DNA of 64,000 nucleotides from Verrucomicrobiota bacterium (GCA_016871675.1 VHCN01000014.1:1-64000); one strand, 5' to 3'. Positions 1-64,000 are shown, counted from the first letter of the stretch. Notes: generated by a model not told the origin, from the sequence alone. Made by a program: numbers and translations.

Positions 1-2
1 AG

Positions 3-53
3 ACGTTCACCTACGAACTGACGACCCGCTTCGGGACGAATGCGACGAAGTGA
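3..53 (+). CDS. C-terminal tail of an upstream gene (partial)
   Basis: An open frame enters from the left edge and stops at TGA after 16 codons. The visible tail reads TFTYELTTRFGTNATK, which is too short to identify. It could be the end of a real gene cut by the window edge or a chance open frame. Confidence 0.3.
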   Translation, partial: TFTYELTTRFGTNATK

Positions 54-129
54 GGCGGGGTGACAAGAGTGGCGTTGTTCCACGGGTTGCATCGGTTGCT
101 CGTCGCGCGCGCTGCTTCGCGACGACCAG

Positions 130-417
130 CCGCCACTCGTCGGGCGCGAGGTGGCACGCCTGCTCGAAGCGCGCGTTGACGGTCGGCGTCGCGGGCATTT
201 GGTCCGCGTGGATGTAATTGCTGCGGCCGCCGAAGGAGTTGTAGGCGTTCCACGTGATGTTCGAGGCCAGCACCGCGAGCGGCGCGGACGGCTTCGCCGG
301 CGCGACGATCCACGGAAACGAAAACTGCCGGCCCGACGCCGTGCGCGCATTGTTGGGTTCGAGGCAGGCGGCGTCAATCGCCAGTTCCTCCGCGGGTGCC
401 CGTGGACCGGATGCCAC
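130..417 (-). pseudogene. Remnant of an N,N-dimethylformamidase-like gene
   Basis: The minus strand encodes a stretch containing [19 protein letters not shown] followed by [18 protein letters not shown]. From memory, this resembles the conserved segment of the large-subunit family of N,N-dimethylformamidase-like proteins, where a residue run such as TWxAYNxxGGRS is typical. Family members are several hundred residues long, but here recognisable similarity ends after about 90 residues, near ARFEQ, and the frame then runs into unrelated sequence. The upstream side runs into the promoter region of the neighbouring pseudopilin gene with no convincing start. I read it as a fragment left by decay or rearrangement. 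The family call rests on motif memory only. Confidence 0.4.
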
Positions 418-485
418 CTCCGGAAATTGTGTTGCCGGAAGCCTTGTGCCTGATAAGTTCCCGCCAGCCTCAGCACCCAGTCGCC

Positions 486-1361
486 ATGAACAACGAAACC
501 GCTCCCGCGCCCCATCGGGCTGCCTTTACCTTGATCGAACTGCTCGTGGTCATCGCGATCATCGCGATTCTCGCTGGACTGCTCCTGCCTGCGTTGTCGA
601 AGGCAAAGATGAAGGCAACCGGCATCTCATGCGTGAACAATCACAAGCAACTCGCACTGGGATTCACGGTTTATGCGACCGACTTCGACGACAAGATGAT
701 CGCCAACCTACAGGGCGGCGGCTACTGGCCAGGGCCTCTCACTCCCGCAGGCGTCACCATCAACGCCCCGGCGAATGGCAATGCGACCTGGCGAGCCGCC
801 TCACGCGAAGATGCGCAGGCGTGGGTCGAAGCCGGGATCAGGACGGGCCAGTTGTTCCGGTATGTTCCGGCCACGCTCGCGTATCATTGCCCCGGAGACA
901 AACGCAAGGACCTCACGACCACGACTGGTTTCGGCTGGGATAGTTACTCGAAAGCCAACGGCATGAACGGAGGCGTGTGGCAGAACCCCAATCAGCCCGC
1001 CTACACCCGGATGATCGAGATCACGGGGCCTTCCGACGCACTGGTGTTCCTCGAGGAATCCGACCCGCGCGGCTACAACTGGGGCACGTGGGTGATCAAC
1101 GTGAACAACAACACACTGAATCCCCCGTCGGGGGCGGGCTGGGTGGATCCATTCGCGGTCTATCACGGAAACGCGAGCAGCGTGTCCTTCGCGGACGGCC
1201 ACGCGGAGATCCGCCGTTGGGAAGACCCGCGCATCATTCGAGCAGCCATCCTGTCGGGCCAGGGAACCGCATCCTTCTACTGGCCCGGCGGCGGGCCCGG
1301 GAATCTGGACTTCCACTGGATTTACGCCCGCTACAAGCACCAGCGCTGGTCGCCACTTTGA
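486..1361 (+). CDS. Pseudopilin-like protein with H-X9-DG motif
   Basis: This 291-residue protein starts at the ATG that puts the prepilin motif about 13 residues from the N-terminus ([17 protein letters not shown]), as expected for prepilin peptidase cleavage and N-methylation. A hydrophobic helix follows at residues 14-35. Near the C-terminus, His, nine residues, then Asp-Gly ([16 protein letters not shown]) matches the H-X9-DG domain that is strongly expanded in Verrucomicrobia and Planctomycetes. Such proteins are assumed to be exported through type II or IV-like machinery, but the function of this class is not established. It is a distant paralogue of the pair at 27.4-29.2 kb. No assembly gene is adjacent. 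Confidence 0.85.
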
Positions 1362-1385
1362 CGGCCCAAGTTCGCCGCCGGCTTC

Positions 1386-1410
1386 TCGGCAGACGCGAGG
1401 CGTCTGCCGA
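1386..1410. repeat. Perfect hairpin downstream of the pseudopilin gene
   Basis: An 11-bp perfect inverted repeat (TCGGCAGACGC and its complement) encloses a 3-nt GAG loop. No T-run follows, so it is not a classical terminator. It is more like a REP-type element, though it may still end or stabilise the upstream transcript. Confidence 0.5.
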
Positions 1411-1563
1411 ATTCGCCACCGATCGCGAGGCGCAGTGTCTCGGTCAACTGGCAGAGGAGGGCCACTTCCGTCCGACCCGACCTGCCGGCGCAGGGCGGGG
1501 ACACCCTAGGAAATGGGCGCGCTCAATTTAATCAAAACCTGAGCCGGATCCGCGAGGCGAGAA

Positions 1564-1589
1564 GCGGGGACGCGGGGACGCGGGGACGC
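1564..1589. repeat. Short tandem repeat, unit GCGGGGAC
   Basis: Three consecutive copies of an 8-bp unit (GCGGGGAC) lie just beyond the stop of the metallo-beta-lactamase gene. No function is apparent. Confidence 0.6.
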
Positions 1590-1611
1590 GGCGATTGCGA
1601 AGGGCGCCACA

Positions 1612-2697
1612 CTACTTCGTCTTCGTCTGGAACGTCCGGTTGTGTCTGGTCGAGGGCACGAACATCGTGAACGACCCGCCGTCGTGCCGCACGGAGCACT
1701 TGAGATAATGGCCTTCGCACTTCTCGCCGAGGTCGCCCTTGTTGGCAATCATCGCCGCCTCGCCCGTGTTCTCCTTGTCGGGGCGGACGTTCTCATGGAC
1801 CTGATACATCGCGGCGAGACCGGGGACGGATTTGAGGGCGTCCATCGCGGACTTGCTGGTGCCCTTGCGCGGGCCGTTGTTCATCACGGAAACCGTCGGC
1901 GCGATCGAACGGATGAGCAGCGGGTTGTTGCTCACGTCGAGCCCATGGTGGTTCACCTGGTAAAGGTCCACCACGCCCACGAGATTGTGCGGGCTCACGA
2001 GCTTTTCCTCGATGTTCCAGCTCAGGTCGCCGCCGTCGAAGAACCGGAATGCGCCGAGCTGAAGCAGCAGCACCACGCTGTTGGCGTTGTCGCTCGGGTC
2101 GGCGTCCTTCGGCGGCACCGAGCCCGCGAGCGGGTTGGCGCGCAACTGTTCCGGGCGCGGGCTGACGAACTTTTTGTTTGCGCCGAGGCAGCGCAGCTCG
2201 AGCTTGGGGTTGCCCGCGGTCTGCGGCTGCTTGAGCGGGAGGATGGTGCCGGCCTCGATGGTCGCGCGCTTTCCGACCTTCGCGTCGCGATAGGCCCTGC
2301 TCATCGCCGGCCACCGCGTGTCTTTTGGGTTGCCGTCGGGGTTGGCGTCGGTGATGCCCTTGTCCCACAACGTGCCCACCGGCATGAGGGCCGCGACCTC
2401 GGCCAGCCCGCCATAGTGGTCGGAATGAAAGTGCGTGATGACGACGTGATCGAGCTGTTTCAAGCCCGCGACTTGCGTGGCGACCTTGTGGATGCGGCCC
2501 GGGTCGCGCACGCCGGGGTTGCCCGTGTCCACCAGCACCGACTCGCCGTCGGGCGTGACGATGAGCGTCGAGCCGCCGCCCTCGGAATCAATCCAGTAGA
2601 TGTCGAGCGTCTTGTCCGCCGTGGCGGCGCGGGCAGTCGGCGCGGTGAAACCGAGCAGGGCGGCGAGCAGCAGGAGCTTGGGGAATGGGGCGTTCAT
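1612..2697 (-). CDS. Secreted metallo-beta-lactamase-fold hydrolase
   Basis: A 361-residue protein whose chosen ATG gives a clear Sec signal peptide (hydrophobic [10 protein letters not shown], then TARA-A near residue 24). The metal-binding signature H89-F-H91-S-D93-H94 follows, with later candidate ligands in FDGGDLSW and NHHGLD. This arrangement is that of the metallo-beta-lactamase superfamily and resembles the ComEC/Rec2-type hydrolase domain, here as a free periplasmic or secreted enzyme with no ComEC membrane part. The substrate cannot be told; phosphodiester and lactone hydrolases share the fold. It is divergent from the PpiD-like gene, and the 224-bp gap between them holds a palindromic repeat. 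Confidence 0.85.
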
Positions 2698-2794
2698 GGT
2701 TGCGGGCGATTGGCCGCGACCGTAGCCAAACACCCGGGCCGGTGGAATGAAAAACTCCGGGCCGCCCGCCGGCCGGGTGCATCTCAATTTATTG

Positions 2795-2843
2795 CACCCC
2801 TCACCCCATCCCTCTCCCCTCGTCGGGCGGGGGGAGAGAGTGG
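2795..2843. repeat. Dispersed palindromic repeat, copy A
   Basis: The first 27 bases are identical to the reverse complement of 29563-29589, so the same element occurs at least twice in opposite orientation. The left arm (CTCTCCCCTC) pairs imperfectly with GGGGGGAGAG across a short loop. It lies between two divergent genes and looks like an intergenic REP-type element. Confidence 0.7.
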
Positions 2844-2921
2844 TCCCGCCATCGCCGGCGGTTTTCGAGTTTGACCCTCGCGAGCGCGCGCGAGTAGGGT
2901 GCGCCCTCAATTTCGAAGACT

Positions 2922-4619
2922 ATGCTCGGCACGATACGAAAGCACTCGCAGTGGATGTGGGCGGTCATCATCACGGTGATCATCATCAGCTTCGTTGTCT
3001 TCTTCACGCCCGACGCCCAGTTCGCCGGACGGGAGGGCGGGAACTACGGCACCCTCTACGGCAAACCCATCGGCACGCTCGCAATCAACGGGGCGGCGCG
3101 CGAGGCGCAGCTCGCCTTCTTCAGCCAGTCCGGCATGTGGCCCGACCGGCCGGAAGTCATGCGCATGAGCGGCTTCGACCTCGACACGGAAGCCCGCAAG
3201 CGGCTCGTCTTGAACGAGGAGATCAAGCGCAGCGGCATCGTGGTCAACGACGCCGAGGTGGCGCGGTTCATCAAACAAAACTTCAGGGACCGCGCGCAGC
3301 CGGAGAAGTTCGACCCGAAGGCTTACGCGGGCTTTCTCCAGCAGCAGCTCGCACCGCGCGGCTTTTCGGAAAAGGACTTCCACCGCTTCCTCCGCAATCA
3401 AATCGGCCTGCGCCACCTGGTCGCCGTCCGCGGCATGAGCGGCTCGCTCATCACCTCGCGCGCGGCGGAGGCGTTCTTCCGGCGCGACCACGAGTCGGTC
3501 GTCACCGAGGCCGTGTTTTTTCAGGACACAAACTTCGTGAACAGCGTCGTGATCGAAACCAACGCGCTCGTCCAGTTCTTCACCAACCGCATCGCCTCCT
3601 ACCGCATCCGCGAGCACGCGCAGGTGGGCTACATTGTGTTCGCCAACTCCAACTACCTCGCGCTCGCCGACAAGACGATGGCCGCCGAGACCAACCTCGC
3701 CGCGCGCATTGACGCCATCTTCGAACAGCGCGGCACCAACGCGCTGAGCGCGCCCGGCGGCAAGACGCTCACGCCCGACGAGGCGAAGAAGAACATCCGC
3801 GACGAACTGCGCAAGGCCCACGCCAGCACGAACGCGCTCGGCGCGGCCACCGCGTTCGCCAACGAACTCTATCGCATCAAGGACGTCGGCCCGACCAACC
3901 TCTTCGCCCTCGCGGCGCAGAAAGGCATGCCCGTGCTCGACTCCGGACCGTTCGACGACGTCGAGGGGCCCGTGGGCCAGAACCTGCCCGAACGTTTCAC
4001 GCGCACCGCCTTCTCGCTCACGGCCGAGTCGCCACTGTCCCCGACGGTCGCCGGGCCGGACGGCATTTACATCATGGCCCTCAAGCGGCGCATCCCGAGC
4101 GAGAACCCGGCCTTCGAAGCGGTCAAGGACAAGGTCATCGCCGACTACAAGCGCGCGCAATCGCACGAGCTGTGCATGCAGGCCGCGCGCACCGCGATGA
4201 CCAAGCTCACCAACAGCCTCGCGCAGGGCAAGGCGTTCAAGGACGCCGCCGTGGCGGAGCAACTCGCCGTGATCGAGGTGCCCGCGCTCACGCGGCGCCT
4301 GCGCCAGATGGCCCAGCTTGACGAGCGGGGCGTGGACTTGCAGCGCTACCGCGAGGAGGGCTTCCGCCTCGGCAAGGGCAAAGTCAGCCAGCCCGAGCCC
4401 ACGTTCGGCGGCGCGTATGTCTTTTTCGTGAAGGACATCACCGGCGCGACGCAGGACAAGATCGACAAGGACCTGCCCGGCTTCACCGACGAGTTGCGGG
4501 AGGGCCGCGTGAGTTACGCGTTCAACGAGTGGTTCAATCGCGAGCTCGAACGCTCTGGAGTCTTCGCCCGGCAAGCCGGCGCCGAGGCCAACAAGGGGCA
4601 GCCGGCGCCGCAGCCGTAG
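2922..4619 (+). CDS. PpiD/SurA-like periplasmic folding factor
   Basis: A 565-residue protein beginning MLGTIRKHSQWMW, with one membrane segment at about residues 12-29 and a large periplasmic part, which is the PpiD topology. The region to about residue 170 looks like the SurA/PpiD N-terminal chaperone domain (paired helices, FLQQQLAPRGFSEKDFHRFLRNQ type). A central region around 350-400 fits a degenerate parvulin peptidyl-prolyl isomerase domain. PpiD family members attend the Sec translocon and help outer-membrane protein folding. It stands alone and is convergent with the LysE gene. Whether the isomerase site is active cannot be judged. Confidence 0.8.
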   Translation: MLGTIRKHSQWMWAVIITVIIISFVVFFTPDAQFAGREGGNYGTLYGKPIGTLAINGAAREAQLAFFSQSGMWPDRPEVMRMSGFDLDTEARKRLVLNEEIKRSGIVVNDAEVARFIKQNFRDRAQPEKFDPKAYAGFLQQQLAPRGFSEKDFHRFLRNQIGLRHLVAVRGMSGSLITSRAAEAFFRRDHESVVTEAVFFQDTNFVNSVVIETNALVQFFTNRIASYRIREHAQVGYIVFANSNYLALADKTMAAETNLAARIDAIFEQRGTNALSAPGGKTLTPDEAKKNIRDELRKAHASTNALGAATAFANELYRIKDVGPTNLFALAAQKGMPVLDSGPFDDVEGPVGQNLPERFTRTAFSLTAESPLSPTVAGPDGIYIMALKRRIPSENPAFEAVKDKVIADYKRAQSHELCMQAARTAMTKLTNSLAQGKAFKDAAVAEQLAVIEVPALTRRLRQMAQLDERGVDLQRYREEGFRLGKGKVSQPEPTFGGAYVFFVKDITGATQDKIDKDLPGFTDELREGRVSYAFNEWFNRELERSGVFARQAGAEANKGQPAPQP

Positions 4620-4647
4620 GTTCGAATTCAGAGTTCCGAATTTCGGC

Positions 4648-4731
4648 AGTGGCTCAATTGGGTGTAGCGTTGGCGCTGTGCGCCAACGGGTCGGCTCACG
4701 GAGCCGGCTCTACATTTCAAAATGAGCCACT
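4648..4731. repeat. Branched inverted-repeat element
   Basis: Outer arms AGTGGCTCA and TGAGCCACT are exactly complementary. They enclose a 9-bp hairpin (CGTTGGCGC, loop TGT, GCGCCAACG) and a 6-bp hairpin (CGGCTC, loop ACG, GAGCCG), so the 84 bp can fold as a cruciform or three-way structure. It lies between convergent genes and may also act as a two-sided transcription barrier. Confidence 0.7.
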
Positions 4732-4750
4732 ACCCGAATCCCGTATCTCC

Positions 4751-5428
4751 CTACCGCTGCGCCAGCAGGTGCACCAGCCGCCAGCCGATGTAGACGGCCA
4801 GCAGCAGCAGCCCGAATCCCGACGCGTGTGAGAGCCTGAGCAGCGTGCGCTCGGAGAGCTTCCGGTGGCCGAGCGACGCGCCCCATGCGAGCAGCGTGAA
4901 CCACGCCTGCGCGCCCAGCGCCACGCCCAGCACGCACGCCACCTTGCTCTCGAACGTCGGGTCCACCCACTGGTGCGCCGTGAACGTCGCCGCCAGCGCG
5001 AGCCACAACACCAGCACGCTCGGGTTCCCGAGCATCCGCACGAAGCCCGTCATAAACGCCGTGTGCGGGTGCAGCTTCTTCTCGATCACGTCCGCCCCGC
5101 GCGAAATCGTCGGGATGTCCGGCGCGAGCAAATACTTGAAGCCGAGGAAGAGCATCAGCAGAAAGCTCACCAGTTCGAGCGCCGCCCGGATGTGCCGCGA
5201 CGCCAGCAGCGACGACGCGCCCGCGAAGCCGAGCGCGCAATACACCGCGTCCATCACCATCGCGCCCGCGCCGATGAGCGTGGCGCGCACGAAGCCGCGC
5301 TGCGCGCCCTCGTTGATGATGCTGATGTTGATCGGCCCGACCGGGATATTGTAGACGAAGCCCGCGAGGAATCCCGTGGTGAAGCTGATCGCCAGCTCCC
5401 ACACATCGCGCATCGTCAGGTCACCCAT
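4751..5428 (-). CDS. LysE/RhtB-family exporter
   Basis: A 225-residue membrane protein with about six hydrophobic segments. The N-terminal motif GFVYNIPVGPINISIINEGAQRG matches the conserved first part of the LysE superfamily (PxGP near the start of the second helix). These transporters export amino acids or small metabolites by secondary transport; the substrate cannot be inferred. The length is normal for the family. It follows the pssA gene on the same strand after about 100 bp, so the two may be co-transcribed. Confidence 0.85.
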   Translation of the reverse strand: MGDLTMRDVWELAISFTTGFLAGFVYNIPVGPINISIINEGAQRGFVRATLIGAGAMVMDAVYCALGFAGASSLLASRHIRAALELVSFLLMLFLGFKYLLAPDIPTISRGADVIEKKLHPHTAFMTGFVRMLGNPSVLVLWLALAATFTAHQWVDPTFESKVACVLGVALGAQAWFTLLAWGASLGHRKLSERTLLRLSHASGFGLLLLAVYIGWRLVHLLAQR

Positions 5429-5527
5429 GGCTCAAACGTCCGGTGTTCCGCCTTCAACCGTCGGTGTTCAGGGCGGAGACCGCGCTTCGACGCCAGACAC
5501 GGAACGCGGATTGTCCGCCGCCTCCGT

Positions 5528-6436
5528 TCACTTCCCCTCCTTCGCCGGGGCGCCCGCGCCCCGTTCCGAAGCCCCGGGCGGTGCAGCCTCCTCCTCGTCG
5601 TTGTCCTCGATGTCGCGGATCATCTGCTTGGAAATGCGCGGGCGGATAAACCCGTAAACCAGATACGCCGTGAACACCAGCGGCAGCACCGGCGGCAGGA
5701 TCTTCTCGCGCAGGATCACCACGAACCCGATCACCACCGCGATGATCACCATCTTCACGAACGGCCGCTGCGCCCGCCAGTCCAGCTTCTTGAACGTCGG
5801 ATACTTCACCTGGCTCACCATCATCGCCGAGAGGAACACCAGGATCACCGGCAGCGCATAACGCAGCGGCGTCTCCTTGAAGTCCGCCACCTTGTCCTTC
5901 CACCACAGCAGGAACAGCGTCAGCGACGCGATCAACCCCGCCGCCGCCGGGATCGGGAAGCCCACGAACTCCTTCCCGCCGCCCTCGTCGGGATTCATCG
6001 TGGCCAGGCAGTTGAAGCGCGCCAGCCGGAACGCGCCGCAGATCAGGTAAATCGACGCGATGAACCAGCCCAGCTCCGGCCGGTCCACAAACACATCCCG
6101 CAACACCACCCGGTGCACCAGGAACGCCGGCGCCACCCCGAACGACACGATGTCCGCCAGCGAATCAAACTCCCGCCCGAACGGGCTTTCAAAACCGCCC
6201 ATCCGCGCCACACGCCCGTCCAGCAGGTCAAACACACACGCGAGGATGATGAACAGGATCGCCTCGCGGATCACGCCGGGGAACGTCGGCGAGTTGATGT
6301 CCGCCTCCACCACCCGCGTGATCGCGAGGAACCCGCAGAACAGGTTGCCCGCCGTGAGCAGGTTCGGCAGCAGGTAAATCCGCAGGCGCGCCTCGTCCGA
6401 ATCGCCGTTGCCCGCGCTGTTCGAGGGAACCGCCAT
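5528..6436 (-). CDS. pssA: CDP-diacylglycerol--serine O-phosphatidyltransferase
   Basis: A 302-residue inner-membrane enzyme that makes phosphatidylserine from CDP-diacylglycerol and L-serine, the first committed step to phosphatidylethanolamine. The full CDP-alcohol phosphotransferase signature is present: D70-x2-D73-G74-x2-A77-R78-x8-G87-x3-D91-x3-D95. About eight hydrophobic segments follow. The C-terminal 25 residues are acidic and then rich in Ala, Pro and Gly, an extension beyond the usual core. Other CDP-alcohol transferases share the motif; assignment to serine rests on the N-terminal pattern (LLPNLLTAGNLFCGFLAI), typical of PssA. Confidence 0.88.
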   Translation of the reverse strand: MAVPSNSAGNGDSDEARLRIYLLPNLLTAGNLFCGFLAITRVVEADINSPTFPGVIREAILFIILACVFDLLDGRVARMGGFESPFGREFDSLADIVSFGVAPAFLVHRVVLRDVFVDRPELGWFIASIYLICGAFRLARFNCLATMNPDEGGGKEFVGFPIPAAAGLIASLTLFLLWWKDKVADFKETPLRYALPVILVFLSAMMVSQVKYPTFKKLDWRAQRPFVKMVIIAVVIGFVVILREKILPPVLPLVFTAYLVYGFIRPRISKQMIRDIEDNDEEEAAPPGASERGAGAPAKEGK

Positions 6437-6580
6437 CGGTCAGTCAACGTCACGCCGACGCGCGCCCGCGGTTCTCGAATGGTCCATGCGCGAAGTCTAA
6501 CGCCCCGCCCCGCGCATGGGAAGTTGGAAGCAGCCCGGAGCATTGCGGATGGCCGAAGGCCGATGGCCATTCTGCCCGTC

Positions 6581-6600
6581 AACCAACCAACCAACCAACC
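6581..6600. repeat. AACC microsatellite, five copies
   Basis: Five perfect tandem copies of the tetranucleotide AACC. A slippage-prone tract here is not inside a gene, so phase variation of a protein is unlikely. Confidence 0.8.
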
Positions 6601-6633
6601 CGGCTTTGAACCTTGAACTTTGAACACTCCCGC

Positions 6634-6693
6634 GTGCCAAACATCGTCTACTTCGACCTCGAGACCCCGAAGTCGGAGGAAGAAGTCGGCGGA
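6634..6693 (+). pseudogene. N-terminal remnant of an RNase H-like exonuclease gene
   Basis: From a GTG, the frame reads VPNIVYFDLETPKSEEEVGG. This looks like the start of the DEDD-type RNase H-fold exonuclease family, in which a VYFDLET segment supplies the first two acidic catalytic residues and is followed by a run such as xSxxEVGG. After the two glycines the similarity stops and the frame passes into unrelated sequence. Only about 20 residues support the call, so it remains a hypothesis. Confidence 0.4.
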
Positions 6694-6809
6694 TCCGCTG
6701 ATGCGGAAAATCCGCCACCTGGGTCAGGTCGCGTCGGCAGGGCCGGGCCGGGCGCGTTGCGGCCGCCTTTTTCTTTCCCGGCCTCGAGGGTTCGTGCGAG
6801 TCTGCGGGC

Positions 6810-9605
6810 ATGCCATTCCTCGCCCGCCTGCTCGCGTGGTTGATTGCCGCCAGCAGCCTCGCGGGTTCCGCCGCTGACGGCGACCCCGTCCCGCAGCCGC
6901 ACCATGTCTGGATGGAGTCTGAGTATTTCCGCCCGTTGCGCGGCGCGAACTTCTCCTTCCAACAACCCTCGAACACAACACGCGGCTCGTGGAGCTTGTC
7001 CGGGCCGGGCGTCGCGCCCGAGTGGACGCAGGGCGGCGAGAGCGAGTTCCTGAGCATCGCCACGCGCGCGGACGAGACGAACGCGGTGGTACGCCGCGAC
7101 ATCGAGCTGCCCGCCGCGGGCGCCTACACGCTGTGGGTCCGCTACGCCGATTATCGGGGCAGGAAGGAGGAGTTCGGCGTGCGCATCAAGCAGGGCGACC
7201 GCAGCGCGGAGCACACGTTCGGCCGCGGACCGGTGGCCGATGAACTCGACCCGCTCGCGCTGTATTGGGACTGGGCCTTCACGTGGGACAGCACCGTGCT
7301 GGTGCTCGAGAAGGGCGCCGCGACGGTCGAGCTGTTCGTCAACGCGCCGTCCGAGGCGCGCCGGCAGATCGACTGCCTCTGCCTCACCACCGACAAATCT
7401 TACCGCCCGCGCGGGCGCGAGAAGCCCGACTTCGCCGTGTGGCAGGTCATGCGGACGTTCCGCGCGACGAATGCCGCGCCGCCGAATCCCAATGCCACCG
7501 TCGCGCCCGCCGCCGCCGAGGCGCCGCCCATCGAACCGCTCATCAAGTCGCGACCGAACCACGACATCCCCAAGCCGTGGAAGATTTCCGACGGCCCGCC
7601 GTCCTTCCTGTGGAATGTCGGCCAGCCGTGGCTCGACGAGTTGAAGAAGCCCGCGGCCGAGCGGCTCGATTTCCCGTTTGGCGTGGACGGCCCGTTGGTG
7701 AAGGACTTCCTCGCCGCGTTCCGGACGAGCGCGCCGCCGATTTTCTCGCATCCGCTCAGCGGCGCGGTGGTGCACATCCCGCTCTACCCGGCGGTCTTCA
7801 CCAACGACTCGCCGTTCCTCGACTGGCTGGCGCGCAACCCCGACCGCAGGTTTGCCATCCTGCTGAACTACGGCGAGCCGCGGTTCACGAAGGACTCGGA
7901 CCGCGCGGCGCTGCGGGCGAACTTCAAGAAGGTCGAGAAGCAGTTCGCCGGCTTCATCGCAGGCGAGAGCCTTTCCTACGCGTATCCGCCGGCGGCCGAC
8001 TTGAACGCGCGCATCGGCGCCGCGAAGTCCCGCGCGGACGTGCTCGACGCGCTGCGGGAGCTCGACACGGCGGCGACGGTGAAGAAGTTCACGAACTGGT
8101 TCGGCGCGCCGCTCACGCCCGAGGAGACGTGGGCGCCGATCAACTCCTGCCTCTCCGCGAACATGGAGGCCTACGCGCACGCGCTCGGCGCGTGGGGCCA
8201 GAGGCGCATCGGCCACGAGAACACCGGCAACTCGCCCACGCTCGCGCGGCGGCTCGCGTTCCTGCGCGGCGCGGCGCGGCAGTTCGGCGCGAGGTTCTTC
8301 GACTACCAGTCCTGCAACCTCGGCGACGCGGCGACGATGTTCTCGCGCGAGGCCTACTTCTACCCGGCGTCGTCGCGCTACATTCTCGACAACCAGTATG
8401 ACGCATGGGCCGGCGCGGGCGTGAACTGGCTGCTCAAGGATTACGTGCTGTGGCACCTCGCGGGCGTGGACGCGTTCTACAACGAGCAGGGCGTGGACAT
8501 GTTCTGGAAGCCCGGCGGCAACAGCGCGGGCGACGGCTTCCCCGTCACGCTCTCGCCGAAGGGCCGCGTCGCCGAGGCCGTGCTGCGCGTGGCGAAGAAG
8601 CACCCGCGCGGGACGCAGTTCACGCCGGTTGCCTTCCTGCTCGACGAGGCGCACGGCTGGTCGCAGGAGCGGTTCCAGCCCGCCTCCTTCGCGCTCGACG
8701 CCGAGCTGAACCCCGCCGTGCTCGCGCCGGGAAGGCACGAGGCGGCCCTTCGCGGCTGGTTCGACGTGGCGTATTTCCCCGCGCCCGAGACGCAGAACGA
8801 ACCCGCCAGCGGCGCGCGGCAGGGCTACGTGAGCGGCGTGTTCGGCGACATCTTCGACGTGATCGTCACCGCGCCGAAGCGCGCCGCGATCCTCAAGACG
8901 TATCCCGCCGTCGTCTGCGCCGGCGAAATCACCGTGAGCCTCGAATGGGGCAGGGCGCTGCGCGACTACGTCCGCGGCGGCGGCACGCTCGTCGTCTGCG
9001 CCGACCAGCTCAGCGGCCCGGGCGTGAAGGAACTCGAGCTGCCCGCGTTCGCGCCCGCCGTCGAGTCGTCCGCGTTCAAGTGGGAGCCCGGCGGCGAGAG
9101 CTTCGCGGCGGGAACATTCCGCCACCGGCCGATGGCCGCGGGACGCGACCGCGTGCTTGCGACCGCGGGGAACAACATCCCGCTCGCGCTCGTGCGCCGC
9201 GCGGGCGCGGGACAACTCATCGCCATCGGCGCGTCGCTCGGGCTCGGCTTCGACGAACGGCCGGTGCCGGTGCTGGCGCTCGTGATGCGGCACCTTGCCG
9301 AGGGGCTCGTGCCCGTGCGCGTGACCGGCGACGTGGAGTGGACGCTCAACCGCCTCGACGACGGCGGCTGGCTGGTCGGCCTGCTCAACAACCGCGGGGT
9401 GATCAAGCCGCAGCACGGCGTGCTGCCGACGGACCATCGCGAGGCGCAGACGGTGACGCTGCGCGCGCCGTTCGCCGTGACGCGCAGCTACGAGTGCTTC
9501 ACCGAACAGGCCGTGCGGTGGATCCCCGCCGGCACGAACTCGCAGGCGGTGATCACCGTCCCGGCCGGCAGCGTGCGGATGGTGGTGGTGCAGACGAAGC
9601 TGTGA
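6810..9605 (+). CDS. Large secreted protein of unknown function (931 aa)
   Basis: The protein starts with a good signal peptide (LARLLAWLIAASSLAGSA, cleavage near residue 22). Residues 30-200 look like a beta-sandwich resembling carbohydrate-binding modules, with blocks such as HHVWMESEYF and AAGAYTLWVRYADYRG. The middle (about 250-630) has the look of an alpha/beta catalytic barrel, with motifs such as ENTGNSP and DYQSCNLGDAA. Residues 680-830 resemble the glutamine-amidotransferase-like domain of some glycosidases (ALRDYVRGGGTLVVCADQL), followed by a small C-terminal beta domain. The layout suggests a polysaccharide-active enzyme but I do not recognise the family or the catalytic residues. 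It is monocistronic. Confidence 0.8.
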   Translation: MPFLARLLAWLIAASSLAGSAADGDPVPQPHHVWMESEYFRPLRGANFSFQQPSNTTRGSWSLSGPGVAPEWTQGGESEFLSIATRADETNAVVRRDIELPAAGAYTLWVRYADYRGRKEEFGVRIKQGDRSAEHTFGRGPVADELDPLALYWDWAFTWDSTVLVLEKGAATVELFVNAPSEARRQIDCLCLTTDKSYRPRGREKPDFAVWQVMRTFRATNAAPPNPNATVAPAAAEAPPIEPLIKSRPNHDIPKPWKISDGPPSFLWNVGQPWLDELKKPAAERLDFPFGVDGPLVKDFLAAFRTSAPPIFSHPLSGAVVHIPLYPAVFTNDSPFLDWLARNPDRRFAILLNYGEPRFTKDSDRAALRANFKKVEKQFAGFIAGESLSYAYPPAADLNARIGAAKSRADVLDALRELDTAATVKKFTNWFGAPLTPEETWAPINSCLSANMEAYAHALGAWGQRRIGHENTGNSPTLARRLAFLRGAARQFGARFFDYQSCNLGDAATMFSREAYFYPASSRYILDNQYDAWAGAGVNWLLKDYVLWHLAGVDAFYNEQGVDMFWKPGGNSAGDGFPVTLSPKGRVAEAVLRVAKKHPRGTQFTPVAFLLDEAHGWSQERFQPASFALDAELNPAVLAPGRHEAALRGWFDVAYFPAPETQNEPASGARQGYVSGVFGDIFDVIVTAPKRAAILKTYPAVVCAGEITVSLEWGRALRDYVRGGGTLVVCADQLSGPGVKELELPAFAPAVESSAFKWEPGGESFAAGTFRHRPMAAGRDRVLATAGNNIPLALVRRAGAGQLIAIGASLGLGFDERPVPVLALVMRHLAEGLVPVRVTGDVEWTLNRLDDGGWLVGLLNNRGVIKPQHGVLPTDHREAQTVTLRAPFAVTRSYECFTEQAVRWIPAGTNSQAVITVPAGSVRMVVVQTKL

Positions 9606-9626
9606 ACGACCCGGCAGAGCGCGCCA

Positions 9627-9919
9627 CGGCAGAGGCAGCGCGAGACGGTTCGTGGGCGGGAGCGAAACACTGGAGAGGTGAGCGTCAAGCTGCGCCGTGT
9701 CCATCTGGTGAACACTCCCATCAGCGAGCGCGAGCATCCCGAATCCGCCGGGCCGGGCCCCATCCCAGCCGGGCAAATCATGACGAGACATCGTCAGCAG
9801 TCCGCCACTCGCCAAAACGCTATTCGTGAGGTTTCGATCGCCCGCCAGCAGCACGAGTATGGTCACCACCAGTTCCGTGCGGGTGAATCCGCGGCCCGGA
9901 CCGGCGGCGTCAGTTTCAT
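9627..9919 (-). pseudogene. Decayed pseudopilin gene (frameshift and internal deletion)
   Basis: An ATG overlapping the permease stop (ATGA) opens MKLTPPVRA and soon stops. In the next frame the sequence continues as GFTRTELVVTILVLLAGDRN, a prepilin signal fused directly to the C-terminal part of a pseudopilin: AGDRNLTNSVL, then GWDGARPGG, MLALADGSVHQMD and NRLALP. Verrucomicrobial pseudopilins have one to two hundred residues between these parts. The original stop is also lost, and the frame runs on antisense to the large secreted protein. I read this as a gene with an internal deletion and one frameshift near its start. Confidence 0.6.
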
Positions 9920-11199
9920 TCGTGCCGGAGCGCCTCGATGGGATCCAACTCCGCGGCGCGGCGCGCGGGGTAGAGGCCGAAGACAATTCCCACCGCGCCG
10001 GAGATGCCGAACGCGATGAGGACGGACCACGGCGTGATGACGGTCTTCATGGCCGTGAGCGCGGAGACGACGAGCGGCGTGGCGATGCCGACGACGACGC
10101 CGATGAGCCCGCCGCCGATGGAGAGGACGACGGTCTCGACGAGGAACTGCGTGGTGATGTCGCGCTTCCGGGCGCCGAGCGCGCGGCGGATGCCGATCTC
10201 GCGGGTGCGCTCGGTGACGGTGGCGAGCATGATGTTCATGATGCCGATGCCGCCGACGAGCAGCGAGATGGCGGCGATGGAGCCGAGCACGATGTTGAAC
10301 ACGCGCTTGGTCGCCTCGCGCTGGATCAGCAGCTCGAGCGGCACGATGATCTCGAAGTCGGACTTGGGATGGAACCGCTTGAGCATCGCGCGGATTTGCG
10401 GCACGGCCACGAGCACGTCGTCGTCGGAATGGAACTGAACGGTGAGCTGGTGCAACTCGACTTTCTCCGCCTCGAACGTGCCGGCGGAGCGGCGGATGAT
10501 GGTCTCGCCGATGCGGCTGCGCGCGGTGGAGAGCGGCACGTAGATGTTGTTGTCGAGCGCCTGCCCCTCCATCGGGCCGGACTGCGGGCGCTTCTCGGCC
10601 GTGCTCTTTTCGCGAAGCAGCCCGACGACGGTGAAGTAATCCGGCCCGACGCGCACCTCCTGTTCGAGCGGGTCCTGATAGGGGAACAGGTTCGAGGCGA
10701 GCGCGAGCGTGAGCACGCAGACATTGTTCTGCCGCGCCTCGTCCAAGTCGGTGAGGAACCGGCCGCGGACGATGTCGACGCCGGACATCTCGGCGTAAAG
10801 CGGCCGCGTGCCGATGATCTGGCCCTGCTGGACGATGGTGTTGAAACGCACCTCGTCGCGAATGATGCGCATCGGAAGCACGCGCTTGATGCCCGGGATG
10901 GTTCCGAGGCGGCCGAGGTCGGAATAGGTCAGGCCGTATTCGGCGACGTAGCTGCGGCCGCCGGTCGCGGCCTTGTGGTCGGCGGGCGGCTTGACGCTTC
11001 GGAGGATGATGTTGCTGGAGCCGAGCTTCTTGATGGCTTCCTGCGCCTCGAAGCTCGCGCCCTCGCCGATGGCGAGCATGGCGATGACGCTGCACACGCC
11101 GAAGATGATGCCGAGCATCGTGAGCACGGAGCGCATCTTGTGGAGCAGAAGGCTCTTCAAGCCGAGCTGGACGATGCGGATGAGTGAACCGAGGCGCAT
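9916..11199 (-). CDS. MacB-like ABC transporter permease
   Basis: A 427-residue inner-membrane protein of the MacB/LolC-type fold: one N-terminal helix (about residues 17-40 within [21 protein letters not shown]), a large periplasmic domain to about residue 280, then three helices. The segment [18 protein letters not shown] is the conserved cytoplasmic coupling loop that contacts the ATPase. It is the last gene of a four-gene efflux operon and begins directly after the ATPase stop. Such mechanotransmission permeases usually drive export of macrolides, peptides or lipoproteins from the periplasm. The substrate is unknown. Confidence 0.9.
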
Positions 11200-11940
11200 T
11201 CAGTGTGAATTGCCGCCTGCCGGTGGCCGGGGGCCGGTTGAAGCGTTGCGCGGGCGCGTGATCTCGCGGTCGATCACGCCGTCCTTCATGTGCACGACGC
11301 GGTGCGCGCGCTCGGCGACCTCGTCGCCGTGGGTCACGAGCACAAGGGTCTTTCCGGAGGCGTTGAGCTGGTCGAAGAGGTCGAGGATTTCCACGCCGGT
11401 GGTGGAGTCGAGGTTGCCGGTGGGTTCGTCGGCGAGGATGAGCAGCGGGTCGTTCACGAGCGCGCGGGCGATGGCGACGCGCTGTTGCTGGCCGCCGGAA
11501 AGCTGCTTGGGCCGGTGGTCGAGCCGGTCGCCGAGGCCGACGAGCCGGGCGAGCGATTCGCAGTGCGCGCCGCATTCCGAGAGGTCGCGGCCCTGGTAGA
11601 AAAGCGGGACGTGGATGTTCTCGAGCACGCTGAGCTGGTGGATGAGGTTGTAGCTCTGGAAGACGAAACCGAGCGTGCGACCGCGGAAGGCGGAGAGCGC
11701 GTCGTCGTCCATCGCGGCGACGTCCTCGCCGCCGAGGTAATACCTGCCGGCGCTCTGGCGGTCGAGGCAGCCGAGCACGTTGAGCAGCGTGGATTTGCCG
11801 GAGCCGGACGCGCCCATGATGGCCACATACTCGCCGGGGCGGATTGCGAGGTCGACGCCGCGCAGGGCCCGCACCTCGACTTCGCCGAGGTGGTAGGTCT
11901 TCTCGAGTTTCTCGATGCGGATGATGGGCTCGGTCGGCAC
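11200..11940 (-). CDS. ABC transporter ATP-binding protein, MacB/LolD type
   Basis: A 246-residue ATPase with Walker A GASGSGKS (43-50), Q-loop Gln95 (FQSYN), signature LSGGQ (147-151), Walker B LLILADEP (166-173) and an H-loop near VTHGDE. It energises the MacB-like permease encoded immediately downstream. The start is a GTG six bases beyond the adaptor stop. The C-terminal 20 residues (NASTGPRPPAGG type) are a loose extension without family counterpart. Confidence 0.92.
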   Translation of the reverse strand: MPTEPIIRIEKLEKTYHLGEVEVRALRGVDLAIRPGEYVAIMGASGSGKSTLLNVLGCLDRQSAGRYYLGGEDVAAMDDDALSAFRGRTLGFVFQSYNLIHQLSVLENIHVPLFYQGRDLSECGAHCESLARLVGLGDRLDHRPKQLSGGQQQRVAIARALVNDPLLILADEPTGNLDSTTGVEILDLFDQLNASGKTLVLVTHGDEVAERAHRVVHMKDGVIDREITRPRNASTGPRPPAGGNSH

Positions 11941-11946
11941 GCGCGA

Positions 11947-13671
11947 CTACCCGGACTTCTTCACGCGCTCGGCCGGTGCGGGCCGTGGCGGCCTCGGCGC
12001 GGGCCGCGCGAATTCGCCACGCACCGGACTCGAGCCGCCGGAGCGCCGGACCCCCGGAGGAAGTGGTTCCAGGGCCGAGGGCGGTGCCGCCGCATTGGTG
12101 AGCGCGGGGGCGGCGGGCTCCGCCGGCTTTGGCGCGCCGTTGGTTCTTGGGGCGGCGCTTTCCTCGGCTTTGTCGGCCTCTTCGACGGGGATGGACTCCG
12201 ATTCGGAAAGCGCGGCGAGGAGGACCTTGTCGCCTTCCTGGAGGCCGTTCTTGATCTCGATGAGCCGGTCGTTGTAGAGGCCGATTTCGACGGGCGTCTG
12301 CAAGTGCCGGCCTTTCTTCTCGACGTAACAGACCTGCTGGCCCTTGACGGTGGTGACGGCCTGGATGGGGACGGTGAGCACGTCCGTGAGGTTGGTGATG
12401 ATGATCTCGGCGCGGCCGGACACGCCGGGCTTGATGTCGGTGAGTTCCTCGTTGATCCAGACCTCGGTGGTGTAAACCTTGAGGTTGGGATTGTAGTAGC
12501 GGCTGGAGGAATCGGGCAGCACGGCAATCTTTTTCACGATGCCGGTGAACTGCTTGTCGGGCAGCGAGTCGATGGTCACGTTCGCGGGCAACCCCAGCTT
12601 GACCTGCCGCACGTGCGATTCGTGCACGCGAATCTCGACCATCATCTGCGTCACGTCGGGGAGCTTGATGATGTCCTGCTTCTGGCGGACGGTCGCGCCC
12701 TCCTCGATGAGGATGCCGCTGCTCGCGGAACTGCCGGTGGCGTAAACCACAAGCCCCTCCTGCGGCGCGAAAATCTTCGTGAGCAGGAGCTGCTCCTTCG
12801 CCTCGCCGAGGCGCTCGCGCTGCTTTTCGAGCTGCGCCTGCTTGGATTTCACGTCGGCTTCGTAGGTCGAGATCGTCGAGGCCGCGCGCTGGCGGACGCG
12901 CAGGAGTTCGAGCTTGGTCTGCTCGACGGTGGACTCCAAGAGCCGGACTTTCTTGGGGAAATCGTATTTCTGCGCGAGCCGCAGCTCCTCTTTCGCCTGC
13001 GAGATGGTGAGGTCCTTCTGCTTGACGGTGAGCTGGTCGGCCTTGAGTTCGTCGCGCGTGGCGTAGCCGCGCTTTTCGAGCTGCACGGTCCAGTTGAGCC
13101 GGTCCTGCGCGCGCTGCATCTCCTCCTCGGCGATGGTGATGCGCGCCTCGATGCCTTTCTTCTGCTGCGGCCAGTCGCCTTCCTTGTATTTCTCGAGGTC
13201 GGACTCGGCGAATTCCACGCGCAGTTCCTGGTCCTTCACCGCGGCGTCCATCGTGAGTTTCTGGATGGCGAGGTCCTCCTTCGCGCGGGTGAAGGATGCC
13301 TCGGCGCTTTGCACGGTCAGGTCCTGGGTCGCCACCTTCTCCTTGATGCCCGCGGCGTCGAGCTCGACGAGCAAGTCGCCCTTCTTCACGGACGTGCCCT
13401 CGGGGACGATGCTGATGATGCGCGGCGTGCCCTCGAGCTCGCTGCGGACGATGAGCTCCTGCGTGGCGCGCAGAGTGCCGCCCTCGAGAATCATCACCGG
13501 GAAGTTGCCGCGCTTGACGGTGAAGTAGCTCTGCTGCGCCACGGGCGGCTTGCGGCTCTTGAGGAAGACCACGCCGCCGGCGACCGCGGCGATCAGCGCC
13601 GCCACGACCAGCAGCGGGCGCTGTCGTGCGACGCGCAGCGGGGCCGGGCTGTTGGAAGCGGGCGCGCTCAT
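11947..13671 (-). CDS. HlyD/MacA-type periplasmic adaptor
   Basis: A 574-residue protein with one N-terminal membrane segment (about 18-37, PLLVVAALIAAVAGGVVFL). Then come beta-barrel and lipoyl half-motifs, a long alpha-helical hairpin (about 110-270, rich in Glu, Lys and Gln) and the returning lipoyl and membrane-proximal domains (around 290-470). This is the adaptor that joins the permease to a TolC-like duct. Its ATG overlaps the TolC-like stop by 4 bp (ATGA), implying translational coupling. The last 80 or so residues are a Pro/Ala/Arg-rich tail, unusual for adaptors, and are the part I would least trust structurally. Confidence 0.9.
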   Translation of the reverse strand: MSAPASNSPAPLRVARQRPLLVVAALIAAVAGGVVFLKSRKPPVAQQSYFTVKRGNFPVMILEGGTLRATQELIVRSELEGTPRIISIVPEGTSVKKGDLLVELDAAGIKEKVATQDLTVQSAEASFTRAKEDLAIQKLTMDAAVKDQELRVEFAESDLEKYKEGDWPQQKKGIEARITIAEEEMQRAQDRLNWTVQLEKRGYATRDELKADQLTVKQKDLTISQAKEELRLAQKYDFPKKVRLLESTVEQTKLELLRVRQRAASTISTYEADVKSKQAQLEKQRERLGEAKEQLLLTKIFAPQEGLVVYATGSSASSGILIEEGATVRQKQDIIKLPDVTQMMVEIRVHESHVRQVKLGLPANVTIDSLPDKQFTGIVKKIAVLPDSSSRYYNPNLKVYTTEVWINEELTDIKPGVSGRAEIIITNLTDVLTVPIQAVTTVKGQQVCYVEKKGRHLQTPVEIGLYNDRLIEIKNGLQEGDKVLLAALSESESIPVEEADKAEESAAPRTNGAPKPAEPAAPALTNAAAPPSALEPLPPGVRRSGGSSPVRGEFARPAPRPPRPAPAERVKKSG

Positions 13672-15428
13672 GGCTTGCCGAAGACTTTCTCCGGCGGGAG
13701 CACGTCGGATTCCGCCGCCGCGGGATTCGCGGGCGCGACGGGCGCGGCGCCCGGCAGCCGGGCGGGCTTGAGCCAGAACTTGTCCTGATTCACGTCGAGC
13801 ATTCCAATGTCGATCAAGAGTTTCAGCCGCGCGGCCAGATGGTCCACGAGCGCCTGCGTGACGGCGTTTTGCGCGGCGACGAGCGCCGTCTGCGCCTCGA
13901 GCTGGTCGCGGACCTGCGCGCGGCCGGCGGAGAGCAGCAGGCTCACGGCGTCGGTGCGCTGCTCGGCGAGCTGCTGCGCGCGCTTTTGAATGTCGTAATT
14001 CTGCCCCACCGTGCCCAGCGTGCGCAAGCCGGCGCGCACGTTGTCGCGCGTGGCATCGAGCGTGATGCCGAGTGTGCGAAGCTGCCGCTCGAACGCAATG
14101 ACGGTCGCGCGGAAGGCGTTCCGCTGCGGAAGCCGGTCCCACGGGATGTCGAGTTGGAGCCCCGAGGACACGGTCGTGTTGTTCCACACAAACTTGGAGT
14201 AGTTCACGTTGTCGTTGTTCAGCGACGCGCCCGCGGTGAAGAGGAGCCCGGGCCGCAGCGCGTCGCGCGCGACGCCCACGTGGCGTTGCGCATCCTCGAA
14301 GCGGTCGATCTCGTTGAGCACGTCGAGCCGGTGCGCGACCGCGAGCGAGAAACCCTGTTCCTCGGTAAGGGGCACCGGGAGCAGGCCGGGCGCGGCGAGT
14401 TCGGCGAGCGCGGTGTCGTCGAGGATCAGTTCAAACCCCGCGGGCAGCGCGAGCAGTTGCTTGAAGCCGTCGAGGCTCGCCTGGTAGGACTCGACCGCCG
14501 AGATGTAGGCGACCTTGGCCTTGAGTTCCTCCTGGCGCGATTGGTCCACCTGGAACGCCGCGAGCCGCTCGCCCTTCGAGAGCGCCTCGGCCTGCTCGCG
14601 GCCGCGCAGCAGCTTCTGATAGTTGCTCCAGCCGTTGCGCACGGCGTCCTTGCGCTGGAGCAGCCGGAAGTAGGTCGTCACCACGTCCGCCGCGAACGCC
14701 TGCTGGAACAGCGCAAAGTCGCGCACGGCATACACCGTGTCGCGCTCGGCCTGCGTGAGCGATTCGGCCGCGATGTCCGCGCCGAAGCCGCGAAGCAGCG
14801 GCTGCGTGAAGTTCACCGACAGCGCGCTGGTCACCGTGCGGCCCGGCGTGCCGGTGAAATAGTGCGTGAGGTCGTTCGCGAGGCTCGCCGTGAGGCTGCC
14901 GCCCGTCTTGAGCAGCCGCGAGACGGTCCACTGGTCATTCTCCGCGACAAATCCACCCGATGAGTCGCGTCCCACCGAGGCGCCGAGCGACTGCGTGACG
15001 CGGGCCGCGAAGAAGTGCCGCTCCAGCGTGAGCGCGAGGCCCGAAAGATACAGGCCTTCCCGGCGGAATTGATACTGCCGGTTGTTCGCCGCGGCGATAC
15101 GGAGCGCGTCCTGCAACGTGAGCACCATCGAGTTCGTGCGCGAACGGTCGAGGATGATCTCCGCGGGCGGGATGGACTTCGGCTCGCGGGCCGAGTAGGG
15201 CGTGTCGATGCGGAATTCGTTCGTGCGCCCGAGCACGCGCAGCTCCTTCTTCGCCAGCAGCGAATAGACTTCGCGATCCGCGGATTTCTGGTGATGCGCC
15301 GCCGTGCAGCCCGCGAACAACGCCGCGAGCCCGCACAGGGCGGCCCGGGCGGCACGCCGCGACGACGCTGCCCTCGGAGTGGGGCGTCGGGTTCGGGCCT
15401 TCTCAGGCGATGGCGACAGGGTGCGCAC
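13668..15428 (-). CDS. TolC-family outer-membrane efflux lipoprotein
   Basis: The protein is about 586 residues long and has a lipoprotein signal (LCGLAALFAGC, lipid-bearing Cys at about residue 41 with the chosen start) and two TolC-type repeats of long helices and strands (for example LTLQDALRIAAANNRQ and the second repeat from VPLTEEQGFSLAVAHRLDVLNE). It forms the outer-membrane duct of the tripartite pump and is the first gene of the operon. No ATG fits, so I chose a GTG preceded by a weak AAGG. The open frame extends much further upstream, so the true start is uncertain by tens of codons. Confidence 0.82.
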   Translation of the reverse strand: MRTLSPSPEKARTRRPTPRAASSRRAARAALCGLAALFAGCTAAHHQKSADREVYSLLAKKELRVLGRTNEFRIDTPYSAREPKSIPPAEIILDRSRTNSMVLTLQDALRIAAANNRQYQFRREGLYLSGLALTLERHFFAARVTQSLGASVGRDSSGGFVAENDQWTVSRLLKTGGSLTASLANDLTHYFTGTPGRTVTSALSVNFTQPLLRGFGADIAAESLTQAERDTVYAVRDFALFQQAFAADVVTTYFRLLQRKDAVRNGWSNYQKLLRGREQAEALSKGERLAAFQVDQSRQEELKAKVAYISAVESYQASLDGFKQLLALPAGFELILDDTALAELAAPGLLPVPLTEEQGFSLAVAHRLDVLNEIDRFEDAQRHVGVARDALRPGLLFTAGASLNNDNVNYSKFVWNNTTVSSGLQLDIPWDRLPQRNAFRATVIAFERQLRTLGITLDATRDNVRAGLRTLGTVGQNYDIQKRAQQLAEQRTDAVSLLLSAGRAQVRDQLEAQTALVAAQNAVTQALVDHLAARLKLLIDIGMLDVNQDKFWLKPARLPGAAPVAPANPAAAESDVLPPEKVFGKP

Positions 15429-15591
15429 GGCAAAATGGCCTTGTGCGGCGGGTGCGTGAAACTCGACGAGCCCGCTTTCGGTGAAATTCACGAAACCCCG
15501 GCGGGGCGCGGGCCGGGGGCTCGAATCGCCGGCGCCGCATCCGGCGCTTCCCCGATTCACTTTTCGGCGCGCCCCGCTATGCTCCGGCCCG

Positions 15592-17025
15592 ATGAAGCCG
15601 GTGCTCAACTGTCTTGCAATGGCCGCGCTCGCGTTGGCGACAAGCGCGTGCCGGCCGCGGACGGAGGTGCCCGTCGGTCCCGCGCCGACTTCAGCCGGGC
15701 AACCCTCCGCGCCGCCACCGGCGATGGGAATTCCGCTCCCGCCCACCGAAGCTGAAATCGCCGCGCTCATCGAAGCGGCGCTCGCCAACGACTTCGCGCG
15801 CGCGCGGCAGCTCCTCGCCACGAATCCCGCGCTCGCCAGCGCCCGAAACGAGCGCGGCGACTCGGCGCTCTACGTCGCAGCCTTCCGCGGCAACAAGGCG
15901 ATGGCGGAATTGCTCCTCGCGCACCGGGCCGACCCGAACCCGCCGCCCAACCATCGCGGTGAAACCCCGCTCTCCATCGCCGTCGAGCTCGGATTCCGGC
16001 AGACCGCTGAAATCCTCCGCAACGGCGGCGCGCGCACGGACGAGCGCGTCCGCGGCGCGGAGATTCGCGCCGCGGTGCAGCGCCCACAGCCGGATGCGCT
16101 CATCCGTTTGCTCGCGGCGAGCCCCGGGTGCGTGGACCTTCGCAACGCGCTCGGCAACACCGCGCTCTACATCGCCGCGGCTTCCACCAACTTCACGGCG
16201 GTCACCATTCTCCTGGCACACAAGGCCGATCCAAACGCGACCAACCATGGCGGCGGCACGCCCTACTCCGTCGCGCGCGAACTCGGCCCAAGCAACATCG
16301 TCGCCCAGTTGAGAGCGCAGGGCGGCGTGGAGAACCGCGTCACCGAGGGCATCGGCATCCGCGCTGTCGCGCGCGGCGGCCTGCTGTCGGAAGCCGAGTC
16401 CATCCTGCGGACCAACGCCGCCCTCGCCACCGCCGTGGACGACATGCAGCGCACGCCGCTCCATGAAGCCGCGGGCGCATCCAGCCCCGCGCTGGTCGGC
16501 CTCCTGTTGCAGCACAAGGCCGAGGTGAACGCCCGCGACTACTCGGGCGCCACTCCGCTGCACAACGCCGCGGGCGCGGGTGATGAGCAGACTGTGAAGG
16601 TCCTGCTCGACCACGGAGCAGACCCGAAGGCGCGCAACCGCCAGCTCACCACTCCGCTTCACATCGCCGCAACCAGGGGCCGCTCGGCAGTTGCCGCACA
16701 ACTTCTGGCCGCGGGCGCCGAGCAGGGCACGAAGGACAACAGCGGGCAGACGCCGCTGCACCTGGCCGCGGTCGCCGGCCACGCGCCCCTCGTCGAACTG
16801 CTGCTCGACCGCGGCGCGGCGGTTTCAGCGCCGGACTCGCGAGGTAACACGCCATTGCACGGAGCCGCCTCGCGCAACCGGCCGGAGATCGTCAAGCTGC
16901 TCCTCGCGCACAAGGCCGACCCCGGCGCGCGCGACAACCTCGGCCGCACACCGCTCGCGCTCGCGGAGTCGTTGAAGCTCGAAGAAACCGCGAAGCTGCT
17001 CCGCGACGTCACCGAGAAGCCGTGA
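15592..17025 (+). CDS. Ankyrin-repeat lipoprotein
   Basis: A 477-residue protein whose N-terminus, MKPVLNCLAMAALALATSAC, is a lipoprotein signal with the acylated Cys at residue 20. About ten ankyrin repeats fill the rest. The best are in the second half (for example TPLHEAAGASSPALVGLLL, TPLHNAAGAGDEQTVKVLL, TPLHLAAVAGHAPLVELLL), while repeats in the first half are more diverged. Ankyrin solenoids bind proteins; the partner is unknown. It is divergent from the efflux operon with about 160 bp between. Confidence 0.88.
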   Translation: MKPVLNCLAMAALALATSACRPRTEVPVGPAPTSAGQPSAPPPAMGIPLPPTEAEIAALIEAALANDFARARQLLATNPALASARNERGDSALYVAAFRGNKAMAELLLAHRADPNPPPNHRGETPLSIAVELGFRQTAEILRNGGARTDERVRGAEIRAAVQRPQPDALIRLLAASPGCVDLRNALGNTALYIAAASTNFTAVTILLAHKADPNATNHGGGTPYSVARELGPSNIVAQLRAQGGVENRVTEGIGIRAVARGGLLSEAESILRTNAALATAVDDMQRTPLHEAAGASSPALVGLLLQHKAEVNARDYSGATPLHNAAGAGDEQTVKVLLDHGADPKARNRQLTTPLHIAATRGRSAVAAQLLAAGAEQGTKDNSGQTPLHLAAVAGHAPLVELLLDRGAAVSAPDSRGNTPLHGAASRNRPEIVKLLLAHKADPGARDNLGRTPLALAESLKLEETAKLLRDVTEKP

Positions 17026-17045
17026 CTCGAACCACCCAACGGCCG

Positions 17046-17990
17046 TCAGCGTGACCGCGACGCGCCCGAAGCGTCTTCGCAGAACCACCGGTAGGTTCGC
17101 TCGATCCCCTCGCGCAGGCCGATGCGCGACTTCCACCCAAGCGCGCGGATGCGCGAAACGTCGAGCAGCTTGCGCGGCGTGCCGTCCGGCTGGGAAGTGT
17201 CCCACTGCAAGCCGCCACGGAAACCAACGATGTCTGCGACGAGCTCCGCCAGTTCGCGGATGCTCACATCCTCGCCCACGCCCACGTTCACAGGTTCCGG
17301 CGATTCGTATCGTTCGAGCAGCAGCGCGCACGCGGCGGCACAGTCGTCCACGTGAAGGAATTCGCGCCTCGGCGAGCCGGAGCCCCACAGGGTAACGGTT
17401 CGCGCACCCGCCAACTTCGCCTCGTGACAGCGGCGGATGAGCGCGGGCAGCACGTGCGAGGATTCGAGGTCGAAGTTGTCGTGCGGGCCGTAAAGGTTGG
17501 TGGGCATCGCGCTGATGAACCGCCGGCCGTGCTGGCGGTGGAGGAACTGGCAGAGTTTCAGCCCCGCGATCTTCGCGAGCGCGTAGCCTTCGTTCGTCGG
17601 CTCGAGCGGGCCCGTCAACAGCGCGTCCTCGCGGATTGGCTGCGGCGCGAGCTTCGGGTAGATGCACGAACTGCCGAGGAAGAGAAACCGATCCGTGCCC
17701 GCGCGGAATGCCGCGCTGATGACGTTGTTCTGAATCTGCAAGTTCTCCAGCAGCATCTCCGACTGATGGTCCGCGTTCTCGCGGATGCCCCCGACGCGCG
17801 CGGCGGCGAGGATGACGTGCTGCGGACGCTCGGCGTCGAAAAAACGGTCCACGGACGAAGTGTCGCGCAGGTCGAGTTCCGCGCGCGAGCGGGTGAGGAT
17901 GCGCCAGCCGGCTTGCTGCGAATACAGGCGCACCAGCGCGCTGCCCACGAGCCCGCGGTGGCCGGCGATGAAGATGGATTTGTCAGCCAT
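17046..17990 (-). CDS. fcl: GDP-L-fucose synthase
   Basis: A 314-residue short-chain dehydrogenase of the extended type, which epimerises and reduces GDP-4-keto-6-deoxy-mannose to GDP-L-fucose with NADPH. Visible are the nucleotide-binding G10-HRGLVG16, the GSSCIYP block (106-112) carrying the catalytic Ser, and the Tyr136-x3-Lys140 pair. The NADP-binding start MADKSIFIAGHRG and the NLYGPHDNF block are typical of this enzyme. GDP-mannose dehydratase, its usual partner, is not in the window. It lies 6 bp after hisC and is probably co-transcribed with it. Confidence 0.92.
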   Translation of the reverse strand: MADKSIFIAGHRGLVGSALVRLYSQQAGWRILTRSRAELDLRDTSSVDRFFDAERPQHVILAAARVGGIRENADHQSEMLLENLQIQNNVISAAFRAGTDRFLFLGSSCIYPKLAPQPIREDALLTGPLEPTNEGYALAKIAGLKLCQFLHRQHGRRFISAMPTNLYGPHDNFDLESSHVLPALIRRCHEAKLAGARTVTLWGSGSPRREFLHVDDCAAACALLLERYESPEPVNVGVGEDVSIRELAELVADIVGFRGGLQWDTSQPDGTPRKLLDVSRIRALGWKSRIGLREGIERTYRWFCEDASGASRSR

Positions 17991-17996
17991 GAGCCC

Positions 17997-19097
17997 TCAC
18001 GCGCCGCCGGCTTGCGCCGCCGCCCGCCGCAGCGCGGCCATTTCCGGTTCGGAACCGATGGTGATGCGCAGGTAATCCCGCACCGACGGCTGGTCGAACC
18101 AGCGGACGAGGATCTTCCGGTGGCGCAGCTTCGCGAGCCATTCCTTCGCGGGGAATCGGGGCGGGCGCGCGAGCACGAAATTCGCCTGGCTTGGCAGCAC
18201 CGTCCAGCCGAGGGCTGTCAGCGCGCGGGACAAGCGCTCGCGCGATGCGACAATGCGGCGAAAGTTCGCCCGGTAATACGGCAGGTCCTCAAGCGTCGCG
18301 AGAGCGGCAACCTGGCCGAGGCCGTTCACGTTGTAGCTGTCGCGAATCTTGTCGAGCGCCGCGATGAGCGCGGGATGCCCGATGAAGTAGCCGACGCGCT
18401 GGAAGCACAGCGAGTAGGCCTTGCTGAACGTGCGCGACACCAGCACGTGCCGGTGCCGGAGCGCGAGCGGCATCGCGTGCTCGTCCGCAAAGTCCACATA
18501 CGCCTCGTCGAGCACGACCACGCCCTTCATCGCGCGGCAGAGCGCGTCGAGTTCCGCCGTGCCGTAGCCGCGGCCGCTCGGCGCGTTTGGCGTGGTGATG
18601 AACGTGAGCGCGGCACGGAATTCCCACTGGCTCGAGCGCATCAACTCCGCAAGCGAAGGGAGGCTGAAGTCCGCGCGCAGCGGCATGGCGTTGCGAACCG
18701 CGCCGTGAATGTCCGCAAGCACGGGGTAGAGCGAGTAGCTTGGAGTGAAATACTGCACGACGGACTCCGGCCGATTCCGCGTGACGCACGCCGCACGCCG
18801 CCCTTCAACAAACGCCCGCGTCGCCAACGCGAGCAACTCATCCGAGCCGTTGCCGACGATGACGTTGTCCGGCGAACAAGCATGGAGCTTCGCGAGCCTT
18901 TCGCGCAGCGCCGAGGCGGTCGGGTTCGGATACAGCCGCAGCCGGCCATCCACCGCGGCCTGCACCGCGCGCAACACCTTGGGCGATGGCGGGTAAGGAT
19001 TCTCGTTCGTGTTGAGCTTGATGAGCCCGCGGATCTTTGGCTGCTCGCCCGGCACGTAGGCGCGCAGGCGTCGCACGAGCGGACGAACGAGGCTCAT
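17997..19097 (-). CDS. hisC: Histidinol-phosphate aminotransferase
   Basis: A 366-residue PLP enzyme of aminotransferase fold type I, converting imidazole acetol phosphate and glutamate to histidinol phosphate. The start LNTNENPYPPSPKV is the HisC substrate-binding signature, SRTFSKAYSL holds the PLP lysine, and GNGSDEL binds the cofactor phosphate. Its ATG overlaps the hisD stop by 4 bp (ATGA). Some HisC proteins also act on aromatic amino acids. Confidence 0.95.
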   Translation of the reverse strand: MSLVRPLVRRLRAYVPGEQPKIRGLIKLNTNENPYPPSPKVLRAVQAAVDGRLRLYPNPTASALRERLAKLHACSPDNVIVGNGSDELLALATRAFVEGRRAACVTRNRPESVVQYFTPSYSLYPVLADIHGAVRNAMPLRADFSLPSLAELMRSSQWEFRAALTFITTPNAPSGRGYGTAELDALCRAMKGVVVLDEAYVDFADEHAMPLALRHRHVLVSRTFSKAYSLCFQRVGYFIGHPALIAALDKIRDSYNVNGLGQVAALATLEDLPYYRANFRRIVASRERLSRALTALGWTVLPSQANFVLARPPRFPAKEWLAKLRHRKILVRWFDQPSVRDYLRITIGSEPEMAALRRAAAQAGGA

Positions 19098-20392
19098 TCG
19101 TCCTCCAGTCGGATCGAGGCCGAGCGGCCGTGCGCATCGAGTCCCTCGAGTTCGGCGAATGCCCTCACACCGGCCGCTCCCTTCCTCAGCGCCGCGCGGT
19201 CGTATTGGACGATGCTGGTTCGACGTTGAAATTGATCAACCGTGAGCCCGGCGAACGAGCGGCCCGCGCCGCCGGTCGGCAGCGTGTGACTCGGGCCGGC
19301 CACGTAATCGCCCAGCACCGTCGGCGACCAGCCGCCGAGGAAAATCGCGCCCGCGGTCGTGATGCGCGCCGACACGCGCGCCGCATTGCGCGTCATCACC
19401 TCGCAATGCTCGGGCGCGAGCTGGTTCACGAGTGCAACCGCGGCATCGACCGACTTGACGAGGATGAGCCAGCCATTCGCCGCGAGCGCCTTCCCGATGA
19501 ACTCGCGCCGCCCGAGCGCGGGAAGCTGTCGTGCGACTTCCTTCTCCACGGACGTGAGCAGTTTCGCCGACGGGGTGACGAGCCAGACGCGCTCGTGTCC
19601 GGAGCCGTGCTCGGCTTGCGCGAGCAAGTCGGCGGCAATGAACCTGGGATCCGCCGAATCATCCGCGAGCACGAGCACTTCGCTCGGGCCGGGGAGCAAA
19701 TCCACCGCGACACGGCCAAAGAGCAGCCGCTTGGCCGCGACCACGTAGGCGTTGCCGGGCCCGAAGATTTTCTGCACGGGTCGAATCGTCGCCGTGCCGA
19801 GCGCCATCGCGGCAATCGCCTGCGCGCCGCCGGCCTTGAAAATCTCCGTCGCGCCCGCCGTGCGCGCCGCGAACAGCAACGCGGGATTCACCGAACCGTC
19901 GCGGCCGGGCGGGGTGCAGACGACGATTTCCCCGCAACCCGCGACCTGCGCGAGGGTCACGGTCATCAACGCGGTCGACACGAGCGGCGCGGTGCCGCCG
20001 GGGATGTAGATGCCCACGCGCCGGAACGGATCGAACTTTTCACCGACGCGAGCGCCATGGGAGTTGCGCGACCGCCAGTTTTTCCGAAGTGACTTCCTCG
20101 CGAACGCCGCGATGTTGCCGCGCGCCCCGGCCACGGCCTTCCGCAACGGCCCGTCCGCTTTCAGCGACGCGGCGAATAGTTCCGCCTGCGACACGGCGAG
20201 GTGTTCCGCGTCCAGCTTCGCGCCGTCGAACCGCTCGGTGAGTTCAAGCAACGCCGCGTCCCCGCGCACCTTCACGTCCTGGATGATGCCGCGCGCGCGC
20301 GCCTCGATCTCCGGATCGAACAGGCTCGATGCGGCGGCGAGGCTGGCGAGCCTTTCCGCGAAGCCGGCATCGGAGTGACGGAGCACGTTCAT
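19094..20392 (-). CDS. hisD: Histidinol dehydrogenase
   Basis: A 432-residue cytoplasmic enzyme for the last two steps of histidine synthesis, oxidising L-histidinol to L-histidine with two NAD+ and a zinc ion. Visible landmarks are the IPGGTAPLVSTALMTV block, GPGNAYV, the GPSEVLVLAD block, the catalytic region around APEHCEV and the zinc-binding GPSHTLPTGG. The length is normal. It begins the hisD-hisC-fcl unit. The other his genes are elsewhere. Confidence 0.96.
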   Translation of the reverse strand: MNVLRHSDAGFAERLASLAAASSLFDPEIEARARGIIQDVKVRGDAALLELTERFDGAKLDAEHLAVSQAELFAASLKADGPLRKAVAGARGNIAAFARKSLRKNWRSRNSHGARVGEKFDPFRRVGIYIPGGTAPLVSTALMTVTLAQVAGCGEIVVCTPPGRDGSVNPALLFAARTAGATEIFKAGGAQAIAAMALGTATIRPVQKIFGPGNAYVVAAKRLLFGRVAVDLLPGPSEVLVLADDSADPRFIAADLLAQAEHGSGHERVWLVTPSAKLLTSVEKEVARQLPALGRREFIGKALAANGWLILVKSVDAAVALVNQLAPEHCEVMTRNAARVSARITTAGAIFLGGWSPTVLGDYVAGPSHTLPTGGAGRSFAGLTVDQFQRRTSIVQYDRAALRKGAAGVRAFAELEGLDAHGRSASIRLEDE

Positions 20393-20534
20393 GGCGCCGC
20401 GAGGCTAGGTGACGGTGCGGCGGAAGTCAAAACGGCGAGGGCGGCCAATCCGCCGCGATCACCGACGGCGAGACTCCTCACGGTCTTCGTCCTTCGCGTT
20501 GTCGCCCGTGGTTTTCGGGGATGAGAGGCTCCGC

Positions 20535-20702
20535 TCACCGTTTCCCGATGAAGACCAGCGCCGCGCAAAGCAGCGCCGCGACGGCCAGCGCAACGAGGAC
20601 GGCCCACACGAGCGCGATCCGCCGCACCCGCCGGTTTGAGCGGGTCATGCCCGGCAGCATGTAGTAGAGGCTCTCGGACTTTTTCTTGCGGGGCCAGAAC
20701 AC
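20535..20702 (-). CDS. Small single-pass membrane protein (55 aa)
   Basis: A GTG start 10 bp after the stop of the prenyltransferase-repeat gene, preceded by a good Shine-Dalgarno (GAGGG, seven bases upstream), opens a 55-residue frame. Its basic N-terminal half (VFWPRKKKSESLYYMLPGM) is followed by a Ser/Arg-rich stretch and one strong membrane helix (about residues 29-50), ending IGKR. The charge layout fits an inner-membrane protein. I do not recognise a family. The ribosome site, spacing and amphipathic layout argue for a real gene. Confidence 0.55.
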   Translation of the reverse strand: MFWPRKKKSESLYYMLPGMTRSNRRVRRIALVWAVLVALAVAALLCAALVFIGKR

Positions 20703-20712
20703 GGCGCAGCCC

Positions 20713-21852
20713 TCACAATCCGCGGTGGATCATCTCCAGCGCGATGAGCGAGTAGGCGGTCGAGAGCACGGGGTCCTTCTCCCACCAGCGCGCGGTGTCG
20801 TTGGCCCACGAGGCGTCGCGGGCCTGGAGGTTGAGCAGCTTCAGCGCGACGTCCTTGCGCCAGTTGATGCGCCTGCCGTCCTTCGTCTGCAACGTGTCCA
20901 CGCCGTGGAGGGTCAGCGCCTTGGTCATCGTGTGCAGGTAATAATAGAGGCCCTGCGCACCCATGCCGGGGTTTTCCTCGAGCGTGTAGTTGGCGCGAAG
21001 CCAGTCGAAGACCGCGGTCACGCGCGGGTCGTCGCGCTTGAGGTCGGCGTAAGCGTAGCTGAGCAGTCCCGCGTAGCTCGCGCTGCCGTAGGAGCGCAGC
21101 GAGACGCGGCCGGTCGCGGAGTTCGTCGCGCCGCCGGCCATGCTGTGGCCGGGATAATAGATGAAGCCGCCTTTGTTTTCCGGCGAATCGGTGGCCCACG
21201 GCTCCTTGTTGTGCGAGGGAAGATTCTGGCAGTTCTGCAGGAACGCGATGGCGGCCTTCCAGTCGAGGTCCTTCGACTCACCCGCGGGCCGGTCGGCCAT
21301 GAGGTGCTTCGAATAGTAGAGCGCTTCGAGCGCGAGCAGCGTGTTGTTCAAGTCGCTGTGCTTGTATTTGCTGCCGTAGCCGATGCCGCCGTCGAGCGGT
21401 GTGTCGAGCTTGCCCGCTTCGCCGAGGTCAATCTGCGAGCCGACGAGGAACGCGCGGGCCTTGCGCAGTGCCGCGTCGTGCGCGGGGTCCTTCGCGGTGA
21501 GGAGCGCCATCATGGAGACGGCTGTGTTGTAGTTCGCGAGTTCGCGCACGTAGAAGCCGCCGTCGGGCTGCGCGGTGGAAAGGATGAACGCAAACCCCTT
21601 CTTCATCGCGGCGGGATTGACCTTCGCCGCGCGGCCGGAAGGGTCGCCGTTCAGGGCCGTGAGCGCGAGCGCGGTGATCGCCGGATGATCCGCCGTGGAC
21701 CACCAGCCGTTGGAGTTCTGGCTGGCGAGCATCCACGCCGCGCCGCGGTCGATGGCGCGCTGGACTTCGTTGCGAAGCGACACGTCGGCCGCGGCCGCGG
21801 GCATCGCGAGCGCGAGCGCGGCGCCGAGCGCACATCGGAGCGGGGCGTTCAT
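20713..21852 (-). CDS. Secreted prenyltransferase/squalene-cyclase-repeat protein
   Basis: A 379-residue protein. The second ATG in the frame is chosen because it begins a signal peptide (LRCALGAALALAMPAAA-AD). The rest is a run of alpha/alpha-barrel repeats of the prenyltransferase/squalene oxidase type, marked by QNSNGWWS, QPDGGFY, YNTAVSMMALL and ARWWEKDPVLSTAYSLIAL. The DxDD acid motif of squalene-hopene cyclases is not seen, so cyclase activity is unlikely. In the planctomycete-verrucomicrobial group such proteins are common and uncharacterised. It lies between the YdjY gene and the small membrane protein on one strand. Confidence 0.8.
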   Translation of the reverse strand: MNAPLRCALGAALALAMPAAAADVSLRNEVQRAIDRGAAWMLASQNSNGWWSTADHPAITALALTALNGDPSGRAAKVNPAAMKKGFAFILSTAQPDGGFYVRELANYNTAVSMMALLTAKDPAHDAALRKARAFLVGSQIDLGEAGKLDTPLDGGIGYGSKYKHSDLNNTLLALEALYYSKHLMADRPAGESKDLDWKAAIAFLQNCQNLPSHNKEPWATDSPENKGGFIYYPGHSMAGGATNSATGRVSLRSYGSASYAGLLSYAYADLKRDDPRVTAVFDWLRANYTLEENPGMGAQGLYYYLHTMTKALTLHGVDTLQTKDGRRINWRKDVALKLLNLQARDASWANDTARWWEKDPVLSTAYSLIALEMIHRGL

Positions 21853-21964
21853 GTTCAGCAAAGTGGTTCGCGATCTTGATCCTGCCCTCAATCTTAATCT
21901 CCTTCGGCGTCTCGCAGTTGCGGGCGGATGGGAGGATGAGGATCAGGAGGTCGGGCGCGGGTGA

Positions 21965-22747
21965 TCACGGTCTCGCGGGGGGTTGCGGTGTGAGCTTGAT
22001 GGTCACGGTCACGGGTGTGTCGAGCGGTGGAGCTTCTTTGGACAGCACGGTCCATGCGTCATCCTCGTCGCGGCCCGGGCGGGGGTTGTTGAAGATGGCG
22101 CCGGGGTCGGTGATGGCGGCGATGATCGAGCCTTCCTGTTGAGCGACGAAGGCGCCCTGCCAGATAAGCGAGCCATTGAACACGAAGTCGCCGCGCGTCA
22201 TCGCGGCCTTCGCCCTGGTGTTCAGCACAAGTTCCTCGATGCGGCGCTGGTGGTTCTTCGCGCCGGACTTCCATGCAATCTCGATGCTCACGGCCTCGCC
22301 CGGCATCGGCTTGTCACGCAACGGTGCAAGCGAGGCCGCCGTGGCCGGGCCGCCGGAGGGCGCGTTGGTCGCCTTCGCCTGCGCGCCTTTCGCGCCGAGC
22401 AGCAGCATCGCGACGTGGATGTGATGCGGCTCGACGTCGGTCTTGAGCAGGCTCTCGTGCGTCTTGCCGATGGGTGTGACGAGCAAATACTCGAGCGGGC
22501 CGTTGGTCATGTTCAAGGTGGCCGGGAAGGACACGGTGCGCGCGGCTTTTTCGAGCCGCACTTTGCCAATCTGGAAGACGCCCGGCGCGATCTCGCGCAC
22601 GGGCGGCGGCGCGGGCGCGGGCGGTGCTGACTGCGAGCAGGTCGCCGGGCTCGCGACAACGAACGCGACAACGAAGACCCCTGTCGCGGCCAACCAGCGC
22701 TTGGAGGCAGCGCCTGACAGCCGGTCGGGTGGCGGACGGGTGCTCAT
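21965..22747 (-). CDS. YdjY-domain secreted protein
   Basis: A 260-residue protein with an N-terminal hydrophobic signal (WLAATGVFVVAFVVASPAT). Its core matches the YdjY domain: VSFPATLNMTNGPLEYLL, then GKTHESLLKTDVEPHHIHVA, a conserved strand-helix unit found in electron-transfer-related proteins and in many planctomycete/verrucomicrobial secreted proteins. The function is unknown. The frame also extends to a TTG that overlaps the kinase stop (TTGA), but the ATG gives the normal signal peptide length. Confidence 0.78.
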   Translation of the reverse strand: MSTRPPPDRLSGAASKRWLAATGVFVVAFVVASPATCSQSAPPAPAPPPVREIAPGVFQIGKVRLEKAARTVSFPATLNMTNGPLEYLLVTPIGKTHESLLKTDVEPHHIHVAMLLLGAKGAQAKATNAPSGGPATAASLAPLRDKPMPGEAVSIEIAWKSGAKNHQRRIEELVLNTRAKAAMTRGDFVFNGSLIWQGAFVAQQEGSIIAAITDPGAIFNNPRPGRDEDDAWTVLSKEAPPLDTPVTVTIKLTPQPPARP

Positions 22748-22791
22748 GGGTGGTTGGGTGGGTCCGCGGCCGGCGTCGGACCAGAAAGCGA

Positions 22792-23730
22792 TCAATAGCC
22801 CGGGCGGTATTTCTTCACCAGCAGGTAGCTCCGCGACGCCTCGAGTGCCATGCCGAAGTCCTGGTAGCTCATGTAGCGCTCATCGGGATTCTTGGACATC
22901 GCGCAGACAATCGCGGCGTTGGTTTGATCCGACACGTCCGTGACGATTTCGTTCGGCGGCACAAGCGGCTGGTTCACGTGCGCCATCGCGACCTCGTTGA
23001 TGCTTGGTGCCTCGAACGGCACGCGTCCGGTCAACGCGTGGTAAAGCGTGCCCGCGAGGCTATACATGTCGGACCGGAAATCCTCGCGCTGGTCGCGGAT
23101 GCGCTCCGGCGCGATGTAGTAAGGCGTGCCGAAGATGCCGTCGTCAGGCTTGCGCTCGGCTTCGGCGGCTTGGGCGAGGCCGAAGTCCACCAGTTTGGGC
23201 TCGCCCTCGGAGTTGAAGAGGATGTTGCCGGGCTTGATGTCGAGATGCAGGAGGTTGTGCTTGAGCGCGGTGTCGAGCGCGGACGCGATGCGAATGCCGA
23301 CGTCCAGCACGTAAAGCTCCTCGACGCGGCCCTCCTTCTCGATGCGGCCGTCGAGCGTGCCGCAATCCGCCAGTTCCATGACGAGATACTTGTAATTCTC
23401 GTGCTGGTCGAACGTGTAGATGTGGATGATGTTCGTGTGGTTGAGGCCGGCGCACGCGCGCGCCTCGCGGGCGAACTGCTCCACTTGCTGCGGGTCCGAG
23501 GCCAGCTCGGGCTTCATCAGCTTCACCGCCACCTCGCGATGCAGCATCGTGTCCCACGACCGGAAGACCGTGCCCATGCCGCCGGACGCAATCACCCCGC
23601 GCAACTCGAACTGCCGCATCCGCACCGCGATCATCACCGGGTGCCCGCACTTGTTGCACGGCGTCGTCTGGAACGGCGGCAGGTCGCTCGGGATGAAGTT
23701 CTTCGTCCCGCAGCCGCCGCACGCGACCAT
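22792..23730 (-). CDS. Zinc-ribbon Ser/Thr protein kinase
   Basis: A 312-residue Hanks-type kinase. The chosen ATG begins MVACGGCG, with Cys4, Cys7, Cys25 and Cys28 forming a zinc ribbon. The kinase follows: glycine loop IASGGMGTVF, VAVKLM lysine, catalytic HLDIKPGNIL, metal-binding DFG (VDFGLAQ) and activation-segment GTPYYIAPE. The catalytic loop has HLD in place of HRD, so it is a non-RD kinase. No transmembrane or PASTA segment is visible, so it is probably cytosolic. It heads a same-strand cluster with the YdjY and prenyltransferase-repeat genes; substrates are unknown. Confidence 0.9.
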   Translation of the reverse strand: MVACGGCGTKNFIPSDLPPFQTTPCNKCGHPVMIAVRMRQFELRGVIASGGMGTVFRSWDTMLHREVAVKLMKPELASDPQQVEQFAREARACAGLNHTNIIHIYTFDQHENYKYLVMELADCGTLDGRIEKEGRVEELYVLDVGIRIASALDTALKHNLLHLDIKPGNILFNSEGEPKLVDFGLAQAAEAERKPDDGIFGTPYYIAPERIRDQREDFRSDMYSLAGTLYHALTGRVPFEAPSINEVAMAHVNQPLVPPNEIVTDVSDQTNAAIVCAMSKNPDERYMSYQDFGMALEASRSYLLVKKYRPGY

Positions 23731-23989
23731 CTTCAGGGACTTGGCCCTTTCTTTCGGTTGGAAACCGTTGCTCACTCGGATCGGTCGGGACTCACGTGTT
23801 CGCTGGATTAAAGTCCCGGGTGGAAACCATTTCAAGCCATTGGACGAATTGTTTTGCCCACCGTAGGACTGCGGAGGGCGGGATTATTCAACCGCTCCGG
23901 CCTGCGGCGTTACGGGAGATTCTCTCACGAATATTGCCCGCTCCGCGCGCCTTGTGTATCTTCCCGCTCCTTTGAAGAACTGGTTCAAA

Positions 23990-24580
23990 ATGAGCGACAA
24001 GCCTGACGACGCCCAACCTGAGGAACCCGCGCCCGTCGAGGCCGCCGCGGCAGAATCCGCGCCGCCGCCGGCCGATGACGGTCCGCCCACGCCCGAGCAA
24101 CTCGCGGACTTGAAAACCCGCGCCGCCAAGGCCGCCGAGCACTGGGAGCGGTTGCTCCGCACCACCGCTGACCTCGAAAACCTCCGCAAGCGTGCCATCC
24201 GCGACCGGCAGGACGCCGTCCGCTACGCGAACGAGCAGCTTTTCACCAAGCTCATCCCCGTGCTCGACAATTTTGACGCCGCGCTCGCCACCGCGGGCAC
24301 CACGCCCGGCGCCTCCGAGGATTCCGTGCGCGTCGGCATCCAGATGATCCACGCCCAACTCCGCGGCGCCCTCGCCGATGCCGGCCTCGAGGAAGTCCAC
24401 GCCGCCGGCGGGCCCTTCGATCCCAACCTCCACGAGGCTGTCTCGCACCAGGACTCCACCGAAGTCCCCGACGGCCACGTCCTCCAGCAGCTCCGCAAGG
24501 GCTACAAGCTCAAGGACCGTCTCGTCCGGCCCGCCACGGTCATTGTCGCCCGCAACCCCGCCGGCGCCGCCGCGAAATGA
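23990..24580 (+). CDS. grpE: Nucleotide exchange factor GrpE
   Basis: A 196-residue co-chaperone that releases ADP from DnaK. An acidic disordered N-terminus (about 1-40) leads into the dimerising coiled coil ([20 protein letters not shown]), the ENLRKRA motif and the C-terminal beta domain with the [12 protein letters not shown] signature. The start ATGAGCGAC is chosen; an upstream TTG in the same frame would add 12 residues. Its stop overlaps the dnaJ start (ATGA). No CIRCE operator is visible upstream. Confidence 0.95.
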
Positions 24581-25725
24581 GCAAGAAGGATTATTACGAG
24601 GTGCTCGGCGTCCAGCGCTCCGCTTCCGCCGACGAGATCAAGAAGGCCTACCGCCAGCTCGCGGTCAAATTCCACCCCGACAAAAACCCCGGCGACAAAT
24701 CCGCCGAGGACAAATTCAAGGAGCTCGGCGAAGCCTACGAGGCGTTGAGCGACCCGCAGAAGCGCGCCGCTTACGACCAGTTCGGCCACGCCGCCTTCGA
24801 CCCGCGCGCCCGCGCCGGCGCCGGCGCCGGACGGCCCGACTTCAGCGGACAGTTCCACGACCCGTTCGACATCTTCCGCGAAGTCTTCGGCGGCGGTGGC
24901 GGCGGCGACATTTTCGGCAGCCTCTTCGGCGGCCACGACCCGAACGCGCCGCGCCGCGGCTCCGACCTCCGTTACGACATGGAGATCACCTTCGAGGAGG
25001 CCATGCGCGGCTGCGACAAGGAAATCTCCGTCACCAAGCTCGACAGTTGCGACGCCTGCGGCGGCGGCGGCGCCGAACCCGGCGCCTCCCTCAAGACCTG
25101 CACCCATTGCCACGGCCGCGGCCAGGTCGTGAGCGCGCGCGGCATCTTCAGCATCGCGCAGACCTGCCCGCACTGCGGCGGCGGCGGCCGCACCATCGAC
25201 AAACCCTGCCGCACCTGCCGCGGCAACGGCCGCCGCGAGAAGACTTCCAAGATCAAGATCAAGGTCCCCGGCGGCGTGGACACCGGCACACGCCTGCGCT
25301 CCACCGGCAACGGCGAGGCCGGCCAGCGCGACGGCGGCCACGGCGACCTCTACGTCGTCCTCCACGTGCGCGAGCACGACGTCTTCAAGCGAGACGGCGA
25401 CGACCTGCTCTGCGAAGTCCCCGTCAGCTTCGCGCAGGCGGCGCTCGGCGCGGCCATCGAGGTGCCCACGCTCGGCGGCAAGGCCACCATCAAGGTCCCC
25501 GCCGGCACGCAGCCCGGCACCATGTTCCGCCTCCGCGGCCGCGGCGTGCGCAACATCCACAGCGGCGACCACGGCGACCTGCACGTGCGCGTCACCGTCG
25601 AGGTGCCCACGCACCTCACCGCCCAACAGGAGCACAAGCTCCGCGACTTCGCCTCCGCCTGCGACGAGCACAACAATCCCCGCAGCAAGAGCTTCTTCGA
25701 CCGCGCGAAAAGTTTCTTCAAGTGA
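24577..25725 (+). CDS. dnaJ: Chaperone DnaJ
   Basis: A 382-residue type I J-protein that delivers clients to DnaK and stimulates its ATPase. The J domain has HPD at residues 33-35. A Gly/Phe-rich linker follows (about 78-120), then four zinc-binding CxxCxGxG repeats ([32 protein letters not shown]) and the C-terminal beta-sandwich and dimerisation region. Length and order are canonical. It is translationally coupled to grpE; dnaK is not in the window. Confidence 0.97.
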
Positions 25726-25762
25726 CGACGCGGCCCGGTCCCGCGCGCCTCATTCGTCCTCG

Positions 25763-26521
25763 ATGCACCGTTTCCACCTCCCGCCCGCCGAGGCTGACGG
25801 CGACCTGCTCCGGCTCACCGGGGCCGAAGCCCACCACGCGCTCCACGTGCTGCGGCTCCGGGGCGGCGAGCAAGTCACCGTGCTCGATGGCGCGGGCCGC
25901 GAACTGCTCTGCAAGATCCGCGCGCTCGCCCCGCGCGAGGTCGCGCTCGAAGTCCTCGAACGGCGCCGTTCGCCGGAACCCGCGACCCGCCTCACGCTCC
26001 TTCAGGCCGTGCCCAAGGGCGCGGTGATGGACGACATCGTCGGCAAGGCCACGCAACTGGGCGCAAGCCGCATCGCCCCCGTGCTCACCGCGCGCGGCGA
26101 AGTCCGCCTCGACCCCGCCGCCGCCGCCCGCAAGGCCGCCAAATGGCGCCACACCGCCATCGAATCCCTCAAGCAATGCGGCCTCCCGTGGCTGCCCGAG
26201 ATCCTGCCCGCCGCGAACTTCAAGGACGCGCTCGCGAAGCACGCGGCCGACCTCGCGCTCGTCGCCTCGCTGCGCGAAGGCGCCGCGCACCCGCGCGACG
26301 TGGTCGGGAGCTACCACCGCGAACACGGCCGCCTTCCCGCGCAAGCCGCCGTGTGGATCGGGCCCGAGGGCGACTTCACCCCGGAGGAACTCCACGCGCT
26401 CGAACGCGCCGGCGTGAAACCCGTCACCCTCGGCCCGCGCGTGCTGCGTTGCGACACTGCGGCGGTGAGCTGCCTCGCCGTGCTCAACGCCGAACTCGCG
26501 TGGCTCGCCGCGTTGAAGTGA
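25763..26521 (+). CDS. rsmE: 16S rRNA (uracil1498-N3)-methyltransferase RsmE
   Basis: A 252-residue SPOUT-family methyltransferase that methylates U1498 of 16S rRNA. Visible landmarks are HRFHLPP and LTGAEAHHALHVLRLR in the PUA-like N-terminal domain, KGAVMDDIVGKATQLGASRI, and the knotted C-terminal domain with WIGPEGDFTPEEL and LGPRVLRCDTAAV. It follows dnaJ after about 37 bp, so the heat-shock genes and rsmE may share a transcript, an arrangement seen in other bacteria. Confidence 0.93.
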   Translation: MHRFHLPPAEADGDLLRLTGAEAHHALHVLRLRGGEQVTVLDGAGRELLCKIRALAPREVALEVLERRRSPEPATRLTLLQAVPKGAVMDDIVGKATQLGASRIAPVLTARGEVRLDPAAAARKAAKWRHTAIESLKQCGLPWLPEILPAANFKDALAKHAADLALVASLREGAAHPRDVVGSYHREHGRLPAQAAVWIGPEGDFTPEELHALERAGVKPVTLGPRVLRCDTAAVSCLAVLNAELAWLAALK

Positions 26522-26597
26522 CATGGAGACGCGTCTCCGCGTCTTTCCCTGCGCTCCTGCTGAATGGCTTCCATCGGGGCGCGTCGGATGACTCATT

Positions 26598-27341
26598 ATG
26601 TCCACCAAAGCCCCGGCCCCACAGGACAACACGGCCAAACGCGCCGTCATCGCCATCGCGATTCTGCTCGGCGTAGGCGCGCTCGCCTTCGTGCTCAACC
26701 GCAAGGTCATCAACCCGCCGCCCGACACCAGCTCGGTGCCGATGGGCACGCAGGGCGTGTTTGCGGCCGGGCCCACGAGCGAAAAGGTCGTCTCCAAGCC
26801 CATCGAATCGCGGGGCGTGTTCGCGGCCGAGCAGGCGCTCCAGCTCATGGGCAGCTCAGGCACCATCGCCATCATCACCGAGATTCCCGACTCGAAGAAC
26901 CCGCCGCTGCCCGACATGACGCGCTTCCTCAACCTCATCGCCGTCGAGGCCGACGCCTTCAAGGGCCACATCAAGACCCTCGGCAGGTTCACCTTCACCG
27001 AGGAGCTCAAGATTCCGCGGCCGGACGGCGGAATGCGGACGGAGTGGAAGCCCGGCCAATTCCTTGCGTTTCTCCAGAAGCAGTCGCCCGGCACGACCAT
27101 CGTGGCGTTTTGTTTCCTGCCGGAGAACCTGACGGAAGCCGAGAAACAGGCGCTGCGCACGCGGGCGGGCAAGCTGATCCTGGTGGCCGGCTCCGTGCCC
27201 GAGGTGAAGCCCTACATTGACCAGCGGCTCGCCCACCTCGCGGTGGCTTCCAAGGTTCCCGTGCCGCCTTACACGGGCACGGGTGCGGAGACGCCCGGAC
27301 AATGGGTCCGGCGCGTCCACGCCGTGTTGAAGCCGCAGTGA
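26598..27341 (+). CDS. Anchored protein of unknown function (247 aa)
   Basis: One N-terminal membrane segment (about residues 15-35, AVIAIAILLGVGALAFVL) and a periplasmic domain of about 200 residues. The sequence from VFAAEQALQL onward, with GSSGTIAIITEIPDSKNPP and a final WVRRVHAVLKP, reads like an alternating alpha/beta fold, perhaps Rossmann- or periplasmic-binding-like, but I do not recognise a family. It comes 76 bp after rsmE on the same strand. Confidence 0.75.
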   Translation: MSTKAPAPQDNTAKRAVIAIAILLGVGALAFVLNRKVINPPPDTSSVPMGTQGVFAAGPTSEKVVSKPIESRGVFAAEQALQLMGSSGTIAIITEIPDSKNPPLPDMTRFLNLIAVEADAFKGHIKTLGRFTFTEELKIPRPDGGMRTEWKPGQFLAFLQKQSPGTTIVAFCFLPENLTEAEKQALRTRAGKLILVAGSVPEVKPYIDQRLAHLAVASKVPVPPYTGTGAETPGQWVRRVHAVLKPQ

Positions 27342-27360
27342 GTCGATACCGCCGTCCGGA

Positions 27361-28266
27361 CTAGCGTCCTGGAATCCAGTGGGTATCGGTGATCGTTCCA
27401 AACGTGATGGGGCTGAGCTTTGGAACTGCTTCGGAGTGTCCATCCACGAAGGCGATCATCGTGCGGAACTCGTGGTAGAGTCCCAATCCAGGAGCTTGCC
27501 AAGGTTGCTGGTAATTCAACCCATTGTTCCGGTCGTTGTCTCCGGTGGCATTGGTCCAAGTCGCGTTTGCTCCTCCGGGCGTGTTGCAGTAGGGCTGGCG
27601 TGCATTGTCTTGCTTGATGTCGAAGGCGAGAACTTTGTCTTGCGGCTTCATGACGCTGTCGTTCCGAAGCGCCACATGAGTCCAGCCGTTCAGGCCGGTC
27701 CATCCAGCCGCGAAGGAGCCCATGCCAGATTCGATCCCCGGTCCCAAGCCACGATTCCCAAAGTAGGGGTTAATCCGGTAATGGGAATACCGCACCCAAC
27801 CGATCGTAAAGGTATTGGTCCAGACTTTCGGAACGTGGTCGATGAAGCCTTCTGCTGTCACTCTCGCGGGTGGTAGATAGTAGGATGGGCACCGCAATCC
27901 CGCGACGACTGAGTCGGTTGTCCGTTCAGCCGTCAAATACCGGGTAAGGAGGGACTGCCCATTCACCGCGCCGTAAAGGCTGTTGTTCGCTGGGTAGCTC
28001 ACGTCGTATGGCGTGCCGGGGTTGTTGTCGTTCCCGGCCCACGAGAACATCAGGCGATCATCCATGTCACCGGCATAAATCTGCGCCGCGGTCGCCATCT
28101 GCTTTGTGTTGTTTAGGCACTGTGCGCCTTTGCCCTTCGCTTTCGCCTTCGCGAGGGCGGGCAACAGCATGCCGTCCAAAATCGCGATGATCGCGATGAC
28201 GACGAGCAATTCGATAAGTGTGAACGCGCCACGGGCGGCCTTGGGACGGCAAACGCGTGTTTTCAT
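27361..28266 (-). CDS. Pseudopilin-like protein with H-X9-DG motif (paralogue 2)
   Basis: A 301-residue protein with prepilin signal [17 protein letters not shown] preceded by a 14-residue basic leader, then a globular domain of unknown role. The C-terminal H-X9-DG motif ([16 protein letters not shown]) is intact. One oddity is Asp in the hydrophobic helix, [10 protein letters not shown], where the neighbour has [10 protein letters not shown]. It is a close tandem relative of the next gene: both end with the same [11 protein letters not shown] and TDTHWI blocks, so this pair arose by duplication. Confidence 0.87.
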
Positions 28267-28334
28267 GGGACGAACTGTTTGGGACCTTCCGGACTATTTG
28301 AACTAAAATGGCACAAAGAATCCGACTAGGAATC

Positions 28335-29246
28335 CTACCGTCCAAGAATCCAATGCGTGTCGGTCCTGGTGCCGAAGGTGATCGCACTGATCTTCGGCAC
28401 GGTCTCCGCATGGCCATCGATGAAGGCAATCATGCTGCGAAATTCATGGAGCAACCCGATGCCGGGCGCCTGCCATGTTTGCGTGTAGTTCAAGCCGTTA
28501 TTCCGGTCATTGTCTCCGGTCGAATTGTTCCACGTGAGATTCGCACCTTCGGGCGTGTTGCAGTAGGGCTGGCGCGCGTTGCCTTGCTTGATGTCGAAGG
28601 CAAGGACTTTGGAGGCCGGGTTCACAACGCTGCCCAGTCGAAATGCGCTGTGAACCGTCGGATTCCCACGGAAGGTTCCGCCCTCCTCTTCGGTCGGAGT
28701 TCCGCCTCGTGTCCCGGGCCCCATGCCGATGATGCCCATGTAGGGATTCACCCGGTAATGCGCGTAGCGGACCCAACCAATCGTGTAAGTGTTCGTGTAA
28801 ACCGTCGGCACCTCGCGCTCACTGCCCGCGATCTCCGCTGGCCGCGGGTTAATGAAGTAAGCGGGACAATGGAGGTTCTTGACCAGGCTGAGCACGGTCC
28901 GTTGCTCGCCCATGTATCGGTTCAACATCGACTGACCGTTGATCGCACCGTAGAAACTGTTGTCGGCAAGATTCGGCACGTCGTAGGGTCCACCCGGAGC
29001 GTTCACACTCGGGCTGATCCATGAAAACGTAAGCCGGTCGTCGTTGTCACCGGAGTAAAGGGAATTCGCCGTCGCCATCTGCTTCGAGTTGTTCATGCAC
29101 TGCGCGCCCTTCCCCTTGTGCTTCGCCTTTGCAAGCGCCGGCAACAGCAACCCCGCGAGGATGGCGATGATCGCGATGACAACAAGCAATTCGATGAGGG
29201 TGAATCCGCGCGCGCCGCCGTGGGCTCGGGACAGGGCAGGCTTCAT
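28335..29246 (-). CDS. Pseudopilin-like protein with H-X9-DG motif (paralogue 3)
   Basis: A 303-residue protein. The chosen ATG gives the leader [14 protein letters not shown] followed by [16 protein letters not shown], a normal-length prepilin leader. The C-terminal motif [16 protein letters not shown] has the H-X9-DG spacing. It is most similar to the gene downstream, sharing blocks around [30 protein letters not shown] and [11 protein letters not shown], with greater divergence in the middle. The two lie 68 bp apart. Their partner proteins are unknown. Confidence 0.88.
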
Positions 29247-29408
29247 AAGCAATCTTGAGAGGATTCTTCGGTCAGGCTTATTCCAGTTCACTGACGCCTT
29301 GCTTGCCGACCGTATTGAAAGCGTTTTGGGCCGCCGGTCAGGCCCGGCGCGACTTTGCTTGTGATTGAATCGCGCGCGGCGTAGAAGCGTTCATTCTCCC
29401 AACGCCGC

Positions 29409-32400
29409 ATGAACTGCATCTCACGCCCCTCTCCTGCCCATGAACCTGTGGCCCGACCACCCCTCACCCGTCCCGCTCCGAGCGGGAGCACCCTACCCAT
29501 GAACCGGTTGGCGCACAGCCACCCCTCACCCGCCCTTCGGGCACCCTCTCCCCTCCTCGGAGGAGGGGAGAGGGATGGGGTGAGGGGTGTCCGTTCGGGT
29601 TCAGGGGCCGAAATCGCGGCCGTTGGCGGGCCGTTGGTTCTCTCCCCTCCTCGGAGGAGGGGAGAGGGATGGGGTGAGAGGTGTCCGTTCGGGTTCAGGG
29701 GCCGAAATCGCGGCCGTTGGCGGGCCGTTGGTTCGCTCTCCGTCCCGGCCGCGCTCGGCCTCGCCGCATTGGCCGCCTTCGCCGCCGACCCGCCCGCGTC
29801 CCGACCCGCCGGGACGGACGACAAGTTCGATCCCAAGGTCCAGGAGTTCGTGAAGCGCTTCAAGGCGGGCGGTTCGCTCGGCGACCAGTCGCCCGCGCCC
29901 AAGCCCGCCGACGCGCTCGCGCAGTTCAAGGTGGTGGACGGTCTCTCGATGGATCTCGTCGCCTCCGAGCCCGCGGTGCGCCAGCCGCTTTACATGAACT
30001 TCGACGAGCGCGGCCGGTTGTGGGTCGTCAACTACGTCCAGTTCCCGTTCCCCGCCGGCCTCAAGATCGTGAAGTATGACCAATACTTGCGCGCCGTCTT
30101 CGACAAGGTGCCGCCGCCGCCGCCGAATCATTTCAAGGGCGCGGACTACATCACCATCCACGAGGACACGGACGGCAACGGTTCGTTCGACAGGACGAAG
30201 GTGTTCCTCGACGGCCTCAACATGGCGCGGAGCGTGGTCACGGGCCGCGGCGGCGTGTGGGTGTTGCATCCGCCGTATCTGATGTTTTATCCGGACGCGA
30301 ACCGCGACGACATCCCGGACGGCCCGCCGCGCGTGGTGCTGAGCGGCTTCGGCCTTGAGGACACGCACAGCGGCGCGAACTCGCTGGCGTGGGGTCCGGA
30401 CGGCTGGCTTTACGGCGCGCACGGCAGCACCTGCACGGCGGACGTGCGCGGCGTGAAGTTCCTCGGCCAGGCGATCTGGCGTTACAACCCGCGGACGGAT
30501 GAGTTCGAGGTCTTCGCCGAGGGCGGCGGGAACACCTACAGCATCGAGTTCGACGCGAAAGGCCGCGTGTTCTCCGGCACCAACTACGGCGACACGCGCG
30601 GGCTGCATTACGCGCAGGGCGCGCTCTACATCAAGGGCTGGGCCAAGCACGGCCCGGCGATGAGCCCGTATCGCTTCGGGTGGTTCGAGCACATGAAGAG
30701 CACGGGCTACAAGCCGCGCTTCCCGCAGACGATGCTCATCTACGAGGGCGGCGCGATGCCGAAGTATGAAGGACAGGTCATCGCCGGCATGGCGCTCACG
30801 AGCCGTTACCAGGCCGCGAAACTCGCGCGCGACACGTCCAGCTTCCGCAGCGACGACACCGACACGCTCATCGAATCCAGCGGCAAGCACTTCCGCCCCG
30901 TGGACACCAAGGTCGGCCCTGACGGCGCGATCTACATCGCCGACTGGTGCGACACACGGCTCAGCCACCTCGATCCAAACGACACGTGGGACAAGGAAAC
31001 CGGCCGCATCTGGCGGTTGAAATCGCCCGAGGTGAAGGCGGTCAAGCCGTTCGATATCGGCAAGGCGTCGAACGATGAACTCATCAAGCTCCTCGCGCAC
31101 CCGAACAAGTTCCAGCGCCAGACCGCGCTGCGGGTGTTGTGGGATCGGAACGACAAATCGCTGGTCACGCGGCTCCAGACGATGGTGCTTGCAAACCTTC
31201 CGGCTGGGGAGCGCGCCCGTCCCGGGCGCACTCAACCGGCGTCCTCGCCGGTTGATCCGGTGCGTTCGAATCCATCGGTTCAGAAAGTGGCCGGCGGGAC
31301 GCCCGCGACCCCCGGAGACCAGCTCGCCCTCGAATCCTTCTGGGCCGTCAACGCCTGCGGCGGCTTCGACGACGCCTTCGCCGCGCAATGCCTCGCGCAC
31401 CCGGACGAGTTCATCCGCTATTGGACCGTCCGCCTGCTCGGCGACCGCAGGAAACCGCTCGCGCCCGCGCTGCACGTCGCGATGTTCCGCCTCGCGCGCG
31501 ACGAGAAGGTCGCCGAAGTCCGCAGCCAGCTTGCCAGCACCGCCACGCGGCTTCCCGGCAACGACGGCGTCGCCATCACGCGCGAGTTGCTCCTGCGCGC
31601 CGAGGACGAGAAGGACATCCACATCCCGCTGCTGCTGTGGTGGGCCGTCGAGAGCAAGGTCGCCAACCCCGACGACCGCAACCGCGTGATGCAGATGCTG
31701 CTCGACAGCACGTTGTGGGAGGCGCCCATCGTGAAGAAGTTCATCATCAGCCGCCTCGGCCAGCGCTTCACCGCCGAGCGCAGCGAGAAGAACCTTCGCG
31801 ACTGCGAACTGCTGTTCCAGATGGCGCCGAACCCCGCCGCCGTGGACGAACTCATCAAGGGCATGGAAGCCGGCTTGCAGGGCGACCCGGTGAAGTCCGT
31901 CCCGCCCGCGCTCGCGACGAAGGTCGCCGAGCTTTGGGCCACGCGCGAACACACGCCGCTGCTGACGAGCTTCGCCGTGCGGCTCGGACACGCCCCCGCC
32001 GCCGACACCGCGCTCGCGCGCCTCACCGACGCGAAGACGCCCGAGGCCGACCGCCGCAAGACCATCGCGCTGCTCGCCGAACGGCGCGTCGAGTCCGCCG
32101 TGCCCGCGTTCCTCAAGCTGCTGCGCTTCGAGAAGAGCGAGGCGCTGCGGCTGGACTTGGTCACCGCGCTCCAGCGCTTCGGCACCGCGACGATCGCGCA
32201 CGAGTTGCTCGATCTTTATCCCGGCTTCAGCGGCAGGCTTCGCGACACCGCGCAGGCCGCGCTCGCGAGCCGCGCGGACTGGGCGCGACGCCTCCTCGCC
32301 GCCGTGGACGAAGGCCAGCTCAAGAAGGAACAGGTCGCCATCGGCAATCTCCTCGCCATCGCCGCCTACAAGGACACCGCGTGCGACGCGCTCATCAAGA

Positions 32401-32903
32401 AGCACTGGGGCCGGCTGAACAAAACCACCGAGGAAAAGCAGGACCAGATCGCGAAGATTCGGACGCTGCTCAAGACCGGCAAGGGCGACGAGAAGGCCGG
32501 CCGCGAAGTCTTCAAGATGGCGTGCGCCGCATGCCACAAGCTCAACAACGACGGCGCGGCCATCGGCCCCGACCTGACCGGCTACGAGCGCGACAACCTC
32601 GACTTCATCCTGCCCGCCATCGTGGACCCGAGCCTCGCCATCCGCGAGGAATACACCGCCTTCAACGTCACCACGCACGACGGCCAGTCGCTCACCGGCC
32701 TGCTCGTCGAGGTCGCCCCCCGCGCCGTGACGGTGATGGACCTGGTCGGCAACAAGACCGCGCTCCCGCGCGAGCAGGTCAAGGACATGCAAGCCAGCGC
32801 CCTCTCCCTCATGCCCGAGGGCCTGCTCGACGCGATGAGCGAACAACAAGTGCGCGACCTCTTCGCCTACTTCATGGCCGGCGCAAGGCCGGGGAAGAAG
32901 TAG
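29409..32903 (+). CDS. PVC-type dehydrogenase / HEAT / cytochrome c protein
   Basis: A large secreted protein (1164 residues if the first ATG is used). After a hydrophobic stretch (LSVPAALGLAALAAFAA) that looks like a signal peptide comes the membrane-bound dehydrogenase-like propeller domain (FDERGRLWVVNY, EDTHSGANSLAWGPDGWLYG, DGAIYIADWCDTR). HEAT-like repeats occupy about 560-1000, and a C-terminal cytochrome c domain has heme site CAACH and distal region GPDLTGYERDN. Such fusions are abundant in PVC bacteria and untested; a role in periplasmic oxidation of sugars is often suggested. The start is unclear: the first 90 or so codons are made of the palindromic repeat, so a true signal peptide may begin later or be displaced. 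Confidence 0.85.
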   Translation: MNCISRPSPAHEPVARPPLTRPAPSGSTLPMNRLAHSHPSPALRAPSPLLGGGERDGVRGVRSGSGAEIAAVGGPLVLSPPRRRGEGWGERCPFGFRGRNRGRWRAVGSLSVPAALGLAALAAFAADPPASRPAGTDDKFDPKVQEFVKRFKAGGSLGDQSPAPKPADALAQFKVVDGLSMDLVASEPAVRQPLYMNFDERGRLWVVNYVQFPFPAGLKIVKYDQYLRAVFDKVPPPPPNHFKGADYITIHEDTDGNGSFDRTKVFLDGLNMARSVVTGRGGVWVLHPPYLMFYPDANRDDIPDGPPRVVLSGFGLEDTHSGANSLAWGPDGWLYGAHGSTCTADVRGVKFLGQAIWRYNPRTDEFEVFAEGGGNTYSIEFDAKGRVFSGTNYGDTRGLHYAQGALYIKGWAKHGPAMSPYRFGWFEHMKSTGYKPRFPQTMLIYEGGAMPKYEGQVIAGMALTSRYQAAKLARDTSSFRSDDTDTLIESSGKHFRPVDTKVGPDGAIYIADWCDTRLSHLDPNDTWDKETGRIWRLKSPEVKAVKPFDIGKASNDELIKLLAHPNKFQRQTALRVLWDRNDKSLVTRLQTMVLANLPAGERARPGRTQPASSPVDPVRSNPSVQKVAGGTPATPGDQLALESFWAVNACGGFDDAFAAQCLAHPDEFIRYWTVRLLGDRRKPLAPALHVAMFRLARDEKVAEVRSQLASTATRLPGNDGVAITRELLLRAEDEKDIHIPLLLWWAVESKVANPDDRNRVMQMLLDSTLWEAPIVKKFIISRLGQRFTAERSEKNLRDCELLFQMAPNPAAVDELIKGMEAGLQGDPVKSVPPALATKVAELWATREHTPLLTSFAVRLGHAPAADTALARLTDAKTPEADRRKTIALLAERRVESAVPAFLKLLRFEKSEALRLDLVTALQRFGTATIAHELLDLYPGFSGRLRDTAQAALASRADWARRLLAAVDEGQLKKEQVAIGNLLAIAAYKDTACDALIKKHWGRLNKTTEEKQDQIAKIRTLLKTGKGDEKAGREVFKMACAACHKLNNDGAAIGPDLTGYERDNLDFILPAIVDPSLAIREEYTAFNVTTHDGQSLTGLLVEVAPRAVTVMDLVGNKTALPREQVKDMQASALSLMPEGLLDAMSEQQVRDLFAYFMAGARPGKK
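29519..29734. repeat. Palindromic repeat with a 94-bp tandem duplication
   Basis: Positions 29547-29640 and 29641-29734 are two 94-bp copies that differ at one base by my reading. Each holds a perfect 12-bp stem (CTCTCCCCTCCT with its complement) and the arm GAGGGATGGGGTGAGGGGTG, also found reversed at 2795. The upstream part from 29519 completes a longer imperfect palindrome. Because 94 is not a multiple of three, the copies are read in different frames by the gene that begins here. Confidence 0.85.
31199..31310. repeat. Hairpin-rich repeat inserted in frame in the PVC cytochrome gene
   Basis: This stretch holds three stem-loops: GCGCCCG/CGGGCGC (31213-31229), CAACCGGCG/CGCCGGTTG (31233-31254) and GCGGG/CCCGC near 31294-31306. 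In the protein it adds about 37 residues of low-complexity sequence between HEAT repeats, near residues 598-635. It keeps the reading frame. It looks like a REP-type element captured by a gene. Confidence 0.65.
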
Positions 32904-32912
32904 TGGCTCGTT

Positions 32913-33323
32913 GTGGAAACCACAAACCACACAGACTTCACGCAACGGCTCAACCGCCTGCGTTGGCCGCTGTTCAACGGCGTGCTCGCGCTGGTCGGGT
33001 TCTCAGCGGCGTGGTTTTGGGCGGCGGGCGCGCCGGAGCCGGACCCGGAGCGGCGTTGGCGCAGTCCCATCTACATCACCACGGCGGGCGAGAAGGGAAT
33101 GCAGGCGAGCTTCCGCGTCGAGGTGTTCCGCCTCACGGTCCACAAGGAGGTCGGCACGCCGCAGCGCATCGAGCGCGCGTGGAGCGAGGGAAGCGAAAAG
33201 TGGAACCACGGCCTGTTGCTCGCATTCGGCGTGACCGGCGCCGCGCTCGGCGCGGGTCTGGGGATGCTCGGTCGCGCGTTCTACCTTAGTGCAAGGGCGA
33301 AGCGGTCATCAAAAGTCGGGTGA
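32913..33323 (+). CDS. Small two-helix membrane protein of unknown function
   Basis: A 136-residue protein that begins at a GTG 9 bases after the stop of the PVC cytochrome. It has an N-terminal membrane helix (about 20-42, LFNGVLALVGFSAAWFW), a periplasmic loop of about 60 residues and a second helix (about 100-122, LLLAFGVTGAALGAGLGML). The close spacing suggests an operon with the cytochrome. I do not recognise the family. Confidence 0.65.
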   Translation: METTNHTDFTQRLNRLRWPLFNGVLALVGFSAAWFWAAGAPEPDPERRWRSPIYITTAGEKGMQASFRVEVFRLTVHKEVGTPQRIERAWSEGSEKWNHGLLLAFGVTGAALGAGLGMLGRAFYLSARAKRSSKVG

Positions 33324-33371
33324 CGGGTGGGTCGGGAGATTGCCACGGACTGGTTGGGCCGCGCGCCCCGG

Positions 33372-34460
33372 TCAGAGCTTCGCCATCGCGGAGTCGAGCG
33401 CGGCAATGAGTGTGTCCATGGTCGCGGGCGTCTCGTCGCCCATGTTCGAGATGCGGAAGGTGGTGCCCTTGATTTTTCCGTAGCCGCCGTCGATGAGGAA
33501 GCCCTGTTCCTTGACGAGCTTCTGCAGCTTCGCCACGTCCACCACGCGCCCGCCGGGCCTGGCGCCGTTGTTGATGCAGCAGAGCGTGAGCGATTCGAAG
33601 CCGGGCTCGGGGAACAGCGTGAAGCCGTGCCGCGCCGCCCAGTCGCGCGTCATCTGGTTGGTCGCGCGGTGGCGCGCGTAGCGGGCGTCGAGCCCCTCGG
33701 CGAAAAACTCGTCGAGCTTGGACGCGAGCGCGTAAACGTGCGCGATGCCCGGCGTGCTCGGGGTCATGTTCTCGGCGGCGTTCTTCTGGAACTCCACGAA
33801 GTCGAAGTAGTAGCCGCGGTCCTTCGCGGTCGCGGACTTCGCGAGCGCGGCAGGCGAGCACGTGAACACGGCGAGCCCCGGCGGCAGCGCAAAGGCCTTC
33901 TGCGTGCCCGCGAGCAGCACGTCAATGCCGAGCGCGTCGAACGCGATCGGCACCGCGCTCATCGAGCTGACGGCGTCCACGATGAACATCACGCCGGGAT
34001 ACTTGCGCTTGAGCGCGGCGATGTCGGCGAGGGGCGACAGGACGCCGGTGGAGGTTTCGTTGTGGATGAGCGTGAGCGCATCGAACTGGCCGGTGGCGAG
34101 CTTCGCGTCGATGGCCTCGGCGCGGATGGGCGATCCCCACGGGACCTGCAACGGCTCGGCTTCCTTGCCGCAGCGGCGTGAGACGTCGAGCCACTTGTCG
34201 GAGAACGCGCCGCACATGCAGTTGAGCACGCGCCGGGCGACGAGGTTGCGGACGGCGCCCTCCATGACGCCCCACGCGGAGCTGGTGCTCAGATAGACAA
34301 GCTGCCGCGTCGCGAGCAGGGACTGGAGCTGCGGCTGGATCTTCGCGCAGAGGTCTTTGAAGCCCTGCCCGCGGTGGCCGATCATCGGCGAGCACAGGGC
34401 GCGGAAGGTCTTCTCGCTCACCTCGACCGGGCCGGGGATGTGGAGTTTGACGTGTCCCAT
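33372..34460 (-). CDS. Class V aminotransferase, serine-pyruvate/alanine-glyoxylate type
   Basis: A 362-residue PLP enzyme of fold type I class V. The chosen ATG gives MGHVKLHIPGPVEVS, the usual start of this group (IPGPV near the N-terminus). Landmarks are STSSAWGVMEGAV, HNETSTGVLSPL (substrate and PLP contacts) and the cofactor lysine in GTQKAFALPPG. It could be a serine-pyruvate, alanine-glyoxylate or serine-glyoxylate aminotransferase, or phosphoserine aminotransferase-like. It is divergent from the STAS gene. Confidence 0.87.
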   Translation of the reverse strand: MGHVKLHIPGPVEVSEKTFRALCSPMIGHRGQGFKDLCAKIQPQLQSLLATRQLVYLSTSSAWGVMEGAVRNLVARRVLNCMCGAFSDKWLDVSRRCGKEAEPLQVPWGSPIRAEAIDAKLATGQFDALTLIHNETSTGVLSPLADIAALKRKYPGVMFIVDAVSSMSAVPIAFDALGIDVLLAGTQKAFALPPGLAVFTCSPAALAKSATAKDRGYYFDFVEFQKNAAENMTPSTPGIAHVYALASKLDEFFAEGLDARYARHRATNQMTRDWAARHGFTLFPEPGFESLTLCCINNGARPGGRVVDVAKLQKLVKEQGFLIDGGYGKIKGTTFRISNMGDETPATMDTLIAALDSAMAKL

Positions 34461-34625
34461 AAAACAGGGCGCAGACGTTTTCACAAGGGGCAGGGTGGCG
34501 CAAGCGGGAGTTTTGCAGGTGGACAAGGCGGGCCCGTCAGGCCCGGCGGACGGACGATTGTCCGAACTCCTCATCACCCGGCAGCCCCAAAAATCGGCTG
34601 TTCCTCCGCGAGTCGCCGCGCTTCA

Positions 34626-35165
34626 ATGGCCGCGCCTGCCGCCCCCATGAACCCGCTCACCGCCACGATGTCGGTCGCCGTGACGTCCGGCGGCGTCTGC
34701 GTGCGCATCGCGGGCCGCGCGAACATCTCGGCGAGCGAGGACTTCAAGTCGCTCATCCGCGGGTTGTGCGCGCGCGGGCACGGGCGGTTCGTGCTCGACC
34801 TGGCGGGATGCCCGCTGATGGACAGCACGTTTCTCGGCGTCCTCGCGGGGTTGGCGCACGGCGCGGCCGACGCGCGCGTGGACGGCGCGCCGCCCAAGTT
34901 CGAGTTGCTCAATCCCAACGGCCGGGTGCTCGGGCTGCTGGACAACCTCGGCGTGCTCGAACTTTTCACGGTCGCGCAATGCGTCCCGCCCAAGGAGGGC
35001 GAGTTCCATGCGGCGGCACCCGGCGCGGCGTCGAAGGCCGACCTCACGCGCACAAGCCTCGAGGCGCACCGGATGCTGATGAGCTTGAACCCCGAGAACA
35101 TTGCGCGTTTCAAGGACGTGGCGCGCTTCCTCGACGAGGACTTGAAGCGGCAGACCGGCGGGTAG
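34626..35165 (+). CDS. STAS-domain protein (anti-sigma factor antagonist type)
   Basis: A 179-residue protein with a STAS fold at about residues 14-120. The strand-loop-helix DLAGCPLMDSTFLGVLAGL carries the Asp-Ser pair equivalent to the phosphorylated serine of SpoIIAA-like proteins. The C-terminal 50 residues are helical, ending NIARFKDVARFLDEDLKRQ. Such proteins work in partner-switching cascades, but no anti-sigma factor or PP2C phosphatase lies nearby. The start could also be the ATG seven codons downstream. Confidence 0.72.
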   Translation: MAAPAAPMNPLTATMSVAVTSGGVCVRIAGRANISASEDFKSLIRGLCARGHGRFVLDLAGCPLMDSTFLGVLAGLAHGAADARVDGAPPKFELLNPNGRVLGLLDNLGVLELFTVAQCVPPKEGEFHAAAPGAASKADLTRTSLEAHRMLMSLNPENIARFKDVARFLDEDLKRQTGG

Positions 35166-35279
35166 CCGTCCGGGTCCACGTTCCAGGTTTCGCCGCGGCT
35201 GTGCCGCGACTCTCCCGTTCGCGTTTGGCCTGCCGCAATCTTCCTCGTTCCGGCGCGCGGGTTCGGCTAGCTTTGCGCC

Positions 35280-37106
35280 GTGAAATCCCAGTTCCCGACC
35301 CTGGAGCGCGGACTTCAGTTTGCGCACGAGTTTGCGCGGAAGAACTGGCGCCGCCTGCTTCGCTACCGCGTCCGGCTGTTCATGAGCGAGGAGGCATTCC
35401 ACCTCGTGGTCGCGGGCGTGGTGGGAGTGCTCGGAGGCATCACGAACTTTGTGTTCTACCTTACGACCGACTGGGTGAAGCACTTCACCCTGCGGAAACC
35501 GGGCGAACTTGAGGAAGCCGCCGTGCTGCTCGACGGGTGGCAGCGGATGCTCGTGCCCACGCTCGGCGGACTCGGCGCGGGGCTGGTCTTGTATTGGGGC
35601 CTCAAGCTCGTCGGACGCCCAGACTCGGCGAACTTGCTCGAGGCGGTGGCCGCGGGCGACGGCCGCCTGCGCTTCCGCTACGGGCTCATCAAGGCCGCGT
35701 CCTCCGTGCTGAGCGTGGCGACGGGCGCCTCAATCGGCCGCGAGGGCGTGGTGACAAACCTGACCGCGACGCTCGCCTCGCAGGGCGGCCAGATTGCGCG
35801 ATGGCAGCCATTCCGTCTCCGCATGCTCGTCGCGTGCGGCGCGTCCGCGGGAATGGCGGCGGCTTACGGCGCGCCCATTTCGGGCGCCGTGTTCGCCGCG
35901 CAGATTGTCCTCGGCAACTTCGCGATGAAGCTCTTCGCCCCGCTGATCGTGTCCGCGGTCATCGCATCGGTGGTGTCGCACAGTTTCTTCCTCGTGCCGC
36001 CGTGGTATCAGGTGCCGCAGGTGGAGTTCCGCGACCTGACGCAACTGCCGTGGTTTCTGCTGCTCGGGCTCCTCGCGGGCGTCGTCGGCGCGATGTTCCT
36101 GCGGATGCTGCGCGACATCGAGCTGCTCTTCAGCCGCTTCAACTTGCCGCTGCACCTGCGGCTCGCCGCGGCGGGGCTGGTCGTCGGCATGATCGCCATC
36201 GGCTTCCCGGAGGTCTGGGGCAACGGCTACAGCACGACGAACCGCTTCCTCGAAGGCTCGGTCCCGCTCGAAATCGCATGCGCCCTGCTTTTCGCCAAGC
36301 TCATGTCCACGCTCGTCACCGTCGGCGCGGGAACGGTCGGCGGCGTGTTCACACCCACGCTGTTTCTCGGCGCGGCGCTCGGCGCGACGTTCGGCGGCGT
36401 GCTGCACGCGCTGGGCTGGGCGTCGGCAACGCCCCCACCCATCGGCGCCTTCGCGCTCGTCGGGATGGGCAGCGTGCTCGCGGCGACGGTTCACGCGCCG
36501 CTGCTGGCGATGATTGTGGTGTTCGAGATTTCACTGAACCAGTCGCTCATGCCGCCGCTGATGCTTTCCTGCGCCGTGGCCGCGATCGTCGCGAAGCGCC
36601 TCCATCCGGAGTCCGTTTACACCCAGCCGCTCCAGCTCAAGGGCATCGATGCCGCCTCGGAGGCAAACCTCTTCGGCGCGGCCAGCCACCAGAGTGTCGG
36701 CGACCTGATGCGCGCGCCCGTGCCCCCCGTCCGGGACAACACGCCGCTGCCCGACATCGCCGCGAAGTTCCTCACCACGGCCTACAACTTCATCCCGGTC
36801 GTGGACGCCGGCGGGCACCTGCTCGGGCAGGTCTCGTTGCACGACCTCAAGCAGCACCTCGGCGCGGGCGCGGAGCTCAACTCCGTCATCGCGCTCGACA
36901 TCATGCGCGCCGCGCCCGCGGTGCTCACGCCGAACCAGCTCCTGCCGGACGCGCTGCACGTGCTCCTGTCGAGCGAGCAGCGCAACATTCCCGTGGTGAA
37001 CAATCACAAGGAGCAGTTGCTCGTCGGCTCCCTCGTCCGCGCCGAGGCGCTTGGAACCTTGAGCGAGGCGATTGACGCGAGCTCGGGGCAGCGGGCAAAG
37101 AAGTGA
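35280..37106 (+). CDS. ClC-type chloride channel or exchanger with CBS domains
   Basis: A 608-residue membrane protein that begins at a GTG. The ClC signatures are visible in modified form: GASIGREGVVTNL (the GREGP motif, with Val in place of Pro), GAPISGAVFAAQI and GGVFTPTLFLGAALG (GxFxP motif). About twelve or more hydrophobic segments occupy residues 40-440. Two CBS domains follow (about 470-600, for example LPDIAAKFLTTAYNFIPVVD and LLPDALHVLLSSEQRNIPVVN), a common regulatory addition. Channel or proton-coupled exchange cannot be told. Confidence 0.9.
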   Translation: MKSQFPTLERGLQFAHEFARKNWRRLLRYRVRLFMSEEAFHLVVAGVVGVLGGITNFVFYLTTDWVKHFTLRKPGELEEAAVLLDGWQRMLVPTLGGLGAGLVLYWGLKLVGRPDSANLLEAVAAGDGRLRFRYGLIKAASSVLSVATGASIGREGVVTNLTATLASQGGQIARWQPFRLRMLVACGASAGMAAAYGAPISGAVFAAQIVLGNFAMKLFAPLIVSAVIASVVSHSFFLVPPWYQVPQVEFRDLTQLPWFLLLGLLAGVVGAMFLRMLRDIELLFSRFNLPLHLRLAAAGLVVGMIAIGFPEVWGNGYSTTNRFLEGSVPLEIACALLFAKLMSTLVTVGAGTVGGVFTPTLFLGAALGATFGGVLHALGWASATPPPIGAFALVGMGSVLAATVHAPLLAMIVVFEISLNQSLMPPLMLSCAVAAIVAKRLHPESVYTQPLQLKGIDAASEANLFGAASHQSVGDLMRAPVPPVRDNTPLPDIAAKFLTTAYNFIPVVDAGGHLLGQVSLHDLKQHLGAGAELNSVIALDIMRAAPAVLTPNQLLPDALHVLLSSEQRNIPVVNNHKEQLLVGSLVRAEALGTLSEAIDASSGQRAKK

Positions 37107-37151
37107 GGATCGGCCCGCGGTGGCGCCTTCGACTCCGCCCGCCGCGCCCCG

Positions 37152-38393
37152 CTAAAAGCGCAGCGTCACCTGCGCCGCGAGCAGTTGCTCGCCCTGCTGG
37201 CTCGTCCCCTTCTGGTGGCTGAAGCTGTATTGGAGTTTCCCCTGCACGTGCCGGCTCAGGCGCCAGCCGAACGCGGTGTCCACGCGCCACACGTCGTTGT
37301 CCCACGGCTGCGGGCCCGCGGGCGTGGGCACCTTGTCGAAGACCATCTGGTTCCAGCGCACGGCCGCGAAGTGGTTCGCGCCGAGCTTGCGCTTGGCCTC
37401 GACGAAATACGCGAGCGAGTCCGCGTTGCCCACGTTCGGCACCTCGAAGCGCGACGCGATCACTTCGGCCCACACCTGCCAGCCGTGCCGCGCGTAGCTG
37501 ATGTCCTGCCCGATCACCGTCTGCCGGAAATCGCCCGCGCTCGTGCCCGCGGGCGTCACGGTGCGCTGGTCCAGATACGCGCCTTCGCTCACGGATGCGC
37601 CGAGATTCCACGCCGCATTCGGCCGCCAGCCGAGACGACCCGCGACGGTCGTGTGGTCGAACCCGCGGTCATGCGCGTCCCATTGCATCGGGCGCGAGCT
37701 GGGTGCGGCGTTCTTCAACTCGAACGCGTAGTCGAAACCTCCGAGCTGGCCGAACATCGAGCCGCCCGTCGTGTAAGCCGGCCCCCAAAGCACGGGCAGC
37801 CACGCGGGCTTGTTGTCGGCGATGGCCCGGCGGTTCACGAGCCCCTGGCCGGACGCGACGGTCGCCGCGTCGTTCACCGTGGTCATGTGCTCGTAGGGCA
37901 GCGGCGCGTTGATGAACGGATTGTTCCACGAATCATGCCGCGGCACCCACGCGCCGAACACGGTCGCGAATTTGCCCGCCTGCAAATGGAGGCGCGAATC
38001 CTCGAACGGCGTCCACCGCAGCAGGTATTCGTCGAAGCGCGCGGAGCGGACACGCGAGCGGGGGTCGAAGCCGCGGTCCACGCGCGCCTGCACGAGGCTG
38101 TAAAGATGCGGGCCGAGGCGCGTGTCGAGGAAAAGCGAGAGCCGCGGGTTGAAGAACTCGTCCCCGTTGCCGAAGATCATCCCCGGCGGGCGCTGGTCGA
38201 TGTAGTAGCCTTCGAGATCGAGCAACCCGCTGAGGTCGGAGCGGACCGATCCGTTGCGGGATTGGAGGAAGAGCGCGTCGTCGACCTTGTCGAGGAGCGA
38301 CTGGCCGCGGGATGCGAAGGCGAGCGAAAGGAAGACAGTGGCCGCGAGCGCAAGAGGACGACGACGACAAGGACGTGGGCGAAGTGGACTCAT
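37152..38393 (-). CDS. Outer-membrane beta-barrel of unknown substrate
   Basis: A 413-residue protein with a basic leader and signal peptide (RRPLALAATVFLSLAFASRGQ) and alternating strand patterns that end in a C-terminal Phe (LLAAQVTLRF), the beta-barrel assembly signal. The segment LHLQAGKFATVFGAWVPRH and the closing WRVDTAFGWRLSRHVQGK are typical of porins. Its ATG overlaps the cyclase stop by 4 bp, so it is translationally coupled to the sensor. The substrate is unknown. Confidence 0.83.
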   Translation of the reverse strand: MSPLRPRPCRRRPLALAATVFLSLAFASRGQSLLDKVDDALFLQSRNGSVRSDLSGLLDLEGYYIDQRPPGMIFGNGDEFFNPRLSLFLDTRLGPHLYSLVQARVDRGFDPRSRVRSARFDEYLLRWTPFEDSRLHLQAGKFATVFGAWVPRHDSWNNPFINAPLPYEHMTTVNDAATVASGQGLVNRRAIADNKPAWLPVLWGPAYTTGGSMFGQLGGFDYAFELKNAAPSSRPMQWDAHDRGFDHTTVAGRLGWRPNAAWNLGASVSEGAYLDQRTVTPAGTSAGDFRQTVIGQDISYARHGWQVWAEVIASRFEVPNVGNADSLAYFVEAKRKLGANHFAAVRWNQMVFDKVPTPAGPQPWDNDVWRVDTAFGWRLSRHVQGKLQYSFSHQKGTSQQGEQLLAAQVTLRF

Positions 38394-40333
38394 GCTTTCA
38401 CCGCCGCTCCCTTCATCACGGGCTCCGGTGCTTCGCGCACTTCCACCAGGCGATACGCCGTCACGCTCGCATCGAAGCCCTTCAGCCGGAGCTGGTCCTT
38501 TTCCTCCACGACGACGCGGCCGCCGAGCAGGTCGCGCGTGGGCTGGCTGATCACGACTTCGCCTCGCCCGGCCGCGCCGCACAGGCGCGACGCGAGGTTC
38601 ACGCGCTCGCCGATGACGGTGTAGTTGGAGCGGTTCTCCGAGCCCATGTTGCCCGCGAGCACGGGGCCCGTCGCGATGCCGATGCCGAGGTGGAGCTTGC
38701 GCGGCACGATTTCGTTGAGCGCGGCGCGTTCGCGCTGCATCGCCGCGGCGCAGCGGACCGCGTTGAGCGCGTCGTCGCCGTAGCTCTTGGGCGCGCCGAA
38801 CAGCGCCATCACGGAGTCCCCGATGAACTTGTCCACCACGCCGTGGTGTTCGTTCACGATGCCCGTCATCGCCGTCATGTGGTCGTTGAGCATGGCGATG
38901 ACCTCGGCCGGCCCCATGTTCTGCGTCATGGCGGTGAAGCCGCGGATGTCGCAAAAGAGCACGCTGACCTCGCGCAACTCGCCGCCAAGCAGCACCTCGC
39001 CGCTGAGGAGCTGCGCGGCGACGTCCTTGTCCGTCACCTTCACGAGCACGTCGTGGTATTTCTCCTTGAGCGCGAGGCCCTCGGCCATTTCGTTGAACGA
39101 GCGCGCGAGCTGGCCGATCTCGTCGGAACTGCGCACGGGGACCTTGATGCCGAAATCGCCGGCACGGATGTGCGCCGTGCCGCCGACCAGTTCGTTGATG
39201 GGCACGGACAGGCTGTGCGAGAGCAGGAGGCTCAGGAGCAGCGCGGCGACGAGCGCGAACGCGCCGAAGCCGAGGATCTGCGTCCGCAGTTCGCGCTGCG
39301 CCCGCAGCGCGCCCTCCCACGAGTAGAGCCCGACCTTCCACGCGGGACCGAAGGGCGAGCCGGGATTGAGCGGCGTGTAAAAGACACGGTGCGGAATCCG
39401 GTCGAGCGTGAGGATGCAGTCGTCGCGCGGGTCGGGATGCGCCTGAATCTCCTCCAGAAGGAGGCGCGCCAGCTCGGCCCGCGCCGCGTTTGGAATGGTG
39501 TGCGAGTAGATGAGTCCGCCGATGTAGATGCCGTTCTGCAGGTCGGTCACCGCGTTGATCGTCGCCTCGCCGAGGTCGGCGAACGGAAAACCGAGCACGA
39601 GCGCGCCCGCGGTGCGCGACTCGACCTCGTCCACGACGGGCGTGGCGATGACTTCGAGCAGGAAGTTGGGGCGGTTCTCCAGCTTCAGCTCGAAGTAACC
39701 GACCTGCTGGTTGGTCAGCGAGCCGATCACCGAGCCCACCTTCGACATGATGGTGGTGAAGCGCTCGTCGCCGGCCTTGCCGGATTGCGCCCACGCCGGG
39801 TCCGCGAGCACCTTGCCGTCACTGTCCAAGAACGCCAGCACCGTGGCAAACCGCGGCCGGCTCGGGGGCGGGGATCCCTTCGAACCGGATTTCTTCTTCA
39901 TCTCCTCCACGCGGCCGGCGACCGCAGGAATCTTTCGCCGTGGATCGAACGGACGCGCCGCTTCTGGTTGCGGCCGGGCCACGGGCGGTGGTTCCGCGGG
40001 ATCGAACGCGCCGATGCGGCCGTCGGCGGCGAAGATTCTCCGCAGTTCGTCATAGGCGACGCGGTAAATGGTGTCCGCATCGCCCTCGCGCAACGCCGCG
40101 ACGAGCCGGACGTTTTTCTTCACGAGGTCCTGACACTTCTCCTTCACGGCCGCGAGCCGAGCCTCCTGTTCCTTCGGCAGGTAGGTGATCTGCGCCTCGA
40201 TCTTTTCCTTGAACACGCGCTCGTAGGCCGCCTGAACTTTCTTCTGCGTGATGAAGAGCGTCGTGCCGGACACGCCAGCGACGGCAAACAGCATCGCGAG
40301 CAGCAGCTTGAAACGGAAATTCAGCGAAGGCAT
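38390..40333 (-). CDS. Transmembrane class III adenylate/guanylate cyclase with HAMP domain
   Basis: A 647-residue sensor. TM1 spans about residues 8-29. A periplasmic domain of about 320 residues follows (30-352), with two Cys (C67, C306), then TM2 at about 353-372, HAMP to about 430 and a class III cyclase domain (452-630). The cyclase has both metal aspartates (D462 in CDIRGFT and D506 in GDSVMALFG), Lys502, and the transition-state pair N579/R583 (VNLASRL). It should be catalytically competent; adenylate rather than guanylate is my preference, on weak grounds. It lies 7 bp after the cupredoxin gene and overlaps the beta-barrel gene by 4 bp. Confidence 0.9.
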   Translation of the reverse strand: MPSLNFRFKLLLAMLFAVAGVSGTTLFITQKKVQAAYERVFKEKIEAQITYLPKEQEARLAAVKEKCQDLVKKNVRLVAALREGDADTIYRVAYDELRRIFAADGRIGAFDPAEPPPVARPQPEAARPFDPRRKIPAVAGRVEEMKKKSGSKGSPPPSRPRFATVLAFLDSDGKVLADPAWAQSGKAGDERFTTIMSKVGSVIGSLTNQQVGYFELKLENRPNFLLEVIATPVVDEVESRTAGALVLGFPFADLGEATINAVTDLQNGIYIGGLIYSHTIPNAARAELARLLLEEIQAHPDPRDDCILTLDRIPHRVFYTPLNPGSPFGPAWKVGLYSWEGALRAQRELRTQILGFGAFALVAALLLSLLLSHSLSVPINELVGGTAHIRAGDFGIKVPVRSSDEIGQLARSFNEMAEGLALKEKYHDVLVKVTDKDVAAQLLSGEVLLGGELREVSVLFCDIRGFTAMTQNMGPAEVIAMLNDHMTAMTGIVNEHHGVVDKFIGDSVMALFGAPKSYGDDALNAVRCAAAMQRERAALNEIVPRKLHLGIGIATGPVLAGNMGSENRSNYTVIGERVNLASRLCGAAGRGEVVISQPTRDLLGGRVVVEEKDQLRLKGFDASVTAYRLVEVREAPEPVMKGAAVKA

Positions 40334-40340
40334 GGCGGCC

Positions 40341-40988
40341 TCACTTGGCGGGGAACTCGACGCGCACCGTCGCGCCGGACTTCAACGCCACATCGCGCTC
40401 GAGGGTGGTTTTCTCGTCAAGCCACGCCTTGAGCTTGAACGTGCCGGCGGGCAGCCCTTCGAGGCGGAACGTCCCGTTCGTGCTCGTGCGCGTGAAGTGC
40501 GGCGTCTCCAGCACGAGCACGGTCGCGCGCATATGCTCGTGGATTTCGCAATAGAGCTTCACCACGCCGGCCTGGTCGAACACCTGCGACGGCGCGGGCT
40601 CCTCGGCGAGGTAGCGCCCAAGGTCGAAGCGCTTCGGTTTCGAGTAGCTGAAGACGTTGTGGTAGAGGCCGTCCTTGTTCGGGAATTCCACCCGCGTGCC
40701 GCGCTGCACCGGCAGGAGCGACGGCGTGAATTGCAGGCCCTTTTGGATCATTTGCGCCGGCGGCGGATTGGTCGCGGGCGCAAACGTGCCGTCGAGAAAC
40801 ACGACCGCGACGGGCGGTTCCGGCGCGGCCAAGGGCACGCCGGCCTTGACTTGGTAGCGTTGCGTCAATGCCGCGGCCGGCCCGGGAGTGCCCAGCGGCA
40901 CGGTGCCTTCGACGACCGCGGTGTCCGCGGCGCGACTTCGAGTCGCCAGCGCGGCGGCGAGCAGAATCAGTCCGAGGGCGATCTTCAT
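40341..40988 (-). CDS. Secreted cupredoxin with carboxypeptidase-regulatory-like tail
   Basis: A 215-residue protein with a signal peptide (LILLAAALATRSRA-A). A type 1 copper site is complete: His110 in LYHNVFSYS and Cys147-x2-His150-x2-Met153 in YCEIHEHM, the amicyanin/plastocyanin spacing. Residues about 160-215 (TSTNGTFRLEGLPAGTFKL) form a carboxypeptidase-regulatory-like beta domain. Databases often call such proteins methylamine utilization proteins, though no mau genes are here. It is the first gene of a unit with the cyclase and the beta-barrel, so it may feed redox or copper state to the sensor. Confidence 0.85.
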   Translation of the reverse strand: MKIALGLILLAAALATRSRAADTAVVEGTVPLGTPGPAAALTQRYQVKAGVPLAAPEPPVAVVFLDGTFAPATNPPPAQMIQKGLQFTPSLLPVQRGTRVEFPNKDGLYHNVFSYSKPKRFDLGRYLAEEPAPSQVFDQAGVVKLYCEIHEHMRATVLVLETPHFTRTSTNGTFRLEGLPAGTFKLKAWLDEKTTLERDVALKSGATVRVEFPAK

Positions 40989-41104
40989 TCCGAATGAGAT
41001 GACGCCGCGCAGGCTACCATCGGTGAAACGCGATTGACCAGCACGGAGGGGGAGGCGGCGAAGGCCAACTTGAAACTTCGCGCCGGCCGTCCGAAACTGC
41101 GCCC

Positions 41105-42883
41105 GTGACCGATCCCCTTCGCGCCAAGCTCGCGCAGGTGCCGCACAAGCCGGGCGTCTACCTGCACAAGGACCGCTTCGGCACGGTCATTTACATCGGC
41201 AAGGCGCGCGACCTGCGCAAGCGCGTGGGGCATTATTTCCAGCAGTCGCGGCGCCCGGGATGGGACCTCAAGTTGAACGCGCTCGTGGGCAGCATCCACG
41301 ACTTCGACTGGCATGTGGTGAAATCCGAGCCCGAGTCCCTGCTGCTCGAGTGCAAGCTCATCAAGGAATTCCGGCCGCGCTTCAACGTGGATTTCAAGGA
41401 CGACAAGCGCCTCCTCATGCTGAAGGTGAACCTGAACGACCCGATCCCGCGGTTCTCGCTGACGCGGCTGCGCACGAACGACGGGGCGCGCTACTTCGGG
41501 CCATTCTCCGGGTCGGGCGCGCTCCGGCGCACGCTCGACCTGGTGCGGCACCAGTTCAACCTGCGCGGGTGCCGCCCGCTCACGCCGGCCGAGGCGGACT
41601 ACAAGCACTGCCTCTACGCCCACCTGAAAGTCTGCACCGCCCCGTGCATCGGCAACGTCACGCTCGAGCAATACCGGATGCAAGTCACGGCCGCGTGCGA
41701 TTTCCTCGCCGGACAATGCGAGGAGATGCAGGCGCAGCTCGAGGCCCGGATGAAGCAAGCGGCGGCCGCGCGTGATTTCGAAAAGGCGGCCGCGCTGCGC
41801 GACCTGCTGGCGGACGTCCGCGCCACGACCAGGAAGATGGAGCGCTTCGAGCGCGTGCCTTACACGCTGCCCGTGGCGCCCGACCCGGGGCGGGACCTCG
41901 CGGAGCTTGCGTCCGCGCTCGGCCTGCCCACGCCGCCGGAGCGGATCGAGGGGTTCGACATCTCGAACATCAGCGGCACGTTCGCCGTCGCGTCGCTCGT
42001 GTCGTTCCGCGGCGGCCGGCCCGACCGCGTGAACTACCGGCGGTTCAAGATGAAGACGGTGACGGGCCAGGATGACTTCGCGTGCATGGCCGAAGCGGTG
42101 CGACGGCGATACACGCGAGTGTTGAAGGAGTCGACGGTCCAAGGGTTGAAGTCCAAAGTCGCGGATGCAGGCGATCGGGATGATGAAGCGGGCGGGGCGA
42201 TCCCGCAGGAACTGCAACAGCTGGTCAACGAAGTGAGCGCGAAAGTGCGCCGGGGTCAACCGGTGAGGTCAAAGCCGCCGCCGGAGGCAACGAATGCGCG
42301 CGGGCACGGGCAAGCGGGACAGCGAGACGGAGACGGGGAGCAATCTTCCGAATCGTCCCCCGCACTTTCCCACCCTGCCGTTGTCTCACCCGCGGTCTCG
42401 CGTGTCCATGCCCCGGGCAATCTCCCCGACCTGATCCTCATCGACGGCGGCAAAGGCCAGCTTAACGCCGCGTGCGCGGAGCTTGTGAAACTCGGGCTCG
42501 GCCACATCACCGTCATCGGGCTCGCGAAGGAATTCGAGGAGGTGCACCGGCCCGGCGCGAGCGAACCGCTGCGCCTCGGGCTCGACCATCCGGCGGTCAA
42601 GCTGCTGCAACGCGTCCGCGACGAGTCGCACCGCGTGGCCAACAGCTACAACGCGCAGCTCCGCCTTCGGAAGGTTACCGAGAGTGTGCTCGATGAGTTC
42701 CCCGGCATCGGCGCGGCGCGCAAGCAGGCGCTGCTCAAAAAGTTCGGCTCGTTGCAGCGGCTGCGCATCGCAACGGTCGCGCAGATCGCGGAGGTGCCGG
42801 GCTTCGGCGGGAAGTCCGCGGCGGATTTGAAGCAATTCCTCGAGGCAAGGTCCGTGGCGCCAAAGCCGGGCCCGAAGTCCTAA
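41105..42883 (+). CDS. uvrC: Excinuclease ABC subunit C
   Basis: A 592-residue nucleotide-excision-repair nuclease that begins at a GTG. The GIY-YIG domain is at residues about 14-95 (GVYLHKD, VIYIGKARDL, EFRPRFNVDF), the UvrB-binding UVR motif is at about 205-240, the RNase H-like endonuclease has GFDISNISG, DLILIDGGKGQL and HRVANSYN, and helix-hairpin-helix repeats close the protein (FPGIGAARKQALLKKF). An insertion of about 90 residues (about 340-435) splits the endonuclease domain between TRVLKE and LPDLILIDG. The core is otherwise canonical. Confidence 0.95.
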   Translation: MTDPLRAKLAQVPHKPGVYLHKDRFGTVIYIGKARDLRKRVGHYFQQSRRPGWDLKLNALVGSIHDFDWHVVKSEPESLLLECKLIKEFRPRFNVDFKDDKRLLMLKVNLNDPIPRFSLTRLRTNDGARYFGPFSGSGALRRTLDLVRHQFNLRGCRPLTPAEADYKHCLYAHLKVCTAPCIGNVTLEQYRMQVTAACDFLAGQCEEMQAQLEARMKQAAAARDFEKAAALRDLLADVRATTRKMERFERVPYTLPVAPDPGRDLAELASALGLPTPPERIEGFDISNISGTFAVASLVSFRGGRPDRVNYRRFKMKTVTGQDDFACMAEAVRRRYTRVLKESTVQGLKSKVADAGDRDDEAGGAIPQELQQLVNEVSAKVRRGQPVRSKPPPEATNARGHGQAGQRDGDGEQSSESSPALSHPAVVSPAVSRVHAPGNLPDLILIDGGKGQLNAACAELVKLGLGHITVIGLAKEFEEVHRPGASEPLRLGLDHPAVKLLQRVRDESHRVANSYNAQLRLRKVTESVLDEFPGIGAARKQALLKKFGSLQRLRIATVAQIAEVPGFGGKSAADLKQFLEARSVAPKPGPKS

Positions 42884-43929
42884 AACTCCGGCTCCATCGC
42901 GGGGCGAGGGCGGTATTTCCTGGCGATGTCCAGCACGGCGGCCAGGGGCTTCATCCCGGCGGTGCAGGTCGGGTCGGAAAGCGACGCCGCGGCCGCGCAG
43001 ACGGCGGTGAGCAGGCATTTCTGCAGCTCCCATCCCTCGTGCAGCCCGAAAATCATGCCCGCGCAAAAGGCGTCACCCGCGCCCGCGGTGCCCGCGATGT
43101 ATTTCTGCGGGAGGTTGAGCGACATCTGCCAGTGGTCCTTGCCGTCGCGCGTCCGGGCGAAGCCGCCCTCGGGGAAATGAATCACCACGACCTCGCGCAC
43201 GCCGAGCTGGAGCAGCGCGCCCGCGGCGTGCCGCAACGCCACGGTGTCGAGCTTGCCGTCAGGGCGGCGGATTCTGAATCCCGCGGTGCAGCCGGCCTCG
43301 ACCTCGTTGAGGATGCAGTAATCCGTGAACTTGAGCGCGGGCGTGACGACGGATGCGAAGCGGTCGCTGTTCTCGCTGACCACGTCCACGCTGGTCTTGA
43401 GCCCGGCGTCCTGTGCGGCGGCGAGGAGGGCTGCGCCATTCGTGCCGTGTTTTTTGTGCGAGGCATCGAGCGCGTCGAGCAGCAGCAGGTAGCCGAGGTG
43501 GAACACGCGCGCCTTCGATTTCGAAAAATCCAGGTCGCGCCCGTCCCACAGCGCGTTCGCCCCGCGGCAGTGGAAGAACGTGCGCCGGCCGCCGGTCTTC
43601 TCGGTCATCACGTCCGTGTAGGAAGTGGGGGCGGACGCCGTCGCGGTGAGGTACCGGGTGTCGATTTTGTGGCGCTTGCAGTCGTCGAGGATGCGCTGGC
43701 CGTGGGTGTCCTTGCCGACGAGCCCGGCTGCGGCAAGGGGGAACTTCGCGCCGAGTTTCGCGAGGTCCACGAGCACGTTGTAAGGCGCGCCGCCCGTGCC
43801 CTCGGACTCGCTGAGGATGTTGGCGAGCGACTCGCGCTGGGGGAAGATGTCGATGATCTTGACCTGATCAATGATCCAGTTGCCGCCGGCAAGCACGCCG
43901 CTGCGCGAGGAGGCAGAAGTGGGTTTCAT
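42880..43929 (-). CDS. PfkB-family carbohydrate kinase
   Basis: A 349-residue ribokinase-like sugar kinase. The C-terminal PfkB signature AGTAGAGDAFCAGMIFG contains the catalytic Asp and anion hole, and GGAPYNVLVDLAKLGAKFPL is the substrate-side motif. The substrate cannot be read from the sequence; fructose, ribose, adenosine and KDG kinases share these motifs. It is convergent with uvrC, the two stops overlapping by 4 bp. Confidence 0.87.
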   Translation of the reverse strand: MKPTSASSRSGVLAGGNWIIDQVKIIDIFPQRESLANILSESEGTGGAPYNVLVDLAKLGAKFPLAAAGLVGKDTHGQRILDDCKRHKIDTRYLTATASAPTSYTDVMTEKTGGRRTFFHCRGANALWDGRDLDFSKSKARVFHLGYLLLLDALDASHKKHGTNGAALLAAAQDAGLKTSVDVVSENSDRFASVVTPALKFTDYCILNEVEAGCTAGFRIRRPDGKLDTVALRHAAGALLQLGVREVVVIHFPEGGFARTRDGKDHWQMSLNLPQKYIAGTAGAGDAFCAGMIFGLHEGWELQKCLLTAVCAAAASLSDPTCTAGMKPLAAVLDIARKYRPRPAMEPEF

Positions 43930-44228
43930 AGTCGCGTCGTCGGCTTGTTCGCTCGCCCTGTGATTCGATCGTCCAAGTTGCCCAAAGGTTAGCCAAACCC
44001 GGCACGAATGTCTCTACCGAAGTGAACGCCACCCGCGCGAGACGAAGGGGCAGGACTACCACGCGTCGAGCGCCAGCGCCGGCCCGTGTTGTGATGCGGG
44101 CGGCGGCGGCTGAGGGCGGACGCGGGACTTGTAGAGACAGGCATCGTGCCCGTCGTCCTCGCCCACGCTTTCCAGGGGAATTCGCGGACCAGGACGATCC
44201 GGAGAACGAAGCGCACCCGTTCAAGTGC
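43930..44228. other. Intergenic stretch with nothing recognised
   Basis: Nearly 300 bp between two minus-strand genes. I see only a separated inverted repeat, TGTCTCTAC with GTAGAGACA, about 120 bp apart. Small open frames here lack family similarity that I recognise. Confidence 0.5.
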
Positions 44229-44735
44229 TCAGACCGGCTCTTCGGACTCCGCGGCAGGTCCGGCCGAGCCGGACTCCGTGTCGTTTCCGGCGAGGGCGTT
44301 CAGCAGCGACATTTGGAACATGCCGCAGGTTTCCATGACCGTGTAGTTGAGCACAGTCTCCTCGGTGACTTGGAATTCGTCGGGCTTCGGGCAGCCGAGC
44401 AATTCCCAGCTTCCGACGCGCAGGTCGTTGAGCACTTGCAACAGCCACTCGACGGCATCGCGCGGAATGGTCAAGCGCATCGCGGTGCCTTCGAGCCGGA
44501 TGTGCGCCGGGTTCTCGAGGAACTTCCGGAGCGCGACCGCATTCTCGCGCTTGTGCTCGGCGAGCGAGTCCACGAGCAGGGCTTGCGCCGAGTCATCCGG
44601 CGCATCGCGCAGCGTGAGCGCCGGTGGCTTCGGCCGGGCGACGGGATATCCGCGGAGCGCGTTGAGGAAGAGGGCCATCTCGCGACGGCCGAGGACGAAC
44701 ACAAACGCGTCGGGCCGGGTTTGGAGAAGCTTCAC
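44229..44735 (-). CDS. DUF2017-like protein, partner gene of clpS
   Basis: A 168-residue cytoplasmic protein that begins at a GTG whose GTGA overlaps the clpS stop. The sequence (FVFVLGRREMALFLNALRG to the helical C-terminus with GMFQMSLLNALAG) matches my memory of the small DUF2017-type family, which is encoded directly after clpS in several phyla. Its role is unknown; conservation of the pairing suggests a link to ClpS-dependent proteolysis or its regulation. I see no enzyme motif. Confidence 0.6.
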   Translation of the reverse strand: MKLLQTRPDAFVFVLGRREMALFLNALRGYPVARPKPPALTLRDAPDDSAQALLVDSLAEHKRENAVALRKFLENPAHIRLEGTAMRLTIPRDAVEWLLQVLNDLRVGSWELLGCPKPDEFQVTEETVLNYTVMETCGMFQMSLLNALAGNDTESGSAGPAAESEEPV

Positions 44736-45181
44736 GACTCGCGCTCCATGGTGGCGTGCAGGCTGTATTTCTGAAGCTGGTGCACGTAGTGCTCGGCCTG
44801 CTCGAGCGTCGTGCGGGCGAGCAGGCTCTTGCCGTTGTTGTGCACTTGCATCATGTGATACTCGGCCTTCTGCCGCTGCCAGCCGAACACCACTTGAAAC
44901 ACGTGCGTGACGTAATCCATCAGGTTCACCGGATCGTCCCAACAAATCACCAGCCACGCAGGCTCGAGGTCCGGCTTGTCCGCGGTCTTCTCCGTCTTGC
45001 CGATGGCGGGGGCGACGTGCGGCTCGGCCACGCCGGGGGATGCGGATTGAATGCGGATGGCGGATGGCGGATGGCGGAATGGGGACCGAGGGGGAATGGA
45101 GCCACGGGTGTTGCGGCGGACCGGAACGAGGCGCGGCCCGGGGCCGGGGCCGGGCTGGGATGAGGGTTTCGCTGCTGCCAT
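44732..45181 (-). CDS. clpS: ATP-dependent Clp protease adaptor ClpS
   Basis: A 149-residue protein. The ClpS core is at about residues 65-145, with the N-degron pocket and ClpA-binding parts visible: WLVICWDDPVNLMDYVTHVFQ, then VHNNGKSLLARTTLEQAEHYVHQL. It presents N-end-rule substrates to ClpA. The first 60 or so residues are a low-complexity extension, partly encoded by GCGGATG repeats and Pro/Arg-rich, where normal ClpS has 20 to 30 residues. Confidence 0.9.
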   Translation of the reverse strand: MAAAKPSSQPGPGPGPRLVPVRRNTRGSIPPRSPFRHPPSAIRIQSASPGVAEPHVAPAIGKTEKTADKPDLEPAWLVICWDDPVNLMDYVTHVFQVVFGWQRQKAEYHMMQVHNNGKSLLARTTLEQAEHYVHQLQKYSLHATMERES

Positions 45182-45190
45182 TGCGCGCGC

Positions 45191-46468
45191 CTAATTCTTG
45201 GCGACGCAGTATAGCTTGGAGTTGGTGCGGATGAAAAGCTGGCCTTGGGAAACCGCCACGGCGCTGCGGGTCATGGTGTCGCCCTGTTCGCCCATCGGGT
45301 TCGTCGCGAGGAGCTTCCCGTCATTGGCGTCCACCACGAACACCTGCGCGGAGAAGTCCATGAAGTAAATCCTGCCATCGGCCCCCGTGGGCGAGGCCTG
45401 CACGGCACCCTTGGACGGCACTTTGACCGTCCACTTTGCGGTGCCCGTCCTGGGCTCGACGCGCGAGAGCGAGCCGCCTTCGGAAAGCACAAAGAATTCA
45501 TTGAGGTAGGTCAGCGGCGTGGGCACATCGGAGGAAATGGCGCTGCCGCCCGGGCTTTGCCACGCGATGCAGGAGTCGTCCTGCGTTCCGCTCAAGCCGG
45601 CCTTGATCGCGTAAATCGGGGAGCGCTTCGGCGCGCACGCGAGGATGATCCCGTCGGCGAACGCCGCGCACGGGACGTGCCGCCAGTGGCCGATGCGCGT
45701 GGGGTTCCACGTGCCCCAGCGCCAGAGTTCCCTGCCGGTCCCGGGATCGTGGCCCGTGATGTCGTCGCTGCCAATGATGAGCAGCTCCTTGCGGCCCTTG
45801 AACTCGATCGGCACGGGCGACGCAAATCCATCGCGCGACTCGGCCACGGCCTTGCCGTCGCGCACGACGCGCCAAAGTTCCTTGCCCGTCGCCGGGTCCA
45901 TCGCGAGCAAATACGGGTCCTTCCGGCGGAGGTTCTGGATGTAGAGCTTGCCGCCATAAAGCAGCGGGCTGGTCGAGTAGGTCCAGCCTTCCTGGAAGAA
46001 CGCGCCGTAGTCCGTCGTCAAGTTGCGCGACCAGGCCTGCTTGCCGGCGAAGTCGAACGCGGCGACGGGACCGTTGCCGCTTTGGAAAACCACCAGCTTG
46101 CCGTCGGTGACGGGCGACGAGGAGGCGAACGTGCTGTTGCGGTCCTTGCGGATGCCGTCGCCGAGCTTGTGCGACCAGAGGAGCTTGCCCGTCTTGCGGT
46201 CGAAGGCCATGGCCTGGACGCATTGCTCGGCCGGGTTGGCCGAGACGACGAAGACGTGATCGCCCCAGACCGCGGGCGTGGCCGCGCTTTCGCCGGGCAG
46301 GTCCGCCGTCCACACCGTGCCCTCCGTCTTGGAGAACTGCACGGGGAGGTTTTTCCCGTCGGTCGAGCCGTTGTAATTCGGCCCGCGGAAGTGCGGCCAG
46401 TGGGCGGCGTGCGCAGCGGTGGCGAGCGCCAGGGCGGCGAGGGCGGCGGGAATGCGGGTCGGGTTCAT
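45191..46468 (-). CDS. Secreted PQQ-like beta-propeller protein
   Basis: A 425-residue protein with a signal peptide (ALAALALATAAHA-A). The core begins WPHFRGPNYNGST and shows repeated PQQ-propeller blades with W-motifs (for example DRKTGKLLWSHKL, DPATGKELWRVVRDG, GTGRELWRWGTW). Such outer-surface propellers are common in PVC bacteria, usually without PQQ bound. Neither catalytic Asp nor heme-binding motifs are seen, so an enzymatic role is doubtful. It is divergent from the isomerase-like gene. Confidence 0.88.
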   Translation of the reverse strand: MNPTRIPAALAALALATAAHAAHWPHFRGPNYNGSTDGKNLPVQFSKTEGTVWTADLPGESAATPAVWGDHVFVVSANPAEQCVQAMAFDRKTGKLLWSHKLGDGIRKDRNSTFASSSPVTDGKLVVFQSGNGPVAAFDFAGKQAWSRNLTTDYGAFFQEGWTYSTSPLLYGGKLYIQNLRRKDPYLLAMDPATGKELWRVVRDGKAVAESRDGFASPVPIEFKGRKELLIIGSDDITGHDPGTGRELWRWGTWNPTRIGHWRHVPCAAFADGIILACAPKRSPIYAIKAGLSGTQDDSCIAWQSPGGSAISSDVPTPLTYLNEFFVLSEGGSLSRVEPRTGTAKWTVKVPSKGAVQASPTGADGRIYFMDFSAQVFVVDANDGKLLATNPMGEQGDTMTRSAVAVSQGQLFIRTNSKLYCVAKN

Positions 46469-46555
46469 CAGTTTTTGCGTTGGGATTTCAGCGGCGCGGA
46501 GTGTAACGTCACGGCGTTCAAACCCGGAAGTTCAAAAAAGTTTGCCCACCCCGAC

Positions 46556-47467
46556 ATGAAAGCCAGCACTTCGACGCCTTCGGGCAGCTCCCGCTTCAGC
46601 CGCCGGATGATCCTCCGCGGCGGCGCACTCGCTGCGGCGGCCGCGACCGCTGCACCTGCCTTTCTTCGCGGCGCTGAGCCCGGTTCCTACAAGGCAAAGA
46701 ACGGGCGCATCAACCAGTCCGTCGTTCCCTGGTGCTTCCGCCCGATGACGGTCGAGGACCTCGCGTCGCACGCCGTGAAGCTCGGCCTCAAGTCCGTCGA
46801 GTTGGTCGGGCCGGACAAGTTTGCGGTGCTCAAACAGCACGGGCTGGTCTGCGCGCTCACGGGCAGCCACGGCTTCGCCAAAGGCTTCGCCCACGTCGAG
46901 GAACACGCCGAGTGCATCAAGGTGCTGACCGAGCGCATCGATGCCACAGCCGCGGCGGGCTTCCCGGCGGTGATCACCTTCTCGGGCTTCCGCCGCAAGC
47001 TCAGCGACGAGGAAGGCATGAAGAACATGGTGGACGGCCTCAAGAAAATTGCCGGCCACGCCGAGAGGCAGAACGTGACGCTCGCGCTGGAGATGCTCAA
47101 CTCCCGCGTGAACATCGAGATGAAGGGTCACCCGGACTACTTCTGCGACGACATGGACCGGACGATCGAGATCCTCAAACGCGTCGGCTCCGAACGCGTG
47201 AAGGTGCTCTTCGACATCTACCACGTGCAGATCATGCACGGCGACGTGACCGTGCGGATCAAGCAATACAAGGACTTCATCGCGCACTACCACACCGCAG
47301 GCGTGCCGGGCCGGAACGAAATCGACGCCACGCAGGAGGTCAATTACGCCGCGATCATGAAGACGATCGCTGAAACCGGCTACAAGGGCCACGTCGGGCA
47401 GGAGTTCATCCCGCTGCGCGACAAGGTGGCGTCCCTCGCCGAGGCGGTGAAGATTTGCGACGTTTGA
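46556..47467 (+). CDS. Tat-exported TIM-barrel sugar isomerase-like protein
   Basis: A 303-residue protein with a twin-arginine leader (SSRFSRRMILRGG, then an Ala-rich helix), so it probably leaves the cytoplasm folded. The rest is a xylose-isomerase/hydroxypyruvate-isomerase-like TIM barrel, with likely metal-binding residues in LALEMLNSRVN, DIYHVQIMHGD, HYHTAGVPGRNEID and GHVGQEFIPLRD. In Verrucomicrobia and Planctomycetes such exported enzymes are frequent and rarely tested; hydroxypyruvate isomerase (Hyi) is the nearest named family. The substrate is unknown. Confidence 0.85.
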   Translation: MKASTSTPSGSSRFSRRMILRGGALAAAAATAAPAFLRGAEPGSYKAKNGRINQSVVPWCFRPMTVEDLASHAVKLGLKSVELVGPDKFAVLKQHGLVCALTGSHGFAKGFAHVEEHAECIKVLTERIDATAAAGFPAVITFSGFRRKLSDEEGMKNMVDGLKKIAGHAERQNVTLALEMLNSRVNIEMKGHPDYFCDDMDRTIEILKRVGSERVKVLFDIYHVQIMHGDVTVRIKQYKDFIAHYHTAGVPGRNEIDATQEVNYAAIMKTIAETGYKGHVGQEFIPLRDKVASLAEAVKICDV

Positions 47468-47537
47468 ATCCGCGCCGACAACTGCCGTCCATCCTGAGCC
47501 CCCATCCCATCGCCAACCCACTGAACCCTGTCACACC

Positions 47538-48560
47538 ATGAACCGCACAGCCCTGGCCCTCCTCGCCGCTCTCGCCCTGCTCGCGCCCGCCCGCGCCGCC
47601 ACCTACACCGCCGTTGCCGACTGGCTCAAGCTGCCGGAGGGCCGCCCGCAGCTCGGCAACATGCACGGCGACATCGCCGTCAGTTCCAAGGGCGAGGTTT
47701 ACGTCAGCGTGATGGACCCGAAGGCCGGGCTGCAAGTTTTCAGCAGCGATGGGAAGTTCCTGCGAAATGTGCCGGATGCGCCCGCGGACTTCCACGGCTT
47801 CGTCATCAAGAAGGACGCGGCCGGCGAGTTCATCTACGGCCCCCGGCTCAACGCCGACGGCCAGAACATCCTCAAGCTCACCCTCGATGGGAAGAAAGTG
47901 CTCGAAATCCCCGCGTCCGCCATCCCGGATGAGTTCAAGAACAAGGTCCCGCCCAACACGAAGAAAAACGAGAAGGGCGAGGTGCCGAAGAACCCGAACG
48001 AGGGGAAGTCCTTTGTGCGTCTCACCGGCATGGACGTCGCCCCCAACGGCGACTTGTTCGTCACGGACGGCTACGCGAGCAGCTACGTGCACCGGTTCGA
48101 CAAGACGGGCAAGTATCTGAAGTCATTCGGCGGGAAGAAGCCGCCTTACAACTTCACCACGCTCCACAAGATCGCCGTGGACACGCGCTTCACGCCCGTC
48201 CGCATCATCGCGTGCGACCGCGAGGCGCTGCGCGTCGTGCACATGTCCATCGACGGCGAGTTTCTCGGTGTCGTGGCCAAGGACCTCCTCGCGCCGGCGG
48301 CGATCACGGTGCAGGGGGAATACGCGCTGGTCGGGGAAATCGGCGGCGCAGTCAGCGTGCTCGACAAGGAAGGCAAGCTCGTGGCGCGGCTTGGCTTGAA
48401 CACCGAGAAGGCCGAGGTGAAGAACAACCAGACCAAGCCCGCGGTGTGGCGCACCGGATTTGTCACCGCGCCGCACGGGGTCGCGTTCAACGCCTCCGGC
48501 GACGTCTTCGTGGCCGAATACAACATTTACGGCCGGGTCCACCGCTTCAACCGCCAGTGA
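47538..48560 (+). CDS. Secreted NHL-like beta-propeller protein
   Basis: A 340-residue protein with a signal peptide (LALLAALALLAPARA-A) and six-bladed propeller features: repeated units such as VSSKGEVYVS, DVAPNGDLFVTDGY and NASGDVFVAEYNIYGRVHRF. These match NHL or peptidylglycine-amidating-lyase-like propellers. It lies 70 bp after the isomerase-like gene on the same strand, so the two may be co-expressed as an extracytoplasmic pair. Function unknown. Confidence 0.85.
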   Translation: MNRTALALLAALALLAPARAATYTAVADWLKLPEGRPQLGNMHGDIAVSSKGEVYVSVMDPKAGLQVFSSDGKFLRNVPDAPADFHGFVIKKDAAGEFIYGPRLNADGQNILKLTLDGKKVLEIPASAIPDEFKNKVPPNTKKNEKGEVPKNPNEGKSFVRLTGMDVAPNGDLFVTDGYASSYVHRFDKTGKYLKSFGGKKPPYNFTTLHKIAVDTRFTPVRIIACDREALRVVHMSIDGEFLGVVAKDLLAPAAITVQGEYALVGEIGGAVSVLDKEGKLVARLGLNTEKAEVKNNQTKPAVWRTGFVTAPHGVAFNASGDVFVAEYNIYGRVHRFNRQ

Positions 48561-48566
48561 CGCGTC

Positions 48567-49676
48567 TCAGCTCGTGCGCATCGGCATGAGCACGTAAAGA
48601 AACGGGCCGTTGATCTTGAGCAGGCCGGGGCTCAATTCGTCGGTGAGTTCCATGAACACCTCGTCGGTTTCCACGACCTTGAGCGGGTCCATGAGGTAGG
48701 CGGGATTGAACGCGATGGCGATCTCGCGACCCTTGTAGTTGATGGCCAGGCTCTCGCGTCCCTCGCCGATTTCCGGTGTGTTGGCCGTGATGTCCAGCCG
48801 GTTCTTCCCGAACGAGAGCTTCACGGAGTTGGACTTCTCGCTGGTCATGAATTCCGCGCGGCGCAGGGCTTGATGGAATTCCTCGCGGTTCAGCGCGATG
48901 CGTTCCTTCGTCTCCTTCGGGATGACCTGCTGGTAATTCGGATAACTGCCCTCGACGAGCTTGGAGATGAGCACGATGGGCGCGCCTTCCTGCGGCCGGA
49001 GGGTGAAGCATGCCTGATTGTCCGTGAATCGGATGTCCACCTCGCCCGCGCCTTGGATGAGCCGGTTCAGTTCGTTGCATGCCTTCGTCGGTAGAATGAA
49101 GCTGCCCTCCGCGCCGCCGGTTCCCTCAGAGTCTTCCTCGTCCATCGCCAAACGGCGCCCGTCCGTGGCCACCATGGTGATTTTGTCCGTGGCGAACTTC
49201 ATGAAGATTCCGTTCAAGATGAACCGCGACTCGTCATTTGACATCGCAATCGAGCTGCGGCGCAGCATGGATTTGAACTTCTCGAGCGGGAGTGTGAGCT
49301 TGCGGTCGTTGCCGAAGGTCGCGACGGGCGGAAACTCCTCGGCACCCAATCCATGGATGCGATAGAATGCCCCCCCCGCTTGCAAGGTCGCGACGGCCTT
49401 CGAATCGGTCTCAAACTCGATGCTGTTGCCCGGGAGTTCGCGCGCAATTCCAAAAAGGCGCTTCACGGGGAGCGTCGAACTGCCAACTCCTAGAACCTCC
49501 GCCTTGACCTTGCAAATGATGGTCACGTCCAAGTCGGTCGCGGTGAACTCGACCAAACCGTTCTCCGCACGGATCAGGACGTTGGACAAGATGGGGAGCG
49601 TGGTCCGGCTGCCCACGATGTTTTGAACCGCTTGAAGTCCTGTGATGATTTGGTCCTTGGGGATGGTGATTTTCAT
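48567..49676 (-). CDS. dnaN: DNA polymerase III beta sliding clamp
   Basis: A 369-residue protein with the three-fold clamp fold. N-terminal MKITIPKDQIITGLQAVQNIVGSRTTLPILSN and C-terminal LLKINGPFLYVLMPMR are highly typical. The ring encircles DNA and tethers the polymerase and many repair proteins. Neither dnaA nor recF, its usual neighbours, is here; cysteine desulfurase lies upstream in the same direction with 192 bp between. Confidence 0.97.
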   Translation of the reverse strand: MKITIPKDQIITGLQAVQNIVGSRTTLPILSNVLIRAENGLVEFTATDLDVTIICKVKAEVLGVGSSTLPVKRLFGIARELPGNSIEFETDSKAVATLQAGGAFYRIHGLGAEEFPPVATFGNDRKLTLPLEKFKSMLRRSSIAMSNDESRFILNGIFMKFATDKITMVATDGRRLAMDEEDSEGTGGAEGSFILPTKACNELNRLIQGAGEVDIRFTDNQACFTLRPQEGAPIVLISKLVEGSYPNYQQVIPKETKERIALNREEFHQALRRAEFMTSEKSNSVKLSFGKNRLDITANTPEIGEGRESLAINYKGREIAIAFNPAYLMDPLKVVETDEVFMELTDELSPGLLKINGPFLYVLMPMRTS

Positions 49677-49844
49677 GCGGTGCGTTACTATTCTGACCTG
49701 AAGGTGAGTTCAGCCGTATTATTAAGGGCTGTGAATAGTTGAAAGGAATGACCGTGTCAAGGCGGCTGGACCAGGGGAACCACGATTGGGAGAAGGTGTG
49801 AGAAAGCCGGGGCCCAATTGGTAGTGGTGCGGGCTGGTCGCTGG

Positions 49845-49894
49845 TTGTTCACACGGTTCACGGGATGTTCACAGGCTGTGGGCAGGCTGTGGGC
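49845..49894. promoter_or_regulatory. Cluster of DnaA-box-like or TTCAC repeats upstream of dnaN
   Basis: The sequence carries three TTCAC words (starting at 49848, 49857 and 49868) and two GGCTGTGGGC direct repeats 11 bp apart (49874 and 49885). TTGTTCACA at 49845 matches the E. coli DnaA box consensus TTATCCACA at 7 of 9 positions. It lies upstream of dnaN and partly inside the end of the cysteine desulfurase gene. It could be a regulator or DnaA array; none is proven. Confidence 0.4.
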
Positions 49895-51062
49895 GGTGTT
49901 GTTGGTCACTTTTCTGAGCGGCACTCCGGATCCGCGCGACAACCGTTGGGAAAACCGCCAGCACTCGATCGACTTCCGCGGTCGTGGACTCCCGCCCGAG
50001 GGAGAAGCGGACCAGTGAATTCGCTTCCGAAGCGCCGACACCCATCGCGGTCATGACATGGGAAGGCTCCAGCGATCCGGAAGAACACGCCGAACCGCTC
50101 GACGCGCACACGCCCTCCAAGTCCAAACCAGCTAGCAGCGCGATACTGTCGCAACCTTCAACGGTGAAGGACGCGGTGTTGGCCAGCCTGGCGGTGGCGG
50201 CGCCGCGAAAATGCACGCCAGGACACGCCGCCAGCCCCGCGATGAGTGTGCGCGTGAGTGGTTCGAGCTGCGCCGGCGGGAATACCGGCTCACGCACAAA
50301 CCGCTCGATGACTTCGCAAAGCCCGACAATCGCCGCGAGGTTCTCCGTGCCCGCCCGTCGTTCGTTTTCATGGCCGCCACCGAACAGGATCGGGTCCGGG
50401 TGCAGTGGCGACCGGATGAACAGCGCGCCCGCGCCTTTCGGCCCGTGAAACTTGTGCGCGCAGACGGTCACCAAGTCCGCGTTGAACTGGTGGATGCTCG
50501 CAAACGGCTGCTTCCCGAACCACTGGACGGCGTCCGTGTGAAACGCGACCGAGCGTGCGCGACACGCCGCTCCCAGTTCCGCCACGGGCTGCAGGGTCCC
50601 GGTCTCGTTGTTCGCGGCTTGGATGGAAACCAGAATCGTGTCCGGCCGAAGCGCGCGCTGGAGCGTATCGACGTGGATGCGCCCCTCGGAATCGCACGGC
50701 AGGACTGAGAGTTCGAAACCTTCCGTGCGCGCCAGATACTGGCAGGCGTGCAGCACGGCGTGGTGTTCGACGGCGGAAGTGATGATGTGGCGTCCGCGGT
50801 TTCGGAGGAGCCGCGCCGTGCCGAAGATGGCGAGATTCACGCTCTCGGTCCCGCCGCTGGTGAAGACAACCTCCGCCGGCCGGCAGGCGAAGACCGACGC
50901 GACCCGGTCGCGCGCATCGTCGAGCAACGCCCGCGCGCGGCGGCCGACGTGGTGGACGCTCGACGGATTGCCGAACACCTCGCCGAGGAACGGCAGCATC
51001 GCCTCGCGCACCGCGGGGTCGGGCGTCGTCGTCGCGTTGTAATCGAAGTAGATCGTGTGCAT
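49869..51062 (-). CDS. Cysteine desulfurase, NifS/IscS type
   Basis: A 397-residue PLP enzyme that removes sulfur from cysteine for Fe-S or thio-cofactor assembly. Present are YFDYNATTTPDPAV at the start, the PLP lysine in CAHKFHGPKGAGALF, the sulfur-carrying cysteine in SSGSACSSGS and HTDAVQWFGKQ. The Cys lies in a longer loop as in NifS/IscS rather than in SufS, and the IscU and IscA partners are not adjacent. Length is normal. Confidence 0.92.
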   Translation of the reverse strand: MHTIYFDYNATTTPDPAVREAMLPFLGEVFGNPSSVHHVGRRARALLDDARDRVASVFACRPAEVVFTSGGTESVNLAIFGTARLLRNRGRHIITSAVEHHAVLHACQYLARTEGFELSVLPCDSEGRIHVDTLQRALRPDTILVSIQAANNETGTLQPVAELGAACRARSVAFHTDAVQWFGKQPFASIHQFNADLVTVCAHKFHGPKGAGALFIRSPLHPDPILFGGGHENERRAGTENLAAIVGLCEVIERFVREPVFPPAQLEPLTRTLIAGLAACPGVHFRGAATARLANTASFTVEGCDSIALLAGLDLEGVCASSGSACSSGSLEPSHVMTAMGVGASEANSLVRFSLGRESTTAEVDRVLAVFPTVVARIRSAAQKSDQQHRPQPAHSL

Positions 51063-51185
51063 CTGCGGGGCCGCTCAGGTGTCCACCGGTGTCCGCCGGG
51101 CGGAACCACTCGCGCAGGGGGCGGTCAGTCTTCTCACCGGATGAACTCCGGTCGCTGCGCGGCCGGTTGCGCGCCGCCGGGCACG

Positions 51186-51665
51186 TCACGGCGAGACGGA
51201 AAGCCGCTCCTCATTGCGCTCGCGGCTCATCAGGACGCCCTGCTCCTTGTAGGCTTTGAGCATGAAGTGCGTTGCCGTCGAGACCACGCCGCTGAGGGTC
51301 GCGAGTTTTTCCGAGACAAACGACGCCACGTCGCGGAGCGATTCGCCCTCGACCACCACCAGCAAGTCGTAGCCGCCCGACATGAGATGGCAGGACCGCA
51401 CTTCGTCGTAGCGCGCAATGCGGTCGGCGAGCCGGTTGAAGCCGCCCTCGCGCTCGGGGGTGATCTTCACCTCAATCACGGCGCGCACAATGTCCACCCC
51501 GAGCTTCTCCTCATTGAGGATTGTGCGGTAGCCGAGAATGACCTGCCCGGACTCGTAGTCCTTGATGCGGGCGGCGACTTCCGGCTCGGTGGAATTGAGC
51601 AATGCGGCGAGTTGCGCCGGGCGGAGCGCGGCATTCTTGTGGAGGAGCTTCAGGAGCGGATCCAT
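51186..51665 (-). CDS. Lrp/AsnC-family transcription regulator
   Basis: A 159-residue protein with an N-terminal winged-helix region (about 1-55, less conserved than usual) and a C-terminal RAM ligand-binding and dimer domain (about 60-140, with VRSCHLMSGGYDLLVVVEGES). The gene starts 9 bases after the GH31 stop, so it is probably co-transcribed with the glycosidase. Lrp-type proteins respond to amino acids or metabolites; the ligand here is unknown. Confidence 0.87.
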   Translation of the reverse strand: MDPLLKLLHKNAALRPAQLAALLNSTEPEVAARIKDYESGQVILGYRTILNEEKLGVDIVRAVIEVKITPEREGGFNRLADRIARYDEVRSCHLMSGGYDLLVVVEGESLRDVASFVSEKLATLSGVVSTATHFMLKAYKEQGVLMSRERNEERLSVSP

Positions 51666-51674
51666 GCGCGGAGG

Positions 51675-53678
51675 TTAGCCACGGAGTTTGCCGATTGCCA
51701 CGGATTTCCCGGCGCTGGCGCGAACGAACAGCGGGATTCGGTCCAGCGGCGCCTGCGCGGGCACGTGCCGGCCGCCCCGCAAGACCCGGCCCGTCCACGC
51801 ATCCCGCCAGCGACCGCGGGGCAGATAAACCGATCGTGCCATGATGCCGGGCGCGAGCACGGGAGCCACGAGCAAATCCGCGCCCACGAGGAACTGGTCG
51901 TTGCAAGCCGCGGCGATGGGGTCGTCCTGGAAGTGAAACAGGAGCGGCCGCATCACCGGCCAGCCGCGCGCACTGGCCTCGGCGAAGCACTGCGCCAGAT
52001 ACGGCAGCAGTTTCATGCGCAGGCGGATTGCGTTGCGGCTGATGCGCTCAACTTCCGGGCCGAATTCCCACGGCTCCTGCGGGCGCGAGTCCTTGTTCGA
52101 GTGATTGCGGAAGAACGGGGTGAGCGCGCCGAGTTGCATCCAGCGCGCGAAGAGTTCCGGCGTCGGCGAATCGAGAAAGCCGCCCACGTCCGCGCCGCAA
52201 AAGGCGACGCCGCTCAAGCCGAGGTTCAGCAGCGCGGGCACGGAAGCCGCGAGGTGCTCCCAAGTCGAGCTGTTGTCGCCGGTCCACACGGCGGCGTGGC
52301 GCTGGATGCCGGCATAGCCTGCGCGCGTCAGCACGAACGGCCGCTCGCGCGGATTCACACGCCGCGCCCCCTCGCGCGCGGCTGCGGCCATGGCGAGCCC
52401 GTAAAGATTGTGCGCGGAGGTGTGGCGCATCGTTTCCTGCGGCGCGGGGCGGTGCACGGCATCGGGCGGCAGGGTCTTGCCCGCGGTGTCGAAGAGCGCC
52501 GGCTCGTTCATGTCGCACCAGATGCCCGCGAGTCCGAGGCGCATGAACCGTGCCTGCTCGCGCGCCCACCACGCGCGCGCCCGCGGGCTCATGAAGTCCG
52601 GGAAGCGGCACCGGCCCGGCCACACTTTGCCGATGAAGTCGCGCTTGCCGCCCGCGACCTTCACAAATGCAGCGAGCGCCCGGCCGCGGCGCAGCACGGC
52701 GAATCGCCGGTCATTCTTCACGCCGGGATTGGTGATGGCGACGACACGGAAGCCCGCCCGACGCAGCTTCGCCAGCATTTCGCGCGGACGCGGGAACGAC
52801 TTGCCGAACGTGAAGACGCGGTGGCCGTCCATGTGATCAATGTCCAGCCACAGCGCGGAGCACGGGAAGCGGCGTCGGCGCAATCCGCGCGCCATGCTCT
52901 CGACCTCGTCGCGCGACGTGTAGCCGAACCGGCATTGGTGGTAGCCGAGCGCCCAGTGCGGCGGCAGCGGCGTGCGGCCCGTGAGTTCCGTGTAGCGCTC
53001 GAGGATGTCCGGCACGCGCGGCCCCGCGAAAAGATAAAGGTCCACTTCGCCTTCCTCCGCGCGAAGCGACCAGCGCCCGGCAGTGGCGTGACCCATGTCC
53101 CAAACCTGACGTGCGGCATTGTCCCAGAAAATCCCGGCGGCGCTCCCTCCTCGCAGCGTGATCGCAAACGGAATTGAAACATACGTGCTGCGCAAGCCGG
53201 GATGCAGGCACGAGGCATGGCCGAGCACGTCGATGTTCCAAAACTCCCGAACGAGTCCGCGTCGATCCAGCGGGCCGGTCATTGCGCCGAGTCCGTGAAT
53301 GGACTCGGCGTCGCGCAGCGCGAGCGCCACGCGCGGGTGGTCACGGGCGAATCGAGATTCGACCGCGTCGAGTGCGAGGCGGCCGCGCGCGTCGCGCAAA
53401 GCCCAGCGAGCCGTGGATGTGTCGAACCGCACCGACCCCGTGAAGGTCCGCAGTTCGACAACGTGGCCGCGGGCGATCAGTCTGGTGGCGGGCGACGGCC
53501 AGGAGACCTTCTCAATCGCCATCGAGGGACGAGCGGCGAAGTCACGACCGCGCGTGAGGCGGAGGCGGAACAGGTCTGGTGCGAGGGCGCGGAGTTCCGC
53601 CGTGGCGCGCCGGGATTGCAGGCGCACGAAGACCGCGCCCGACTGCGCGACGCGGAAGGAATCGCCTGTGGACTGCAC
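51675..53678 (-). CDS. Glycoside hydrolase family 31 enzyme
   Basis: A protein of about 667 residues with the GH31 alpha-glucosidase architecture: N-terminal beta-sandwich, (beta/alpha)8 barrel and C-terminal beta domains. The nucleophile Asp lies in GIWCDMNEP, and the acid/base Asp in AAVWTGDNSSTWEHL; ALWLDIDHM and HYHQCRFGY-like signatures are also seen. No signal peptide is evident with the chosen GTG start, so it may be cytoplasmic, but the start is uncertain because the frame is open for another 100 codons. Activity could be alpha-glucosidase, alpha-xylosidase or a related one. Confidence 0.88.
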   Translation of the reverse strand: MQSTGDSFRVAQSGAVFVRLQSRRATAELRALAPDLFRLRLTRGRDFAARPSMAIEKVSWPSPATRLIARGHVVELRTFTGSVRFDTSTARWALRDARGRLALDAVESRFARDHPRVALALRDAESIHGLGAMTGPLDRRGLVREFWNIDVLGHASCLHPGLRSTYVSIPFAITLRGGSAAGIFWDNAARQVWDMGHATAGRWSLRAEEGEVDLYLFAGPRVPDILERYTELTGRTPLPPHWALGYHQCRFGYTSRDEVESMARGLRRRRFPCSALWLDIDHMDGHRVFTFGKSFPRPREMLAKLRRAGFRVVAITNPGVKNDRRFAVLRRGRALAAFVKVAGGKRDFIGKVWPGRCRFPDFMSPRARAWWAREQARFMRLGLAGIWCDMNEPALFDTAGKTLPPDAVHRPAPQETMRHTSAHNLYGLAMAAAAREGARRVNPRERPFVLTRAGYAGIQRHAAVWTGDNSSTWEHLAASVPALLNLGLSGVAFCGADVGGFLDSPTPELFARWMQLGALTPFFRNHSNKDSRPQEPWEFGPEVERISRNAIRLRMKLLPYLAQCFAEASARGWPVMRPLLFHFQDDPIAAACNDQFLVGADLLVAPVLAPGIMARSVYLPRGRWRDAWTGRVLRGGRHVPAQAPLDRIPLFVRASAGKSVAIGKLRG

Positions 53679-54157
53679 GGGGCCGTTGTATCCGGGCGTT
53701 CCGCAAGGCGCACGGAGAATTCGGACACGCAGGCCCGGGCATCGGTTGCAAGCCAGGCGGGCAACGAGGCCGGCGGAAAATCTTGGTAAAAACTTGTTGC
53801 CAGCATGGGTCGTGGCTTGGCAGATTCTTCGCACGCGAACGGGATCACCTTCGTCCGGACCGTTCGACGTGGCTCTTTTTGGGCAGATTGGTCGAGACCG
53901 CTCCGTTGCGAACGGTGCCGAGCTGCGCAGGAAACGGCAATCACGCCGGAAAACGCGCTGACTGCGGCAACGACGGCGGCTTGGCACAAGGCCTGCCCAT
54001 GCGGGCCGTGCGTTGTTAGTTCCTCGGTTCGATGCTGTGCCGGGGTGGCGTGTGCATACGCCACCCCGGCTTTCACCGACTGAGAACTGATGAGGGGCAA
54101 ACGGGTTTTGCTCCGCACGCGCGTCAGGAACAACTCAAAATGCAGGAACCAAACAGC
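53679..54157. other. Divergent intergenic region, GH31 and porin genes
   Basis: About 480 bp between the divergent GH31 and porin genes. It holds a perfect 12-bp stem-loop and a plausible ribosome site (AGGA ten bases before the porin ATG). Weak open frames are present but carry no recognisable family features. Confidence 0.55.
54039..54070. repeat. Perfect 12-bp stem-loop upstream of the porin gene
   Basis: GCCGGGGTGGCG pairs exactly with CGCCACCCCGGC around an 8-nt loop, TGTGCATA. It is about 88 bp before the porin start. No gene ends just upstream on this strand, and a T-run is lacking, so a regulatory or RNA-stabilising hairpin is more likely than a terminator. It could also be the end of an unannotated small RNA. 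Confidence 0.65.
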
Positions 54158-55360
54158 ATGAAACTCAATCAATGGACCGTGGGTCTGGCTGCCGCAGGCG
54201 TCGTCTCCCTGGCGTCGGTGGCGCAGGCCGAAGAAGCAAAGAACCAGGTGCTTACCGCCGTCTCGGGCACGACCCTGAGCGGTTATGTGAACACCGCAGC
54301 GCGTTGGAACATGGGCACACCCGCGGGCGTGACCCAGTTCCTCAACGGCGCCAACGGAGCCGATGGCTTCAACCTCGACGGCGTCAACGTCACCCTGTCA
54401 AAGGCGGCCGGTGAAGGCGAATTCGCCGCGGGCTACAAGGCCGAACTGCTCTTCGGCGCTGATGGCAACAACCTCGGCTCGGGTTTCGCCCCGATCAAGC
54501 AGGCTTACGTCAACCTCAAGGCACCCGTCGGCAACGGCCTCGACATCAAGCTCGGCGTGTTCGACACCCCGACGGGCTACGAAGTCTTCAACGCCGGCGA
54601 CAATCCGAACTACACCCGCTCCTGGGGCAACACCCTCGAATCCACGATTCACACGGGCGTCCTGCTCAGCTACATGCTCGGCACCGACAACTGCATCACC
54701 CTCACCGCGGGCGTGGCGAACACTACCGACAATGTGATCAACGGCCGCGTCGCCTCCGCGCAGACGCAGAAGACCTACATCGGCGGCATCGCCATCACGG
54801 CTCCCGAAAGCGCCGGCTTCCTCAAGGGCTACTCGCTGAGCGCGTTCGTCGTGGACGGCCGCGCCACAGGCGCTGTGGCCGGGCCCGACACCACCGCGGT
54901 GTATGTCGGCGCCAGTTCGCCCGAGATTGCCGAGCGCGTGAAGCTCGGGGTCGCGTTGGACTCCTTCATGCGCAACGGCTTCACGGACACATTGACGTTC
55001 GCGGGCTACGCCTCGATCAAGATCAACGACAAGACCAAGCTCAACCTCCGAGGCGACTACCTCGACAACAACGGATCGGCGATCGCAAATGCCTCTCCGT
55101 TCGTGCCTGGCACAGTTCAGGCGTTCGGGTTGATCGCGCCAGCTACCGAATCGGCCGCCACCTCGGCGGCTCGCACAGCTGGAGCCGAAATCCTTACAAC
55201 AACCATCACTCTTGATTACACGCTGTGGGAGAATGTGCTCTCTCGTCTCGAGTATCGGTGGGATCACGCGGCAAGCGGTCGAGTCGCCGGTCTCGGCCCG
55301 TTCGGTGGCGGTCGCGTCAATGCGAACCAGCTCGTCCTGAACGTCATCTACAAGTTCTAG
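54158..55360 (+). CDS. Outer-membrane porin
   Basis: A 400-residue beta-barrel protein. The ATG gives a signal peptide (WTVGLAAAGVVSLASVAQA, cleaved before E-E-A-K). The body has alternating strands (SGYVNTAARWN, VNVTLSKAAGEGE, LDIKLGVFDTPTGYEVF), and the C-terminus ends NVIYKF, the OMP assembly signal. It is a general porin-like protein with unknown substrate preference. A strong rho-independent terminator follows 19 bp after the stop, so it is transcribed alone and probably at high level. Confidence 0.88.
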   Translation: MKLNQWTVGLAAAGVVSLASVAQAEEAKNQVLTAVSGTTLSGYVNTAARWNMGTPAGVTQFLNGANGADGFNLDGVNVTLSKAAGEGEFAAGYKAELLFGADGNNLGSGFAPIKQAYVNLKAPVGNGLDIKLGVFDTPTGYEVFNAGDNPNYTRSWGNTLESTIHTGVLLSYMLGTDNCITLTAGVANTTDNVINGRVASAQTQKTYIGGIAITAPESAGFLKGYSLSAFVVDGRATGAVAGPDTTAVYVGASSPEIAERVKLGVALDSFMRNGFTDTLTFAGYASIKINDKTKLNLRGDYLDNNGSAIANASPFVPGTVQAFGLIAPATESAATSAARTAGAEILTTTITLDYTLWENVLSRLEYRWDHAASGRVAGLGPFGGGRVNANQLVLNVIYKF

Positions 55361-55379
55361 TCCGCACCGCGGACAGCAC

Positions 55380-55413
55380 GCCCCTTCCGGCGCAAGCCGG
55401 GAGGGGCTTTTTG
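55380..55413 (+). terminator. Rho-independent terminator of the porin gene
   Basis: A 12-bp GC-rich stem (GCCCCTTCCGGC with GCCGGGAGGGGC, one G-U pair), loop GCAA, then TTTTTG. It is the best terminator in the window. Confidence 0.92.
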
Positions 55414-55483
55414 TTTGAAGTGGCCGGTGGGGAGGACGGCGCAAGAGGCGGCTCGACGTCGGGAAACGGGCATTGCGGACTGC

Positions 55484-56275
55484 CTACTCGTCGTCGTTCC
55501 CGCCACGTCCAGAGTCGGCGCACACGCCCCGCTTGCTTGCAGCGACAAAGTCCAACATGATGGTCGCCGCCTCGCCCGTGAACGAGTTCCGCGCCTCGGC
55601 CACGGCCGCGCGGAGATTCTTCCCGCTTCGGAATAGCGCGTGATACAGCCGCTTCAACTCCATCCGCTGCTCCGTCGTATAGCCCGCGCGCCGCAGTCCG
55701 ACCGAGTTCAAGCCACAGAGGACGTTGACCTCGCGCACCATGCAGAACGGGGGCAGGTCCTGGCTGGCGGCCGCGCAGCCCTGCATCAACGCCAGCGCGC
55801 CGATGCGCACGAACTGGTGCACCGCACAGTTGCCTGAGATGAACACGCGGTCCTGCACGGTGGCGTGGCCGCCGAGCAGCGCGCCGTTGGCGAGGATGAT
55901 GTGGTTGCCAAGCTGCGCGTTGTGGCCGACGTGTGAATTGGCCATCAGGAAATTGTGCGACCCGATCACCGTGTCCTCGTCCAGCTTGTTCGAGCGATGC
56001 ACGGTCACGTGCTCGCGAAAGACGTTGTGGTCGCCGATGCGCAAGCCCGTCGGCGCGCCGGTGTATTTCAAGTCCTGCGGCTCGTCGCCGATGACGCACC
56101 CCGCGTGGAACCGGTTCCCCGCGCCCGCGCGCAACTTTCCCGTGAGATGCGCATGAGGCCCGACCACGCAGCCCGAGCCGAGCACCACGTCCGCGTCGAT
56201 CACCGCATACGGCCCGACCTGCACCGTGGCATCGAGCTCGGCGCGCGGGTGGATGATGGCAGTGGCGTGGATCAT
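55484..56275 (-). CDS. lpxA: Acyl-ACP--UDP-N-acetylglucosamine O-acyltransferase
   Basis: A 263-residue left-handed beta-helix protein that starts lipid A synthesis by adding an acyl chain to UDP-GlcNAc. The hexapeptide-repeat coil is evident from IHATAIIHPRAELDA, with GSHNFLMANSHVGHNAQLGN containing the catalytic His region and a C-terminal helical domain (LRRAGYTTEQRMELKRLYHAL). Together with TolC-like and porin genes it shows the organism has a lipid A-type outer membrane. It starts 1 bp after radC. Confidence 0.95.
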   Translation of the reverse strand: MIHATAIIHPRAELDATVQVGPYAVIDADVVLGSGCVVGPHAHLTGKLRAGAGNRFHAGCVIGDEPQDLKYTGAPTGLRIGDHNVFREHVTVHRSNKLDEDTVIGSHNFLMANSHVGHNAQLGNHIILANGALLGGHATVQDRVFISGNCAVHQFVRIGALALMQGCAAASQDLPPFCMVREVNVLCGLNSVGLRRAGYTTEQRMELKRLYHALFRSGKNLRAAVAEARNSFTGEAATIMLDFVAASKRGVCADSGRGGNDDE

Positions 56276-56276
56276 G

Positions 56277-56984
56277 TCAGGCGTAGAAATATCCCAGCTC
56301 GCGCAGCGAGGTGTAGTCCTTCGTCCGCTCCGTCGTCCCGCGGCCGATGATGACGTGGTCGAGCACTTCGATCTTGAGCAACTGCCCCGCGCGGATGAGG
56401 TCGCGTGTGACCTTGATGTCCGCCTCGCTCGGCATCGGGTCGCCGCTCGGATGGTTGTGCACGAGCACGATGGAGGCCGCGTTGGCCGCGATCGCCGGGC
56501 GAAAGACCTCGCGCGCGTGAACCAGCAGCGTGTCGAGCGTGCCGTGCGCGAGCGGGACGCTCTTGATGAACCGCCGGCGGGTGTTCAGCAGCACCACGCA
56601 AAACCGCTCCACGTTTGTCTCCCGGAATTCCTCGCGTATCGCCGACGCGATGCGGTCCGGCGTGTCCATCAACGGCGCCTCCTTGTTGCGCTCCTCGGCC
56701 AGCCTGCGCGCGAGTGTGAACGCGGCCTTCAGCGTCACCGCTTTGTCGCGGCCCACGCCGGGCACGTCCTGCAACTCATCGAGCGACGCCCGGCAGAGCG
56801 CATCGACCGAGCCGCCATGCCTTCCGAGCAACTCGTTCCCGACTTCGATGGCGGATTTCCCCTTCAATCCCGTGCGCAGAAGGATGGCGACCAACTCGGC
56901 GCTGGTGAGCGCGTCAGCCCCTCGGGCCACAAGCCGTTCGCGCGGACGCTCGGCGGCGGGCATGTCCTTGATGCGGCCGGTCAT
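56277..56984 (-). CDS. radC: RadC-family JAMM-domain protein
   Basis: A 235-residue protein (often called RadC or UPF0758). It has an N-terminal helix-hairpin-helix region (LQDVPGVGRDKAVTLKAAF) and a C-terminal JAMM metalloprotease-like domain with the metal motif HNHPSGDPMPSEAD. The name suggests repair, but the function is unproven and the original radC phenotype has been reassigned. Its ATG overlaps the hflX stop by 4 bp. Confidence 0.93.
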   Translation of the reverse strand: MTGRIKDMPAAERPRERLVARGADALTSAELVAILLRTGLKGKSAIEVGNELLGRHGGSVDALCRASLDELQDVPGVGRDKAVTLKAAFTLARRLAEERNKEAPLMDTPDRIASAIREEFRETNVERFCVVLLNTRRRFIKSVPLAHGTLDTLLVHAREVFRPAIAANAASIVLVHNHPSGDPMPSEADIKVTRDLIRAGQLLKIEVLDHVIIGRGTTERTKDYTSLRELGYFYA

Positions 56985-58339
56985 GACTGCGCGGGTTCCG
57001 GTTTGCCGCCCACGTGCGCGGCGCCGTTGCGGTCCAGCTCCGGCGTCCCGTGGTCGTCGTCGTGGACGAGGAATCGCTCGAACTCAAACATCACGTGCGG
57101 GGGAATCCGCGCGGTGAGGCGGGCCGTCGGCCCTTCGAAATTGCTGCTCACCACCTGGCCGAGGGCGTGCACGCGCGCGATCACCGCCGGGTTCGCGTGC
57201 GGAACGGAAAGTTGCACGAGGCGGCGCACCGGGCGCAGGCGCGTGCCGAGTTCGGCGAGCAGCGCGGAAAATCCGTCGCGCGTTCGAGCGGACAGCGCGA
57301 CGGAACCCGGAAAACGGGCCAGCCACGGTTCTGCGACGTTCGTCCCGGCCAGCAAGTCAGTTTTGTTGAAGACCATCAGCACCGGCTTGTCCGCGGCGCG
57401 GAGTTCGTCGAGCACCGTGTTGACGGCCGCAATCTGTTCTTCCGCGTCCGGTTGCGTGATGTCCACCACGTGCACGAGCAGGTCGGCTTCGACAACTTCC
57501 TCGAGCGTCGCCTTGAAGGCTTCGACGAGCCCGTGTGGCAGTTTGCGGATGAAGCCGACCGTGTCCGAGAGCAGCACGTTTTGATTGGTGGGCAAACGAA
57601 GTCGCCGCGTCGTGGGGTCCAGCGTGGCGAAGAGCTTGTCTTCCTCGAGCACGTGCGAGCCGGTGAGGGCGTTGAAGAGCGTGGACTTGCCGGCGTTGGT
57701 GTAGCCGACGATGGACGCAAGCGGCCAGTGCGACCGCTGGCGTCCGCGCCGCTGCGTGGTGCGCTGACGCTGGACCAGGTCGAGCGCTTCGCGGATTTTC
57801 TCGATGCGCTCCTGCGTCTTGCGCCGGTCGGTTTCCAACTGCGATTCGCCTTCGCCGCCAATGGCTCCGAGGCCGCCGCGCTGCCGCGAAAGGTGCGTCC
57901 AGTAGCGCGTGAGCCGCGGCAGCAGGTATTCGAGCTGGGCAAGCTCGACTTGCAGTTTGCCTTCGTTGGTGCGCGCGCGCCGGGCGAAGATGTCGAGAAT
58001 CAGGCTCGTGCGGTCCATCACACGGCAGCCGAAGATTTCCTCCAGGTTCCGCGCCTGCGCCGCGGTGAGATCGTCGTCGAAGAGAATCGCGTCCGCGTCG
58101 AGCGCCTTGGATTGGCGCGCGAAGTCGCCGGCCTTGCCGCGGCCGATGAACGTCGCCGGGTGCGGCGCATCGAGCCGTTGCACGCCCTCGCCCGCGACCT
58201 CGGCGCCGACGGTCCGCGCAAGTTCGGCGAGTTCGTCCAGCGACTCGTCACTCGCGCGCGCGTCGTCGCGCTTGAGTTCGATGCCGATCAGGAAAACCCG
58301 TTCGACGCGGCCTCGCGTGTTGGAGAGTAGTGCCTTCAC
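56981..58339 (-). CDS. hflX: Ribosome-splitting GTPase HflX
   Basis: A 452-residue protein. The N-terminal HflX domain covers about 1-190 (with GRGKAGDFAR, ILFDDDLTAAQ and GGEGESQLETDRR), and the GTPase domain starts near 205 with P-loop GYTNAGKST, DPTTRRL, switch DTVGFIRKLPHG and NKTD. HflX binds the 50S subunit and rescues stalled ribosomes under stress. The start is GTG. It heads the hflX-radC-lpxA unit. Confidence 0.95.
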   Translation of the reverse strand: MKALLSNTRGRVERVFLIGIELKRDDARASDESLDELAELARTVGAEVAGEGVQRLDAPHPATFIGRGKAGDFARQSKALDADAILFDDDLTAAQARNLEEIFGCRVMDRTSLILDIFARRARTNEGKLQVELAQLEYLLPRLTRYWTHLSRQRGGLGAIGGEGESQLETDRRKTQERIEKIREALDLVQRQRTTQRRGRQRSHWPLASIVGYTNAGKSTLFNALTGSHVLEEDKLFATLDPTTRRLRLPTNQNVLLSDTVGFIRKLPHGLVEAFKATLEEVVEADLLVHVVDITQPDAEEQIAAVNTVLDELRAADKPVLMVFNKTDLLAGTNVAEPWLARFPGSVALSARTRDGFSALLAELGTRLRPVRRLVQLSVPHANPAVIARVHALGQVVSSNFEGPTARLTARIPPHVMFEFERFLVHDDDHGTPELDRNGAAHVGGKPEPAQS

Positions 58340-58444
58340 AGCGGTGGCGGGCGGACCGTAGCACGGGCGTGCGTCAGGGCAAAGCGCTGATGCCGGGGCG
58401 CTCCGTCCACCGTGGTGGGAGGAATCCCGTTGAAGGCCGCAGCC

Positions 58445-58462
58445 TTGTGAAAAAAATCACAA
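58445..58462. promoter_or_regulatory. CRP/FNR-type operator upstream of nuoB
   Basis: TTGTGA-AAAAAA-TCACAA is a perfect palindrome that contains TGTGA-N6-TCACA, the exact E. coli CRP consensus. It lies 70 bp before nuoB and just upstream of a plausible -35 box. The other possible target is hflX, whose start lies about 105 bp away on the opposite strand. Confidence 0.65.
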
Positions 58463-58467
58463 AACCG

Positions 58468-58496
58468 CTTGCCTGCCTCCGGCACGCTGTCTAGCT
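58468..58496 (+). promoter_or_regulatory. Possible promoter of the nuo operon
   Basis: CTTGCC and CTAGCT separated by 17 bp approximate -35 and -10 boxes. The match to the housekeeping consensus is weak, so this is only a position-based guess supported by the adjacent palindrome. Confidence 0.3.
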
Positions 58497-58531
58497 TCGG
58501 TTCACGGTCGTCGGGTCGGCGGCCTTCAGCC

Positions 58532-59047
58532 ATGCCCAGCAGCACCACCGAATACGGCTACGATTCCAAGATCGAGGGCGACGTCGTTGTCACGCGCGTG
58601 GATGCCGCGATCAACTGGTTCCGCAAGCAGTCGCTGTGGCCGATGCCGATGGGGCTCGCGTGCTGCGCCATCGAGCTGATGGCCGCGGGCGCGAGCCGCT
58701 TCGACATCTCGCGCTTTGGCTCCGAGGTGATGCGCTTCAGCCCGCGGCAGTCGGACGTGATGATCGTTGCCGGCACCGTCACCTACAAGATGGCGCTCGC
58801 CGTCCGGCGCATTTACGACCAGATGCCCGAGCCGAAATGGGTCATCGCGATGGGCGCGTGCGCCTCGACCGGCGGCATGTATCGCAGCTACGCCGTGCTG
58901 CAGGGTGTGGACAACATCGTGCCGGTGGACGTGTATGTGGCCGGGTGCCCGCCGCGTCCCGAGGCGCTGCTCGACGCGCTCATCAAGCTGCAACACAAGC
59001 TTCAGAACGAGCCCGTTCTCGCGGTGACCAAGCCCGCCGCTGCTTGA
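58532..59047 (+). CDS. nuoB: NADH-quinone oxidoreductase subunit B
   Basis: A 171-residue peripheral subunit of complex I holding iron-sulfur cluster N2, next to the quinone site. The four cluster cysteines are visible: C44-C45 (GLACCAIEL), a third in MGACASTGG and the fourth in VAGCPPRPE. The start ATG gives [13 protein letters not shown] and the family start. It is the first nuo gene here; nuoA, normally just before it, is absent from the window upstream. Confidence 0.95.
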
Positions 59048-59067
59048 GCCGGCACGAAACCGATTTC

Positions 59068-59646
59068 ATGCCTGCACTCGAGTTCGCCAACCAGCTTCGC
59101 GCGAAATTCCGAGAACTCGTCTCCGCCCCCGCCGAGTTCCGGGGTGAAGTGACGCTTACGCTCGCGGACGCCGGGCGCATCGCCGAGGTCTGCGAGTTTG
59201 CCAAGAAATCGCTCGGCTTCGACTATCTCCTCGACATCTCCAGCGTGGACAACTACGGCGACGACCCGCGCTGGACGGTGGTTTACGAACTCTACGGCAT
59301 CGCCCACGGCTGCCATCTGCGGCTCAAGACCAACTTGAGCGAGGAGAAGGGCGAGTTGCCCACCGTCACCAGCGTGTGGCGCACGGCCGATTGGCACGAG
59401 CGCGAGATTTTCGACATGATGGGCATCCGCTTTCGCGGTCATCCCGATCTGCGGCGCATCCTGATGTGGGAAGGCTATCCGTATTTTCCGCTGCGGAAGG
59501 ACTTCCCGCTAGCCGGCAAGCCGAGCGAGATGCCCGATGTGGCCTTTACCAAGAAAGCGCCGCTCGAAGGCGGGCCATTCGTGACGCTGCCCGGCGGCAA
59601 GGACACCATCACCCGCGAGCCGAGGGTGCGCGTGCCCGAGAACTGA
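59068..59646 (+). CDS. nuoC: NADH-quinone oxidoreductase subunit C
   Basis: A 192-residue peripheral arm subunit. The conserved core is seen in DYLLDISSVDNYGDDPRWTV and EREIFDMMGIRFRGHPDLRR. It is separate from nuoD, not fused as in E. coli. It lies 20 bp after nuoB. Confidence 0.94.
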   Translation: MPALEFANQLRAKFRELVSAPAEFRGEVTLTLADAGRIAEVCEFAKKSLGFDYLLDISSVDNYGDDPRWTVVYELYGIAHGCHLRLKTNLSEEKGELPTVTSVWRTADWHEREIFDMMGIRFRGHPDLRRILMWEGYPYFPLRKDFPLAGKPSEMPDVAFTKKAPLEGGPFVTLPGGKDTITREPRVRVPEN

Positions 59647-59654
59647 TTTCTTTC

Positions 59655-60968
59655 ATGGCCACCGAAACCATCGAGTTCCGCGAGCCTTCAGCGCGAGTGA
59701 ACCTCGCCTCCTTCGCGGCGCAGCCCGCTGCGCCCGCGGCTCCTTCCCCGCCCGCCGAGGACTTGCAGGAACTTCACGGCGAGAAGCTCGTGCTCAACAT
59801 GGGCCCGTCGCATCCGTCCACGCACGGCGTGCTGCGCATCGTGCTGGAGATGGACGGCGAGATCATCACCAAGGCCACGCCGGACGTGGGTTACTTGCAT
59901 CGCGGCGACGAGAAGATCGCCGAGAACATGACCTACACGCAGTTCATCCCTTACACCGACCGGCTCGATTACCTCGCGCCGCTCGCGAACAACGTGGCCT
60001 ACGCGCTCGCGGTCGAGAAGCTCATGGGCATCGAGCGGCAGCTCCCGCCGCGCTGCCAGCACATCCGCGTCATCTGCTGCGAACTGGCGCGCATCTCGGC
60101 GCACCTGCTCGGCCTCGGCGCCTACGCGATGGATGTCGGCGCGCTGACGGTCTTCATGCTCACGTTCACGGAGCGCGAGAAGATTTACAACCTGTGCGAG
60201 TCGCTCACGGGCGCGCGCTTCACGACCAGCTACACGCGCATCGGCGGGCTCATGCGCGACACGCCGCCCGGCTGGTGCGACGCCGTGCGGAAGTTCTGCG
60301 ACGAGGTCGCGGTGAACTTCGACGAGGTCGAGAAGCTGCTCACGCGCAATCCCATCTTCGTGGGCCGGACGAAAGACGTCGGCATCATCTCGCGCGCCGA
60401 TGCGATTGACTTCGGCCTCAGCGGTCCGAACCTGCGCGGCAGCGGCGTCGAGCACGACGTGCGCAAGGCGCACCCGTATCTCGTTTACGACCAGCTTGAG
60501 TTCGACGTGCCGGTCGGCTCGGTGGGCGATTGTTACGACCGATACCTCGTCCGCATGGAGGAGATGCGCCAGAGCGTGCGACTCCTGCGCCAGTGCCTCG
60601 ACCGCATCCCGGGCGGCGCGGACAACAAGTCCGGCGAGCCCGTCAACGTGGATGACGGCAAGCTTGTGCTGCCGCCCAAGCAGAAGGTGATGACGGGCAT
60701 GGAGGAACTCATCCACCAGTTCATCCTCGTGACACAGGGCGTGAACGCGCCGCCGGGCGAGGTGTATTTCGGCGCGGAAAACCCGAAGGGAGAGCTGGGC
60801 TTCTACATCAACTCGCGCGGCGGCGGCACGCCGCACCGGCTGAAGATTCGCGCGCCGTCCTTCGTGAACCTGAGCATCCTGCCGCACCTGCTGCCCGGCC
60901 ACATGGTCAGCGACGTGGTGAGCATCCTCGGCTCGATTGACTTCGTGATGGGGGAGTGTGACCGATGA
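59655..60968 (+). CDS. nuoD: NADH-quinone oxidoreductase subunit D
   Basis: A 437-residue 49-kDa-type subunit that forms the quinone cavity with NuoB. Landmarks are NMGPSHPSTHGVLR near residue 49, DVGYLHRGDEKIAE, TGARFTTSYTRIGG and the C-terminal LPGHMVSDVVSILGSIDFVMGECDR. A Pro/Ala-rich leader of about 40 residues precedes the core. Its stop overlaps the nuoE start (ATGA). Confidence 0.96.
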   Translation: MATETIEFREPSARVNLASFAAQPAAPAAPSPPAEDLQELHGEKLVLNMGPSHPSTHGVLRIVLEMDGEIITKATPDVGYLHRGDEKIAENMTYTQFIPYTDRLDYLAPLANNVAYALAVEKLMGIERQLPPRCQHIRVICCELARISAHLLGLGAYAMDVGALTVFMLTFTEREKIYNLCESLTGARFTTSYTRIGGLMRDTPPGWCDAVRKFCDEVAVNFDEVEKLLTRNPIFVGRTKDVGIISRADAIDFGLSGPNLRGSGVEHDVRKAHPYLVYDQLEFDVPVGSVGDCYDRYLVRMEEMRQSVRLLRQCLDRIPGGADNKSGEPVNVDDGKLVLPPKQKVMTGMEELIHQFILVTQGVNAPPGEVYFGAENPKGELGFYINSRGGGTPHRLKIRAPSFVNLSILPHLLPGHMVSDVVSILGSIDFVMGECDR

Positions 60969-61450
60969 GCTTCAGCGTCCCCGCCCATCTCGAGGCCGAG
61001 ATCAACGAACTGATCTCGCACTACCCGCAGAAGCGCAGCGCGTCGCTCATGCTGCTGCACGCGGTGCAGGAGCACTTCGGCTACATTTCGCGCGACGCCA
61101 TCGAGTGGGTCGCGCGCAAGCTGGAGCTCCAGCCCATCAACATCTACGAACTGGTCACGTTCTACCCGATGTTCCGGCAGGAGCCGGCGGGCAGGTTCCA
61201 GCTCAAGGTCTGCCGCACGCTCTCGTGCGCACTGGGCGGCTCGCACGAGCTGCACGCGCACTGCTGCGCGCGCCTCGGCCTTGACCCGCGCAAGCACGGC
61301 TTGCAAACCACGAAGGACGGGAAGTTCTCCGTCGAGTTCGTCGAGTGCCTCGCCGGCTGCGGCACCGCGCCGGTGATGATGTGCAACGAGGATTTCTACG
61401 AGGGCGTCACCGGCGCGAACGCCGATGAGATTCTGGGGAGATGCAGGTGA
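60965..61450 (+). CDS. nuoE: NADH-quinone oxidoreductase subunit E
   Basis: A 161-residue thioredoxin-like ferredoxin subunit with one 2Fe-2S cluster (N1a). The four ligands are in VCRTLSCALGG and VECLAGCGTAP. The N-terminal three-helix part (ISHYPQKRSASLMLLHAVQE) is also typical. It is translationally coupled to nuoD; its end lies 2 bp from an antisense tRNA. Confidence 0.94.
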   Translation: MSFSVPAHLEAEINELISHYPQKRSASLMLLHAVQEHFGYISRDAIEWVARKLELQPINIYELVTFYPMFRQEPAGRFQLKVCRTLSCALGGSHELHAHCCARLGLDPRKHGLQTTKDGKFSVEFVECLAGCGTAPVMMCNEDFYEGVTGANADEILGRCR

Positions 61451-61452
61451 CC

Positions 61453-61526
61453 TGGCTGCCCGACATGGATTTGAACCATGACAAACAGATCCAGAGTCTG
61501 CTGTGCTACCGTTACACCATCGGGCA
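61453..61526 (-). tRNA. tRNA-Gln (anticodon CTG) with encoded CCA
   Basis: A complete cloverleaf on the minus strand. Acceptor TGCCCGA pairs with TCGGGCA, D-stem GTG/CAC, anticodon stem GCAGA/TCTGT with loop CTCTGGA (anticodon CTG), T-arm CATGG-TTCAAAT-CCATG, discriminator G and encoded CCA. The U1-A72-type first pair fits glutamine. It sits in the nuoE-nuoF gap, opposite to nuo transcription. Confidence 0.93.
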
Positions 61527-61578
61527 GGCCGTAGCGCCCGGCAATGTAGGGGTTTCCTCCTGACTGTCAATTGACGAT

Positions 61579-63009
61579 ATGCCGCAGGAATTCAGGCTCA
61601 TTTTGAAGCACGCCGACCAGCCGGGTTACACGCCCGACCTCGACTGCTACCTGCGCCACGGCGGTTACGAGACGCTGCGCAAGGCACTCGCGCTCCCGCC
61701 TCGCGTGGTCGGCGACGGGAAGAAAATCTCACCGCAGGAGCTCGTCCGCGAGGAAGTGAAGCTCTCCGGCCTGCGCGGCCGAGGCGGCGCTGGATTCAGC
61801 GCGGGCATCAAGTGGTCGCTCGTGGACCGCAAGTCTGGCAAGCCCATCTATCTAATCTGCAACGCCGACGAATCCGAGCCCGGCACGTTTAAGGACCGCC
61901 AAATCATTCACAAAGACCCGCACCAGCTCCTCGAGGGGATGATCATCTCCTGCTGGGCGAACGACGTGAAGCTCGCCTACATTTACATCCGCGGCGAGAT
62001 GCCGCAGGGCGCGAAGCTGCTCAACAAGGCCCTTGCCGAGGCGCGCGCGCAGCACTTCCTCGGCAAGAACATCCTCGGCACCGGCTACGACCTGGAGATT
62101 TACGTTCACCGCGGCGCGGGCGCTTACATCTGCGGTGAGGAAACCGGCCTCATCGAGTCGCTCGAAGGCAAACGCGCCTACCCGCGCATCAAGCCGCCGT
62201 ATTTCCCCGCCGTGCTCGGCCTCTACATGTGCCCGACCATCGTGAACAACGTGGAGACGCTCTGCCACGTGAAGCACATCGTCGCGATGGGCGGTGCGGA
62301 TTACGCCAAGCTGGGCACGCCCAACAACACCGGCACGCGCATCGTCAGCCTGAGCGGCGACGTGAAACGCCCCGGCTACTTTGAAATCGAAGTCGGCAAG
62401 GTCACGCTCGGAGAACTGATCTTCCACGAAAACTTCGGCGGCGGGCTGCGGGCGGGCCGTTCGTTGAGGGCCATCATTCCCGGCGGCTCCTCGGCCAAGG
62501 TTTTGAAAGCCGGCGAACAGTTCAAACTCAAGCGCAAGGGGCCCGACGGCCAGATGACCTCGGTTGAAACCGACCTGCTCGACCTGCCCTACGACTTCGA
62601 CTCGCTTGCCGCCGCGGGCACGATGTCCGGCTCCGGCGCGATCATCGTGCTGGACGACAGCCGCGACGTGGTCGAATGCCTCGCGAACGTCGCCGAGTTC
62701 TACGCGCATGAGAGCTGCGGCCAGTGCACGCCCTGCCGCGAGGGCGCGCTGTGGATGAGCAAGGCGCTGCACCGCCTCACGCACGGACACGGACGCCGCG
62801 CGGACGCCGACTACTTGCTCCACATCGCGCAGAACATCCAGGGCCGCACCATCTGCGCCTTTGGCGAAGCCTGCGCGTGGCCGGTGTTGAGCTTCGTGAA
62901 GAAGTTCAGGGAGGACTTCGAAGCGCGCGGCGCGGCGGATGAGGCGAAGGCGAAAGGCGCCGGGCCGACAAGTGGGATGAAGATGGCTGCGGGCCCCGGG
63001 AGAGAGTGA
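61579..63009 (+). CDS. nuoF: NADH-quinone oxidoreductase subunit F
   Basis: A 476-residue NADH-binding flavoprotein subunit. GLRGRGGAGFSAG (about 64-76) and NADESEPGTFKDR bind NADH and FMN, and cluster N3 is held by Cys380, Cys383 and Cys386 (SCGQCTPCREG) and Cys426. A C-terminal tail after about residue 450 is Ala/Gly-rich. It follows an antisense tRNA and a gap of 128 bp after nuoE, yet the operon order is preserved. Confidence 0.96.
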   Translation: MPQEFRLILKHADQPGYTPDLDCYLRHGGYETLRKALALPPRVVGDGKKISPQELVREEVKLSGLRGRGGAGFSAGIKWSLVDRKSGKPIYLICNADESEPGTFKDRQIIHKDPHQLLEGMIISCWANDVKLAYIYIRGEMPQGAKLLNKALAEARAQHFLGKNILGTGYDLEIYVHRGAGAYICGEETGLIESLEGKRAYPRIKPPYFPAVLGLYMCPTIVNNVETLCHVKHIVAMGGADYAKLGTPNNTGTRIVSLSGDVKRPGYFEIEVGKVTLGELIFHENFGGGLRAGRSLRAIIPGGSSAKVLKAGEQFKLKRKGPDGQMTSVETDLLDLPYDFDSLAAAGTMSGSGAIIVLDDSRDVVECLANVAEFYAHESCGQCTPCREGALWMSKALHRLTHGHGRRADADYLLHIAQNIQGRTICAFGEACAWPVLSFVKKFREDFEARGAADEAKAKGAGPTSGMKMAAGPGRE

Positions 63010-63028
63010 ATAAATGTTGAACCACGAT

Positions 63029-63083
63029 GGCACGAAGGACACGAAGACCGGGGGAACTGGGTCTTCTTGGTGTCCTTCGTGCC
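63029..63083. repeat. Inverted repeat between nuoF and nuoG
   Basis: GGCACGAAGGACAC(...)GAAGACC pairs with GGTCTTC(...)GTGTCCTTCGTGCC around a 10-nt loop, with a 3-nt bulge; the arms are about 21 and 24 bases. The word CACGAAGGACACGAAG is, from memory, frequent as an intergenic repeat in verrucomicrobial genomes. It may form a hairpin in the nuo mRNA. Confidence 0.8.
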
Positions 63084-63099
63084 TTCGGGGTGAAAAGTG

Positions 63100-64000
63100 A
63101 TGCCACCGACAGCGACAACTGAATCAAAGCCGGCTCCACCCGTGGAGAAGCTCAAGATCAAGGTGGACGGACGCGAGGTCGAGGTGCCCAGGCTCATGCC
63201 CGACTGGCAGGGCAGGCTCGTGCCCACGACGATGCTGCAAGCCTGCCAGTTCGCGGGCGTCGATGTGCCGCATTATTGCTACCACCCGAAGCTGCCCGTC
63301 GCCGGCAACTGCCGCATGTGCCTCGTCGAGTTTGGCCTGCCCGCGATGGGCCCGGACCGCAAGCCGCTGCTCGACGAGGAGGGTTCGCCGAGAATCCAGA
63401 AGCAGGTGCTTCCCTATGAGCCGGCCACGCCGCGCGGCGCCATCGCGTGCGCGACGCCCATTTCGCCGGGCATGGAATTGTATCCGAGCTCACCCGCGAC
63501 GAAGCAGATGCGCGAGGCCGTGCTCGAATCGCTGCTCATCAACCACCCGCTCGACTGCCCCATCTGCGACCAGGCCGGCGAGTGCAAGCTCCAGGAATAC
63601 TCGGTCGAGCACGGGCAGGCCGCGGGCCGTTTCGTCGAAACGAAGGTTCACAAGCCAAAGGCCGTGGACCTCGGCCCGCGCATCGTCCTCGACGACGAGC
63701 GCTGCATCCTTTGCACGCGCTGCATCCGGTTCACGCGCGACATCGCCGGCGACGACGCGCTTGGCATCGTCAATCGCGGCAGCTACAACACCATCGCCGC
63801 GTGGAAGCCCGGCGCGTTCGACAACAACTACACCCTCAACACCGTGGACATCTGCCCGGTGGGCGCGCTCACGTCGAAGGACTTTCGTTTCCAGATGCGC
63901 GTGTGGTTTATGAAGGAGACCAAATCCATCTGCACCAGTTGCGCGACCGGGTGCAACATCGTCATCGGCTCGCGCGAGGAGAAGGTCCACCGCTACGAGC
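63100..64000 (+). CDS. nuoG: NADH-quinone oxidoreductase subunit G (partial, 5' part)
   Basis: At least 300 residues, continuing past the window end without a stop. After a loose N-terminal leader, a 2Fe-2S ferredoxin domain appears (HYCYHPKLPVAGNCRMC). Next come the His-Cys cluster (NHPLDCPICDQAGECKLQ), a 4Fe-4S region (CILCTRCIRFTRD and CPVGALT) and the start of the molybdopterin-oxidoreductase-like domain with CTSCATGCNIV, a CxxCxxxC site for an extra 4Fe-4S cluster that some but not all NuoG have. Confidence 0.95.
   Translation, partial: MPPTATTESKPAPPVEKLKIKVDGREVEVPRLMPDWQGRLVPTTMLQACQFAGVDVPHYCYHPKLPVAGNCRMCLVEFGLPAMGPDRKPLLDEEGSPRIQKQVLPYEPATPRGAIACATPISPGMELYPSSPATKQMREAVLESLLINHPLDCPICDQAGECKLQEYSVEHGQAAGRFVETKVHKPKAVDLGPRIVLDDERCILCTRCIRFTRDIAGDDALGIVNRGSYNTIAAWKPGAFDNNYTLNTVDICPVGALTSKDFRFQMRVWFMKETKSICTSCATGCNIVIGSREEKVHRYE

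Follow-up and report, generated by a model that had tools for sequence, protein, structure and literature searches.

A Verrucomicrobiota operon encoding a cupredoxin, a predicted dCache adenylate cyclase receptor and a porin-like barrel as a candidate envelope-sensing module

Organization of the operon

The window analysed here is a 64,000-nucleotide stretch of DNA from a Verrucomicrobiota bacterium (GCA_016871675.1, VHCN01000014.1:1-64000). Open reading frames read in the window place three genes on the minus strand, in the order cupredoxin (cup), cyclase receptor and barrel (Table 1), with cup separated from the cyclase gene by 7 bp and the stop codon of the cyclase gene overlapping the barrel start by 4 bp (ATGA, barrel ATG at 38393). 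This three-gene unit had been proposed in a sequence-only reading, whose frames, order, gap and overlap were all exact on re-reading. On the upstream flank is a divergent uvrC (41105-42883, plus strand), and facing the 3' end is a convergent gene for a ClC channel (35280-37106, plus strand); owing to these flanks, the operon has exactly three genes. A scan for sigma-70 promoters gave no match.

Table 1 Features of the operon, with positions counted from the first nucleotide of the window
Feature	Position	Strand	Basis
cup, exported cupredoxin with C-terminal carboxypeptidase-regulatory-like β domain, 215 aa	40341..40988	-	ORF, Pfam, amicyanin profile match
Predicted copper ligand H110	40659..40661	-	Invariant in 92/92 close homologues; aligns with amicyanin
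Predicted copper ligands C147, H150, M153 (CEIHEHM)	40530..40550	-	Invariant in 92/92; amicyanin spacing
cup carboxypeptidase regulatory-like domain, residues 155-212	40353..40526	-	Pfam PF13620 above cut-off
Two-TM receptor of 647 aa, the N-terminal TM being followed by periplasmic sensor, second TM, HAMP and class III cyclase	38390..40333	-	ORF, Pfam, alignment, model
Periplasmic dCache-like sensor, ~residues 31-350	39284..40243	-	AlphaFold mean pLDDT 75; Foldseek and VIA dCache matches
Sensor residue R76, tracks cup pairing	40106..40108	-	R in 93/93 paired, 3/19 unpaired receptors
HAMP, residues 370-420	39074..39226	-	PF00672, 54.5 bits
Class III cyclase domain, residues 454-628	38450..38974	-	PF00211 (Guanylate_cyc), 95.8 bits
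Cyclase catalytic residues: D462, D506 (metal); K502/T572 (adenine); N579/R583	within 38450..38974	-	15-homologue alignment
Outer-membrane barrel of 413 aa ending in Phe, its start overlapping the cyclase stop (ATGA)	37152..38393	-	ORF, sequence, predicted fold

The cupredoxin

Against Pfam, cup matches CarboxypepD_reg above the cut-off (32.7 bits) and scores just below it for Copper-bind (20.6 bits, cut-off 21.2); a PDB search with a profile built from 18 homologues retrieves amicyanin (E 9e-5), with the copper ligands aligned. These matches bear out the exported cupredoxin with an H-C-H-M site and a fused regulatory-like β domain recognized in the sequence-only reading. The ligand set H110, C147, H150 and M153 has the amicyanin spacing C-x2-H-x2-M. 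Free variation of these ligands among homologues, which that reading had named as grounds for abandoning its proposal, was looked for; H-C-H-M is unchanged in all 92 distinct close homologues and kept in 11 of 12 more distant ones, loss being confined to two distant copies (HCYL in the second, tandem copy at locus L065 and HCYM at L068). We infer that cup binds copper at a type 1 site. Cup differs from amicyanin, with which it shares site spacing and the profile match, in its C-terminal CarboxypepD_reg domain, and the operon contains no methylamine dehydrogenase gene.

The receptor

The two-TM class III cyclase of the earlier reading is upheld by HAMP and Guanylate_cyc matches and by two long helices in an AlphaFold model of the sensor built from 15 sequences (mean pLDDT 75, pTM 0.68). 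The helices, spanning residues 6-73 and 340-372, flank a mixed domain, in agreement with the periplasmic domain of about 320 residues that had been placed between the TM segments. Resting on the long N-terminal helix are two tandem PAS-like subdomains, as in dCache receptors. Structural matches of the model include TlpQ, found by Foldseek, and DvhD, LuxQ, DctB and PctA, among others found by VIA (Z ~11-14), the leading rows of both searches being largely Cache or PAS sensor domains. The sensor is thus modelled as a dCache domain. In sequence searches, Pfam dCache_1 matches one of 15 members (7.9e-5), distant relatives match dCache_3, and the PDB gave nothing useful for the sensor. A sensor profile scores strongly against the distant dCache_3 sensors, which is a hint only, the comparison having no negative control and the shared TM helices contributing to the scores.

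All six catalytic residues of the cyclase domain are invariant in 15 receptor homologues, and among them are the two metal-binding aspartates and the transition-state asparagine and arginine of class III adenylate cyclases. Because the adenine pair K502/T572 is identical in CyaB (PDB 3r5g), the product is predicted to be cAMP; of the 'cAMP or cGMP' put forward earlier, cAMP is retained and cGMP is rejected on this adenine-selecting pair. The catalytic domain has this pair in common with CyaB-type class III adenylate cyclases, but the input here is a periplasmic dCache domain with HAMP, next to a copper-protein gene.

The reader of cAMP in the window's genome would not be a standard CRP, since no HTH_Crp_2 match indicative of a CRP/FNR-type regulator was found at E 0.001 in this genome (97% complete). 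The same genome has eight matches to cNMP-binding domains, one of them on a histidine kinase-like protein. An exact TGTGA-N6-TCACA palindrome at 58446-58461 of the window, lying upstream of a gene similar to nuoB, was considered as a CRP-site read-out and dropped, being the sole such palindrome in a genome with no HTH_Crp_2 regulator.

The outer-membrane barrel

The third gene product has no Pfam or NCBIfam match, and a sequence search of the PDB gave nothing useful. Sequence and model together indicate a signal peptide (identified by eye), an antiparallel barrel of the porin type and a C-terminal aromatic residue. In the model (mean pLDDT 73, pTM 0.73; residues 151-178 and 199-211 unreliable), the best Foldseek matches are OmpC-type porins, with E ~1e-13 and TM-scores of 0.58 (query) and 0.69. 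The predicted fold is therefore that of an OmpC-like porin, in keeping, as is the terminal Phe, with the outer-membrane barrel originally described. Across 97 genomes of the same order, this barrel family is encoded only next to cup, except for one 48-residue fragment.

Conservation of the neighbourhood

The same 97 genomes contain 19 other close cup orthologues, followed by the sensor-cyclase in 16 cases (two with broken genes) and by a histidine kinase bearing the same sensor in 2, with a cup-barrel pair only in 1. Scanning GTDB with the cup alignment found 402 relatives; the best 80 of 402, nearly all Verrucomicrobiota by title, and the same-order set make up 92 distinct close cup loci. In 90 of the 92, cup is directly followed by the gene for a receptor that has this same sensor, an adjacent receptor being absent just at L051 and L119. 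Cultured relatives that carry the operon include Verrucomicrobium sp. BvORR034 and BvORR106, in the cyclase form (L095 and L125), and Chthoniobacter flavus Ellin428, in the hybrid-kinase form (L107). Outputs assigned by script are cyclase at 27 loci, histidine kinase at 49 and hybrid kinase at 6; the remainder are interrupted by contig ends or frameshifts (6) or were unclassified by the script (4, among them L105, which ends at a contig edge, and L140, a kinase-type receptor in an overlapping frame). Gene order is kept across genomes with receptors just 38-54% identical, and by this comparison its recurrence is far beyond chance.

The database check for co-occurrence suggested in the sequence-only reading thus found the three genes together in most related genomes, and its pairing of a periplasmic copper protein with a cyclase receptor in a signalling module is supported. 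Its view of the output is refined, the cyclase being one among several outputs on a common sensor. In an evenly drawn sample of the class (286 genomes), which is less biased and for which counts were taken from tables, 11 of 34 cup-paired receptors are cyclases, 16 kinases and 7 hybrid kinases, so the cyclase form is a minority branch of a broader family. Beside cup or barrel at most kinase loci is an OmpR-type regulator, which is found at kinase-type (or truncated or unclassified) loci and at 0 cyclase loci.

Positioned near 9 kinase-type loci is a DUF3570 gene, with ApbE and DUF4266 genes also at several, upstream or downstream; DUF3570 is absent from the window's own genome. DUF3570 is flavinylated by ApbE, and extracytosolic electron transfer has been proposed for such clusters (2021 eLife, PMC8238504), which favours a redox setting and suggests, short of proof, a role for the module in controlling periplasmic redox in relatives.

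Exchange of outputs

The sensor tree divides into a cyclase side and a kinase side (SH-aLRT 97%), so a single sensor has been fitted with different outputs. At least 3 output changes are required on the sensor tree; on the cup tree, the three outputs require at least 5, against 36 with shuffled labels. One hybrid kinase (L173, from genome G008) falls within the cyclase clade and has its cup and barrel on another contig. On these trees, outputs have been exchanged, but rarely; repeated swapping in a strong form was rejected, outputs clustering by clade with few label changes.

Unpaired genes and residue 76 of the sensor

Nested inside the cup-paired cyclase clade are nine receptor-cyclases of the same order with no adjacent cup or barrel. 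Sensor-cyclases with no cup neighbour total seventeen, so the receptor can, by this count, have another input. Conversely, cup-barrel pairs stand without an adjacent receptor at L051, L119 and L184-L187. As both kinds of unpaired gene occur, neither the cup-barrel half nor the receptor is obligatory to the other.

In a first set, all 79 paired receptors have R at position 76 of the sensor, whether their output is a cyclase or a kinase, and R is rare in unpaired ones; the position was chosen after inspection of this set. C67 shows a weaker contrast. Eight new unpaired receptor-cyclases have E, E, A, V, V, D, E and E, and every new paired receptor with a residue at this position has R. After removal of duplicates (totals in Table 1), the paired receptors with R cover all output types; the paired counts overlap the first set, the new data being mainly the unpaired receptors. 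These totals include a manual score of V for L170, in which an insertion shifts the alignment, and place L173 among the paired receptors, its cup-barrel pair lying elsewhere in the genome. Among unpaired receptors, R76 is present in L167 and in two paralogues of kinase type, each from a cup-carrying genome, and two receptors whose cup-barrel pair is located away also keep it. Mapped on the tree, R76 undergoes about 4 changes, 2 of them on well-supported branches and none against expectation. R76 is a sign of coupling between receptor and cup, strong in counts but not statistically secure because independent changes on the tree are too few.

Relation to known systems

More distant relatives of cup adjoin hybrid kinases, with a barrel upstream; the one that was scanned shows dCache_3 and, weakly, BBP2. 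On proteobacterial plasmids, distant cups adjoin EAL-domain proteins, of which the one scanned is dCache_3-HAMP-GGDEF-EAL, at loci that also carry DUF3034 and truncated haemoglobin, or DUF4394. The cupredoxin and GGDEF/EAL neighbourhoods mentioned in the sequence-only reading therefore exist, with a related cup. These Proteobacteria operons, in which the cupredoxin is labelled 'methylamine utilization protein' and is ~40% identical to cup over half to two thirds of its length, share the cup architecture, the H-C-H-M set and an adjacent dCache_3-HAMP receptor, but differ in their GGDEF-EAL output, in their accessory genes and in lacking this barrel family.

A functional analogy is offered by LuxP-LuxQ and other pairs in which a soluble periplasmic protein is co-encoded with a Cache-type receptor, LuxQ itself being matched structurally by the sensor model (Z ~12-13). 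LuxP, however, binds a ligand and has a different fold, and LuxQ is a hybrid kinase, whereas the present operon has a cupredoxin as partner and a cyclase as output. In searches of open-access PMC on cupredoxins with a cyclase, GGDEF/EAL or dCache, or on Verrucomicrobia kinases, no title or abstract was found to describe this operon. Each component belongs to a known kind; a type 1 copper protein paired with a dCache adenylate cyclase, and the wider family with exchanged outputs, are apparently undescribed in the open-access literature searched.

Discussion

We read the operon as an envelope-sensing module, a cupredoxin-linked dCache adenylate cyclase receptor with a porin-like barrel, and give this reading a probability of roughly 0.55. 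Cup, soluble in the periplasm and with a type 1 copper site, would act on, or report to, the dCache domain of the receptor; the signal would run via TM2 and HAMP into the class III adenylate cyclase, yielding cAMP, and the barrel would take part in this function, probably as the entry route for whatever cup or the sensor detects. The receptor would convert the state of cup into cAMP here and into phosphotransfer in kinase-type relatives. That cup and receptor lie in one pathway is very probable. Direct modulation of the receptor through contact with cup is somewhat favoured, and the proposal that copper loading or redox state of cup is the signal is more tentative.

The main alternative is that cup and barrel are working parts, an electron carrier and a porin for a redox or metal reaction in the envelope, and that the receptor senses the substrate and controls their expression, with no action of cup on it. 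The persistence of cup-barrel pairs and of receptors without each other is consistent with this, as are the small ligands that usually bind dCache domains and the flavin electron-transfer genes adjoining some kinase loci. The operon, however, includes no gene for an oxidase, dehydrogenase or cytochrome, and R76 goes with cup pairing whatever the output. In the window's genome, moreover, where HTH_Crp_2 gave no match, control of the operon by cAMP would lack a DNA-binding partner of the CRP type; we regard this alternative as less likely than our reading. Less probable still is a copper homeostasis module with the barrel as copper porin, cup as copper chaperone and the receptor reading copper supply. 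The type 1 site is intact in all close homologues of cup and genes for CusF-domain and cupredoxin proteins are found near one split receptor, but no copper-transport family was recognized by eye among the gene families common to the loci, and type 1 copper sites are typical of electron transfer, not transport. That the receptor makes cGMP is highly improbable: the second-best PDB match of the cyclase is the Synechocystis Cya2 domain (2w01), which we take to be a guanylate cyclase though its PDB entry says adenylate cyclase, but 2w01 carries E at the position of K502, a residue that is invariant with T572 here and matches CyaB.

More broadly, the envelope-sensing reading might extend, though this is somewhat less likely than not, to widespread and undescribed sensors in which a dCache receptor has a blue-copper protein, in place of a solute-binding protein, as the input subunit that reads periplasmic redox or copper state, with R76 marking the cup-dependent receptors and adenylate cyclase, histidine kinase and hybrid kinase as outputs. 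If the reading is correct, the periplasmic input subunits known for bacterial receptors would come to include a copper protein, and a function would be suggested for proteins labelled 'methylamine utilization protein'. It would also provide an outside signal for cAMP in Verrucomicrobiota, including the window's genome with its lack of a CRP-type regulator, and the family would constitute a natural set of a single sensor wired to several outputs.

Genomic neighbourhood of the operon

Near nine of the loci (L-numbers) in which the cupredoxin is accompanied by a periplasmic sensor on a kinase lies a DUF3570 gene (L086, L096, L099, L109, L121, L139, L142, L149 and L150), often together with ApbE and DUF4266, a set associated with flavin-based extracytosolic electron transfer. 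Directly after the barrel, or close by, in many of the kinase-type loci is an exported Ig-domain protein, the count for this family (25 loci) being possibly inflated owing to the promiscuity of Ig domains. The operon is also present in L076 and L078, whose records bear the names Proteobacteria bacterium and Klebsiella pneumoniae; both look like mislabelled MAGs.

Upstream of a nuoB-like gene in the window is an exact CRP-like palindrome, TGTGA-N6-TCACA, seen once against 0.03 expected in that stretch and constituting the sole copy in the whole genome; a search of that genome for a CRP-type HTH found none.

Features of variant loci and of the window (for comparison, the intact copper-ligand set is H-C-H-M)
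Feature	Location	Context
Cupredoxin-barrel pair, no receptor	L184:5786-10870	Ser/Thr protein kinase alongside
Cupredoxin-barrel pair, no receptor	L186:4509-9876	Ser/Thr protein kinase alongside
Cupredoxin-barrel pair, no receptor	L187:3927-9330	Ser/Thr protein kinase alongside
Receptor split from its cupredoxin-barrel pair	L173:3-1414	Genome G008; CusF-domain and cupredoxin genes nearby
Receptor-cyclase copy, frameshifted or decayed	L055:1845-3432	Adjoins intact cupredoxin
Cupredoxin copy, copper ligands lost (HCYL)	L065:6935-7636	Tandem or divergent copy; hybrid kinase alongside
Cupredoxin copy, copper ligands lost (HCYM)	L068:7159-7851	Tandem or divergent copy; hybrid kinase alongside
Exported Ig-domain protein	L128:4675-6588 and relatives	Kinase-type loci
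TGTGA-N6-TCACA	Window 58446-58461	

Possible alternative inputs and outputs

Four receptor-cyclases without an adjacent cupredoxin and barrel (L164, L165, L171 and L172) adjoin runs of similar genes, DUF1501-like by eye, and may have adopted another input. Also adjoining the receptor-less cupredoxin-barrel pair of L184 is an ECF sigma factor (Pfam), and a gene judged by eye to resemble it lies beside the pairs of L186 and L187. The Ser/Thr protein kinase next to these pairs, along with the sigma factor, is possibly a further output, or its position is mere chance.
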